The notes under the pieces are model-generated. The model did no database searches, was not told the DNA's origin, and saw nothing but the letters and a program-made list of their open reading frames with translations. Below, piece after piece: positions 1-45,665 of a DNA stretch of 45,665 nt (positions are counted from its first letter, which is position 1; every line of letters starts with the position of its first letter). The stretch comes from Chloroflexota bacterium (GTDB lineage Bacteria > Chloroflexota > Dehalococcoidia > Lucifugimonadales > Lucifugimonadaceae): NCBI GenBank assembly GCA_022564545.1, contig JADFLG010000005.1, positions 1-45,665 of the forward strand. The letters run 5' to 3'. Position numbers and translations under genes: made by a program.

Positions 1-234
1 CGCCATTTGCGGGCGGCGTCAGCTCAGGAGTCGCGGTCGGAGTCGGAGTTGGAGACTCGTCAGGCTCCGTACCTGTATCGTCACTTGTGATCTGAACCGT
101 GAGGTCTACATTCTGGTCAGGCTCCGTACCGGTGTCGTCGCCATTTGCGGGCGGCGTCAGCTCAGGAGTCGCGGTCGGGGTCGGAGTCACGTCAGGCTCC
201 GTACCGGTGTCGTCGCCATTTGCGGGCGGCGTCA
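1..234. repeat. imperfect tandem coding repeats
   Basis: A unit containing CGTCGCCATTTGCGGGCGGC recurs at about 1-22 (partial), 136-157 and 210-231, each followed or preceded by GTCAGGCTCCGTACC. It encodes the PPANGDDTGTEPD stalk repeats of the secreted protein. Repeat number is likely to vary between strains. Confidence 0.75.
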
Positions 235-607
235 CGTCCGGCTCATCGTCGTCATCATCAGAGGTCTTCGCGGTAGAGGTCGTCGCGGGCGCATCGGGCG
301 GCTTGTCAAGTAGCACACCAACGCGGTCGCCAACGCTCACCGCGCCGAATCCGACATTTTCGCCTCTTGACTTGACGATGGTGTCACCGTCCACGCTGAT
401 GGTTACGTTGCCGAACTTCGTTTCGAGCACGAAACTGCTGCCGCCCAGGCCAACAACGGTTCCCGTTAGACCGCGGCGGGTAAGCTGTCCCCGCGGGATA
501 TGGCTGGAGTCGTGTGAGTCGGCCGACACCGGCGCCGCTGTCAGCGTCGATGCCAGGATCAGCGAAACGATTGAAAGCAGAGCGATGGGTTTGTAGAGAG
601 CTTGCAT
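1..607 (-). CDS. secreted DUF5666-like protein with Pro/Thr repeat tail (3' end missing)
   Basis: The frame is open from an ATG at 607 leftwards to the window edge, so the C-terminus is missing. An AGGGAA ribosome site lies just upstream. Residues 1-29 form a signal peptide (hydrophobic LLSIVSLILAS, then cleavage near PVSA-DSH). Residues about 43-103 hold a small beta-rich domain (GLTGTVVGLGGSSFVLETKF..., VSVGDRVGV) that resembles DUF5666. After an Asp run the protein becomes a low-complexity stalk with repeats of PPANGDDTGTEPD and PTPTATPELT. The DNA of this stalk is repetitive (copies near 1-22, 117-160 and 191-234), so slippage or misassembly is possible. It starts 12 bp after the next upstream gene's stop, so the two are probably one operon. 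A cell-surface role is inferred; the function is unknown. Confidence 0.8.
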   Translation of the reverse strand, partial: MQALYKPIALLSIVSLILASTLTAAPVSADSHDSSHIPRGQLTRRGLTGTVVGLGGSSFVLETKFGNVTISVDGDTIVKSRGENVGFGAVSVGDRVGVLLDKPPDAPATTSTAKTSDDDDDEPDVTPPANGDDTGTEPDVTPTPTATPELTPPANGDDTGTEPDQNVDLTVQITSDDTGTEPDESPTPTPTATPELTPPANG

Positions 608-618
608 TACGTTTTTCC

Positions 619-1668
619 CTAAGCGCCCGTCTCGTAAATAATTACCAGCACAATGCTGGATTCGTCCCCTTCAGCAGTGCTGGCTACAACTTCGATAATG
701 TTGGGACCTTCCTCGAGTGTTACGGTCGCCCTAAATGTGCCGTCTACCGCAACGTCGACGAACGTGTCGTTCACGCTCACCAGTGCGTCGATCGACGTTC
801 GGCCTGTGACCTCAAATGTGGTGGTCGTTACGACAGCTTCGCCGTCGACCGGCTCCAGAATGTCCAGGAAGAATGCTCCCACGGCGTCAGGTGTTTCCGT
901 GGGTGGGGCCGGAGTGGGCGTGGGTGGGATTGAGGTTGCAGTTGCAGTTGGCGGCACTGAAGGAGTGGTTGGCCGTGCTGGCGGAGAAACCCTTGTCGCC
1001 GCAGGAACCGTGGCGGGTTCCGGTCCGCCAGTTAGCGCAACAGTTGCAGGACCCTTTTCGCCCGGTTCGCCAACCGCGAGCTTGATAACCGGCTTGAACA
1101 GGAAACCCTGCCGTCGTCGGTCCACCAGCGATTTGTCTACTTCGAAGTCGAGACTTATGAACGTCTTTTCGTCGGCAACGAGTTCAAAATTCCCGACCAG
1201 CCTGATCTTGCCGCTCGGAACTTCTGCCGTTACGAGTTCGCCGTCTTTCTCGATCTGCACTTCGGTAACCGAGAGGCGGACCTGCGTGTAGTTCCCGACC
1301 GGAAGCTCCGCAGTACCAAGGACCGCTTCGACGCCTTCGAGGGCCAGCAGTTCGAACGTGATCTCTTCGTCGATAACAGACAGCCATCCCAGCTCGGCAA
1401 CTGAGACCTCGATATTGGCGGTCGTCACGTACACAGCTGTGATCGAGGGGTCAGGCGCATCGGTAACACGTACTTCGAGAGTACCGGTGCCAGAAGAGCT
1501 GTCTGCGTTAGTCGGCTTCGCAATCGCAGTGGCGGTCGAGACTGGCGCAGGCTGTGTAGATATTGCTATCGGTGAAGCCTCTTCGTCGCCGCCGCCACTG
1601 CACGCAACAAGCGCCATCGCGGCCAGACCTAGCAAGGCCAACGACAATAATTGTTTGTTCAATTTCAA
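619..1668 (-). CDS. DUF4382 lipoprotein with C-terminal Ig-like domain
   Basis: This is a 349-residue lipoprotein. The signal peptide ends in a lipobox LVAC with the lipidated cysteine at residue 23, followed by GGGDEE. Residues about 60-200 match the DUF4382 pattern: GTLEVRVTDAPDPSITAVYV at the start, a middle section with LPVGNYTQVRLSV, and a closing FKPVIKLAV. A Pro/Thr-rich linker follows (about 225-265, SIPPTPTPAPPTETP). The C-terminal 80 residues look like a bacterial Ig-like or glucodextranase-type beta domain (ILEPVDGEAVVTTTTFEVTG, GPNIIEVVAS). It lies directly upstream of the DUF5666-like gene, which starts 12 bp after its stop. Both are exported and share stalk-like linkers, so a joint cell-surface role is plausible. 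The biochemical function is unknown. Confidence 0.85.
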   Translation of the reverse strand: MKLNKQLLSLALLGLAAMALVACSGGGDEEASPIAISTQPAPVSTATAIAKPTNADSSSGTGTLEVRVTDAPDPSITAVYVTTANIEVSVAELGWLSVIDEEITFELLALEGVEAVLGTAELPVGNYTQVRLSVTEVQIEKDGELVTAEVPSGKIRLVGNFELVADEKTFISLDFEVDKSLVDRRRQGFLFKPVIKLAVGEPGEKGPATVALTGGPEPATVPAATRVSPPARPTTPSVPPTATATSIPPTPTPAPPTETPDAVGAFFLDILEPVDGEAVVTTTTFEVTGRTSIDALVSVNDTFVDVAVDGTFRATVTLEEGPNIIEVVASTAEGDESSIVLVIIYETGA

Positions 1669-1893
1669 ATGCTTCTCAATCGATGTGAATATCTGACGCG
1701 AAAACGTGCCGGGAGGTTCATTCGCAACTTGCGGCAGGCAACCATTCTAGTTTTCAGTGAACCTCGTCGGCACGCCGTCGATTAGGTATATCGTCCGTGA
1801 TTCGCCGTTACCCGGGAGTTACGGCTCTGTAGAATCGCATTACGTACCTGCGGGCACCTATTCATACCCTTCTCTGCACAGGTTTACTGGACA

Positions 1894-3333
1894 TTGGTAA
1901 CTCCACAGCAGTTCGACCTTGTTCTAAAGAATGGCCGCGTGGTCGATCCCGCCAACAACATCGATGGTCAGCTCGACCTGGGGATCAAACACGGAAAAAT
2001 CGCGATGGTCGCTGAGAACATCGCGCCTGATTTCGCTGACGACATAATCGATGTGACCGATCAGGTCGTGATGCCGGGACACATCGATACCCATGCCCAC
2101 CTGTCGAGCCCGTTCCACCGCAACGTCGATCGGGCATACGGCCATGCAATGCTCGTCGAGTCGGGCACCACGACGGCGCTCGACCTGGCCGGCGATCCAA
2201 CCGCAATGGCGGAGGGGATGCTGCGCCGGGGAGCAGGGCTTAACGTAGCGTCCCTGATGGGTTTGGTGCCCCATTCGACGATCACAGAAGACGATCCGAA
2301 GTCAAGTGTCCTGCGCGACGTTATCGCCGACGTGAAAAAACGTGGCGGCATCGGCGTCAAGATGCTCGGCGGGTACCACCCGTTCACGCCTGAGGTTTCC
2401 GCCAACGTAGTGAAAGAGGCTAACGACCAGCTTGCCTGGGTTGCGTTCCACGTCGGCACCAAAGACTCAGGCAGCGATATGACCGGACTCAGAGAGGTTC
2501 CGGGTATTACCGGCAATGGTCGCCTGCACGTCGCTCACATCAACTCGTACACGCGCGGAATGGTCGATGAACCGCACGAGGAAGTACGGGAAGCGCTCGG
2601 CATGATCGAGCGGATGCGATTGCAGTGGGTCACCGAGGCGTACCTGGCCCAGGCGAACGGCACCAACGGTCTGTGTGACGAGGCTGGCAACCTGGTTTAC
2701 AACGTGGCCCAGAACTGCCTGAAAGCACGCGGTTATCCCACAACCGACGAGGGCATTCGCGCTGCTCTGCTCGATGGATATGGTTCAGCGCTTGTCGAGC
2801 GTGGCGGGCGGGTAGTGCTGGTCACAGGACAGGAAGCGGTCGACGTCTGGGAGGCGGCTTCTACCGACGCATCGCTCAGCTTCCCGGTCAACCCTCCGAC
2901 AAGTGCGTTCACCCTTGCAACAGCAAAATACGACGATGGGACGTTCCGCGTGGATGCGATTTCGACGGACGGGGGGTCGCTGCCTCGAAACGTTGCGATC
3001 GAACGGACAATGGCACTCGTTGCGTTCGGTGCACTGAGCATGGGCGAAGCGGTGATCAAGTTGAGCTACACACCGTCACGCATGCTCGGACTGCTCAACA
3101 AGGGCCATTTCGCCGAGGGCGCAGATGGCGACATCACCGTGGTGAATCCCGCGACGGGCAGGGCTTCGATGTCGCTCGTTGCAGGAGAGTTGATCATGTT
3201 CAAAGGACGGGCCGTTGGCAGGGGCGGCACGTGGCTGGTCCTTGAGGAGGGACGCGCCGCCGCCGAATCGAGCGGGCTGCCGTTCGAGGTGATGAATCTA
3301 GAAAACAGCCGCCTATACGAAAACTGGAAATGA
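1894..3333 (+). CDS. metal-dependent amidohydrolase (dihydroorotase / D-aminoacylase type)
   Basis: 479 residues of the amidohydrolase superfamily. The N-terminal beta sandwich begins FDLVLKNGRVVDPANNIDG, followed by VVMPGHIDTHAH, which supplies the metal-binding His67 and His69. Further likely ligands are the histidines in WVAFHVGT and RLHVAHINSYTRG, and the Asp in DAISTDGG. The end (GHFAEGADGDITVVNPATG) is the family's C-terminal beta-sandwich return. These enzymes hydrolyse cyclic amides or N-acyl amino acids; the substrate cannot be read from sequence. The start is TTG at 1894 because no in-frame ATG lies between it and the conserved N-terminus, and its ribosome site is weak. It heads a plus-strand run of catabolic enzymes. 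Confidence 0.85.
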   Translation: MVTPQQFDLVLKNGRVVDPANNIDGQLDLGIKHGKIAMVAENIAPDFADDIIDVTDQVVMPGHIDTHAHLSSPFHRNVDRAYGHAMLVESGTTTALDLAGDPTAMAEGMLRRGAGLNVASLMGLVPHSTITEDDPKSSVLRDVIADVKKRGGIGVKMLGGYHPFTPEVSANVVKEANDQLAWVAFHVGTKDSGSDMTGLREVPGITGNGRLHVAHINSYTRGMVDEPHEEVREALGMIERMRLQWVTEAYLAQANGTNGLCDEAGNLVYNVAQNCLKARGYPTTDEGIRAALLDGYGSALVERGGRVVLVTGQEAVDVWEAASTDASLSFPVNPPTSAFTLATAKYDDGTFRVDAISTDGGSLPRNVAIERTMALVAFGALSMGEAVIKLSYTPSRMLGLLNKGHFAEGADGDITVVNPATGRASMSLVAGELIMFKGRAVGRGGTWLVLEEGRAAAESSGLPFEVMNLENSRLYENWK

Positions 3334-3352
3334 CGTAGCAAGACTGTCTCAA

Positions 3353-3497
3353 AACCCCCTCTCCTCGGGGAGACAGGTGCCCACTGGTGGGCGCGGGTGA
3401 GGGGAGAGTCGTTGAGTAGGCAACACCCGTTCGAAAGTACCGATGCACTCGTCGAAAACCTTCCCCTCAACCTAACCTTCTCCCCGAGGAGAAGGAA
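3353..3497. repeat. dispersed inverted-repeat element, family A, copy 1
   Basis: A left arm (CCCCCTCTCCTCGGGGAGA... to GGGTGAGGGGAGAG) faces a right arm (TTCCCCTCAACC...TTCTCCCCGAGGAGAAGGAA), with about 45 bp between. Each arm also folds on itself (CTCCTCGGGGAG; CTCCCCGAGGAG). Related elements lie at 7521-7634, 7650-7812, 21163-21291 and 43733-43880, with a single arm at 11170-11206. All are between genes. Confidence 0.8.
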
Positions 3498-3578
3498 TTA
3501 TTCACATCGTCAACGCATGTTGAGGCAGTTCCGAAGAAGGGAACTCCACCCCGACCTGCAGGAAGCTGGAAAAGGAAA

Positions 3579-4391
3579 ATGTCGCTCAGGGACCGAATAG
3601 GTTTTGATGCCGGAAAAACACGGTTGGAAGACGCTGTGCAGTGGGCGATCGACAACGAGTTTTTCTTCCTCGACTTCAACGCGGACGCCGGTCCAAACCA
3701 CATGGACACCTGGAGCGAAGACCGGGCCCGCGAGATCAGAAACATGTGCGAATCGAATGGCATTTCGATCGGGCTGCACACGCTCTCGGCGGTAAACGTC
3801 GCAGAGTTCTCGCCACACGTATCACGGGGCGTCGACGGGTATATGCGCGCCAGTGTCGACCTTGCCAACCAGTTGGGCTGCTCGTGGACGGTCGTACATG
3901 CCGGGTATCACTTTTCTGGCGATGTTGCCGAACGGAAAAAAGCCTCGCTCGACCGGCTGGTCCGGATCTGCAAATACGGTGCCGATACCGGACAGCAAAT
4001 CCTTCTCGAAAACCTCAACTTTGAACCCGACAGGGCCGAAATTCACTACCTGGCCCACACGGTCGAGGAAATCCGTACGTATTTCGATTCGATTCCGCCC
4101 GAGCAACTGGGTTGGGCATTCACGGCCAACCATTCGCACCTGGTGCCCGGGGGGGTTGACGGCTTCATCGATGCTTTCGGTATCGAGCGCATCGGCGAGG
4201 TCAGGCTGGCCGACAATACCGGCGACTACGAGGTCCACCTCATACCCGGTGAGGGCACTCTCGATTTCGCAAACCTGTTCACCCGCCTCGAAAACGCCGG
4301 TTACAGGGGCCACTACTCGATGGCGTATGGTTCAGACGAACAGCGAATCGAATCCAGAGACTATCTGTGTACGCTGGTCGCGCAGGGCTAA
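3579..4391 (+). CDS. sugar phosphate isomerase/epimerase (xylose isomerase-like TIM barrel)
   Basis: 270 residues with the pattern of the xylose-isomerase-like / AP endonuclease 2 TIM-barrel family. Visible landmarks are GIGFDAG-like RIGFDAGKTRLEDAVQWA at the start, GISIGLHTLSAVN, SWTVVHAGYH, QQILLENLNF (the Glu is a typical metal ligand) and HLIPGEGTLDFANLF (the conserved H...GEG...D motif near the end). Members isomerise or epimerise sugars and related polyols. The specific substrate is unknown. The ATG at 3579 follows a good AAAGGAAA ribosome site. It sits between an amidohydrolase and a gamma-glutamyltransferase homologue, which suggests a scavenging or catabolic context rather than a dedicated sugar operon. 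Confidence 0.8.
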   Translation: MSLRDRIGFDAGKTRLEDAVQWAIDNEFFFLDFNADAGPNHMDTWSEDRAREIRNMCESNGISIGLHTLSAVNVAEFSPHVSRGVDGYMRASVDLANQLGCSWTVVHAGYHFSGDVAERKKASLDRLVRICKYGADTGQQILLENLNFEPDRAEIHYLAHTVEEIRTYFDSIPPEQLGWAFTANHSHLVPGGVDGFIDAFGIERIGEVRLADNTGDYEVHLIPGEGTLDFANLFTRLENAGYRGHYSMAYGSDEQRIESRDYLCTLVAQG

Positions 4392-4479
4392 AAGACACGA
4401 TAATTCCTGATAAGTCGCCTGGTGTCTTATCAGCCGGCAAATCCCCCAAAAATGCCAAAGACTAACGATTGGAGAAGCC

Positions 4480-6201
4480 GTGAACCGGGTTGAAACGATC
4501 GATCCAGATGCGCTGTTCCCACAAGGCGCGACCACTCATGGCCGTTCGACCCGCGCGCCAGCCACCGGCCAGAACGGCATGGTCGCGTCGGCCCATCCGT
4601 ATGCGACCCGTGCCGGGCTCGACGTGCTGCGGGACGGTGGCAACGCAATCGACGCGGCAGTTGCAGTCGCCTCGACCCTGAATGTCGCCGAGCCGTACAT
4701 GTCGGGCGTTGGGGGAATCGGTCTGGCACTTGTATACGTTGCCAGAGAGGGTCGCACGCGGGCGTTGAATTTCTCCGGACACGCCCCGCAGGCTGCCAGG
4801 CCCGAGATCTACGACGAATTCAACATCGAGACGGGTCCACTCGCGCCGCTGGTGCCGGGCAACGTGTCCGGCTGGATGACGATGCACGAAGAGTACGGCT
4901 CGTTGCCGCTGACACGGCTCTTCAGGGACGCGATTCGGTATTCGGACGAAGGGGTGGCGCTGACGCCCTGGAGCGCACAGTTGATCGAGGAAAACCTGGA
5001 ACGTATCGACCGGTTCGAGACGTCACAGAAAGCGATAGTCCTCGAACGGGCCGGCATGGGCACCGGGTCGGTGTTTCGGCAGCCGCAACTTTCGGAGACG
5101 CTCGCCGCTATCTCGGAGGGCGGTCAAAAAGAGTTCTACGAAGGTAAACTCGGCGATCGTGTGCAGGCGGGTCTCGAGGCTGCCGGCGGGATCATCAACC
5201 GAGAGGAACTCGCGGCGTACAGGGCCTTCTGGCAAGAGCCATTGACCACGAACTACCGCGGGTTCGAGATACGCGTGTCACCACCGAATTCATCCGGGTT
5301 CCAGGTCCTCGAAACATTAAATATCCTCAACCAGTTCAACCAACTCCCATACGGATCAAGCGACACTCTCCACCGTCTTGTAGAAGCGGTTTACATCGCT
5401 GCAGACGACCGTGCGAAGTATGCCGGCGACCCCCGGGAGGTCGAAATTCCGCTGGAACGCCTGCTATCGGAGGAGTATGCAGCCGAGAAAGCTGCGGGTA
5501 TCAACATCCTTGAGACCTCGGGCCCACCGCCCGAGCGCTGGAACCGCTCACGCATCGACCATCCGCCAGAGGGCGTGAAGCCCGAGTACGCCAGCGGTCT
5601 GACGACGCACTTCGCAACTGCCGACTCCGACGGCAACGTGGTAACGGTCACACAAACCCTCGGCGGTGCGTTTGGTTCGGCTGTCGTTGCGGGCGACACC
5701 GGCGTTTTCATGAACAATATGTGCAAGTGGTTTGATGTCGATGCCGATCTCGGGAGCCCGAACCTGATCGGACCCGGTAAGCAGCAGGATTTCTGCATAG
5801 CGCCGGGTCAGATTTTCGAAGGTGCCAGCGGTAACAGTCGCGGCGGGGCGAAGGATTCAGGCAGCGGTCAGAAAATTCGTATGTCGATTTCGACGCCCGG
5901 CAGCTACGGGATTCTCCATACGACCGTCCAGATGATGTACCACCACATCGATGTCGGGATGAACGTTCAGGAGGCGATAGAGGCCCCGCGATTCCGCTTC
6001 TACGACGATGGGACGTTGATGTTGGAGAACAGGTTTCCGAAGCGCATGCGGGATGACCTCGTGCGGCGCGGGCACCTCGTTGCGGTAGCGCCCGATTGGC
6101 ACAACGGTGTCGGCGGCGGCCAGGGGATTCAGTTCACTGAACACGGCACGATGCTGGGCGGGGCCGACCCCAGGCGTGACGGCATTGCGCTGGGTTTCTA
6201 G
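4480..6201 (+). CDS. gamma-glutamyltransferase-family Ntn hydrolase
   Basis: 573 residues spanning both halves of a gamma-glutamyltranspeptidase-type precursor. The N-terminal part has MVASAHPYATRAGLDVLRDG and GGNAIDAAVAVASTLNVAEP, which are family signatures. The autoprocessing site is GLTTHFATADSDGN, where the first Thr of TTH (Thr375 from this start) would be the catalytic nucleophile of the small subunit. GGAFGSAVV and PGSYGILHT follow. No signal peptide is seen, unlike many periplasmic GGTs, so a cytoplasmic acylase role (for example cephalosporin-acylase-like or glutathione-conjugate breakdown) is possible. The start codon is GTG at 4480. A compact terminator overlaps the stop codon. 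Confidence 0.88.
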   Translation: MNRVETIDPDALFPQGATTHGRSTRAPATGQNGMVASAHPYATRAGLDVLRDGGNAIDAAVAVASTLNVAEPYMSGVGGIGLALVYVAREGRTRALNFSGHAPQAARPEIYDEFNIETGPLAPLVPGNVSGWMTMHEEYGSLPLTRLFRDAIRYSDEGVALTPWSAQLIEENLERIDRFETSQKAIVLERAGMGTGSVFRQPQLSETLAAISEGGQKEFYEGKLGDRVQAGLEAAGGIINREELAAYRAFWQEPLTTNYRGFEIRVSPPNSSGFQVLETLNILNQFNQLPYGSSDTLHRLVEAVYIAADDRAKYAGDPREVEIPLERLLSEEYAAEKAAGINILETSGPPPERWNRSRIDHPPEGVKPEYASGLTTHFATADSDGNVVTVTQTLGGAFGSAVVAGDTGVFMNNMCKWFDVDADLGSPNLIGPGKQQDFCIAPGQIFEGASGNSRGGAKDSGSGQKIRMSISTPGSYGILHTTVQMMYHHIDVGMNVQEAIEAPRFRFYDDGTLMLENRFPKRMRDDLVRRGHLVAVAPDWHNGVGGGQGIQFTEHGTMLGGADPRRDGIALGF

Positions 6202-6221
6202 TGCCGATGGCACGTTTTCTG
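6201..6221 (+). terminator. compact rho-independent terminator after the GGT-family gene
   Basis: GTGCC-GAT-GGCAC followed by GTTTTCT begins on the last base of the TAG stop. The same sequence, apart from the loop, follows the glutaredoxin-like gene at 38485. Confidence 0.7.
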
Positions 6222-6387
6222 CAAGGCTGGAATCTGCTGCCTGAATCGGAAAGAGTCCACCGCAGATTTGTGCGGCACTGAGTAATCTTCTCTCTCAACC
6301 CGGCCGTATTCTTTTGGCTCGTGGTGGGAGAATAGATGGCACTGTGTTCCGAGGCGTGCTGGCGCATTTTCAGTAGCAGAACGACAA

Positions 6388-7041
6388 ATGACTGACTCAA
6401 AAGACTCAAACGATGTCCGAGCAAGACACGGCGAGCTGACCGAGTTCCCGCGCATGGTGTTTGGCGTGATGGGCTCGGCCGGGGGCGACGTTCCCAAGTC
6501 GGCCCGCGATAAGACATATGCGCTCGGCGCGGAGATCGGGCGACGCGGCTATACGCTGGTCACGGGTGTAGCACCCGGATTGCCGCACGACTCGGTGCTC
6601 GGGGCGAAGTCTCAGGGAGGCCTTGTCATGGGCATTTCGCCTGCGCAAAATTTCACCGAGCACGTGGAGCGTTACTCATCGCCAACCCGCGGCTACGACA
6701 TCATCGTTTACACAGGCAGCGGTCTTATGGGCCGCGAGGTTGAAAACATTCGAAGCTGTGACGCGGTCGTAATCATTGGAGGCCGTTCGGGCACGCTGGG
6801 CGAATTTGCGATCGCATACGACGAAGCGAAGCTGATTGGAGTGCTCGAAGGCACGGGCGGAATAGCCGACCATATCGACGAACTGCTCAAGGTCATCAAC
6901 AAGGAGACCGGCGCCAGGGTGATCGGTCATCCTGACCCGGTAACGCTCGTCGAACTTCTCGAAAAGGCCTACGTGGATCATGTACTGCCGGGATATCTCG
7001 AGCTGCTCAAAGGCCACAACCCCGATGGCGAACTGGAGTGA
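6388..7041 (+). CDS. LOG/SLOG-family Rossmann-fold protein
   Basis: 217 residues. The first third gives a Rossmann start, RMVFGVMGSAGGD, then GAEIGRRGYTLVTGVAPGLPH. The diagnostic LOG motif GGRSGTLGE lies at residues 131-139, with the Gly-rich nucleotide-binding turn and the Glu used for ribosyl-phosphate hydrolysis in cytokinin-releasing members. TIGR00725-type proteins share this layout. True LOG enzymes carry PGGxGTxxE; here the first position is Ile-Gly-Gly, so the activity is uncertain. It starts about 185 bp after the GGT-family gene, with a terminator between, so it is probably a separate transcript. Confidence 0.82.
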   Translation: MTDSKDSNDVRARHGELTEFPRMVFGVMGSAGGDVPKSARDKTYALGAEIGRRGYTLVTGVAPGLPHDSVLGAKSQGGLVMGISPAQNFTEHVERYSSPTRGYDIIVYTGSGLMGREVENIRSCDAVVIIGGRSGTLGEFAIAYDEAKLIGVLEGTGGIADHIDELLKVINKETGARVIGHPDPVTLVELLEKAYVDHVLPGYLELLKGHNPDGELE

Positions 7042-7057
7042 GTGCCAATGGCATTTC
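7042..7057 (+). terminator. short hairpin terminator after the LOG-family gene
   Basis: TGCC-AAT-GGCA followed by TTTCT directly abuts the TGA stop. It is a weaker version of the hairpins at 6201 and 38485. Confidence 0.45.
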
Positions 7058-7186
7058 TAAGTGGGCCTGCAATACGGGTGCAGGCGCGTCCGAATAGGGT
7101 CGGGCCGGTGACAGGTCCGGTAGATCCCGGCTATGTTGTTCGATCGAGACTGCCAGTTAATTTGTGCTGATACCAGGAGATAACAA

Positions 7187-7513
7187 GTGAGCGTCGTAAA
7201 GATCAACGCTATCGCGGTAGAGCCGGGTCGTGGTGAAGAACTTGAGAAGAGATTTGCCGCCCGGGCTGGCGAGGTGGAAAAGATGCCCGGTTTCGAGGGC
7301 TTTGAGTTGCTGCGGCCTGTCGAGGGTGAAACACGCTACTTCGTCTACACAAGGTGGGAATCCGAAGAGGCGTTCCAGGCATGGGTAAACAGCGACGCCT
7401 TCAAGGCCGGACACCGGCAGGCGAGGAAAGAGGGCGGCAAAGATACCGTAGCTCACGGCTCGGCGTTACTCGAATTCGAAGTAGTGATGAAGACGGAAGC
7501 GAGCGATGGTTGA
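7187..7513 (+). CDS. IsdG/MhuD-type heme-degrading monooxygenase (ABM fold)
   Basis: 108 residues, a full single ABM (antibiotic biosynthesis monooxygenase) ferredoxin-like domain. VVKINAIAV, ELEKRFAARA, PGFEGFELLRPV, RYFVYTRWESEEAFQAW and LLEFEV follow the order seen in MhuD of mycobacteria and IsdG of staphylococci. The catalytic set of that family is Asn7, Trp66 and a His at 75-76; here Asn7, Trp66 and His76 are all present. This supports heme breakdown for iron release rather than a generic ABM role. The GTG start at 7187 has a strong AGGAG site 8-9 bp upstream. No heme-uptake genes are adjacent. Function by analogy only, but the residue match is good. Confidence 0.82.
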   Translation: MSVVKINAIAVEPGRGEELEKRFAARAGEVEKMPGFEGFELLRPVEGETRYFVYTRWESEEAFQAWVNSDAFKAGHRQARKEGGKDTVAHGSALLEFEVVMKTEASDG

Positions 7514-7520
7514 GGCGGGA

Positions 7521-7634
7521 TCCCCTCTCCCTGCGAGGGAGAGGGTTAGGGTGTGGGTGAGACTCGTCGTTGGACGCAAGTGGCGACGATGCAAGGTATC
7601 ACCCACCCTCTAACTCCCTCCTTACTGGGAGGGA
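7521..7634. repeat. dispersed inverted-repeat element, family A variant
   Basis: The left arm CCCCTCTCCCTGCGAGGGAGAGG with GGGTGTGGGTGAGA faces the right arm TCACCCACCCTCTAACTCCC...GGGAGGGAGA. The layout matches the other family A copies but the arm sequence differs slightly. Together with the next copy it fills the 308-bp gene-free stretch 7514-7821, in which I see nothing else. Confidence 0.75.
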
Positions 7635-7649
7635 GAACCGGTCAGTCCG

Positions 7650-7812
7650 GTCTCCCTCGGAGGGAGAGGGTCAGCATGTGGGTGAAACCCGCGAACAGTC
7701 GCATGCCCCAGCGACGCACCGGTTCGCACGCCGTCTCCCGCCCGAGAACCGACCCACCCGCTTCGACGGGCTCAGCACACGCTCTAACTCCCTCCCTGCA
7801 CCGGGAGGGAGG
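7650..7812. repeat. dispersed inverted-repeat element, family A variant, second copy
   Basis: TCTCCCTCGGAGGGAGAGGG with GTGGGTGAAACC is followed about 100 bp later by CTCTAACTCCCTCC and CCGGGAGGGAGGA. It lies 15 bp after the previous copy in the same orientation, so the pair looks like a tandem duplication or nested insertion. Confidence 0.7.
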
Positions 7813-7821
7813 ACGCGCCAC

Positions 7822-8847
7822 TCACCGCTGGACCCGGCCTGTTACGTCGCCGCCTGCCACGGCCATGACTTCCTTTATTGAGACCAGGTTGAAGTCGCCG
7901 TGGAACGTGTGGGCCATTGCCGATGCAGCAACGGCAAAGTCGAGGACCTGGCGTGAGTCCCAGCCGTCGCGGGTCAAACCGTAGATCATGCCCGCGCAGA
8001 ACGCGTCACCGCCGCCGACACGGTCGACAATGCGGACCGCATACTTGTTGCCCATCAGGATCTCGTCGCCGTCGAAGTAGATCGCACTCCAGTTGTTATC
8101 GTCTGCCGATTCACTCTCACGCAGTGTGATCGCGACTTTTTTGAAGCCGAACTTATCGACAAGCTCCTTTACGACCGGACGATACGCCTCGGCGTCGATC
8201 TCGCCCGTGGTCACGTCCACACCCTCGGCAGCGACGCCCAGGCACTTCTCGGCGTCCTCTTCGTTGCCTATCGAAATATCGACGTACTTCATCATCGGGA
8301 TCATCGTGGCCTGCGCCTCTTCTGGCGACCAGAGGTTGCCGCGGTAGTTCATGTCGGCGCTGACGGTCAGGCCAAGCTGCCTGGCGGCCTTCGCTGCTTC
8401 TTCACACGCCGCTGCCGCGCTTTTCGAAATTGCAGGAGTGATGCCAGTGAAGTGGAACCAGTCTTTGCCGGCAAAGACCTGTTCCCAATCGACCTCACCG
8501 GGCTTTATCTCGGCGATCGATGATGCTGCCCGGTCGTAAATGACCTTAGACGCACGCATTGCCGCGCCCGATTCGAGATAGTAGGTGCCGAGTCGCCCCC
8601 CCTGCCGGAGGATCTCCGAGGTATCGACCCCGAACTGGCGGATGTAGTTGATGCAGGCTTGCCCGATATCGTTGTCGGGAACTGCCGTCACGAAAGTCGA
8701 ATCGACACCGAAGTGAGCAAGCGAAACGGCAACATTGCACTCACCCCCGCCATAGCTCACCTCGAATTCGCGCGCCTGGGTGAATCGCTCGCGCCGCATT
8801 GTCGCCAGGCGGAGCATTACCTCTCCGAAAGTTACGACGCTGGTCAT
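7822..8847 (-). CDS. kdgK: 2-keto-3-deoxygluconate kinase-like PfkB sugar kinase
   Basis: A ribokinase/PfkB-family kinase of 341 residues from the ATG at 8847. The first PfkB region is VVTFGEVMLRLA with YGGGECNVAVSLAHFG, where substrate binds. The second is DRVGGGDAFCAGMIYGL, holding the anion-hole glycines and the catalytic Asp of GGGD. A longer frame reaches back to 8910, but the ATG at 8847 fits the family N-terminus (MTSVVTFGEVML) and has GGAG upstream. It likely phosphorylates 2-keto-3-deoxygluconate to KDPG, because the gene just upstream on the same strand encodes KDPG aldolase. The two enzymes would turn keto-deoxy sugar acids into pyruvate and glyceraldehyde 3-phosphate. Confidence 0.87.
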   Translation of the reverse strand: MTSVVTFGEVMLRLATMRRERFTQAREFEVSYGGGECNVAVSLAHFGVDSTFVTAVPDNDIGQACINYIRQFGVDTSEILRQGGRLGTYYLESGAAMRASKVIYDRAASSIAEIKPGEVDWEQVFAGKDWFHFTGITPAISKSAAAACEEAAKAARQLGLTVSADMNYRGNLWSPEEAQATMIPMMKYVDISIGNEEDAEKCLGVAAEGVDVTTGEIDAEAYRPVVKELVDKFGFKKVAITLRESESADDNNWSAIYFDGDEILMGNKYAVRIVDRVGGGDAFCAGMIYGLTRDGWDSRQVLDFAVAASAMAHTFHGDFNLVSIKEVMAVAGGDVTGRVQR

Positions 8848-8938
8848 TTGCAGGGAATCTCCGTTATTGCCGAACTTGTGGGTGAAGATGGATGCCCGGG
8901 TGGTGAACAATATCCATATTGCCCAGTCCTACATCCAG

Positions 8939-8957
8939 ATATATGTATGTATGTATA
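8939..8957. promoter_or_regulatory. TA-rich TATGTATG repeat upstream of kdgK
   Basis: The sequence ATATATGTATGTATGTATA stands out from GC-rich surroundings, about 90 bp upstream of the kdgK start. It resembles the TGTATATA palindrome at 9943 and may be a degenerate site for the same regulator or a promoter element. This is inference from similarity only. Confidence 0.3.
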
Positions 8958-8992
8958 GCTGGCGAACGATCGCGAGATCACTCGGCCCCGCT

Positions 8993-9017
8993 CAAAATAA
9001 AGTGGCATTACCACTTA
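8993..9017 (-). terminator. terminator overlapping the KDPG aldolase stop
   Basis: Read on the minus strand: TAAGTGG-TAATG-CCACTT then TATTTTGAG. The 6-bp stem starts within the TAA stop and is followed by a U-rich stretch, so kdgK downstream may depend on read-through or its own promoter. Confidence 0.55.
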
Positions 9018-9695
9018 CCGCCGCCACAGGCGGATCGACTTGATGAGTGCCACGACATCCCTGCTGCGTTGTTCGAGTTTGTCCCAGTCGCCGCTCTCGA
9101 GGATGTCGCTCGATACCAGCTTCGAGCCCATGCCGACGGCGAACACGCCAGCCTCGAACCACGGCCTGAGCGACTCCTCGGTGATGTCCACACCTCCGGT
9201 CGGCATGATCGACGACCACGGCATCGGGGCCAGAACGTCTTTCACGAACCCCGGCCCGCCGACCGCGCTTCCCGGAAAGATCTTGACGATTTCGACGCCG
9301 AGTTCCTCGGCTGCAGAGATTTCCGATGCCGTCCCGCAACCGGGAATGTACCCGACCTTCCGGCGGTTGCATACCTTCGCCACGTCGGGATTGGTGACGG
9401 GTCCAACGATGAAGCTGGCACCGGCCGAAATGTACATCGAGGCCGTTCCGGCGTCTAACACTGAGCCTGCGCCGAGGATTGCCTCTGGCAGTTCGGCTGC
9501 GCAGAACCTGTCGAGCGCTGAGAAGACCTCCCATGCGTGGTCGCCGCGGTTCGTGAACTCCAGCACCCTGATTCCGCCGTTCACGCAGGCCTTCGCTATG
9601 TTCTGGACAGTCGCAATATCGCCGTTGTAAAAAACCGGCACGACGCCGATTTCGTGAACGGCGTTCAGTGCCTGAAGCCTGGTGTACCTGGCCAA
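9015..9695 (-). CDS. eda: 2-dehydro-3-deoxy-phosphogluconate (KDPG/KHG) aldolase
   Basis: 226 residues, the normal length for the class I KDPG/KHG aldolase trimer subunit. GVVPVFYNGD opens the barrel; GGIRVLEFTNRG carries the general base Glu46; GAGSVLDAGTA and VGPVTNPDVAKVCN follow; VEIVKIFPGSAVGGPGFVKDV has the Schiff-base Lys138; and IMPTGGVDITEE closes the phosphate site. It cleaves KDPG to pyruvate and glyceraldehyde 3-phosphate. The start is TTG at 9695, supported by AAGGAG 8-9 bp upstream. It pairs with the kinase downstream and is divergent from an HpcH/HpaI aldolase, so the locus looks like a sugar-acid catabolic cluster. Confidence 0.92.
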   Translation of the reverse strand: MARYTRLQALNAVHEIGVVPVFYNGDIATVQNIAKACVNGGIRVLEFTNRGDHAWEVFSALDRFCAAELPEAILGAGSVLDAGTASMYISAGASFIVGPVTNPDVAKVCNRRKVGYIPGCGTASEISAAEELGVEIVKIFPGSAVGGPGFVKDVLAPMPWSSIMPTGGVDITEESLRPWFEAGVFAVGMGSKLVSSDILESGDWDKLEQRSRDVVALIKSIRLWRR

Positions 9696-9820
9696 ATCGG
9701 GGTCTCCTTAGCGTTTTCGACAAGAAATGGTCGAACAACAGTTTATCCACGGATCGGGTGTTCGCCGAACCGTCACAATGTAATTCTCCCGTCAGGTGCA
9801 TCACTGTCAGTGCATTCAGG

Positions 9821-9880
9821 CCCTGGCGTGCCCTGGGGAGTCCCGATTGAATCGGGATGCGGCCTCGGCACGCCCGGCGA
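9821..9880 (-). repeat. dispersed palindromic repeat, family B, copy 1
   Basis: On the minus strand this runs CGCCGGGCGTGCCGAGG... to CCAGGGCACGCCAGGG. Its ends match those of copies at 24694-24755 and 44137-44197. The centre holds its own hairpin, TCCCGATTGAATCGGGA (9841-9857). It lies between the divergent aldolase genes; the 311-bp gap 9696-10006 otherwise holds only the palindrome at 9943. Confidence 0.7.
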
Positions 9881-9942
9881 CCAACGCTGATCGGTAGTAA
9901 CCTCTTGGCCCCGGGAAGGTGGGAATCTGCTTGACCGGAGCC

Positions 9943-9960
9943 TGTATATATGTATATACA
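9943..9960. promoter_or_regulatory. perfect palindrome TGTATATATGTATATACA, likely operator
   Basis: TGTATATA-TG-TATATACA is a perfect 8-bp inverted repeat with a 2-bp centre in GC-rich DNA, 47 bp upstream of the HpcH/HpaI aldolase ATG and in the divergent aldolase interval. The TGTATACA-like half sites resemble those bound by GntR-family regulators of sugar-acid genes. The regulator is not in this window. Confidence 0.55.
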
Positions 9961-10006
9961 TCGCGCCATTCGCGTCGAATTTGCCAGCACAACGGAAAAA
10001 ACCGCT

Positions 10007-10822
10007 ATGGAAAGTAATCCAGTCAAAGAAAAGCTGAAACGTGGAGAGCCATCGATCGGCACATGGTCGACAACTGGTGACCCGGCCGCAATCGAGGTTA
10101 TGTCGCACCAGACGGGCCTCGACTGGATAAATATCGACTTCGAGCATAATCCGATCGATGTTTCGACCGCGGTCAACTGCCTGCGGGCGGCGCAGGACAC
10201 CAACACGCCATTGTTCGCGCGCATTCCGTGGAACGACAAGGTCTGGATCAAGCGGGTGCTCGACATTGGCTTCATGGGGATCGTCGTTCCCGATGTGAAG
10301 ACCCCGGAAGAAGCCGAGGCGGCAGTCCAGGCGGCAAAGTACCGGCCACGCGGTTTCCGAGGAATAGGTTCGTCGCGGGGACAGCTGATCTACGGGCCCG
10401 ACTACTACGCGAAGGCCAACGACATGACGCTGGTTGTCGTGATGATCGAGGATCCGGTGGCCGTCGACTGCATCGACGACATCATGCAGGTGCCGGGTGT
10501 GGATGTCTGCTTCATCGGGCCGAACGACCTTGCGAACATGATGGACCTGCCGACCGGGATGGACAATCAGGCCCCGGAGCACATCGAGGCCGTCCAGAAG
10601 GTCGTCGATGCGGGCAAGCGAAACGGCGTAGCGACCGGGATCCATACCGGATCAGGCGAAGAGGCCGCCCGGCGTATCAAGCAGGGAATGCAGTGGTTCC
10701 CGATCGGGTCGGACGCCCGACTCCTGAAGATGGGGATCGACGGTCAGCTGGCCGCGATGGAGGCCGGTCTGGCCGGAGAGCTGGTGGCCGAGGGCGCAGA
10801 AAGCGGCGGGACGTTTTACTAA
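10007..10822 (+). CDS. HpcH/HpaI-family class II pyruvate aldolase
   Basis: 271 residues from the ATG at 10007. This start is preferred over the in-frame ATG at 9950, because 9950 lies inside the TGTATATA palindrome and MESNPVKEKLKRGEPSIGTW is the usual N-terminus. Family landmarks: GLDWINIDFEHNPID (the Asp-Phe-Glu-His active-site strand), LFARIPWND, GIVVPDVKTPEEAE, YRPRGFRGIGSSRG, VVVMIEDPVAV (metal-binding Glu) and VCFIGPNDLA (metal-binding Asp region). Members reversibly cleave 4-hydroxy-2-oxo acids such as 2-keto-3-deoxy-rhamnonate or hydroxy-ketoheptanedioate to pyruvate plus an aldehyde. Its divergent position next to KDPG aldolase and kinase supports a role in sugar-acid breakdown. Confidence 0.88.
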   Translation: MESNPVKEKLKRGEPSIGTWSTTGDPAAIEVMSHQTGLDWINIDFEHNPIDVSTAVNCLRAAQDTNTPLFARIPWNDKVWIKRVLDIGFMGIVVPDVKTPEEAEAAVQAAKYRPRGFRGIGSSRGQLIYGPDYYAKANDMTLVVVMIEDPVAVDCIDDIMQVPGVDVCFIGPNDLANMMDLPTGMDNQAPEHIEAVQKVVDAGKRNGVATGIHTGSGEEAARRIKQGMQWFPIGSDARLLKMGIDGQLAAMEAGLAGELVAEGAESGGTFY

Positions 10823-10989
10823 AGTCCCAGCGGGGCGTTTCCTGCGGGCCTGGAAGCCGGTTGCTGAACAATACAGCGCACACCGCGGACGAGTTACCGC
10901 GAAACACCGTCATTCCGATCGCAGCGGAGGAATCTAAGGTCTGCTCATTTGTGATGTGATTCCGAGCAGGTTGACGTTAGATCTCTCCG

Positions 10990-11145
10990 CTGCGAGACCG
11001 TCTCATAAAGCCATCCCGGCGACGATTCTCGGAATACCACAACGGAATCAGGCGGCAATGATGTATACGATTACGGAGTATCACTGACATTTGACTTCCA
11101 TTATGTATTTCGGTGGGGTGTCCGACTTATGAGACAGGCTCCTGC
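10990..11145. mobile_element. 148-bp MITE-like element with terminal inverted repeats and CTGC target duplication
   Basis: The left end GAGACCGTCTCATAA (10994-11008) and right end TTATGAGACAGGCTC (11127-11141) match in 13 of 15 positions as inverted repeats. The element is flanked on both sides by CTGC (10990-10993 and 11142-11145), as expected of a 4-bp target-site duplication. It has no ORF of note. The CTGTCTCATAA end resembles those of several transposase-bearing IS groups, so mobilisation in trans by a related IS is likely. It sits in the 409-bp gene-free interval 10823-11231, together with a family A arm. Confidence 0.65.
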
Positions 11146-11169
11146 GGTCGAGATGACGGGTTCGGCAAC

Positions 11170-11206
11170 TCTCCCCTCACCCCAGCCCTCTCCCGAGGAG
11201 AGGGGG
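11170..11206. repeat. single arm of a family A repeat
   Basis: CTCCCCTCACCCCAGCCCTC followed by TCCCGAGGAGAGGGGG gives one self-folding arm. No partner arm is visible, so this looks like a solo or decayed copy just beyond the MITE-like element. Confidence 0.6.
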
Positions 11207-11231
11207 TCCGAGCGAGACCCCTCGCCGGCAC

Positions 11232-11702
11232 CTACAGCTGCTCGATTTCGTGGAGTATCTCGCCTGATGCTGGGATCGAGTCTGTATAGACGTTCGACCA
11301 GCGAATTATTCCCTCCGCGTCGATGATGAAGACCGACCGGCGGGAGTTTCCTCGTTCGTCGTTGAATACGTCGTAGGCACGGGACACTTCACCATGCGGC
11401 CAGAAATCACTTGCCACCGGGAATGGAACGCCGTCGGGCAGGTCGTCGTCGTTCATGCTCGCCGTCCATGCCTTCTGGACAGCCAGCGAATCGCAACTGA
11501 TCTCGATAATCTCAGCACCCGCCGCCTGGAACTTCTCGTAATTTGCGCGGAACCCGCGCACCTGGTTAGTTCACCCGCCAGTGAAGCTGGCCGGGTGGAA
11601 CCCGATAACCACGATCTTCCCGCGAAAATCGGAAAGCGTGACGCTGCCCGAGTGGCTGTTCAGCGTGAAATCGGGGGCCGGAGTGCCGGGTTGAAGTGCC
11701 AT
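11232..11702 (-). CDS. ahpE: AhpE-type peroxiredoxin, predicted selenoprotein (Sec44 encoded by UGA)
   Basis: A 156-residue thioredoxin-fold peroxidase read through an in-frame TGA at 11573-11571. The N-terminal part is MALQPGTPAPDFTLNSHSG. The catalytic loop reads PASFTGG-U-TNQVRGF, so the UGA takes exactly the place of the peroxidatic cysteine in the PxxxTxxC motif. The frame continues unbroken with the AhpE signature SDFWPHGEVSRAYDVFND and SVFIIDAEGIIRW. The length matches mycobacterial AhpE (153 residues). One other cysteine is present (Cys70, EISCDS). A 7-bp hairpin starts 11 nt after the UGA. TGA acts as a normal stop in neighbouring genes, so this is not a changed code. A pseudogene is possible, but no other damage is seen. 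It lies 46 bp after an amidohydrolase gene on the same strand. Sec peroxiredoxins are known from other bacteria. Confidence 0.85.
11544..11560 (-). promoter_or_regulatory. SECIS-like hairpin downstream of the UGA codon
   Basis: On the mRNA, UGCGCGG-GUU-CCGCGCA forms a perfect 7-bp stem with a GUU loop. The loop begins 17 nt after the UGA. The published bacterial SECIS model asks for a stem-loop with its loop about 16-37 nt after UGA and a G in the first two loop positions, and this fits both. Confidence 0.72.
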
Positions 11703-11748
11703 ATGAAGTGAGTGCTCCGTGTGTGATTTGAATCGGCCATCAACGATA

Positions 11749-12600
11749 TTACTCGTCGTCCCAGTCCCAGATGCGCATCGCGTTGTCTCCGAGCAGTTTT
11801 GCCTGCTCATCTGGAGTCAGCCAGTTAAAGCCCTCCCGTACCAGGCGGAGCTCATCTTCAAGCGACAGCCAACCGTGGTCGACCCTGTGATGGCCCGGAT
11901 AGCCCGTGCCCCACAAACAGCGTTCGATACCGAACGCGTCGACCGCCATCTTGACGACATCGTGCATGTCGGCGAACGGGAATACCCCATCCGACCGGCT
12001 GTGGACGTCGGATATCTTGATGTGGACGTTCTCGTGACCTGCCAGTGCCAGCACGGGCCTGTATTCGTCCCAGCCCGGTGCCATTTCCGGCATCGGGTAC
12101 ATCATGTGGTCGATCAGCCAGGTGATCCCCGGATATTTCGCTGCTGCGTAGTCGAGCTGGTGGGCGTTGCCCGTTCGATTGTGGACCTGGACGATTCCTG
12201 AACGCTTTTCGATTTGCCTGAACATCTCGGCGTTCTCAGGACGTTTTAATATCTCCACATCCGGGTAGTAGTCGGGGTGAAACCTGAAGCCGGCCATTCC
12301 GCGTTCGTCCATCCAGTAGACGGCTTTTTCGGCGTTGTCGTTTGCCAGCGGGTCGACCAGGCCCATCGAAGCAAACCGGCCGGGATAGTTGATGGCAGAA
12401 TCTGCGACGTAGCCGTTGTCCCATGTCGACCACGACGTCTGGACAAGAACTGTCTTATCGACACCGTTGGCGTCCATATCATCGATCAAAAGCTCGGCAT
12501 TGCCCGACTCGGTCGGCTCAGAGGTCCAGTTCGGGGCGGTCGGCCCTATCGGCGCGATCGGCGGCATCTCCCAGATATGCACGTGGGTATCGACAATCAT
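11749..12600 (-). CDS. amidohydrolase 2-family protein (PF04909 type)
   Basis: 283 residues. The N-terminal MIVDTHVHIWE carries the metal-binding pair His6 and His8. Later likely ligands are the histidines in SGIVQVHNRTG and ITWLIDHMM. The end, GDNAMRIWDWDD, is the usual closing GNNA-type helix of this family. One oddity: the stretch that often reads GSDYP, with the catalytic Asp, here reads WGTGYPGHH, so the usual Asp is replaced by Gly. Some family subgroups carry this form, so activity is not excluded. Relatives include 2-pyrone-4,6-dicarboxylate lactonase and gamma-resorcylate decarboxylase. The substrate is unknown. It probably forms a two-gene operon with the peroxiredoxin. Confidence 0.82.
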   Translation of the reverse strand: MIVDTHVHIWEMPPIAPIGPTAPNWTSEPTESGNAELLIDDMDANGVDKTVLVQTSWSTWDNGYVADSAINYPGRFASMGLVDPLANDNAEKAVYWMDERGMAGFRFHPDYYPDVEILKRPENAEMFRQIEKRSGIVQVHNRTGNAHQLDYAAAKYPGITWLIDHMMYPMPEMAPGWDEYRPVLALAGHENVHIKISDVHSRSDGVFPFADMHDVVKMAVDAFGIERCLWGTGYPGHHRVDHGWLSLEDELRLVREGFNWLTPDEQAKLLGDNAMRIWDWDDE

Positions 12601-12757
12601 GTGGGTGCAGGGCTCCTCATGCTGAATTCAGTTTTGTCCCGAACGTCGAGAGTGTAACCCGGCCAAACTAAAATTCGGGAAGTAATCGACGGAAATCGAT
12701 CTAACCAGTCATTGAATCCTCATTACGCACCGAATTTGAAGTCGATAAATTGACGGT

Positions 12758-14098
12758 ATGAAATCGAATGGGGTACCCAACCTGGTATTCGCAAGACTTG
12801 GACGCGTAATCGTGTACACGATGCTATTCGGCATCGCCGTCGCCTTATCGGCGTGCGGAAGTGACGTTGGTTCTGAATCTCGCGCCCCAGAACAATCCGC
12901 TCATGGGACAGGACCTGACCTATCGAAATCGAAAACTGGATTCGAAAAGATCTTCGAATACATACCCGACATTGCCGAAACTCGGGAAACCGTTTACGTC
13001 CTTGACATAGCCCGACTTGCGCAAGAACTCGGAATCTCGGCGCCGAGCGGGGAGGCCACCACCGCCGAAGTTATCGAATACCAGAAACAGATTATCGTTC
13101 AGTCATCAAGGTCAGTGGGTATTTTTCCAGTCCACGAGAACTCGTGGCTCTCTGGCTTCAACAGTTACGTCGGAGAATTCGAAGAGACCACATATGACTC
13201 GCTCGGATTCGATGCGCGCAATGTGGAACAGATTGCCATGTTCGGAATCCGAGAACCGATGTTTCGCGAAGTGATTCTTGGCACTTACTCCCCCTCTGCG
13301 ACACTCGAAAGCCTTGATTCGTGCAGCGACTGTTTGCCTCACGATGTGTTGGAATACGCCGGTGTCAACTACTACGCATGGGGAGATGATTTCGCAAGCA
13401 GCACCAAGCTGCGTTTCGCCCCTCCTGGATACGACTTCCTGGGGCGCGGCGGGCGGATCTTTATTGACGATGGGTTAGTAGCCAGGACGCTCTCACATGA
13501 GCACATGCACCAGATCATAGATGCGGTCAGGGACGTCGCACCAAGTCTTGCCGACGACCCGGATTACGCGCTCGCAATATCGTTGCTTGCGGAACGCGAG
13601 ACTGTTGACGCCCGAATTACTTCTGCACAACACACTCCCGACTCCGCAATTGAGCTTATGGAGGAAGCGTGGGCGAACGGATTCCGCCGGGAAATAACTG
13701 CGGATGAGCTTCGGCAACAACTGGAGGCCACGCACCTGCTCTTGCCGTTCAAGGTTGCTGCTGTTGGTACCGCATTTCCGACATCGGAATCAACATTGCC
13801 TCAAACCTATGTTGTTCTGGTTCACGAAGATGAGCGAGATGCCCAGGAAAATGCCGACCGTCTGCGCTCAAGAATCGAACTAGACGAGTATCTTTTTCCG
13901 TTCGGAACGGAGGCTGACGAACCAGACATGTCTGCCCAATCCTGGAGCGACCACCTACTCGACTACGAGATAACCGTTCAAGGCAGAGCGCTGATATTGA
14001 GAGCATCTGCCGAGAAGTTTGGCAACACTCTTGAGCACTCCCTGCTCAGAGCGTCATTCTTCCCCTTCGGGATTCACGCTCTGGTGCTGACGGAATAA
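12758..14098 (+). CDS. lipoprotein of unknown function
   Basis: 446 residues. Residues 1-32 are a signal peptide ending in a lipobox ALSAC (lipidated Cys33), followed by an acidic, disordered stretch. I do not recognise the mature domain. Visible points are a cluster RTLSHEHMHQIIDAV near residue 248-262, which is histidine-rich but does not fit HExxH; a CxxC pair (SLDSCSDCLPHDVL); and a long acidic C-terminal half. The base composition is less GC-rich than its neighbours, which may point to acquisition. It faces gcvPB tail to tail with a 14-bp gap. It is likely anchored on the outside of the membrane; function cannot be assigned. Confidence 0.75.
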   Translation: MKSNGVPNLVFARLGRVIVYTMLFGIAVALSACGSDVGSESRAPEQSAHGTGPDLSKSKTGFEKIFEYIPDIAETRETVYVLDIARLAQELGISAPSGEATTAEVIEYQKQIIVQSSRSVGIFPVHENSWLSGFNSYVGEFEETTYDSLGFDARNVEQIAMFGIREPMFREVILGTYSPSATLESLDSCSDCLPHDVLEYAGVNYYAWGDDFASSTKLRFAPPGYDFLGRGGRIFIDDGLVARTLSHEHMHQIIDAVRDVAPSLADDPDYALAISLLAERETVDARITSAQHTPDSAIELMEEAWANGFRREITADELRQQLEATHLLLPFKVAAVGTAFPTSESTLPQTYVVLVHEDERDAQENADRLRSRIELDEYLFPFGTEADEPDMSAQSWSDHLLDYEITVQGRALILRASAEKFGNTLEHSLLRASFFPFGIHALVLTE

Positions 14099-14112
14099 GC
14101 GCATCGAGCGAA

Positions 14113-15597
14113 CTACTCGGCACTCCAGCGGAGTACTGGCCTTCGGGCTGCCGTAGCTTCGTCGAGCCTTGTTACCGGCAGGTCGTGGGGAGCGTCATGG
14201 ATTAGCTCCGGGGCCGAGTCGACTTCGTCGTCTATTTGCCGCATGACAGCTATGAAATGGTCGAGGGTTTCCTTCGATTCCGACTCTGTCGGCTCGATCA
14301 TGAGCGCCTCTTCGACGATCAGCGGGAAATACATGGTCGGCGCGTGGATTCCGAAATCGAGCAGGCGCTTGGCAATGTCAAGCCCCGACACCCCGCGCTT
14401 CTTCTGGCGAGTTGCGGAAAGCACGGTTTCGTGCATGCAGTACCGGTCGGCGGCAAGGTCGTACCGGTCCTTGAGTCCGGCCTGGATGTAGTTGGCGCCG
14501 ATGATTGCGTTTTCGGAAACCGACCGCAAGCCTTCGATGCCAAGGGCCCTGATGTACGCATACGCCCGTGCCGCGATCGAGAACGACCCGTGGAACCCGT
14601 TGAGTGGACCGATCGAATCGGCGGGAGCGGCAAGCCGGTAAGTAGAGTCCGGGCCATCGCCGGTCTTTTCGGCCACCGGTTCCGGGAGGTACCTGGCAAG
14701 ATCGGCCCTCACCAGGACCGGCCCGGAACCCGGGCCCCCACCGCCGTGTGGGGTCGAGAACGTCTTGTGCAGGTTCGAATGACATATGTCGACGCCCAGA
14801 TCGCCGAGCTTCACCAGTCCGAGCAATGCGTTCAGGTTCGCCCCGTCGGCGTAGACAAGACCACCCGCGTCGTGGATGATCTTCGTAATTTCGAGAATGT
14901 TCGGTTCGAACAGGCCCAGCGTGCTCGGAATCGTGAGCATGAACGCGGCGGTACGCGAGTCGGCCAGCTCGCGCAGGTTTTCGACATCGACATTGCCCTG
15001 GTCGTCGGAGCGGACAGTCACAACTTCAAGACCGGCCATGGAGGCCGAGGCCGGGTTGGTGCCGTGAGCGGAATCCGGGATGATCGCGACCGTGCGTTCC
15101 GCGTCATGGCGTGCTTGATGATAAGCGCGGGCGATCAGCAGTCCTGCGTATTCACCCTGCGCCCCGGCCAGCGGGGCGAGCGAGACCCCCGGCAGGCCGG
15201 TGATCTCGCCAAGGTCGTCCTGGAGTTCCTTGAGCAGGCGGATGGCGCCCTGCACGGTTTCGGCTGGCTGCAGGGGGTGAATGTCGGCAAGGCCCGGAAG
15301 GTTCGCGAGTTCGTCGTTGATCTTCGGGTTGTACTTCATCGTGCACGAACCGAGAGGATAGAAATTCGTGTCGATCGAGAAGTTCAACTGGCTCAGCAGC
15401 GAAAAGTAGCGAATGACTTCGAGCTGCGAGACCTCAGGCAACTCGATATCGTCGCGCAGCAGGCTCGGATCGGGCAGTTCCTGCACCGGCACGTCCGATT
15501 CCGGAAGCGTGAAAGCCCTGCGCCCGGCGACCGAGCGGTCCATGAGCAGTCGGCGGTCGATATCGCCTGCACGTTCGATGTCTGGGCCAATGGTCAT
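14113..15597 (-). CDS. gcvPB: glycine dehydrogenase (decarboxylating) subunit 2
   Basis: 494 residues from the ATG at 15597, which overlaps the gcvPA stop as ATGA. Longer in-frame starts exist, but the overlap decides. Landmarks: FYPLGSCTMKYNPKIND, AGAQGEYAGLLIARAYH, IIPDSAHGTNPASA, LVYADGANLNALLG and the PLP lysine motif CHSNLHKTFSTPHGGGGPG. With GcvPA it forms the P-protein, which decarboxylates glycine on PLP and passes the aminomethyl group to lipoyl-GcvH. The split form is usual in many bacteria and archaea. It is the last gene of the gcvT-gcvH-gcvPA-gcvPB operon. Confidence 0.96.
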   Translation of the reverse strand: MTIGPDIERAGDIDRRLLMDRSVAGRRAFTLPESDVPVQELPDPSLLRDDIELPEVSQLEVIRYFSLLSQLNFSIDTNFYPLGSCTMKYNPKINDELANLPGLADIHPLQPAETVQGAIRLLKELQDDLGEITGLPGVSLAPLAGAQGEYAGLLIARAYHQARHDAERTVAIIPDSAHGTNPASASMAGLEVVTVRSDDQGNVDVENLRELADSRTAAFMLTIPSTLGLFEPNILEITKIIHDAGGLVYADGANLNALLGLVKLGDLGVDICHSNLHKTFSTPHGGGGPGSGPVLVRADLARYLPEPVAEKTGDGPDSTYRLAAPADSIGPLNGFHGSFSIAARAYAYIRALGIEGLRSVSENAIIGANYIQAGLKDRYDLAADRYCMHETVLSATRQKKRGVSGLDIAKRLLDFGIHAPTMYFPLIVEEALMIEPTESESKETLDHFIAVMRQIDDEVDSAPELIHDAPHDLPVTRLDEATAARRPVLRWSAE

Positions 15598-16985
15598 CGC
15601 GCCGCTCCGATCACGCCGAGAGCAGCGACGAACCTGTCGATATCGGCCTTCGAACTGGTCTCTGTGACGCAAACCAGCATGCCATTGTCAGAACGGTCCG
15701 AGATATCGAGACCCCCGATGATCTTCCGCTTGAGCAGCGCGGCGTTTATCGCCGCGGGGGGTCCGGGACACCGGACGACAAACTCGTGGAAATACGCTTT
15801 TCCAGAACTTCCGGAACCAGACGACCCGCCAGAACTTGCCGATTCGACTTCAAAACCAGCGAGCCGCCCGATTTCCGCCGCCGCGTAGTGGGCCTTCTGG
15901 TAGCAGAGCTGCGCCAGGTCCTTCATGCCCTGCTTGCCGAGCGTGGCAACGAAGACGGTGACCATCAGCCCGATCAGCTGAGTACTCGTGCAGATGTTCG
16001 ACGTGGCGCGCTCCCGCCGTATGTGCTGCTCACGGGTTTGCAGCGTCAGCACGTAGCCGACCCGGCCACGCGTATCGGTGGTCTTGCCAATGATCCGGCC
16101 GGGCATCTGCCGGATATGTGCCCTTTTGCAGGCGAAGAGCCCAACGTAGGGCCCGCCGAACGCCAGGGGGACTCCCAGCGGCTGCCCTTCAGCCGTGACG
16201 ATGTCTGCATCGAAATCACCGGGCGGCCGGAACATGCCCAGCGCAGTCGGGTTTACGTGGACGACCGAGAGTGCGCCTTTTTCATGTGCCAGTTTTGTGA
16301 GGTGTTCGACATCCTCGATCTCGCCGAAAAAGTTTGGACTCTGAATGCTTATGCATGCGAGGTCGTCCGGGATTTCCGTCGCATCGGGGTCAATATCTAC
16401 AAGTTCGATGTCCTGGTACTTCGAGTAGGCCATCAATGTTCCGGGCAGGCGTGCGTCGGCGGTCGATAGCACGCCAATTCTGGTTCGCCGTGTGATGCGG
16501 GCTGCCATCAGGCAAGCCTCGGCGAACGCGGTAGGGCCGTCGTACATCCCGGCGTTGGCCACTTCCATTCCGGTCAGCTGGCAAATGATGGTCTGGAACT
16601 CGAACCCGACCTGCAGCGTCCCCTGCGCTGCCTCGGGTTGATACGGCGTGTATGCGGTTACAAACTCGCCGCGCTGCAGTATCGAACGCACTGTCGAAGG
16701 TATGTAGTGCCGGTAGGCCCCGGCTCCAAGAAACGATATGTACCCGCGTGCCGGTGAGGCGTTTTCGGCTGCGATCGCCGCGAACTCGGCCGCGAGTTCC
16801 TGTTCCGAGAGACCGGGAGCGAGGTTCAGACGGGGGTGCCGGTGTTCGGGAGGAATGTCACCGATCAGGTCGTCGAGCGAGCCAACGCCAATGGCATCGA
16901 GCATTTCTGCTCGCTCTGAATCGGTTGACGGGATGTACGGGTGGTTTCCAGAACCTGAAATTGAATTGTTCGCCGATGACGCCAT
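15594..16985 (-). CDS. gcvPA: glycine dehydrogenase (decarboxylating) subunit 1
   Basis: 463 residues, usual for the split alpha subunit. YIPSTDSERAEMLDAIGV is the standard opening; FLGAGAYRHYIPSTV, GEFVTAYTPYQPEAAQGTLQ, GMYDGPTAFAEACLMA and GGPYVGLFACKRAHIRQMPG follow in order. The C-terminal part holds TREQHIRRERATSNICT. A short Gly/Ser-rich insert (SASSGGSSGSGSSGK) near residue 400 is unusual and may be a surface loop. It starts 13 bp after the gcvH stop and overlaps gcvPB by 4 bp, so translational coupling is likely. Confidence 0.96.
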   Translation of the reverse strand: MASSANNSISGSGNHPYIPSTDSERAEMLDAIGVGSLDDLIGDIPPEHRHPRLNLAPGLSEQELAAEFAAIAAENASPARGYISFLGAGAYRHYIPSTVRSILQRGEFVTAYTPYQPEAAQGTLQVGFEFQTIICQLTGMEVANAGMYDGPTAFAEACLMAARITRRTRIGVLSTADARLPGTLMAYSKYQDIELVDIDPDATEIPDDLACISIQSPNFFGEIEDVEHLTKLAHEKGALSVVHVNPTALGMFRPPGDFDADIVTAEGQPLGVPLAFGGPYVGLFACKRAHIRQMPGRIIGKTTDTRGRVGYVLTLQTREQHIRRERATSNICTSTQLIGLMVTVFVATLGKQGMKDLAQLCYQKAHYAAAEIGRLAGFEVESASSGGSSGSGSSGKAYFHEFVVRCPGPPAAINAALLKRKIIGGLDISDRSDNGMLVCVTETSSKADIDRFVAALGVIGAAR

Positions 16986-16998
16986 CTTGAAGTGACGA

Positions 16999-17373
16999 CT
17001 ACTCCAACGTGGATTCGTAGGTTTCGGAGTCCATCAACGCGTCAAGTTGAGCGGGGTCGGACACCTCGATCTTGATCAGCCATCCCGAACCATACGGATC
17101 GGTGTTGACGGTCTCGGGATTTTCGATTGCCCCGGGGTTGGTCGCGACGATTTTCCCACCGACAGGTGAAAAAAGGTCGCTCACTGCTTTTACCGACTCG
17201 ATCTCACCGAACTTGTCGAATTGCCCGATTTCGGTCCCGACATCTGGGAGATCGATGAATACCACGTCGCCCAGCGAATCCTGTGCGAAAACCGTCACAC
17301 CGATCTCGGCTATGTTGCCGTCCATGCGCACCCACTCGTGTTCTGTTGAGTATTTCAGATCGTCCGGATACAT
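16999..17373 (-). CDS. gcvH: glycine cleavage system H protein
   Basis: 124 residues. YPDDLKYSTEHEWVRMDGN is the typical start and GEIESVKAVSDLFSPVGGK carries the lipoylated Lys62. LPDVGTEIG and PYGSGWLIKIEV complete the barrel-sandwich hybrid. It carries the aminomethyl group from P-protein to T-protein and reduced lipoate to dihydrolipoyl dehydrogenase (L-protein), whose gene is not here. The ATG at 17373 has a GAGGAA site 6 bp upstream. Confidence 0.97.
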   Translation of the reverse strand: MYPDDLKYSTEHEWVRMDGNIAEIGVTVFAQDSLGDVVFIDLPDVGTEIGQFDKFGEIESVKAVSDLFSPVGGKIVATNPGAIENPETVNTDPYGSGWLIKIEVSDPAQLDALMDSETYESTLE

Positions 17374-17456
17374 CCACGTTCCTCATCTTGGCCTTACGTT
17401 GGCCGCAAGCTGGCCCACCGCTGGCCGCCGGCAAAAAAAACGGTCAGGTGTATCGT

Positions 17457-18599
17457 CTAACCGCGCTTGTAAAATGGCATGTCAACAATTTCGGCCTCGA
17501 CCAGTCGCCCGCGAACGTCGATCACTATCTGGCTACCTGTCTCGGCGTACTTTTGCTCAACGTAGCCCATGCCAATACCACCGTCAACAGTTGGCGAATG
17601 GGTGCCCGACGTGACAACGCCAATCACGTTCGGTCTGTCGCCCCCAGACAGGACCTTAAGCCCGGACCGCGGGATACCCCGACCAGTCATCTTGAAGCCG
17701 ATCAGTTTGCGTCGTGGCTCCGCTTGAGAAATGCGTCTCAGTGCATCGGCTGCGACGTATCCGGGAGACCCGAAATATGCGAATCTGCCGAAACCGGCCT
17801 CGAACGGGTTTGTGTCGGTCGACAGGTCGTTGCCATGCAGAGGCAACCCGGCCTCGAGCCTGAGCACATCACGGGCACCGAGGCCACATTCGACCGCACC
17901 GGCATCCGCAAGGGTCAACCATAACCGTACCCCGTCGGCCGTCGCGACAATGATTTCAAAACCGTCTTCTCCGGTGTACCCGGTCCGGGCTATGGTCGCG
18001 GCGATCCCGGCCACAATAGCTTTTCCAATTCGGAATCGGCGGATATTCGATGCTTCACCGTCAGTCAACCCATCGACAATTTCGACCGCGTCCGGTCCCT
18101 GGATAGCGACCATTGCGGTTTCGTCAGTGATTACTGTCATCGTGAAATCGGCCTGATTGGCATCGGAAAGCCCGGCATCTGATATTTTTTTCGCGGCAGA
18201 TACCCTGGGGTTGATCCACTCCAAATCGACATCGGTATTACCGGCGTTGACCACCAGGAGGAACCGGTCGTCACCGGTGTGGTAGACCATCACGTCGTCG
18301 ATGATTCCACCGTCTTCGTTGCAGATGAAGTTGTACTTCGACCGACCGACTCTGATCGCCGGCATGTTCGCCGAAAGTACGGTCCCGAGGAACAACCCGG
18401 CAGCCGGCCCGTCGAATTCAAGCCGTCCCATGTGGGACACATCGAAGATTCCAGCCGAGCTGCGGACCGCTCTAACTTCGGCGATGATCCCGTCAGCGTA
18501 CTGAACTGGCATGTCCCAGCCACCGAACGGCACCATTTTCGCACCCGCCCCGACATGGGTTTCGTGCAGTACGGTTTTCTTCAACGCATTGTGGTTCAA
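17457..18599 (-). CDS. gcvT: aminomethyltransferase (glycine cleavage T protein)
   Basis: 380 residues. LHETHVGAGAKMVPFGGWDMPVQY at the N-terminus and SSAGIFDVSHMGRLEF form the folate-binding start, with RTGYTGEDGFEI in the middle and ARDVLRLEAGLPLHGNDLS as the tetrahydrofolate site. The C-terminal GVVTSGTHSPTVDGGIGMGYV is the usual closing domain. It transfers the methylene from aminomethyl-lipoyl-GcvH to tetrahydrofolate, releasing ammonia. The start is TTG at 18599 with GGAG 8 bp upstream. No glycine riboswitch is visible in the 94-bp interval to the divergent RidA gene. Confidence 0.96.
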   Translation of the reverse strand: MNHNALKKTVLHETHVGAGAKMVPFGGWDMPVQYADGIIAEVRAVRSSAGIFDVSHMGRLEFDGPAAGLFLGTVLSANMPAIRVGRSKYNFICNEDGGIIDDVMVYHTGDDRFLLVVNAGNTDVDLEWINPRVSAAKKISDAGLSDANQADFTMTVITDETAMVAIQGPDAVEIVDGLTDGEASNIRRFRIGKAIVAGIAATIARTGYTGEDGFEIIVATADGVRLWLTLADAGAVECGLGARDVLRLEAGLPLHGNDLSTDTNPFEAGFGRFAYFGSPGYVAADALRRISQAEPRRKLIGFKMTGRGIPRSGLKVLSGGDRPNVIGVVTSGTHSPTVDGGIGMGYVEQKYAETGSQIVIDVRGRLVEAEIVDMPFYKRG

Positions 18600-18693
18600 C
18601 GGCTGCTCCGGTCACACAGGACGTTGGGGCGGGAGTGGTGCGATTTCGCACTGTGCATAAAATCGTAACTCGATTCGACTTAAAATAACGCCC

Positions 18694-19851
18694 ATGACCG
18701 TTCGCAAAACATACTCTACGGCAACTCCCATTCCTGCCGGTGCGCCAGCCGCGGTCCAGGTCGGCAAAAGGTTTTTCACATCGGGAATCGTTTCCGATCG
18801 TTCGGGCGGCCTCGAATCCGAATCTCATCGTGTTTTCCAGTTGCTCGCAGAACTGCTCAGAGACGGTGGGTTGTCCACGACCGACGTTGTGAGAACTCGC
18901 ATCTGGCACACGGGCGAAGACGGTTCCGCTGCCGAAAAGCTGCTGCGGTCGGTCCACGGTGTGGTGTTCAACCATCCGGGTCCAACCCTGACCATCGTCC
19001 GGGTGGAACGCCTGCCGGGAGGTGCCGCGGTAACGGTAGAACTGGAAGCGATTGCCGGCAGCGGCGTTATTGCAAAATGGTTCGAATCTGACATCGAATC
19101 GTCGAGTTCGCTGGCGGTGCAGGTGGGCAAAGAGTTCTGGACATCGGGGCTCAGGGGCGATCCTGCCACCGATAGAGACACCCAGGTGAGACAGGCCGTC
19201 GCAAACGCCTCCGGGCTGATGAAGCAGGCGGGCATTGGGGTCGGCGACATCGTGTCGACTCGCCATTTCATGCGATATGACGTCCAGTTCGAAACCGATC
19301 CGCCTGAGTGGCTGGCGTTCAAAGAACCGTCGATACCCACCTCTGCTGGAATCGCGGTCACGGGAGTCGGGACACGCGATCACGTCTTCACGTTCGAAGT
19401 GGAAGCCGTAGCCGGTGCGTCGGACATGCGGACCAACCTGCACACTGGACGCACGTTCGAGGTCGAACACAACTACTGCCGCGCGGTCCGAGTTGGCGGG
19501 GGAGATGTGATCTACGTGGCCGGCACGACATCAGTAATTCCCGGTGAAATCGTTCAGCACCCGAACAGGGTCGGCCTCCAGGTTGAAGATACGCTCGAAA
19601 TCATCCGGTGGGCCATTTCTGAACTGGGAATGAAGTGGGACGACCTCGCACAGACCCGCACATACGTCGTGGGAGGTGACGACGAAATCGCCGAGGCTAT
19701 CGCGGCTCTGGAAAAATCGTTGCCAGGCGTTGGTCCCAGGGACGCTGCACACACCGTTGGCGTTGCTTGCACCGTCGTTGGAGTGCCGGTTCTGGGACGG
19801 CCTGAAGTCGTTATAGAGATTGAGGCCAGGGCCGTTACGGCTCGTCGCTGA
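18694..19851 (+). CDS. three-domain RidA/YjgF-family protein
   Basis: 385 residues, about three times the normal RidA length. I see three tandem RidA-like modules: residues about 1-122 (AVQVGKRFFTSGIVSD to VTVELEAIAG), 128-243 (AVQVGKEFWTSGLRGD to FTFEVEAVAG) and 255-385 (AVRVGGGDVIYVAGTTSV to VVIEIEARAV). Each has the opening strand, the helix pair and the closing beta strand. Classical RidA trimers hydrolyse reactive enamines and imines with a catalytic Arg; the third module lacks it at the usual place (VGVACTVVGVPVLG), and the others are uncertain. One chain could build a pseudo-trimer. A TAAAAT lies 8-13 bp before the ATG, so the transcript may be leaderless. It overlaps the next gene tail to tail by 17 bp. 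Confidence 0.82.
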   Translation: MTVRKTYSTATPIPAGAPAAVQVGKRFFTSGIVSDRSGGLESESHRVFQLLAELLRDGGLSTTDVVRTRIWHTGEDGSAAEKLLRSVHGVVFNHPGPTLTIVRVERLPGGAAVTVELEAIAGSGVIAKWFESDIESSSSLAVQVGKEFWTSGLRGDPATDRDTQVRQAVANASGLMKQAGIGVGDIVSTRHFMRYDVQFETDPPEWLAFKEPSIPTSAGIAVTGVGTRDHVFTFEVEAVAGASDMRTNLHTGRTFEVEHNYCRAVRVGGGDVIYVAGTTSVIPGEIVQHPNRVGLQVEDTLEIIRWAISELGMKWDDLAQTRTYVVGGDDEIAEAIAALEKSLPGVGPRDAAHTVGVACTVVGVPVLGRPEVVIEIEARAVTARR

Positions 19852-21145
19852 ACAGCTGTTCCCAGGTCGGCATATTTTCGATTTGCGGCCGCGACTGAGA
19901 AAACGGATTGCCTGCCCGCAGCAGTCTGGCGTGATCGGCAGTGGCGGTTTGCAATAGCGGCGCCGCATGACCGGCGGCAAGCGAAGGGCCGCCGTCCAGG
20001 CCCGACAAACCTGTGTGCCCTGCAACTTGCTCTCGTTTTATTTCGAGACCGCTGGCAGCGCCCCTGGAGTGCACTGCGACACGGAAGCGGCCGAGACCTT
20101 CCGGGTCGATCAGTGCGCCAATGCCGGCCGTCTCTTCTTCGAACTCCAGCCTCGAAAGCTCTTTTCGCACGGGACGCTCGCCAACGTCGCTCAAAAAATC
20201 TTCGATCCCAAGATTCATCAGAAATTCCGATTGAGTGGTATTTGCAACCCGGGTAAATCCGTTGACTGCAAGCGTGTGATCGACCGCGGTAAAGTCGACG
20301 TGCGCTGTAATGTCTTGCTTTCCGATTCTGCGCAGCGGGTCCTGGCCGAGCGTGTGCTGGTAGTAGCAACGTAGTGAGCCCAAAAGCCGTGTGGGCGCGT
20401 AAAGATCGGGTCGGTCGAAACCGTAGTCGACCGTGATCACATAGCCGCTGTCCAGCGTCGCCGATACAGAATCTGACCAGTAACCGAGCCGCAGATTGAC
20501 CTCGCCCCGGTACGAATCCGGAAGCGAGCGAACGAAAGGCAGGACCCTGGCCTCGACCTCCGGCTCAACGACATCCTGGACAACTTCCACGAACGTGCCA
20601 TCCCTGTAGTCGACGAAAATCTCCCTGACGGACCCGGCCTGGATGATGAACCGATTTACCGGATGGGCGTCGAGCAACTCGTTGGAAACGACACAACCAG
20701 TAATGCCAGTCGGCAGCTCGTCAGTTCCAGCCACCGATTCAGAACCTGCAGGCGGTACCAGATCGGTAGCCACGTACTGCATAGCCTTCGCGAAATCGGG
20801 CAGTTCTCGCTCTGTGTACTCGGTGATATCCGTTCTGAGCACGCCATCGCCGGCACCCATCTCTACAACGACGAATTCACCGGGTGATCCGAGCCGTTGC
20901 CACATTTCTCGCAACTGCAGCGCCAGCAACGCGCCGAACGCCGGATGAGTGACGGGGCTCGTGAAATAGTCACCGTCTGTGCCCACAGGCGCCGAACCCG
21001 GTTGACGCCGTCGGCTCGGGTAGTAGCCAAGATGCTCGTCGTACAGTGCGGCTTCCATGAACGCTTCGAACGTAATTGGACCATACCGGCCGATATGGTC
21101 GATCAACCGTTCTTCGAGTTCGTTAGGAGCCGTGGGCGTCGTCAT
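19835..21145 (-). CDS. MidA/NDUFAF7-family SAM-dependent methyltransferase (DUF185)
   Basis: 436 residues. GPITFEAFMEAALYDEHLGYYP and GDYFTSPVTHPAFGALLA are the family's opening signature, and FVVVEMGAGDGVLRTDI is the SAM-binding Gly-rich motif (EMGAGDG). TGCVVSNELLDAHPVNRF and YVITVDYGFDRPDLY follow in order. Eukaryotic NDUFAF7 methylates an arginine of complex I subunit NDUFS2. Bacterial members are widespread, with the target usually unknown. An N-terminal alternative start is possible, but the frame begins sensibly at 21145. No complex I genes are adjacent. Tail-to-tail overlap with the RidA gene is 17 bp. Confidence 0.88.
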   Translation of the reverse strand: MTTPTAPNELEERLIDHIGRYGPITFEAFMEAALYDEHLGYYPSRRRQPGSAPVGTDGDYFTSPVTHPAFGALLALQLREMWQRLGSPGEFVVVEMGAGDGVLRTDITEYTERELPDFAKAMQYVATDLVPPAGSESVAGTDELPTGITGCVVSNELLDAHPVNRFIIQAGSVREIFVDYRDGTFVEVVQDVVEPEVEARVLPFVRSLPDSYRGEVNLRLGYWSDSVSATLDSGYVITVDYGFDRPDLYAPTRLLGSLRCYYQHTLGQDPLRRIGKQDITAHVDFTAVDHTLAVNGFTRVANTTQSEFLMNLGIEDFLSDVGERPVRKELSRLEFEEETAGIGALIDPEGLGRFRVAVHSRGAASGLEIKREQVAGHTGLSGLDGGPSLAAGHAAPLLQTATADHARLLRAGNPFSQSRPQIENMPTWEQLFSDEP

Positions 21146-21162
21146 TTGATCGTTGTTTCAAA

Positions 21163-21291
21163 GCCCCCTCTCCACGGGGAGAGGGTTGGGGTGAGGGGAA
21201 TGTTGCTGGACAGGCAGTCCGCTTTCTAAAGGTATTACCCTGCCGTCGAAGCATTCCCCCTCAACCTAACCTTCTCCCCAAGGAGAAGGAA
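21163..21291. repeat. dispersed inverted-repeat element, family A, copy
   Basis: The left arm CCCCCTCTCCACGGGGAGAG with GGGGTGAGGGGAA faces the right arm TTCCCCCTCAACC...TTCTCCCCAAGGAGAAGGAA. It is the closest relative of the 3353 copy. A further fragment, CTCCCCGGGGGGAGGGA, lies at 21316-21332. The copy fills most of the gap between the MidA-type gene and citrate synthase. Confidence 0.8.
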
Positions 21292-21345
21292 CTGACCACA
21301 CATGCTCGTCTACCGTCTCCCCGGGGGGAGGGAATCAGAACGAAG

Positions 21346-22485
21346 CTAGCCGCGTTCTGCGATCGGGACGTACTTCCGATTGCGTTTGCCCGTGTACTGG
21401 AGCAGTGGACGGATCAGAATATTGTGTTCGAACTGTTCGATGACCTGGATCGTCCAGCCAGGAATTCGCCCCACCGCAAAGATCGGCACAAACAGGTCCT
21501 GCGGTATCCCGTTCAGGTAGTAGATGACCCCGGCGAAGAAATCGACATTAACGTGGATTCCGCGTCGTGTGTACGGCTTCATGGCATCCACAACGGCCTC
21601 AAGTATCCGGTACCACTCGGGCTGGCCCATTTCCTCGCTGAGGTCCTTCACCCCTTCGCGCAAATGACCGGCCCTCGGGTCTTCAGCCTTGTAGACGCGG
21701 TGGCCAAACCCCATCACCCGCTTCCGGTTCGACAACAGGTCCTGTACGTAGTCAGCGGCGTTCTCGGCCTTTCCGATTTCACGTGCCATCTGCATCACGT
21801 TCTCAGCGGCTCCTCCGTGGGAAGGACCCGATAGCGCAGCAATACCGGCGGTAATAGCTCCGTGAAGGTCGGCAGCTGTCCCTGCCACGACACGGGCGGT
21901 GAAGGCCGATGCGTTCGAACCGTGATCGGCGTGCAGGACAAAGTCTTTGTCCATCAGGTTCATCGCCTGTGCGCTCGGCTCCTTGCCATCCATCATGTAA
22001 AGGAAATTGCCGGCATGGTTCAGAGTGGTGCTGGGCTTGATCGGATCTTTACCGGCACGGATGTTGTGATGGGCCATCACTATCGACGGCACCTGCGACG
22101 TAAGCCGCAGGCCTTTGCGGATTGTCGCCTCAGCGGAGTTGTCGTTCCGGTCGGGGTCAAACCCGGCGAGCGCTGAAACTGCAGTGCGGAGAGCGTCCAT
22201 CGGATGAGAGTCTTTGATCAGGGCGAGTATGTCGAAGATCTGCTCAGGAAGCTCGCGAGCGCCCTTTAAGTCGGCGTCATAGTTGTCTAGCTGGGTCTGT
22301 GTTGGAAGCTCGCCATGGATCAGCAGGTAAGCCGTTTCCTCGAACGTCGAGAGCTCGGCCAGTTCGTCGATGTTGTAACCCCGGTACTCGAGGACACCCT
22401 CTTTGCCATCGATGAACGTGGTGGCGCTCCGGTCAAAGTAAACGCCCGCAAGTCCTCGATGCAGCGTGATGTCGTCAGTGGTCAT
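21346..22485 (-). CDS. gltA: citrate synthase
   Basis: 379 residues, the short Gram-positive/thermophile type that also includes 2-methylcitrate synthases. GVLEYRGYNIDELAE, FVLHADHGSNASAFTAR (first catalytic His region), GPSHGGAAENVMQM, MGFGHRVYKAEDPRA (second His) and HVNVDFFAGVIY (catalytic Asp) are all present, ending in RPLLQYTG. It condenses acetyl-CoA and oxaloacetate into citrate in the TCA cycle. No other TCA genes are adjacent, and no prp genes, so citrate rather than methylcitrate synthase is preferred. Confidence 0.94.
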   Translation of the reverse strand: MTTDDITLHRGLAGVYFDRSATTFIDGKEGVLEYRGYNIDELAELSTFEETAYLLIHGELPTQTQLDNYDADLKGARELPEQIFDILALIKDSHPMDALRTAVSALAGFDPDRNDNSAEATIRKGLRLTSQVPSIVMAHHNIRAGKDPIKPSTTLNHAGNFLYMMDGKEPSAQAMNLMDKDFVLHADHGSNASAFTARVVAGTAADLHGAITAGIAALSGPSHGGAAENVMQMAREIGKAENAADYVQDLLSNRKRVMGFGHRVYKAEDPRAGHLREGVKDLSEEMGQPEWYRILEAVVDAMKPYTRRGIHVNVDFFAGVIYYLNGIPQDLFVPIFAVGRIPGWTIQVIEQFEHNILIRPLLQYTGKRNRKYVPIAERG

Positions 22486-22637
22486 TTAGGGTTACAAATC
22501 CGTCGTGCCTGAGATCGATGTAGCTTTTGGCCATCGGAATTCTGGCGCGCTATGGCATGTACAGGTGCAGGTCCGGCAACGCCTTAATTGGACATTGTGC
22601 GAACCGTAATAAGGCGGTTCGAGGCTACACTGCGCGC

Positions 22638-22670
22638 AATAGGCCGTCAAATTGACGGCCTATTGATTTT
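22638..22670. terminator. palindromic terminator between thrS and citrate synthase
   Basis: AATAGGCCGTCA-AAT-TGACGGCCTATT is a 12-bp perfect stem, followed on the plus strand by GATTTTCG. Both neighbouring genes run on the minus strand, so it most likely ends thrS transcription; the T-run favours the plus strand, so orientation is uncertain. Confidence 0.6.
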
Positions 22671-22759
22671 CGTGAGTTTTTGTGGTGCAGTTTTCAGCGC
22701 AGACTCCGGCTTGATCCACTGCGCAAAACCCGGTGCAATCCCTGACACGAGCTAACGTC

Positions 22760-24514
22760 TCAGGACCTGTCTGCAACCTGCTTTAGGAGCATGTCGACAA
22801 CATCGCCAACGGGCTTCGCGCCGAGGTCCTTGCCAGCACGGGTCCGGACTGCCACCGAACCAGCATCGACCTCCCTGTCGCCGACCACGAGCATGTACGG
22901 CACTTTCTGTAGCTGGGCCTGCCTGATCTTGGCGTTCATCCGGTCGTTCGAGTCGTTTACCTCGACACGCAAGCCCGCTTCCTTCAGCCCGGTTCCGACT
23001 TCATGACAGAAATCGTTGTGGCGGTCGGCGATTGGCACGACTACAGCTTGCACAGGGGCCAGCCACAGCGGGAACGCACCGGAAAGGTGCTCGACCAACA
23101 CACCCAGGAAACGCTCGAGCGAGCCGTACATGGCACGGTGGATCACCACAGGTCGCTGGCGTGTGCCATCTTCGGCGGTATATTCCAGGTCGAAACGCTC
23201 GGGCAGCGAAAAGTCGAGCTGGACCGTGCCAAGCTGCCATTCCCGGCCAAGCGCGTCAGGCACAAATTGATCGATCTTCGGACCGTAGAACGCGCCCTCC
23301 CCTGATGCAACCGTGTACTCGCGGCCGGTGCCGTCCATGACTTCGGTCAGGACCGCTTCAGCCCGGTCCCACATCTCGTCGGTGCCAACGCGTTTCTCCG
23401 GGCGGAGCGACAGTTCGAAACGATAATTGTCGAAGCCAAAGACCTGGCTGGATTCGCTCAGCATTTGCAGGAACGAATCGATCTCCGTGCCGATCTGGTC
23501 GAAGGTGCAGAAAATATGCGCGTCGTCCTGCACCATCGACCGGACACGGAACAGGCCCTGGGTCACGCCCGATCGTTCGTTTCGGTGCAACCTGCCAAAG
23601 TCGGCCAGGCGCATCGGAAGGTCGCGATAACTGTGCGATTCTGCCAGGTAAACCATCGCCGCGGCCGGACAGTTCATCGGCTTCACACCGAATTCGCGGT
23701 CGTCGACATCTATGAAGTACATGCTCTCCCGGTAGTTGTCGTAGTGACCCGAACGTTTCCAAAGCTCGGTGTTGAAGATCTGCGGTGTCATCACTTCGTC
23801 GTAGCCGTACTTCACATAGAGCTCTTTCACATAGTCGATCATCTGGTTCAGGACGACGGTGCCCTTGGGCAGGAAAAACGGGCTCGCCGGAGCGATCGGG
23901 TCGAAGAAGTACAGACCAAGCGCACGGCCAAGCTTGCGGTGGTCGCGCTTTTCAGCCTCTTCCCGGAGCTTCAGGTATTCCTTCTGGGCATCTCTCGACT
24001 CCCAGGCGGTGCCGTAGATACGCTGCAGCATGGCGTTCTTCTCGTCGCCACGCCAGTAGGCGCCCGCAGCCGACAGCAGCTTGTAGGCCTTGATGTCGCC
24101 GGTACGCTCCATATGGCCGCCGCGACACAGGTCTTCAAACGTACCGTTGGCGTGACTGCAGAACGTCACCTGCTCGTCGGCGGGAATGCCTTCGAGTATC
24201 TCGATTTTGTAAGGGTTGTCTTTGACGAGTTCAAGTGCTTCATCGCGACTCACCTTGCGCTCTACGAACTCGGTGTTTGCCCTGATCGACTCTCGCATTT
24301 CGAGTTCGATTTTCTTCAGATCGTCGGGAGTGAAAGGCTCGGGAACGGCAAAGTCGTAGTAAAAACCGTCCTTGATCGGCGGGCCAATGGTGAGTTGAGA
24401 TTCGGGAAATAGTTTGGTCACGGCCTCGGCAAGGACATGCGCCGCGGAGTGGCGCATTCGGTCGCGGTAATCCTGTTGTTCTTCTGGCGATAGGTCTTTG
24501 AATTTGATTGCCAT
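22760..24514 (-). CDS. thrS: threonyl-tRNA synthetase lacking the TGS domain
   Basis: 584 residues from the ATG at 24514, which has GGAG about 10 bp upstream. A longer frame into the repeat-rich leader has no sensible N-terminus. The protein starts at the editing domain (RMRHSAAHVLAEAVTKLFP, with HxxxH; CRGGHMERTGDIKAYKLL) and continues through class II motif 1, motif 2 (RLADFGRLHRNERSGVTQGLFR), the zinc-site Cys of VKPMNCPAAAM, motif 3 (HRAMYGSLERFLGVLVE) and the anticodon-binding domain (LWLAPVQAVVVPI). The roughly 60-residue N-terminal TGS domain of typical bacterial ThrS (about 640 residues) is missing. It charges tRNA-Thr. Confidence 0.95.
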   Translation of the reverse strand: MAIKFKDLSPEEQQDYRDRMRHSAAHVLAEAVTKLFPESQLTIGPPIKDGFYYDFAVPEPFTPDDLKKIELEMRESIRANTEFVERKVSRDEALELVKDNPYKIEILEGIPADEQVTFCSHANGTFEDLCRGGHMERTGDIKAYKLLSAAGAYWRGDEKNAMLQRIYGTAWESRDAQKEYLKLREEAEKRDHRKLGRALGLYFFDPIAPASPFFLPKGTVVLNQMIDYVKELYVKYGYDEVMTPQIFNTELWKRSGHYDNYRESMYFIDVDDREFGVKPMNCPAAAMVYLAESHSYRDLPMRLADFGRLHRNERSGVTQGLFRVRSMVQDDAHIFCTFDQIGTEIDSFLQMLSESSQVFGFDNYRFELSLRPEKRVGTDEMWDRAEAVLTEVMDGTGREYTVASGEGAFYGPKIDQFVPDALGREWQLGTVQLDFSLPERFDLEYTAEDGTRQRPVVIHRAMYGSLERFLGVLVEHLSGAFPLWLAPVQAVVVPIADRHNDFCHEVGTGLKEAGLRVEVNDSNDRMNAKIRQAQLQKVPYMLVVGDREVDAGSVAVRTRAGKDLGAKPVGDVVDMLLKQVADRS

Positions 24515-24693
24515 GGTGATTGGCTCCGGACGCACGAGACGTGAACCATCTCGTTGTGCAAATAAGACACGCGAAAAAATCAGCGTGCCAAAATAAACAA
24601 TTGACGGAATTCGGGGGCGCGTCGCCTTAGTGGAAGGCAGCGCGCCTAGATAGTCAACGTGTGGCGCCCGTCCGACGGGCTGCACTCCGTTTG

Positions 24694-24811
24694 GCGCCGG
24701 GCGTGCGAGGCGCACCTGGGTGCCCGCGCGGGCACCGCGGGGCATACCAGGGCGTCACCTGGGCGCACAGGAAGCTCCGCGGGGCAGACATGTCGCGATA
24801 TGCCCGCGTGC
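24694..24811 (+). repeat. dispersed palindromic repeat, family B, copy 2 with adjoining hairpins
   Basis: Residues 24694-24755 run GCGCCGGGCGTGCGAGGCGC ... GGGGCATACCAGGGCGT and match the insert in the cupin gene at 44137 over most of their length. An inner hairpin is GGTGCCCGCGCGGGCACC. A further stem (CGCGGGGCA ... TGCCCGCG) lies at about 24778-24806. This fills most of the 410-bp gene-free interval 24515-24924, where the only other thing seen is the thrS leader with a small CGAGA/TCTCG hairpin. Confidence 0.7.
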
Positions 24812-24924
24812 CAACGTTCTGCGCGCAATCTGGCGGCGCGCAACCTGACGGCACGTAATCTGCCGACATGAACCGGGCGAGTATTTGCGACTTTCTGCAC
24901 ATGGTTGCCAAATATATCCGATTC

Positions 24925-25001
24925 TGGTGGGCGGTACAGGACTTGAACCTGTGACCTCGTCGATGTCAACGACGCGCTCTAGCCAACTGAGCTAACCGCC
25001 C
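24925..25001 (-). tRNA. tRNA-Val (anticodon GAC)
   Basis: The minus strand folds as a complete cloverleaf: acceptor GGGCGGT/ACCGCCC, D stem GCTC/GAGC, anticodon arm CGTCG-TTGACAT-CGACG with anticodon GAC, T arm with GGTTCAAGTCC, discriminator A, and an encoded CCA. No introns or mismatches of note. Confidence 0.96.
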
Positions 25002-25100
25002 GCAAACGGAACGACAAGTTTATATGAGAACTTGCCTTTGAATGGTATTGCGGGGCGATCGGATATTAAATGCGCTTCGAAAACAAAGTCCTTAAATTCG

Positions 25101-25128
25101 GTGGCCCCGACCGAACAGCCGGGGCCAC
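25101..25128 (-). terminator. hairpin downstream of rpoC
   Basis: GTGGCCCCG ... CGGGGCCAC is a perfect 9-bp stem about 90 bp after the rpoC stop. The minus-strand sequence after it (CGAATTTAAGG) is only moderately U-rich. It probably ends the rpoBC transcript. Confidence 0.5.
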
Positions 25129-25161
25129 AAAACACAAACGCGAGCAAACGTGAATTACTGC

Positions 25162-25194
25162 CAGCTGGCGACAATTGCCAGTCGGCGCCAGCTG
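25162..25194. repeat. inverted repeat just after the rpoC stop
   Basis: CAGCTGGCG ... CGCCAGCTG gives 9-bp perfect arms with a 15-nt loop, 24 bp after the rpoC stop. It is not followed by a T-run on either strand, so it may be an RNA 3'-end stabiliser rather than a terminator. Confidence 0.5.
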
Positions 25195-25217
25195 ACGCCG
25201 TCTATTTCAACTCGGCG

Positions 25218-28200
25218 TTATTCGCCAGTATTTTCGCTTTCACCGTTCTTCGAGTCACCCGAGCTTTCGGGGCTTCCGTTTTCACCTGCGCCTTCATCTA
25301 CGAACTGCGGAGCAGGTTCGGGGTTCTCTTCGGCTGTCGATGTCGAAGCACGGAGCGCTTCGGCTGCGCGTGCAGCGTCATCCTCGCCGGAACCGGCCGA
25401 TGATTCACGGCTTGACGCCGCGTCGGACAATGCCGATACGGCAGCGCGAAGACCATCGTCGTCACCCGATGACAGCTTGGCCGCGCTTGCCGCCGCGGCA
25501 ACCGTATCGGAGCCCCGGCCGGGGCCGACCTCGGCACCGACGCCAATCAGTTCTGTCCCACCAATTGCTGCCAGTGCCTCTTCGAAAGTGGCCGGGGCTT
25601 TCGTGAATCCGGTAAGCAGACCTGCCTTGCGGTCGCCTTCCTTGATCCCCAGCCTTTTGCGACCTTCTTCTGACAGGTCCAGCCGGGCCGGAATCAGTCT
25701 TCCGATGATCACGTTCTCCTTCAAACCGTTCAACCGGTCGACAGAACCGTTTACAGCAGCCTCCGTCAGCACTCGGGCGGTTTCCTGGAACGACGCTGCG
25801 GCCAGGAAGCTCTGTGTGTTGAGGGATGCCCTCGTAACACCGAGGAGCACGGGGCTCGCGGTAGCGGGTTCACCACCCTCTGCCAGCATGTTGTTATTCG
25901 TGTACTCGTAGTCGTGCCGGTCGACCAATTCGCCCGGCAGCAGGTCGCTGTCACCGGGGTTGTCGACCCTGACCTTGCGCATCATTTGCCGAACGATCAC
26001 CTCGATGTGCTTGTCGTGCAGCTGCACACCCTGCGACCGGTACACGGCTTGAACTTCGTCGACCAGGTAGCGCTGCACGGCGGCCTGACCCTCGATTCGC
26101 AAGATGTCCTGCGGATTTTTCGGGCCATCAGTCAAAGCGTGGCCGGGTTCAACAGTATCTCCGTCGGCGACGAGTATTTCCGATGCTGCCGGAATAACGT
26201 ATTCGCGTTCGTCGATTTCGTTCCAGGTAATGCGCACGGCGGTTTTCGTTACCTGCACTGTGCCGGCGACTGTCGCAGTAATTTCGTCCTGCAGTTCGTC
26301 GTAGGTGCCTGCCTTGACCGCGGCGGCCTTTGCAGTTTTCTTGATCGACAGGACCGGCTCGCCTGCGTCGACCCAGTCGCCTGTCTTTACCATTTGCCGG
26401 TGTGTCGCCGGAATGTCCATCTCCTCAGAGAATTCTTCACTCGAAATTACCCGCACGACACGGCCTTCCGGCAGTTGTGCGAGTTCGACCTTGCCGCCGA
26501 TTTCGGAAAGAACGGCCATGCCCTTAGGTTGCCGGGCTTCGAACAGCTCGACGACGCGCGGCAGTCCCGACGTGATGTCCTTGCCTGCGACACCACCCGT
26601 GTGGAACGTCCTCATCGTCAACTGCGTGCCAGGCTCACCGATCGACTGGGCAGCGATAATCCCGACCGCCTCGCCCAATAGCGCTGGCGAACCCGTCGCA
26701 AGTGAAGCCCCGTAGCACTTCTGGGAAATGCCACGCTGGGTAGTGCTCGAAAGCGGCGAAAATACCCACGCCTGCTTCACTTTTGCTTCGGCAATCTCCT
26801 TTGCCAGTTCTCGTGTAATCAGTTCATCCCGGTCGGCGATGACCTCGCCCGTCTCCGGGTGCACAATCGGCTCGGACAGGTACCGGGTCACAATTCGGTC
26901 GACAAGCGGTGCCTGTATGCCGCTCTGACCCTCGTCGGTAATCAGGATTCCCTGCGCACCAGGATCGTCCTCCGTCGTGATGATCACATCCTGGGCAACG
27001 TCGGCAAGCCGCCGGGTCAGGTAACCCGAGTCGGCAGTTCGCAGGGCAGTGTCGGCCAGGCCCTTGCGAGCGCCGTGAGTCGAGATGAAGTACTCAAGGA
27101 CCGAGAGTCCCTCGGCAAAGCTTGAGCGGATCGGCATCTCGATAATTCGGCCCTTCGGGTCTGACATCAGACCACGCATGCCGGCCATCTGCTTGATCTG
27201 GGCGATGTTGCCTTTCGCTCCTGAATCGGCCATCGCGAAGATACCGCCATAGCTTGGCAGGTTATCTTCCACAGCCTTGGTCATTTTGTCGGAAACGTCG
27301 GTCCAGATTGCGATGGCTGCCTTGTACCGTTCGGACTCGGTGATCAGACCTTCGAGGTACTGCTCGTCAAGTCGAGATATCTTGGTGTCGGCGGCTGAAA
27401 GCAACGACTGCTTCTGCGGCGGCACCACGATATCTTTCATGGCGATGGTAGTACCCGACTGTGTCGCGTATTTGAACCCCACATCCTTCAGTTTGTCGAG
27501 CATCACTGCTGTGATTTCGTTGCCCAGGTCGTTGACGGACTCGCCCACAAGGGCCTCGATTTCACTCCGCGTAAACAGGTGGTTGCGGAATCCCATTTCC
27601 TCGGGCAATGTACGATTGAAGATGATTCGTCCGACGGTCGTATCGATCCACTCACCCGCTTCGTCCCGGACCTTGATCATCTCGCGCAACTTGATTCGCT
27701 CTGTGTCGTATGCAAGTTGTACATCATCGAAGTTGGCAAACATCTTGTACTTCGGGTTGCCGTCCTCGTCCTTTTCGACCGGCGTCAACTGTTCACTGTC
27801 GATTCCGGTGAGGTAGTACATGCCAAGGACCATGTCCAGCGTCGGTGAAACGATCGGGAAGCCCGAGCTGGGCGCCAGCATGTTGTTGGTCGAAAGCATC
27901 AGGCGTTGGGCTTCCACCACTGCCTCTCTGGAGAGCGGCACGTGAACGGCCATCTGGTCGCCATCGAAGTCGGCGTTGAACGCAGTACACACAAGCGGGT
28001 GAATCTGAATGGCAGACCCATCGACCAGTACTGGTTGGAACGCCTGGATACCGAGACGGTGGAGAGTCGGGGCACGGTTCAGCAATACCGGGTGGTCCTG
28101 AATGACTTCTTCGAGAAGGTCCCAGATCTCGGGCCGTGCGCGCTCCGTCATCCGTTTTGCGCTCTTGATGTTATGGGCATATCCCTTCACAACCAGCGCG

Positions 28201-29696
28201 TTCATCACGAACGGCTTGAAGAGTTCGAGAGCCATCCTTTTCGGCAGGCCGCACTCATACATCTTGAGTTGCGGACCGGAAATGATGACCGAGCGTCCGC
28301 TGTAATCGACGCGCTTGCCGAGGAGGTTCTGGCGGAACCGGCCCTGCTTGCCGCGCAGCAAATCGGTCAGTGACTTCAGCTTGTGATTGTGGCTGCCCTG
28401 GATGGCGCGACCGCGTCGGCCGTTGTCGATGAGCGCATCGACAGCTTCCTGGAGCATCCGCTTCTCGTTGCGGATGATGATTTCCGGGGCCTGCAGGTCG
28501 ATAAGGTGCTTCAACCGGTTGTTTCGGTTGATCACCCTCCTGTACAGGTCGTTAAGGTCACTGGTGGCAAACCGTCCGCCATCGAGCTGGACCATCGGGT
28601 GCAACTCTGGCGGCAATATCGGCAGGACGGTCAATACCATCCATTCGGCCTTGTTGCCACTCTTTCGGAAGGCCTCGACAACGCGCAGCCGTTTGATCGC
28701 CTTCTTCCGGCGTTGGCCCGAGGTGTTGCGGACCTGGTCCTGCAGGTCGGCCCGAAGATCGTCGAGACTCGTGTTCTGAAGAATTTCGAGAACGGACTCG
28801 GCACCCATGGATGCTTTGAACACTTCTCCGAACTTGTCACGGAGCTCACGGAAACGGGCCTCTGTGAGCAGGTCCATCACTCGAATCGCTTCCAGGTCAT
28901 CGATCTTGTCCTGGACGTCCGATTCGACACCTGCCTTCAGCTCTTCGGTGAGCTCGGCAAGCCTGGAAACAGCGTCTGCGCCCTTGATTCCTGCGATTTC
29001 GGTTTGTTCGGCCTTCGTTCTTGCGTCGGCTTCTTTTTCCAGTTTTGTCAGCTGTGCCTTAGTAATCTTCTTCTTGGGCTTGTCGGCTTCAGCAGCCTCG
29101 GTGGCCAGACGTTCTGCCTCGGCCCTGGCGTTGAACATTGCCTGCATTGTCACCGCGAGCGTCGCTTCGACATTGTTCTCGGCGATAGCCTCTTTCAACT
29201 CTTCGTCGAACCGGTTCATCTCGGCATCCCGATATGCCCCGAGTTGCTCGATTGCGTTCTGTCGCGCGTCGCCGTCAACTGCGGTGACGACGTACTGTGC
29301 GAAGTACAGGATCCGCTCAAGGTTGCGCGGCGAGAGGTCCAGGAGGAGGCCCAGCCGTGATGGCGTTCCCTTCGAGAACCAGATGTGCGCGACTGGCGCG
29401 GCCAGTTTCACATGGCCCATCCGTTCTCGGCGTACTTTCGATCGCGCTACTTCAACGCCACAGCGGTCGCAAATAACGCCCTTGTAGCGGATTTTCTTGT
29501 ACTTGCCGCAGTAGCACTCCCAGTCCTTGGTGGGACCGAAAATACGTTCGCAAAACAGGCCGTCTTTTTCCGGCCGCAGCGTGCGGTAGTTAATGGTTTC
29601 GGGTTTGGTCACTTCTCCGTATGACCATGCTCTAATCTGCTCTGGCGAGGCCAGTGAGATTCTGATTGCGTTGAAATCGGCGCCAGACTGTCCCAT
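25218..29696 (-). CDS. rpoC: DNA-directed RNA polymerase subunit beta'
   Basis: 1492 residues. The first zinc site is intact ([20 protein letters not shown], four Cys). The catalytic motif [12 protein letters not shown] is present, as are the bridge-helix and trigger-loop regions ([35 protein letters not shown]). The second zinc site is altered: where E. coli has Cys814, Cys888, Cys895 and Cys898, this protein reads TEDDPGAQG (Pro for Cys814) and [14 protein letters not shown] (Ser, Ser, then Cys), so three of four ligands are gone. The last 90 or so residues form an acidic, Ser/Glu-rich disordered tail. It lies 122 bp after rpoB on the same strand. ATG at 29696. Confidence 0.97.
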
Positions 29697-29818
29697 GAGT
29701 TGCCGTTTCCTTCGCCTTCCGGGGTCTTGCCCCTGTGGGCAGCTAGCCCACCTGGTTGCGCTGGCACTGCCAGCAATGTCAGATGCACCGGACGGATCTC
29801 GCCCGGCACGTTATTTAC

Positions 29819-32800
29819 CTAGTTCTCTTCGTCTTCGACGCCCGGGACATCGTCCGCGGCGTCACCAGATTCCTCCGAGGCAAGGGTCTGAAGGGTGTCT
29901 TCCGAGGGCCCGTTCATTTCGTCGTCCTCGACATCTGATTTCTCAGAATCAGGATCGTCCTCGTCCTCTGCGTCTTCCGGGTCATCGGAAAAAGCAATCG
30001 GCGCTTCGCCACCCGGCAACTCCTCGATATCAAGGGCGTCAAGGGGCTCGTCGCTCAGGTCGTCCCAGTTCAACGGTGCCCCGAGGGTCGCCGACATCTC
30101 CTGTGCCTGGCTCTTGGCCCGCGTGAACCGTTCAATGTCTTCGTTCAGGAGCTCGACTGAAAGCCCGAGGCCCTGTAATTCTTTGAGCAGAACGTGGAAC
30201 GATTCCGGAACGCCCGGCTGGATGACCTCTTCACCCTTGACGATCGCTTCGTACGTCTTCACGCGTCCGATCACGTCGTCAGACTTGATGGTCAGCATTT
30301 CTTGCAACGTGTAGGCCGCTGAATACGCTTCGAGCGCCCAGACCTCCATTTCACCGAACCGCTGACCACCAAACTGCGCTTTGCCACCGAGCGGCTGCTG
30401 GGTAATGAGCGAGTAGGGGCCGGTCGACCGGGCGTGGATCTTGTCTTCCACAAGGTGGATGAGCTTCAGCATGTAGACGTTGCCGACGGTGATCGGTTGG
30501 TCGAACGTGAGACCGGTCCGGCCATCGTAAACAGTCTGCTTGCCAAAGATCGGTGCGGAAAGGTTCTTTTCCCTTGCAAGTTTCAGCGATTCCTGCATCA
30601 GCTCAGAAGGCTTGAGGTTGGTCGTATCGACGCCGGCATACTCCTTCAGCCATATGCGCATGCAGGCTTCCCTTGCAACGCCACGGTTAGAGGGCGCATC
30701 GCTCCAGAGCCGGTCACGCTCGAACCCTCGTTCTTCGAGGTATGCATCGACTTTGGCCCAGTCAATATTGTTGGAATCGAGGTCGCGATGGTTTTTTGAA
30801 TTCGATTCACTGACAAACCAGGCGCGTCCCAACTGGTCTTCAACTACGACGTCCGTCGCGCCATCGAACACCGGGGTCCGTGCGTGAAAACCGAGAGTGT
30901 TTGCGGCCCAACCCAGGTGGGTTTCAAGCAGTTGGCCAAGGTTCATGCGGGAAGGCACCCCGATTGGGTTCAACAAAATGTCGAGCGGAGTACCGTCCGG
31001 CAGGAACGGCATGTCCTCGCGGGGCAGAATCTTGGCGACAACTCCCTTGTTTCCGTGTCGCCCGGCCATCTTGTCGCCCGGGGTGATCTTCCGAGTGTGG
31101 GCGACCCAGACCCTGACGGTCTTGGTGACGCCTGGCGACATGTCGTCGCCGTTTTCCTTCATCAGGATGCGGACGTCGATAATCTTGCCGTGCTGTCCGT
31201 GGGGAACGCGCAAGCTGGTGTCTTTTACGTCGCGTGCCTTCTCGCCGAAAATCGCTCGCAAGAGTTTCTCTTCGGCAGTCAGTTCCGTTTCGCCCTTCGG
31301 GGTGATCTTTCCGACCAGGATGTCGCCGGGGGTCACCCATGCGCCAATCCTGACTATTCCTTCTTCGTCGAGGTCGCGCAGGCTCTCTTCACCAACGTTC
31401 GGAATGTCCCGGGTGATTTCCTCCGGTCCGAGTTTGGTCTCGCGTGCTTCGACCTCGTGCTTTTCGATGTGGATCGATGTGTACCGGTCGTCCTTTACGA
31501 GGTCTTCGCTGAGGATGATCGCGTCTTCGAAGTTGTACCCGTCGAACATCATGAAACCAACGAGAAGGTTCTGGCCCAGTGCAAGCTCGCCGTTTTCCGT
31601 CGATGAACTGTCGGCAAGCGGCGACCCTGCATCGACTCTGTCGCCCTTGTAGACGATAGGGTGCTGGTTGATCGATGTGCCCTGGTTGGACCGCACAAAC
31701 TTCGTCAACGGGTATTCGGTCTGCTCGCCATTTTCACCAAGCACCTTCACATGGTCGCTGGTCGATTCCGAAACGATGCCACTGGTTTCTGAAATCACGA
31801 CCTGCCCTGAATCGGTCGCAACCCGCGCTTCCATACCGGTTCCCACGAGCGGGGCCTGCGGGCGGATCAATGGGACAGCCTGGCGTTGCATGTTCGAACC
31901 CATCAGGGCACGGTTAGCGTCGTCGTGCTCGAGGAAAGGAATCAGAGCGGTCGAAACACTGACGATCTGCATCGGTGAAACGTCCAGATACTGGACCTCG
32001 TCCGGGTGAACGTACGTGTACGCCTCACTACCACCCACTCGAACTTCAACCAGGTCGGTAGTAATCTGCCCCTTGGCGTCCATTGGAGTGGTCGCCTGGC
32101 CAATAGTGTTTTCCTCTTCGTCATCGGCCGATAGATGGTCTCGGTCGGCCTCGTCGGTAGTGACATAAGGCAGAACTTTCACATCGCGCGGTTTGAGCTG
32201 GCTCACCTGCTCGGCAATTGGAATCGTGATCGGCTTGCCGCTCTCGGCAATTACTTTGCCCTTGCTGTCGGTGATGTCTTCAAGCGGCGTGCGGCCCTGG
32301 ATATCCGGGTTGTCGCTCGACATCGACCGCAAAATTCTCCGGTACGGGGTCTCGATAAACCCGTAGTCGTTGAGCCGTGCGTAGGTCGCGAGCGAACCGA
32401 GCAGACCGATGTTGGGCCCTTCTGGAGTCTCGATCGGGCAGATACGCCCGTAGTGCGAGGCGTGTACGTCACGGACGTCGAACCCGGCACGCTCACGTGA
32501 CAGCCCGCCAGGGCCAAGCGCCGACAGTCGTCGCTTGTGTGTCAGCTCTGCCAGAGGGTTGGTCTGGTCCATGAACTGCGACAACTGTGACCCGCCGAAG
32601 AATTCACGCACTGCGGCAACCACCGGCCTGATGTTGATCAGTGCAGCCGGCGTAGTGGTCGTCGGGTCCATCTGCGTGGTCATGCGTTCTTTCACAACGC
32701 GTTCCATTCGCAGAAGGCCAACCCGCAACTGGTTCTGAATCAGTTCGCCAACGGCACGCACACGGCGGTTGCCGAGGTGGTCGATGTCATCGTTCGATGC

Positions 32801-33754
32801 GCGACCGTTGTTGATCGTTATCATGCGACGGACGAGCTCGACGAAATCGCGCTTCGTGAGAGTTCGGGTCGTTTCATTAATTCCGAGCCTGCGGTTCAGC
32901 TTGTAACGGCCAACGCGGCCAAGATCGTACTTGCGGTCGTTAAAGAACAGGTTTTGGATCAGATCGCGGGCGTTTTCTACACTGGGCGGTTCACCTGGTC
33001 GCAACCGCCGGTAAAACTCAAGCAGAGCTTCTTCCTCGGTGGTTGCGGCGGTGTCTTTTGCAAGAGTGGCTTCCATGTAGCGGTGCACCGGGTCGTCGTC
33101 CACGTCGGCCACCAGTCCCAGGATTTCTTTGTCGGTGGCAAATCCGAGTGCGCGCAGCAGCGTAGAGATCGGCGCCTTGCGCTTGCGGTCGACCTTTACC
33201 GAGAGCAGGTCCTTGTTGCTGGTTTCGAGCTCGACCCATGCGCCGCGATAGGGAATCAACTTCGCACTGCAGAGTTCCCGACCAGTCGTGGGATCTGTCT
33301 TGGTGGTGAAATATGCGCCTGGCGACCGGACGAGCTGAGATACGACAACACGTTCGGCGCCGTTGATTACGAAGGTGCCGTTTCGGGTCATCATCGGCAC
33401 ATCGCCAAAGAACAACACCTGTTCCTTGACTTCGCCGGTTTCCTTGATAACGAGCTGGACCGTCACGTATAGCGGCGCGGAGAAGGTAATCTCTCGCTTC
33501 CGACATTCTCGTTCGGTGTGTTTTGGCTTTCGAATCTCGTGGCCCAAAAAGCGCAGATCGAACCGGCCGCCCGAAAAGTCCTCAATCGGGGATATCTCAT
33601 CAAACAGCTCTTTCAGTCCGTCTGTCTTGAGCCATTCGAAGGAATTCATCTGGACTTGCACCAGGTTGGGAACATCTACGGTGTTCCGAATGCTGCTAAA
33701 CGTCTTGTAATCGGACCGCTCGGATGGGGCTAGTCTACGATCAGCAACGACCAT
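29819..33754 (-). CDS. rpoB: DNA-directed RNA polymerase subunit beta
   Basis: 1311 residues from the ATG at 33754; a GTG two codons upstream is possible, but AGGAG is spaced correctly (7 nt) for the ATG. The rifampicin pocket reads [20 protein letters not shown] and RLSALGPGG, with the usual Asp, His and Ser contact residues and an Ala where Ser522 is common. [47 protein letters not shown] and [19 protein letters not shown] follow. After about residue 1220 comes an acidic, low-complexity tail of about 85 residues. rplJ/rplL, which commonly precede rpoB, are absent upstream. Confidence 0.97.
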
Positions 33755-34481
33755 ACTCACACTCCTAGAGTGCTAGGGACGGGCAACACGCGTTTGAGCC
33801 GAATTTAAACGCGTGAAAACCGCAAGAACGCGGGCGGACGAGACGCGCGTGCTTCCGGGGTGGTTGGGGAATGAAAAAAATGAACCAGGGCGAGACGCAA
33901 AGAGATGGACGATTCTCTGACAGCCTAAAAGTTTAGTTCTAACCTGAATACGCTGTCAACCGGTTTTTAGATGTATTTTCACAGGCCGGAACGTATTTTC
34001 GGCGATTCGGACGGTAACCCCTCGGTTTATCACCGTGGCGACCTAGCCCCATGCGAAGTTATTACAAAGTCCGGATCAGCGTTCGCACCCTGTTTAACCT
34101 GACGGATACGCCCAAATTGCAAAGAGTGCCCGTAGTCGACCGATCAGCAAACTTCATTTCCCGCTACCGACGATTGTGGCAATTGTCGCGATGTCCAACC
34201 ACTGCATTCTTGATGCACTGACGGGATCGCTCCTTTTCCCGGTAGTCATCTGCATCGCCCGGCAGCGGATGCCGTACGAGAGCAATATCGAGCGGTGAAC
34301 GACACAAGTTGTGCCACAACGAGAGATGGATTCAATCTGGCAAGAACGTTTGAGCCAGTTTGAACTGCCGGACCTGTGCGGGCAGTTTCCCTCGGGGTCG
34401 ACCATGTGAAGCGGATACACAGTCCGACCCGAACGGGCCAACATTGCTGCATCCGTTCCTGCGTCGACCGGTTTTTCGCCG
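33755..34481. other. 727-bp gene-free interval upstream of rpoB
   Basis: Apart from the rpoB promoter and leader I see no convincing gene here. Short frames (for example 34154-34444 on the minus strand, Cys-rich and without family features) look like chance. No ribosomal protein gene, tRNA or repeat family was recognised. Confidence 0.5.
33930..33959 (-). promoter_or_regulatory. sigma-70-type promoter for rpoBC
   Basis: On the minus strand a consensus -35 TTGACA (33959-33954) is followed after 18 bp by TAAACT (33935-33930) as -10. The start point would lie near 33923, giving a leader of about 170 nt before the rpoB ATG. In the leader, CCTAG-CACT-CTAGG overlaps the AGGAG site and could modulate translation. 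Confidence 0.5.
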
Positions 34482-34961
34482 TTAATCCGTCCCGAATTCG
34501 ATGACCTGGGCCTCGTACTGCGCTGAGCCCAGGTTCTGGCGTTCCTGGATTTCAGGCGGCCAGGAGCTTTTTATGTACGCGAGCACTGCGAGCACCTCTT
34601 CATCCGAAAGAGCGCCCCGAAACGCCGGCATGATAGTGGCAAGCGGTGGGCGGTCCAGTGTCCACTGGTAAAGGAGCCTGTCCGGGTGGTGCCAGGTGTG
34701 GCCAGCATCACCATGAACCGGTGCCGGATCGATCGCGGCAGGACCCTGCACCGGACCATGGCATGAAGCGCAGTTCTGCGAATAAATGAGGTTGCCCGAT
34801 TCTATTCGACTGCTGGTTAGCTCGATTGGGAACTTCCCCGAACCAGCGGCGTCAATACTGGCGGCGCCGTCGATATTTGCATCATTGGCATCACCGCACG
34901 CGCCCAGCACGGCGACAACAAACAACAGCGATGCCGCGACCAGACGCTTTTTTAGTCTCAT
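34482..34961 (-). CDS. lipoprotein c-type cytochrome
   Basis: 159 residues from the ATG at 34961. The signal peptide ends in lipobox LGAC (lipidated Cys22). One heme-binding CASCH motif lies at residues 64-68, with Met111 in TIMPAFRG as the probable sixth ligand. The closing LSDEEVLAVLAYIKSSWP is the typical class I cytochrome c C-terminal helix. It is a membrane-anchored, extracytoplasmic electron carrier. It is divergent from csoR, so it may be linked to copper handling (for example as an electron donor to a copper enzyme), but this is inference. The frame could be extended to 35048; the Met before RLKKRL fits a signal peptide better. Confidence 0.87.
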   Translation of the reverse strand: MRLKKRLVAASLLFVVAVLGACGDANDANIDGAASIDAAGSGKFPIELTSSRIESGNLIYSQNCASCHGPVQGPAAIDPAPVHGDAGHTWHHPDRLLYQWTLDRPPLATIMPAFRGALSDEEVLAVLAYIKSSWPPEIQERQNLGSAQYEAQVIEFGTD

Positions 34962-35012
34962 AGAGTCCAATATATCGATTCCGTCCATACTGTATCTGAC
35001 GCATAAACCCTC

Positions 35013-35036
35013 ACCCCCCCGGTGGGGGTATACAAT
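35013..35036 (+). promoter_or_regulatory. CsoR-type operator overlapping the csoR-copA promoter
   Basis: ACCCCC-CCGGT-GGGGGT (35013-35029) is an inverted repeat of the GC-box kind bound by CsoR/RcnR-family repressors. It lies directly before a good -10 TACAAT (35031-35036), so bound repressor would block the polymerase. csoR begins about 65 bp downstream. Confidence 0.65.
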
Positions 35037-35101
35037 AGTGTCAGACACGAATTATTCGCACCGAAGCGATCTGAAAACTCTTGGTGGAAAATACTAACTA
35101 T

Positions 35102-35404
35102 ATGAACAAGGCACACGGGCATCACGATCACGACGCCGCCAAATCCAAAACCAGGGCCGATGCGATCAAACGACTCAGCTACATTGAGGGACACCTGGCC
35201 GGTGTAAAGAAGATGGTCGACGACGGCCGCTACTGCGTCGACATCCTCCGTCAAACGTTCGCCGTGCGGCGCGCAATTCAGAAACTGGAATCGCAACTCA
35301 TTGACGGGCACCTCCGCACCTGCGTGGTCGAGGGTGTAAAAGACGGACGCGAAGAACAGATCCTCAGTGAACTGGTGGAGCTTTACGAAATTGCCGACCG
35401 CTAA
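35102..35404 (+). CDS. csoR: CsoR-family copper-sensing repressor
   Basis: 100 residues from the ATG at 35102; TTG at 35081 and GTG at 35084 are in-frame alternatives, and no ribosome site clearly decides. The family core is RLSYIEGHLAGVKKMVDDGR. The Cu(I) ligands of CsoR, in a Cys-His-Cys pattern, are Cys45 (YCVDIL), His70 and Cys74 (DGHLRTCV). This set separates it from nickel or sulfur-sensing relatives. The N-terminus is His-rich (HGHHDHD), which may add metal binding. It would release its operator on binding Cu(I) and derepress copA downstream. copA overlaps its 3' end. Confidence 0.9.
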   Translation: MNKAHGHHDHDAAKSKTRADAIKRLSYIEGHLAGVKKMVDDGRYCVDILRQTFAVRRAIQKLESQLIDGHLRTCVVEGVKDGREEQILSELVELYEIADR

Positions 35405-37829
35405 CGTCCCCGAAGCAACAGGAGAATCGGTAAAACAGGAGCTTTCGACCCTGACATTCAGCGTCGGGGGTATGACCTGCGCAGCCTGTGTTTACCACGT
35501 GGGTAGCGCACTGCGCGAGTTGCCGGGCGTGATCGATGCAAACGTGAGTATCGGCACTGAGACCGCAACTGTCGAGTTCGCCCCCACATCTGGCGCCGTG
35601 ACCAAATCGGCGCTCAGGGATGCCGTGTCGGGAGCCGGTTACTCGATTCGCGGCTTTGCAGACGAAGACGCTTCGATCTTCTCCGATGGCGACAGGGCCG
35701 TCCGCGAGGCCGAGCTAAAGAACACGCGCAACCTGATGGCGTTCAGCCTGGTTGTCGCCGCTTTCGTGATGGTCGCCATGAACTATGCGTCGATCGAGGC
35801 TCTTTCGGGAATTTCTCCTACTGCGGCCAACGTTATTTTCCTGGCGCTGGCGACCCCGGTGCAGTTCTGGGCAGGTTCGCGTTTCTATCACTCGGCCTGG
35901 AGCGCCGCACGGCTTCGTACTTCCAATATGAACACACTGGTGGCTATCGGCACTTCCACTGCGTATTTTTACAGCGTGGCGGTCACGCTACTCCGGCCGA
36001 CGTTCGAAGGGTCGCTCACATTCTCTGATGTCGCGGTAGGTGGTAGTCACGCCACTGGCACGTATTTTGATGTTTCCGCCGCGATTATCGGGCTGATCCT
36101 GCTGGGTCGCTGGCTCGAGGCCAGGGCCCGCGGGAGGACCTCCGACGCCATAAAGAAGTTGATTGGCCTCCAGCCATCAAGGGCGGTGGTCATCAAAAAC
36201 GGCTCGCCAGTCGAGGTCGATATCGCCGAAGTTGAGACCGGAGACGTAATAGTTCTTCGCCCCGGCGAACGTGTGCCGGTAGACGGTCAAATTTCGGAAG
36301 GCACCACTGCTATCGACGAATCGATGCTTACCGGAGAACCGGTCCCGGTTGAAAAACAGCCCGGCGATGAACTGTTCACCGGGACCGTGAACGGCACAGG
36401 CGCGGTCCGGTTCGTAGCTTCGGCAGTTGGACGAGAGACGGTACTGGCCGGAATCGTGAGGATGGTCCAGCAGGCACAGTCGTCCCGCGCACCGATTGAG
36501 CACCTGGTAGACAAAGTGACCGCGCGTTTCGTGCCTGCAGTCCTGATCACTGCGGTGGTCGTCTTCACCGTGTGGTCGTTCCTGGCTCCCGAGCCGGCAA
36601 TGATAAACGCGCTGCTGATGACCGTTGCAGTGCTCGTTATCGCATGCCCGTGCGCACTCGGCCTTGCAACGCCGACCGCCATCATGGTCGGAATGGGCCG
36701 GGGAGCGACGAACGGCGTACTCATTAGAAATGCCGATGCGCTCGAACGCGCTCACAGGGTCGACACTGTCGTGTTCGACAAGACCGGCACGCTCACCGAG
36801 GGAAAACCGGCGATCACGAGTGTCAGAGCGTTTGACGTGACCGAAACCGAGTTGATTCGACTCGCAGCTGCAGCCGAGTCGGGATCCGAGCACCCGCTCG
36901 CGGCAGCCGTACTGGCTGAAGCAAAGGCCCGCGATGTTGAAATTCCAGAAGCGTCGGACGTCATGGCGACACCGGGGCGCGGCATCTCGGCGTCCGTCGA
37001 AGGCTCGACAATCCTGGTGGGCAGCCCATCCTTCATAAGTGAAAAAACCGACGCCTCCTACGAGTTCACCGAAGCGGGGTTCAGGCTGGCCGAAGGGGGT
37101 GAAACGGTTCTGGCGGTCGCGAAGGACGGCAAACCGGTCGGCTTGTTCGGCGTGTCTGACCGGGTCAGGTCCGAAGCCAGCAGCGCTATCGCCACCCTGA
37201 AGGCTCGCGGGATCCGAACCGTGATGCTGACCGGCGACAACCGCAGGACCGCAGAGAAAGTCGCAGCTGAAATCGGTATCGATGAGGTCATTGCTGAAGT
37301 ACTGCCCGATGGCAAATCGGCCGAAATCTCCAGACTTCGTAACGATGGCGGCACAGTAGCCATGGTCGGCGATGGGATTAACGATGCTCCGGCACTTGCT
37401 ACAGCTGATGTAGGAATCGCAATCGGCAGCGGTACTGATATCGCCATCGAAGCCGCGGATGTGACGATCACTTCTGGCGACCCGGGCATGGTCGCCGAGC
37501 TTATCGATCTCAGTCGCAGCACCATGCGTACGATCAAGCAAAACCTGTTCTGGGCGTTCTTCTACAACGTCATGTTGATCCCGATCGCCGCCGGGGTCCT
37601 GTATCCGATATTCAGTGACGGGACCGTTCCAGGTTTCCTGCAGCCGATAATCGGTCAGTTCGGCTTTTTGAACCCGATCGTCGCTGCGGCCGCGATGGCG
37701 ATAAGTTCGGTGACCGTAGTCACAAACTCCCTGAGGCTGGGCGGGGGTGCCCGGAAGCGCCGTCCGACCCGGCCGCCGACGACACCGGAAATTGGCGTTC
37801 CGGCACGGGCAACTAACCAGGCAGTCTGA
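35391..37829 (+). CDS. copA: P1B-type copper-exporting ATPase
   Basis: 812 residues from TTG at 35391, chosen because GGTGGAG lies 10 bp upstream; GTG at 35367 is also possible. Both overlap csoR. One HMA domain is present (GMTCAACVYHVGSAL, Cu ligands Cys30 and Cys33). Membrane segments flank the CPC metal-transfer motif (Cys419-Pro-Cys421, CPCALGLATP). The actuator carries TGEP, phosphorylation occurs on Asp463 of DKTGTLTEG, and the nucleotide-binding part has SGSEHPLA and the hinge GDGINDAPAL. This set marks subgroup P1B-1, Cu(I) export. The C-terminal 35 residues after the last membrane segment are basic and Pro-rich. It forms an operon with csoR and a YHS protein. Confidence 0.94.
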   Translation: MPTANVPEATGESVKQELSTLTFSVGGMTCAACVYHVGSALRELPGVIDANVSIGTETATVEFAPTSGAVTKSALRDAVSGAGYSIRGFADEDASIFSDGDRAVREAELKNTRNLMAFSLVVAAFVMVAMNYASIEALSGISPTAANVIFLALATPVQFWAGSRFYHSAWSAARLRTSNMNTLVAIGTSTAYFYSVAVTLLRPTFEGSLTFSDVAVGGSHATGTYFDVSAAIIGLILLGRWLEARARGRTSDAIKKLIGLQPSRAVVIKNGSPVEVDIAEVETGDVIVLRPGERVPVDGQISEGTTAIDESMLTGEPVPVEKQPGDELFTGTVNGTGAVRFVASAVGRETVLAGIVRMVQQAQSSRAPIEHLVDKVTARFVPAVLITAVVVFTVWSFLAPEPAMINALLMTVAVLVIACPCALGLATPTAIMVGMGRGATNGVLIRNADALERAHRVDTVVFDKTGTLTEGKPAITSVRAFDVTETELIRLAAAAESGSEHPLAAAVLAEAKARDVEIPEASDVMATPGRGISASVEGSTILVGSPSFISEKTDASYEFTEAGFRLAEGGETVLAVAKDGKPVGLFGVSDRVRSEASSAIATLKARGIRTVMLTGDNRRTAEKVAAEIGIDEVIAEVLPDGKSAEISRLRNDGGTVAMVGDGINDAPALATADVGIAIGSGTDIAIEAADVTITSGDPGMVAELIDLSRSTMRTIKQNLFWAFFYNVMLIPIAAGVLYPIFSDGTVPGFLQPIIGQFGFLNPIVAAAAMAISSVTVVTNSLRLGGGARKRRPTRPPTTPEIGVPARATNQAV

Positions 37830-37895
37830 GATGACTGGCAAGTTCGCCAGAGACAAAAAGGCCAGAAATCCAAGAAAGCCGAAAGGAAAAGTACG

Positions 37896-38096
37896 ATGAA
37901 AATCCCGTTTCTCAGTGGAAAGTCCGAAACAGCCACCGATCCTGTGTGCGGCATGAGCGTCGACACCTCCAATCCGGGGGGCGGGGCTTCCACGCACAAC
38001 GGAGAGGTTTACTACTTCTGCGGACCCGGCTGCAAAGTTGCGTTCGAGAAGGACCCAGAGGGATACCTCTCAGGCAAAAAATCCGTCGAGATGTAG
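37896..38096 (+). CDS. YHS-domain metal-binding protein
   Basis: 66 residues. One complete YHS domain: DPVCGMSVD at residues 15-23, then VYYFCGPGCKVAFEKDPEGYL. The three Cys would bind a metal; in copper loci such proteins are thought to act as soluble copper chaperones or as detached domains of CopA. AAAGGAAA lies just upstream of the ATG. It follows copA by 66 bp, in the same operon. Confidence 0.88.
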   Translation: MKIPFLSGKSETATDPVCGMSVDTSNPGGGASTHNGEVYYFCGPGCKVAFEKDPEGYLSGKKSVEM

Positions 38097-38226
38097 TCGC
38101 CCGAGCAGGTTTTTTTGCATCCCAAGCATTGCCAACCGCGTCTCATCAAACAATCAATCTAGTTGAGGAAGTTTGAGCCCCGATTAAGCGGTGACCAGAC
38201 AAGCGCGAAGTAAAACAGGAATACGA

Positions 38227-38484
38227 ATGCCCAGAACTGAACAACCACCAGCCGACGGCGTCGCAATCGTCTACACCCACCCGACCTGCGGGTACTGCGA
38301 TCTACTGAAGGAAGACCTGACAAAAGACGGTATTCCATTTCGGGAAATAGACGTTTCAAAAGAGCCCGGTCGGTGGACCGAGGTCGAACGGCTGTCCGGG
38401 GGCGACAGGATCACGCCCGTTATGGTCACCGCCAGTGGCGAAGTCGAAATCGGTTATAAGGGGATCGGCTGCAACTACAACTAG
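38227..38484 (+). CDS. glutaredoxin-like protein
   Basis: 85 residues from the ATG at 38227, which follows AGGAATACGA; a longer frame starts at 38191 but lacks a good site. YTHPTCGYCDLLKEDL gives the CxxC active site (Cys21, Cys24), and RITPVMV the cis-Pro of the thioredoxin fold. A further Cys lies near the end (GIGCNYN). It is shorter than ArsC. Its place after the copper genes suggests thiol repair during metal stress, by inference. Confidence 0.85.
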   Translation: MPRTEQPPADGVAIVYTHPTCGYCDLLKEDLTKDGIPFREIDVSKEPGRWTEVERLSGGDRITPVMVTASGEVEIGYKGIGCNYN

Positions 38485-38503
38485 GTGCCAGTGGCACGTT
38501 TTC
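38485..38503 (+). terminator. compact terminator after the copper cluster
   Basis: GTGCC-AGT-GGCAC followed by GTTTTCTGAAAG directly after the TAG stop. It is nearly identical to the terminator at 6201. Confidence 0.7.
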
Positions 38504-38710
38504 TGAAAGATTGATAGGGGCTGGCTAAGTCGAAGACTCTTGCTGCGGGTGGCGCGGCTAGGCCTGATACTTCCGAATGATCGCTTGTGTATCGTGCGAT
38601 TCGCGATCGGACCGGCACAACATGGCCGGTGGCCGGTTGCCGTTATTGCAGTGTTGACTGGCAAGACATAGCAGCCGTACTCTCAATAGCAGCGGTTAAC
38701 GCCGCCATGC

Positions 38711-38787
38711 GGTCCCGTGGTGTAGTGGTCTAACACGCCTCCCTGTCAAGGAGGAGATCGTCAGTTCAAATCTGATCGGGATCGCCA
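38711..38787 (+). tRNA. tRNA-Asp (anticodon GTC), left attachment site of a mini-island
   Basis: Complete cloverleaf: acceptor GGTCCCG/CGGGATC (one G-U pair), D arm, anticodon arm CCTCC-CTGTCAA-GGAGG with anticodon GTC, T arm GTTCAAATC, discriminator G and encoded CCA. Its last 27 nt recur exactly at 40045-40071. Confidence 0.96.
38761..38787 (+). repeat. direct repeat / attachment site, left (tRNA-Asp 3' end)
   Basis: Exact 27-nt match to 40045-40071, covering the T arm, the 3' acceptor strand and CCA. The bases on either side differ between the copies. Confidence 0.85.
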
Positions 38788-38806
38788 GAAAGCGCAAGAT
38801 TCAATC

Positions 38807-38832
38807 AACCCCCGGTTTTTTTGCCGGGGGTT
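38807..38832 (+). terminator. hairpin after tRNA-Asp
   Basis: AACCCCCGG ... CCGGGGGTT, a 9-bp stem with a T-rich loop, 20 bp after tRNA-Asp. No T-run follows, so it may be a processing signal as well as a terminator. It belongs to the island side of the junction. Confidence 0.5.
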
Positions 38833-39027
38833 GGTGATTAATGAAATCTAGACTCGATTAGCGTAATAGGCTTCTTAGACATGTAGTCGGCTCGCACGAT
38901 CAATCGAAAACTGCAATCCAGCCATTGAAATCCACCGTAGCCGAGAATATTGTCCTGACACATTCTGCATGACAACAACTGGTTGCCAACACACAATCTA
39001 CCCGCAATATGAATCCCGTACGATTAG

Positions 39028-39056
39028 TTGACAAGCGAACGCATCTGATGAATATT
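39028..39056 (+). promoter_or_regulatory. promoter of the island operon
   Basis: TTGACA (39028-39033), 17-bp spacer, AATATT (39051-39056). The -35 is perfect and the -10 weak. The first gene's ATG is 27 bp further on, with GGAG between. The remaining 38833-39027 holds nothing I recognise. Confidence 0.5.
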
Positions 39057-39082
39057 TGTGCCGCAAGCCGCCGGAGCATCAA

Positions 39083-39760
39083 ATGACCACCGCGACGTTC
39101 TCTATCGCCGGTCTTGGCTTACTACGTCAAATCCCCGTCGATCTCTCCGATAATCCCAAAAAAATTAGCCGGGCTCAGCAAAAAGCGCGCGCAATTGAGC
39201 GTGCGGAGAATTTGTCACGCCCATTGGTCGGCATGACCGACATAGAAGACATCCTGAGATATCTTGAATTGGTTGAGAGTGAGTTCGTCGCCGCTCTTGC
39301 GGAGCTTGCAGGCCTAATAACGCCTCGCGAACTAAAAGAGGCGAGGGGTAATCTCATCTACAAGGCTCTCGTTAAAAAATTCTCTGCGATTGAAGAGATG
39401 GCAGGGTCGGAAAAGCACGATCAGATCGTCTCGGTCGTTCACAGCATGGAAGCAATGTCGGAATGGGTAAATACTCAAATCGAAAATGTACGGGAATTCG
39501 ATCATGTGGCGTCTGGATCCAAGTCGATCGCAAATGACGAAGCCGCTTCGAAATACCTGCGTGCGTTGCTCGGCTTAGTTGCAGTCAGTTCAATGGTCAA
39601 TGATGATGATCCCGGGTGGCCAACCGATTCGCTTATGCACTTGATCGATGCACTCGACGATTTGATGGATGACGCCGAAGTTTCGCTCCTCGGCACCCGG
39701 CCCGCCAACTACGACCTCAAGGAATCTCAGCCGTTGAGCGCGTTGGCAGATGTCCTCTAA
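39083..39760 (+). CDS. island protein of unknown family, candidate antitoxin partner
   Basis: 225 residues from the ATG at 39083 (GGAG 7 bp upstream; an earlier in-frame codon at 39056 lies in the -10). I do not recognise a family. It looks mostly helical, with a basic N-terminal section (KKISRAQQKARAIERAENL) that could bind nucleic acid, and an acidic C-terminal section rich in Asp (VNDDDPGWPTD, LIDALDDLMDDAEVSL). The RelE-like toxin gene overlaps its last 11 bases, the usual antitoxin-first order. Typical RelE-partner antitoxins are 60-100 residues, so this would be unusually large; alternatively the toxin gene may have a different partner. Confidence 0.7.
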   Translation: MTTATFSIAGLGLLRQIPVDLSDNPKKISRAQQKARAIERAENLSRPLVGMTDIEDILRYLELVESEFVAALAELAGLITPRELKEARGNLIYKALVKKFSAIEEMAGSEKHDQIVSVVHSMEAMSEWVNTQIENVREFDHVASGSKSIANDEAASKYLRALLGLVAVSSMVNDDDPGWPTDSLMHLIDALDDLMDDAEVSLLGTRPANYDLKESQPLSALADVL

Positions 39761-40040
39761 ATATGAGGTCAAGATCGGGAACAAAGCGTCAAAACAAGTA
39801 CGCGAATTGATAAAAACCCAGCCTGGCGCATTCAAGCGAAAGCTACGCGAAACTATTGGCGTTCTAGGCGATAATCCATACATTTCGCCAGAGAGCGGTC
39901 GAAGATACCAGCCTAAAAAGTTAGCAAATGGGCGTTGGGCGGTTCGAATAGACCAAAATCATAGGATGGAATACGCAATCGCGGGCCAGGTCGTTCACAT
40001 TATTAGAGTCGCCGACAGGCGTGACGCATATAAAACTTAG
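39750..40040 (+). CDS. RelE/ParE-superfamily toxin
   Basis: 96 residues. It fits the RelE/YoeB/ParE fold: YEVKIGNKASKQVRELIK at the start, a two-helix hairpin (FKRKLRETIGVLGDNPY), then ANGRWAVRIDQNHRMEYAI and VVHIIRVADRRDAY. The W...RI...HR...Y pattern followed by a closing strand and an Arg/Tyr end is shared with Txe/YoeB mRNA interferases. It would cleave mRNA at the ribosome or, in ParE-like members, poison gyrase. Its start overlaps the upstream gene by 11 bp. Its stop is 4 bp before the right attachment repeat. Confidence 0.83.
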   Translation: MSSKYEVKIGNKASKQVRELIKTQPGAFKRKLRETIGVLGDNPYISPESGRRYQPKKLANGRWAVRIDQNHRMEYAIAGQVVHIIRVADRRDAYKT

Positions 40041-40044
40041 CGGT

Positions 40045-40071
40045 TCAGTTCAAATCTGATCGGGATCGCCA
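40045..40071 (+). repeat. direct repeat / attachment site, right
   Basis: Exact copy of the last 27 nt of tRNA-Asp, without the rest of a tRNA. It marks the island's right junction. The sequence after it presumably followed tRNA-Asp before insertion. Confidence 0.85.
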
Positions 40072-40075
40072 CAAG

Positions 40076-40114
40076 ACGAAAAAAGAAAGGCCCCGGATGA
40101 AAGTCCGGGGCCTT
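40076..40114 (-). terminator. terminator of the exporter gene
   Basis: AAGGCCCCGGA-TGAAAG-TCCGGGGCCTT is an 11-bp perfect stem. On the minus strand it is followed by TCTTTTTTCG, a classical U-run, so it ends the transcript from 41825. It may also have served tRNA-Asp before the island arrived. Confidence 0.8.
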
Positions 40115-40160
40115 ATCGCGTCCCCAGGCGCAGGAGACGCGAAGGAGGAGGGAAGTTGGG

Positions 40161-41825
40161 CTACTGGTCGATTCTTACAGTAGCTGCCGCAGGTTCGCCA
40201 GTGGCAGGACCTACTGCAGAACCAGGCACATCCAACTCGATCGTTGGCGCATCTGTTGCCGGAGCTGGCCCGGAAGCTGGCGCAGCGACCAGGTCATGCT
40301 TGGGCATGAACCTCCAGACCAGAACTGTTCCTACCAGGGCCACGACACCTGCAACCACGTACACAATCGAAGTTCCGTCGATAAACGACTGCCTTGACGC
40401 CAGGGCAAGCTCTTCGCCTGCTGTACCGCCAGTAAGGGAGTCGGCCACCTGAAGCGCCGCACCGATCGAGTTGCTCGCCGCCGCGGCAGCGCCCTCGCCC
40501 AGGCCGGATATCGCATCCGACATGCTCGAGGAGTAGACCGAGCTCAGGATTGACCCGAAGATGCCGACACCCAGCGCGCCGCCAATTTGCCGAATAGTGT
40601 CGTTCAATGCGGAACCAACACCGGCTTGCGCCTCGGGAACCGCCGCCATAACGGCATCGGTTGCGGGCGCCATCACGTTAGACATCCCGAGACCCATCGC
40701 AAAGATGAGCGATCCCGTTATCCAGTAAGCAGTCTCGATATCGAGAATGGCCATCCCGGCCACGGACACGGCGACCACGAACAGTCCCCCGGTCATTACC
40801 GTGCGGGCATTCAGTCTCGCAACGAGAATCGCACTTGTCGGAGCGCCCACCATGAAGCCCAGTGCCATCGGCACCAGCCGGATGCCAGTGTCGAGCGGCG
40901 AGTAGCCCTGGACGAACTGCAGGAACTGGGTCAGCATGAACATCATGCCCAGCATTGCCATAAACGCAATGCCGATCGCACCGACGCTTGCCGACAGGCG
41001 TGCATTGAGGAACAGGTGTAGGTCGACCATCGGGTGCTCGCGGCTTAGCTCGTACCAGACGAACAGGGCGCCAAAAGCGAGAGACGCTGCGAATCCCCCG
41101 AGGGTCACCGCCGCAAGCCATCCCTGCGCTGGAGCTTCGATGATGGTGTATATCAGCAAAGAAAGTGCCGCCATCGAGATCAGCGCGCCTACGATGTCGG
41201 TGGTTTTGGCATTCTTGTCACGGCTCTCCGGCACGAGAAAGATCGAACCCACAAGGGCAACCAGCACGACCGGCACGTTCAGCAGGAATACCGATCCCCA
41301 GAAAAAGTTTTCCAGCAGCCAGCCACCGGCAATCATTCCTCCCGGAATGCCAATCGCGGCAACCCCGGCCCAGATGCCGATCGCCTTTGCACGCTCCTCA
41401 CGGGGGAACACGTCGACGATCACTGAGAGCGTCGACGGCATGATCAGTGCGCCACCGATGCCCTGGCCTGCCCGGGCAATGATTAGCTGGGTGGTGGATT
41501 CCGAGAATGCAGCGCCAACGCTTGCCAGCCCGAATATCACCAGTCCGGTCTGGAACGCAAGCCTGCGGCCAAAACGGTCGCCAAGCGATCCCATGGTGAG
41601 CAGCACTCCGGCGAACACCAGTATGTACGCATTGATGATCCACTGGAGTCCCGATGCCGAGGCATTCAGGGAATTCTGCAGTGTCGGGATGGCGACGTTC
41701 AAGACCGTGATATCCAGCCCGATGATTATCAGCGCGATTGAGAGGATCCCGAGGGTCCATTTCCTTTTGGCGTACCCGGCGCTGTCACGGATTTGGGCCT
41801 CGCCGGTCGTAGTTGCAGTATTCAT
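40161..41825 (-). CDS. DHA2-family (EmrB/QacA-type) 14-TM multidrug exporter
   Basis: 554 residues of the major facilitator superfamily, drug:H+ antiporter-2. The first helix has LDITVLNVAIPTL (motif D1), then LQWIINAYILVFA, GSLGDRFGRRLAF (motif A) and GIWAGVAAIGIPGGMIAGG (motif C, the antiporter motif). About 14 hydrophobic segments run to residue 515 or so, and a Pro/Ala-rich tail follows. It would export hydrophobic toxic compounds by proton exchange; the substrate is unknown. The gene is downstream of a TetR regulator and has two copies of the TGACTGACGATCAGTCA operator before it, so it is evidently controlled by that regulator. Confidence 0.92.
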   Translation of the reverse strand: MNTATTTGEAQIRDSAGYAKRKWTLGILSIALIIIGLDITVLNVAIPTLQNSLNASASGLQWIINAYILVFAGVLLTMGSLGDRFGRRLAFQTGLVIFGLASVGAAFSESTTQLIIARAGQGIGGALIMPSTLSVIVDVFPREERAKAIGIWAGVAAIGIPGGMIAGGWLLENFFWGSVFLLNVPVVLVALVGSIFLVPESRDKNAKTTDIVGALISMAALSLLIYTIIEAPAQGWLAAVTLGGFAASLAFGALFVWYELSREHPMVDLHLFLNARLSASVGAIGIAFMAMLGMMFMLTQFLQFVQGYSPLDTGIRLVPMALGFMVGAPTSAILVARLNARTVMTGGLFVVAVSVAGMAILDIETAYWITGSLIFAMGLGMSNVMAPATDAVMAAVPEAQAGVGSALNDTIRQIGGALGVGIFGSILSSVYSSSMSDAISGLGEGAAAAASNSIGAALQVADSLTGGTAGEELALASRQSFIDGTSIVYVVAGVVALVGTVLVWRFMPKHDLVAAPASGPAPATDAPTIELDVPGSAVGPATGEPAAATVRIDQ

Positions 41826-41856
41826 AACGAAATTTTCCTTGCTGTTGCCAGCTGGT

Positions 41857-41873
41857 TGACTGACGATCAGTCA
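41857..41873. promoter_or_regulatory. TetR operator copy 1
   Basis: TGACTGACGATCAGTCA, a 17-bp palindrome with 7-bp arms, lies 32 bp upstream of the exporter ATG. Identical copies lie at 41974 and 42641. Confidence 0.85.
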
Positions 41874-41973
41874 CAATTGGGTAAAAGAAGTGAGATTCGT
41901 CTCTCAAAAATGCAGAGACCCGGACAGATACTCATGACTTTCTCCTTGAAACTTCGTTGCGTGCGGATTGGAA

Positions 41974-41990
41974 TGACTGACGATCAGTCA
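41974..41990. promoter_or_regulatory. TetR operator copy 2
   Basis: Identical 17-bp palindrome, 117 bp from copy 1, in the interval between the tetR stop and the exporter. The distance is about eleven helical turns, which would allow DNA looping. Confidence 0.85.
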
Positions 41991-42012
41991 GCATGATTTA
42001 AAGCAAATAAAA

Positions 42013-42612
42013 CTAGGTCGGCCGCGCTACAAACGCTCCCAGCACAACTTTTTCGGTCGCTTTCTCGATCTCATCCACCGGCGCAGGCCGTGGATCGGTT
42101 GCAAATGCAAGTTGCATCGATCCCGACATGATTATTCGAAACATGTCCGCAGCTACCGCCGGATTCATAGTGACCATCTCTCCCGAGTCCATGAATCGCT
42201 GAAACATGCCTGTAGCCATCTGGTTGAGTTCGCTATGCAGTTCGACATCATCGACGGCACCGGCGCTTTCCGAGCTCATGTGCATCAACCGGCACAGGTC
42301 GGGGTTTTCCTCGCCAACCCTGAAACCGAGGTGCACAAATTTTCGGAGGACCTCTGTAAATGACTCGGTGCCATCGAGGATGCTCTGAAGTCGAACTGCC
42401 ATATCTGCCATTGGCTGGCGCGCAAGCTCAACAACCAGGCCCTTCTTCGAGTCGAAGTAGAGATAGAACGTGCCCTGTGCGACTCCGGCCTTTCCCACGA
42501 TGTCTGAAATCGTGGCGCTTTCATATCCTTTTTCATCGAACACAGAACGGGCCGCCGCCAGGATTTGCTGGCGTCGCTGCGCTTCTGATTGTGTTCGCTG
42601 TGCTACAGGCAT
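42013..42612 (-). CDS. TetR-family repressor of the exporter
   Basis: 199 residues. The N-terminal helix-turn-helix reads QQILAAARSVFDEKGYESAT, then ISDIVGKAGVAQGTFYLYF, a canonical TetR_N domain. The ligand-binding C-terminal part is helical, with LVVELARQ and FRIIMSGSMQLAF. An identical palindrome lies 29 bp upstream of its own start (42641) and twice before the exporter, so it probably represses both genes and is released by an exporter substrate. The exporter follows 187 bp downstream on the same strand. Confidence 0.92.
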   Translation of the reverse strand: MPVAQRTQSEAQRRQQILAAARSVFDEKGYESATISDIVGKAGVAQGTFYLYFDSKKGLVVELARQPMADMAVRLQSILDGTESFTEVLRKFVHLGFRVGEENPDLCRLMHMSSESAGAVDDVELHSELNQMATGMFQRFMDSGEMVTMNPAVAADMFRIIMSGSMQLAFATDPRPAPVDEIEKATEKVVLGAFVARPT

Positions 42613-42640
42613 GACTACATATTCGCGTGTAAAAATATCC

Positions 42641-42657
42641 TGACTGACGATCAGTCA
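42641..42657. promoter_or_regulatory. TetR operator copy 3 (autoregulation)
   Basis: Identical TGACTGACGATCAGTCA, 29 bp upstream of the tetR start. Confidence 0.85.
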
Positions 42658-42854
42658 TTCACGGTATCACAGTCATTCAGATGCTGGTTATAGAAAAGAG
42701 ATGCAGATCATTAAATTCGGCACTCGAAAGGCAGCCGCCGAGGATCGGAGAGCCTTCCGCGACGCATGCAACGTGTTGCGGTAAGCGCCAGGGCAGTGTA
42801 GAAATCAGCGGTCCAGTAAACAGCCACCGGTCTTGAACGGCCAATCGAACAGAC

Positions 42855-43718
42855 ATGACCAGAACTTCAAACAACACTCTCCAGGTCGGAGATGTGCACA
42901 TTACCGCCCTCACTGACGGCAGCATCGCGTTCGACCCGAGGGTCCTGTTTCCAGACACACCGATCGAAGCCTGGGCACCGTTTTAGGACAGGTTTCCCGA
43001 GTATTTCAAAGGCCAGTTTTTTCGCAACAACCTGGGCTCGTTCGTTTTTACGTCTGGTGATCAGCGGATACTCGCCGACACGGGGTTTGGACCGCATGGA
43101 GAGATGCTCGGGTATCCCGCGCCCGGCGAACTCATTGCCGACTTCGAGCGAAACGGGATGGGGCTGGATTCGATCACGACGGTATTTCTCACCCACCTGC
43201 ACGGGGATCATGTCGACTGGAACTTGAGAGAGGATCTGCCGAATCGGCCGTTGAGCTTCCCGAACGCACGATATCGGGTTCACGAGGCAGATTGGGAACA
43301 CTTCACCACCGACGAGCTACTCGCCGACCTGTACCGCGGCGAGCACACGCGTCGGAGCGTCTTGCCGCTCGAAGAGCTTGGTGTGCTTGAATTAATGGTC
43401 GGCGAAACGGATCTTGCTCCCGGCATCACCGCGTTTCCAACTCCCGGTCACACGCCGGGACACATGAGCCTGCTCATTGCCTCGAACAACGAACGGGCGT
43501 TACTGGTCGGTGACATACTCGGCTCGCCAATGCAGGCAACTGAAACCGATTTTCGTTACACCCCGGATTGGGACGGCCCGATGGGCATTGCAGCGCGCCG
43601 GGACATTCTCGATCGGGCCGAGCGGGAGAAAGCCATCGTCATCGGCAGTCACCTCAGCTATCCGGGATGGGGTTCGATCGTGCGGTGGGAAGGCCGCCGC
43701 TACTGGAAGGCGCTCTAG
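42855..43718 (+). pseudogene. MBL-fold hydrolase with an in-frame amber codon
   Basis: The frame from the ATG at 42855 gives a 287-codon metallo-beta-lactamase-fold protein interrupted only by TAG at codon 44 (42984-42986). Both sides are homologous in style: LQVGDVHITALTDGSIAFDP before, FRNNLGSFVFTSGDQRILADTG after. The metal motif THLHGDHVDW, a later His in GHTPGHMSLLI and GDILGSP (Asp) are intact, as is the end. A single C-to-T change from CAG would explain the stop. Translation could restart near the ATG at 43104, but that protein lacks the first strand pair. It could instead be an assembly or sequencing error. The stop is TAG, so it is not a selenocysteine case. Confidence 0.72.
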
Positions 43719-43732
43719 AAATATCTCAATAA

Positions 43733-43880
43733 CCCCCTCTCCTCCGGGAGACGGGTGCCCCAATGTGATCGGGGCGCGGGTGAGGGGATAGTTACTCAGC
43801 AGACAGCACGCTTTCGATGGCACCCACATCAATATCGAAAACTTTCCCCTCAACCCGACCTTGTCCCCGAGTAGAAGGAA
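43733..43880. repeat. dispersed inverted-repeat element, family A, copy
   Basis: The left arm CCCCCTCTCCTCCGGGAGAC with GCGCGGGTGAGGGGA faces the right arm TTTCCCCTCAACCCGACC...TCCCCGAGTAGAAGGAA. It closely resembles the 3353 copy, including the middle of the left arm (GACAGGTGCCC / GACGGGTGCCC). It separates the MBL and cupin genes. Confidence 0.8.
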
Positions 43881-44405
43881 ATCACCTCATCAGAAAGCAA
43901 AGGCAACGACACCGGTGCCAAAGAGCAGGTCAAACTCAAACCCGAAGCCCATTCCCGAGCAGTGCACGGCAATCGATACGACCCTCGTCGAGTGGGACAA
44001 GAACTTCAACCCGAAACCTGGCGTCGAACTCGGGCGGCTGATGCTCCGCAAAGACTCGAAAAACGGCGCCGAAATCAGGATGATTCGCTACCCGAAGGGC
44101 ATTGTGAACCCCGGGCACGAGCATTTAGCGCCGGTAGCGCCGGGCGTGCATTCGCACCCGGGCGCACGAGCGCGGTCCGCGAGGCACGCCAGGGCGTTGG
44201 GCACGGGATCTTCGTCCTGGAAGGCAAACTTCGGACCCAACAGTGCACAAACGGGCCCGGAACGTGGGTATGGTTCCCGCGGGGCGAAATAATGGAGCAC
44301 GGGGCTCCCGACCCAGGCGACATGACCGGAACCTTCATCGCCGATGGCGAATGCGATATATTTTTTTCAGAAGCGACGAGTAGCCGATCAAATCGTTCCG
44401 GTTAA
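43861..44405 (+). pseudogene. cupin-domain gene interrupted by a family B repeat
   Basis: Two frames of one cupin gene are split by a 74-bp insert (about 44125-44198). Before it: VEWDKNFNPKPGVELGRLML and IRYPKGIVNPGHEH, the first cupin motif. After it, in another frame: GHGIFVLEGKLR, GTWVWFPRGEIMEHGAPDPG and FIADGECDIFF, which complete the barrel. The insert is about 74 nt, so it shifts the frame. Its core matches the repeat at 24694. The true N-terminus is unclear: the frame begins at 43861 inside the family A repeat, and the conserved part starts near 43957. As it stands the product would be truncated after the first motif. A small metal-binding enzyme is the likely ancestor. Confidence 0.75.
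44125..44198 (+). repeat. family B repeat, copy 3, inserted within the cupin gene
   Basis: The core (44137-44197), CGCCGGGCGTGCATTCGCAC ... GAGGCACGCCAGGGCGTT, shares both ends and much of the middle with 24694-24755, and both ends with 9821-9880 (opposite strand). It lies within a conserved cupin motif, which shows that this family can move. Confidence 0.72.
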
Positions 44406-44431
44406 TTCCCGGACTTCAGAGCAGAGGGTTA

Positions 44432-45665
44432 ATGGCGAAAAAGAGCATTTTCAAAGCAAAGCGTGTGGCCAATGAGAGCGCTTCGGGTTGGCTCAACGAT
44501 CATGCGGTTGTGGTCGAAGACGGAATCATCACTGCGGTCGAGCCATCGGCGAATGTTCCTGCCAGCACAGACGGCGGCACGTACGAAGTGTTCGACCTTG
44601 GCGACGTTTCGTTGCTGCCGGGACTGGTCGACGCCCACTGCCACATGCACTGCAGCGCGACGCACGACGCGCAATCACTGGCCATGTCGGAAAACGACCA
44701 GCAGCTCACCATCCGTGCCACCAACAACATGCGGAAGGCGGTGCTCGCCGGCACCACGACCATTCGCGACCTGGGTTCCCGCAACGAAGTCGCCTTTGTG
44801 GTAAGGCAGATGATCGACGATGGACATGTGCCCGGGCCGCGCCTGCTGCTCGCCGGTACACCGATCACCATTACCGCGGGACACTGCTGGTTCTTCGGAA
44901 CGGAAGCCGATACGGTCGATCAGGTCCGCACCGCGATCAGGACACAGGTGAAGCAGGGCGCAAACGTCATCAAGATGATGGCGACCGGCGGGATGTTCAC
45001 TCCCACGGCGAACCCGCGAAAGCCGCAGTACTCGGTAGAACATCTGAAAGCGGCGGTCGAAGAAGCCCACCGGATGAACGTTCCCATCGTCACCCACACC
45101 CTGTCGGCGCAGGGAGTCCGGAACGTGGTAGAAGCGGGGGTAGACCACCTGATTCACGCACGCTGGTACGACGCCGACCCCGACAAAGGCCTGGACTACG
45201 ACCCTGACACCGTGAAGAAGATGGTCGATCAGGGCCAGTGGTTGGACCCCACGATCGGGCACCACTTGCTCGGCCGGGAGGCGAAGACAAGGGGTGAAAT
45301 TGGCCCAATGGCACCACACTGGTCCGTCGCATATAAATTTGTGGACGAGTCTGAGCATGTTGAAACGCTAATGAAGATGCATGATGCGGGAGTAAGGTTC
45401 ACGTCCGGGCTGGACATGGGCATGGCCTACGGCACCCACGACCGGTCGGCGGCCAGCGCCTGGTCATTCGTCGAGACGCTCGGCTGGCCGAACTGGAAGG
45501 CCATACATGCCGCCACGGCTGGGACATCGGAAGCGCTTGGGCTGGCTGAAAAAGTCGGCAGCTTGAAGGCGGGGCTGGTGGCCGACATGGCGGCTTTCGG
45601 TGGAGATCCCGCCAGAAACATTCGCGATATGGACCGTGCCGAAACGGTCGTTCAGTCGGGCCGTC
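44432..45665 (+). CDS. imidazolonepropionase-like amidohydrolase (3' end missing)
   Basis: The frame from the ATG at 44432 (GAGGG upstream) is open to the right edge; 411 codons are visible and only the last part is missing. FKAKRVANESASGWLNDHAV and VEDGIITAVEP form the start of the beta sandwich. LLPGLVDAHCHMHCS carries the first His-x-His pair, GANVIKMMATGG the likely carbamylated or metal-bridging Lys, VPIVTHTLSA and VDHLIHA the later histidines, and FTSGLDMG the catalytic Asp. This set belongs to the imidazolonepropionase/prolidase-like subgroup, which includes organophosphate-acid anhydrolase and Xaa-Pro dipeptidase relatives. The substrate is unknown. It follows the damaged cupin gene by 26 bp. 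Confidence 0.87.
   Translation, partial: MAKKSIFKAKRVANESASGWLNDHAVVVEDGIITAVEPSANVPASTDGGTYEVFDLGDVSLLPGLVDAHCHMHCSATHDAQSLAMSENDQQLTIRATNNMRKAVLAGTTTIRDLGSRNEVAFVVRQMIDDGHVPGPRLLLAGTPITITAGHCWFFGTEADTVDQVRTAIRTQVKQGANVIKMMATGGMFTPTANPRKPQYSVEHLKAAVEEAHRMNVPIVTHTLSAQGVRNVVEAGVDHLIHARWYDADPDKGLDYDPDTVKKMVDQGQWLDPTIGHHLLGREAKTRGEIGPMAPHWSVAYKFVDESEHVETLMKMHDAGVRFTSGLDMGMAYGTHDRSAASAWSFVETLGWPNWKAIHAATAGTSEALGLAEKVGSLKAGLVADMAAFGGDPARNIRDMDRAETVVQSGR

Follow-up and report, generated by a model that had tools for sequence, protein, structure and literature searches.

An AhpE-like peroxiredoxin gene of a Chloroflexota bacterium with a probable selenocysteine codon at the peroxidatic position

A TGA triplet stands where the catalytic cysteine codon is expected in a peroxiredoxin gene of a Chloroflexota bacterium, and the locus raises the question of whether this codon is read as selenocysteine (Sec), is translated in some other manner, or marks a damaged or misassembled gene. 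The gene lies in a window of 45,665 nucleotides, the whole stretch of DNA that was analysed. This window is a contig (C111), also bearing rpoB and rpoC, of a 2.9 Mb genome that is 93% complete in 195 contigs.

An in-frame TGA shared by homologues

The peroxiredoxin gene occupies 11232..11702 on the minus strand and encodes 156 residues, from an ATG at 11702 to a TAG at 11232. Its translation, MALQPGTPAPDFTL...GFHPASFTGG-U-TNQVRGF...SDFWPHGEV..., has a single TGA at 11573-11571, codon 44, and frame reading together with column alignment placed this codon (11571..11573, minus strand) at the peroxidatic position as Sec44. The original prediction had described one frame broken only by TGA at the catalytic Cys of PxxxTxxC, with the AhpE signature SDFWPHG further on; the TGA is indeed the sole interruption, and the signature is present. 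Without recoding, a plain ORF listing presents the gene as two ORFs of 79 aa (11810-11571) and 109 aa (11561-11232), and the match to PF00578 spans the TGA, covering residues 5-135 of the peroxiredoxin (E 3e-36). When the genes of the window were roughly delimited, 17 of 37 ORFs ended in TGA, in agreement with the claim that it is a normal stop nearby, and several homologues of the peroxiredoxin gene also end in TGA. Thus, TGA is not generally reassigned. Inspection of the window by eye gave no second convincing candidate for a TGA-recoded gene, and Rfam at gathering thresholds found two tRNAs and nothing else in it. At the start of the contig, positions 3-593 on the plus strand contain an ORF with imperfect amino-acid repeats (PFAGGVSSGVAVGVGVGDSSGSVPVSS).

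Homologues were sampled from 294 genomes of the class with a match cut-off of E <= 1e-20. Such a homologue was found in 96 genomes, 62 of which had a matching gene with exactly one TGA, including both genomes of the same genus and the four genomes of the same family that had a match. Every TGA homologue fetched from the class carried its one TGA at the peroxidatic column in a frame free of TAA and TAG, which excludes a chance TGA, and all non-TGA homologues had TGC or TGT at that column. The UGA is therefore aligned to the conserved redox Cys of homologues, as in other bacterial selenoproteins, and on two further points raised in the original prediction the outcome was in its favour: Cys and UGA alternate at the column, and close relatives have TGA there, not Cys. 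Beyond the class, the TGA form was present in other Chloroflexota and in two Acidobacteria records. On the protein tree the Sec/Cys state requires at least seven changes. Four class TGA genes of about 200 aa (L119, L121, L127 and L135, with FTCVU or FTFVU) were placed apart in the tree, and we regard them as a second, Prx1/AhpC-like group with TGA at the peroxidatic Cys, the group name being our own judgement. Three peroxiredoxin-like matches from Poribacteria (L036, L037 and L038) belong to another type, their TGA being located in a WUPFC (UxxC) motif.

Selenocysteine machinery and the region downstream of the UGA

The machinery for Sec insertion, which the original prediction had named as a check, is present in the source genome: a tRNA-Sec with anticodon TCA (UCA), SelA (501 bits), SelB (318 bits) and SelD (366 bits). 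The selB gene is cut by a contig end, and SelB is whole in the single-contig genome of a member of the same genus (G190). The selD gene has a single TGA of its own at CAGU, the known Sec/Cys site of SelD. Hits to tRNA-Sec were checked with ARAGORN because RF01852 also picks up tRNA-Ser above its cut-off. Among 14 PF00578 matches in the genome, six had one TGA, and on reading the sequences each of these was located at an active-site Cys position (FTGGU in the AhpE-type gene, and FTRGU, YWUTFC, SWUAC, GWUGYC and YCUINC). The five of them other than the AhpE-type gene are the thioredoxin-fold genes L161, L162, L165, L167 and L171, and the genome is thus rich in selenoproteins.

Across the class, selA accompanied the TGA form in 62/62 genomes and was found in 20/34 genomes that had Cys forms only (Fisher 5.8e-8, a value that overstates the evidence because related genomes are not independent). 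Two sister sequences in the protein tree (SH-aLRT 100) differ in the same way: L112 has Sec and its genome (G241) has selA, while L114 has Cys (FTGGC, TGC) and its 96% complete genome (G043) showed none of the selA, selB and tRNA-Sec that were searched for. The converse is not strict, since selB and tRNA-Sec both occur in the genome that carries L031, a TGT form. Searches for tRNA-Sec came up empty in two drafts with the TGA form (G248 and G296).

A putative bSECIS hairpin, UGCGCGG-GUU-CCGCGCA, is located at 11544..11560 on the minus strand, with 7 bp, a predicted energy of -11.9 kcal/mol and its loop starting 17 nt after the UGA. Folding stability was expressed as a z score against synonymous shuffles, negative values being more stable. 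In a 42-nt window starting three codons past the UGA, 44 non-redundant Sec genes had a mean z of -2.09 +/- 0.21 (s.e.), compared with -0.10 +/- 0.21 at the corresponding place in 33 Cys genes. A weaker signal persisted to about 18 codons downstream in the Sec genes, and other windows were near zero in Sec and Cys genes alike. For the query hairpin by itself, 1.7-1.8% of synonymous variants folded as well across the 8-9 codons in which it lies; over 17 codons the difference from synonymous variants was not significant, and no signal emerged when stretches of 60 or 85 nt around the UGA were folded. Codons +3 to +8, a block picked after the hairpin was seen, were identical (6/6) between the query and the three homologues nearest to it, compared with 25 of 88 comparable codons elsewhere; over codons +3 to +9 identity was noted for its four closest homologues. 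The hairpin, with its GUU loop, agrees with the published bSECIS model N1-G-[G/U]-N-N2 (PMC13188914). We dropped that model as evidence, since it matches many other positions in these G+C-rich genes and so has little discriminating power: just after the codon it matched 34 of 67 Sec genes and 9 of 36 Cys genes, and at other offsets 17-36 of the 67 Sec genes. For a predicted stem-loop the shuffle-based group test is stronger evidence than a match to the model. The predicted structure varies by clade, being short with its loop at about +18 in the genus of the query, and longer with its loop at about +30 in many others.

These results can be weighed against two readings that do without selenium. 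A draft assembly in 195 contigs leaves room for the TGA to be a sequencing or assembly error, or a nonsense mutation that has made a pseudogene of an ordinary Cys peroxiredoxin. However, an assembly error is unlikely because independent relatives share the TGA, in the same genus and family and in 62 of the 96 class genomes with a homologue, and in one column in every homologue fetched. Apart from the TGA the frame is unbroken and conserved, and its catalytic residues do not vary, so that we consider this reading vanishingly improbable. If UGA were instead read as Trp, Cys or Gly, generally or by context, or were simply read through, a full-length protein would result in any such case. Against this, TGA is common as a terminal stop here, the only alternate at the column is Cys, and tRNA-Sec, SelA, SelB and SelD are all present, with selA tracking the TGA form; a non-selenium reading is thus highly improbable. 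Based on the recoding signature, the machinery, the conservation of the column and the catalytic residues, the TGA at the catalytic position of this Chloroflexota peroxiredoxin gene almost certainly codes for selenocysteine, as the original prediction held.

Subtype, gene neighbours and possible reductant

The seven best sequence matches of the query among solved structures were all Mycobacterium tuberculosis AhpE, the best with 89 bits; one of the seven, titled AhpC/TSA family protein, is the AhpE R116A mutant. An AlphaFold2 model of the query (pLDDT 95.7) had M. tuberculosis AhpE as its closest solved fold (TM 0.91, rmsd 1.4), and Prx1-type structures came near AhpE in E-value in this search but with larger rmsd. 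The subfamily placement is that of these sequence and fold matches, the position of the AhpE fragment in the protein tree being unsupported. All of the Pro/Thr/Cp/Arg site of the AhpE type is present in the query; across 63 Sec sequences Thr41, Sec44 and Arg122 do not vary, and Pro is replaced in some relatives. No second Cys column reaches 8 of the 63 Sec sequences, and therefore there is no conserved resolving Cys. Both the AhpE-like and the 1-Cys character claimed at the outset are supported by these comparisons, and on this sequence and model evidence the gene very probably encodes a Sec-containing AhpE-like peroxiredoxin of the 1-Cys type (here 1-Sec).

In the mechanism that we propose, SelB and Sec-tRNA(UCA) would read UGA codon 44 as Sec, aided by a downstream mRNA stem-loop predicted from the sequence. 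The Sec44 selenolate, held by Thr41 and Arg122, would then attack peroxide and become a selenenic acid. A second substrate would reduce the selenenic acid, in the manner of mycoredoxin-1/mycothiol for AhpE; the likeliest candidates are a glutaredoxin-like protein, a small thiol or both. The peroxidase activity, substrate and reductant of the Sec peroxiredoxin are proposed here by analogy.

The gene immediately upstream, an Amidohydro_2 gene at 11749..12600 on the same minus strand, ends 46 nt before the peroxiredoxin start. This neighbour is kept in six loci, so the two genes are possibly cotranscribed; we claim no functional link. Its retention could be taken to favour a real Sec protein that is mainly not a peroxidase, acting instead as a redox sensor or relay, or as an enzyme tied to the amidohydrolase. 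However, the query retains the complete Pro/Thr/Sec/Arg site, of which Thr, Sec and Arg do not vary, and by eye the neighbours in more distant relatives are different (a glycine dehydrogenase subunit, methyltransferases), with no common pathway. A mainly non-peroxidase role is unlikely for these reasons, and we retain the peroxidase reading.

No reductase was seen by eye among the conserved gene neighbours of the peroxiredoxin loci. A glutaredoxin-like protein (CGYC) encoded at 38191..38484 on the plus strand, 27 kb from the peroxiredoxin gene and unlinked to it, is the only match above the PF00462 cut-off in the genome and is a candidate reductant. In L032 (2464-3210), from another member of the Chloroflexota, the Sec-AhpE sequence continues in frame into a C-terminal glutaredoxin-like CxxC domain (PF00462, E 1e-13), and the same fusion was seen by eye in L150 and L154, also from other Chloroflexota. 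A glutaredoxin-like donor is preferred because AhpE uses mycoredoxin-1, relatives have fusions and the genome has one glutaredoxin, although naming a glutaredoxin-type protein as the electron donor is a guess to which we give about even odds.

Comparison with known peroxiredoxins and selenoproteins

We believe the finding has three implications. An uncultured group appears to retain a selenium-dependent peroxidase whose gene could be cut short or labelled a pseudogene by annotation pipelines. The sister sequences with Sec and selA (L112/G241) and with Cys and without selA (L114/G043) offer a natural pair for asking what a 1-Cys peroxiredoxin gains from Sec. The Sec-AhpE-glutaredoxin fusions suggest what the electron donor of a Sec peroxiredoxin may be. 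It may equally well prove true or false that the Chloroflexota hold a distinct clade of AhpE-type selenoperoxidases with glutaredoxin-like reductants, fused in some lineages, in which Sec is the norm for much of the class and Cys occurs where the machinery was lost.

M. tuberculosis AhpE (Rv2238c) is a 1-Cys peroxiredoxin with mycoredoxin-1/mycothiol as its reductant (PMC4360819, PMC4965862), and its Thr42, Cys45 and Arg116 have the roles of Thr41, Sec44 and Arg122 in the query (PMC4965862). The two proteins are alike in SDFWPHG, in these three counterparts and in having no conserved resolving Cys. The query differs in having Sec for Cys and a His where AhpE has Phe37, in an identity of 33%, and in a host that is not an actinobacterium. 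For two NCBIfam peroxiredoxin families of the same superfamily the query is far under the curated cut-offs. The query scored 91.8 bits against a curated cut-off of 270 for peroxi_PrxU (NF040737), a selenoprotein by its name, and therefore falls outside that family. It scored 26.2 against a cut-off of 298 for thiol peroxidase Prx-SUH (NF045827), a listed selenoprotein (PMC13188914).

Sec peroxiredoxins as such were already known, as the original prediction stated. A Sec peroxiredoxin (Prx, PF00578, TxxU) was first characterised in Eubacterium acidaminophilum, and in the Sargasso Sea and GOS metagenomes few selenoproteins were as abundant as Sec Prx (PMC1088965, PMC2398784, PMC13188914). The selenoproteome reviews covered file Prx under COG1225/PF00578, and sequences of the present kind may well be contained under the name Prx in marine metagenome sets. 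AhpE and Chloroflexi or Chloroflexota are unmentioned in the selenoproteome surveys and reviews covered (texts without supplements, few of them subscription papers), and Chloroflexi or SAR202 are unmentioned in a further one. The AhpE subtype, its spread through the Chloroflexota and the glutaredoxin fusions thus look under-described. The prediction that an AhpE-like Sec form is poorly described stands for the subtype and its host range. The gene is less exceptional than had been held, because the PxxxTxxU family is known and many members of the class have the Sec form. The query resembles the known Sec Prx in having Sec at the peroxidatic site of PxxxTxxU, the AhpC/TSA fold and a predicted stem-loop downstream, and it differs in being AhpE-like and in falling far below the PrxU cut-off (92 against 270 bits).
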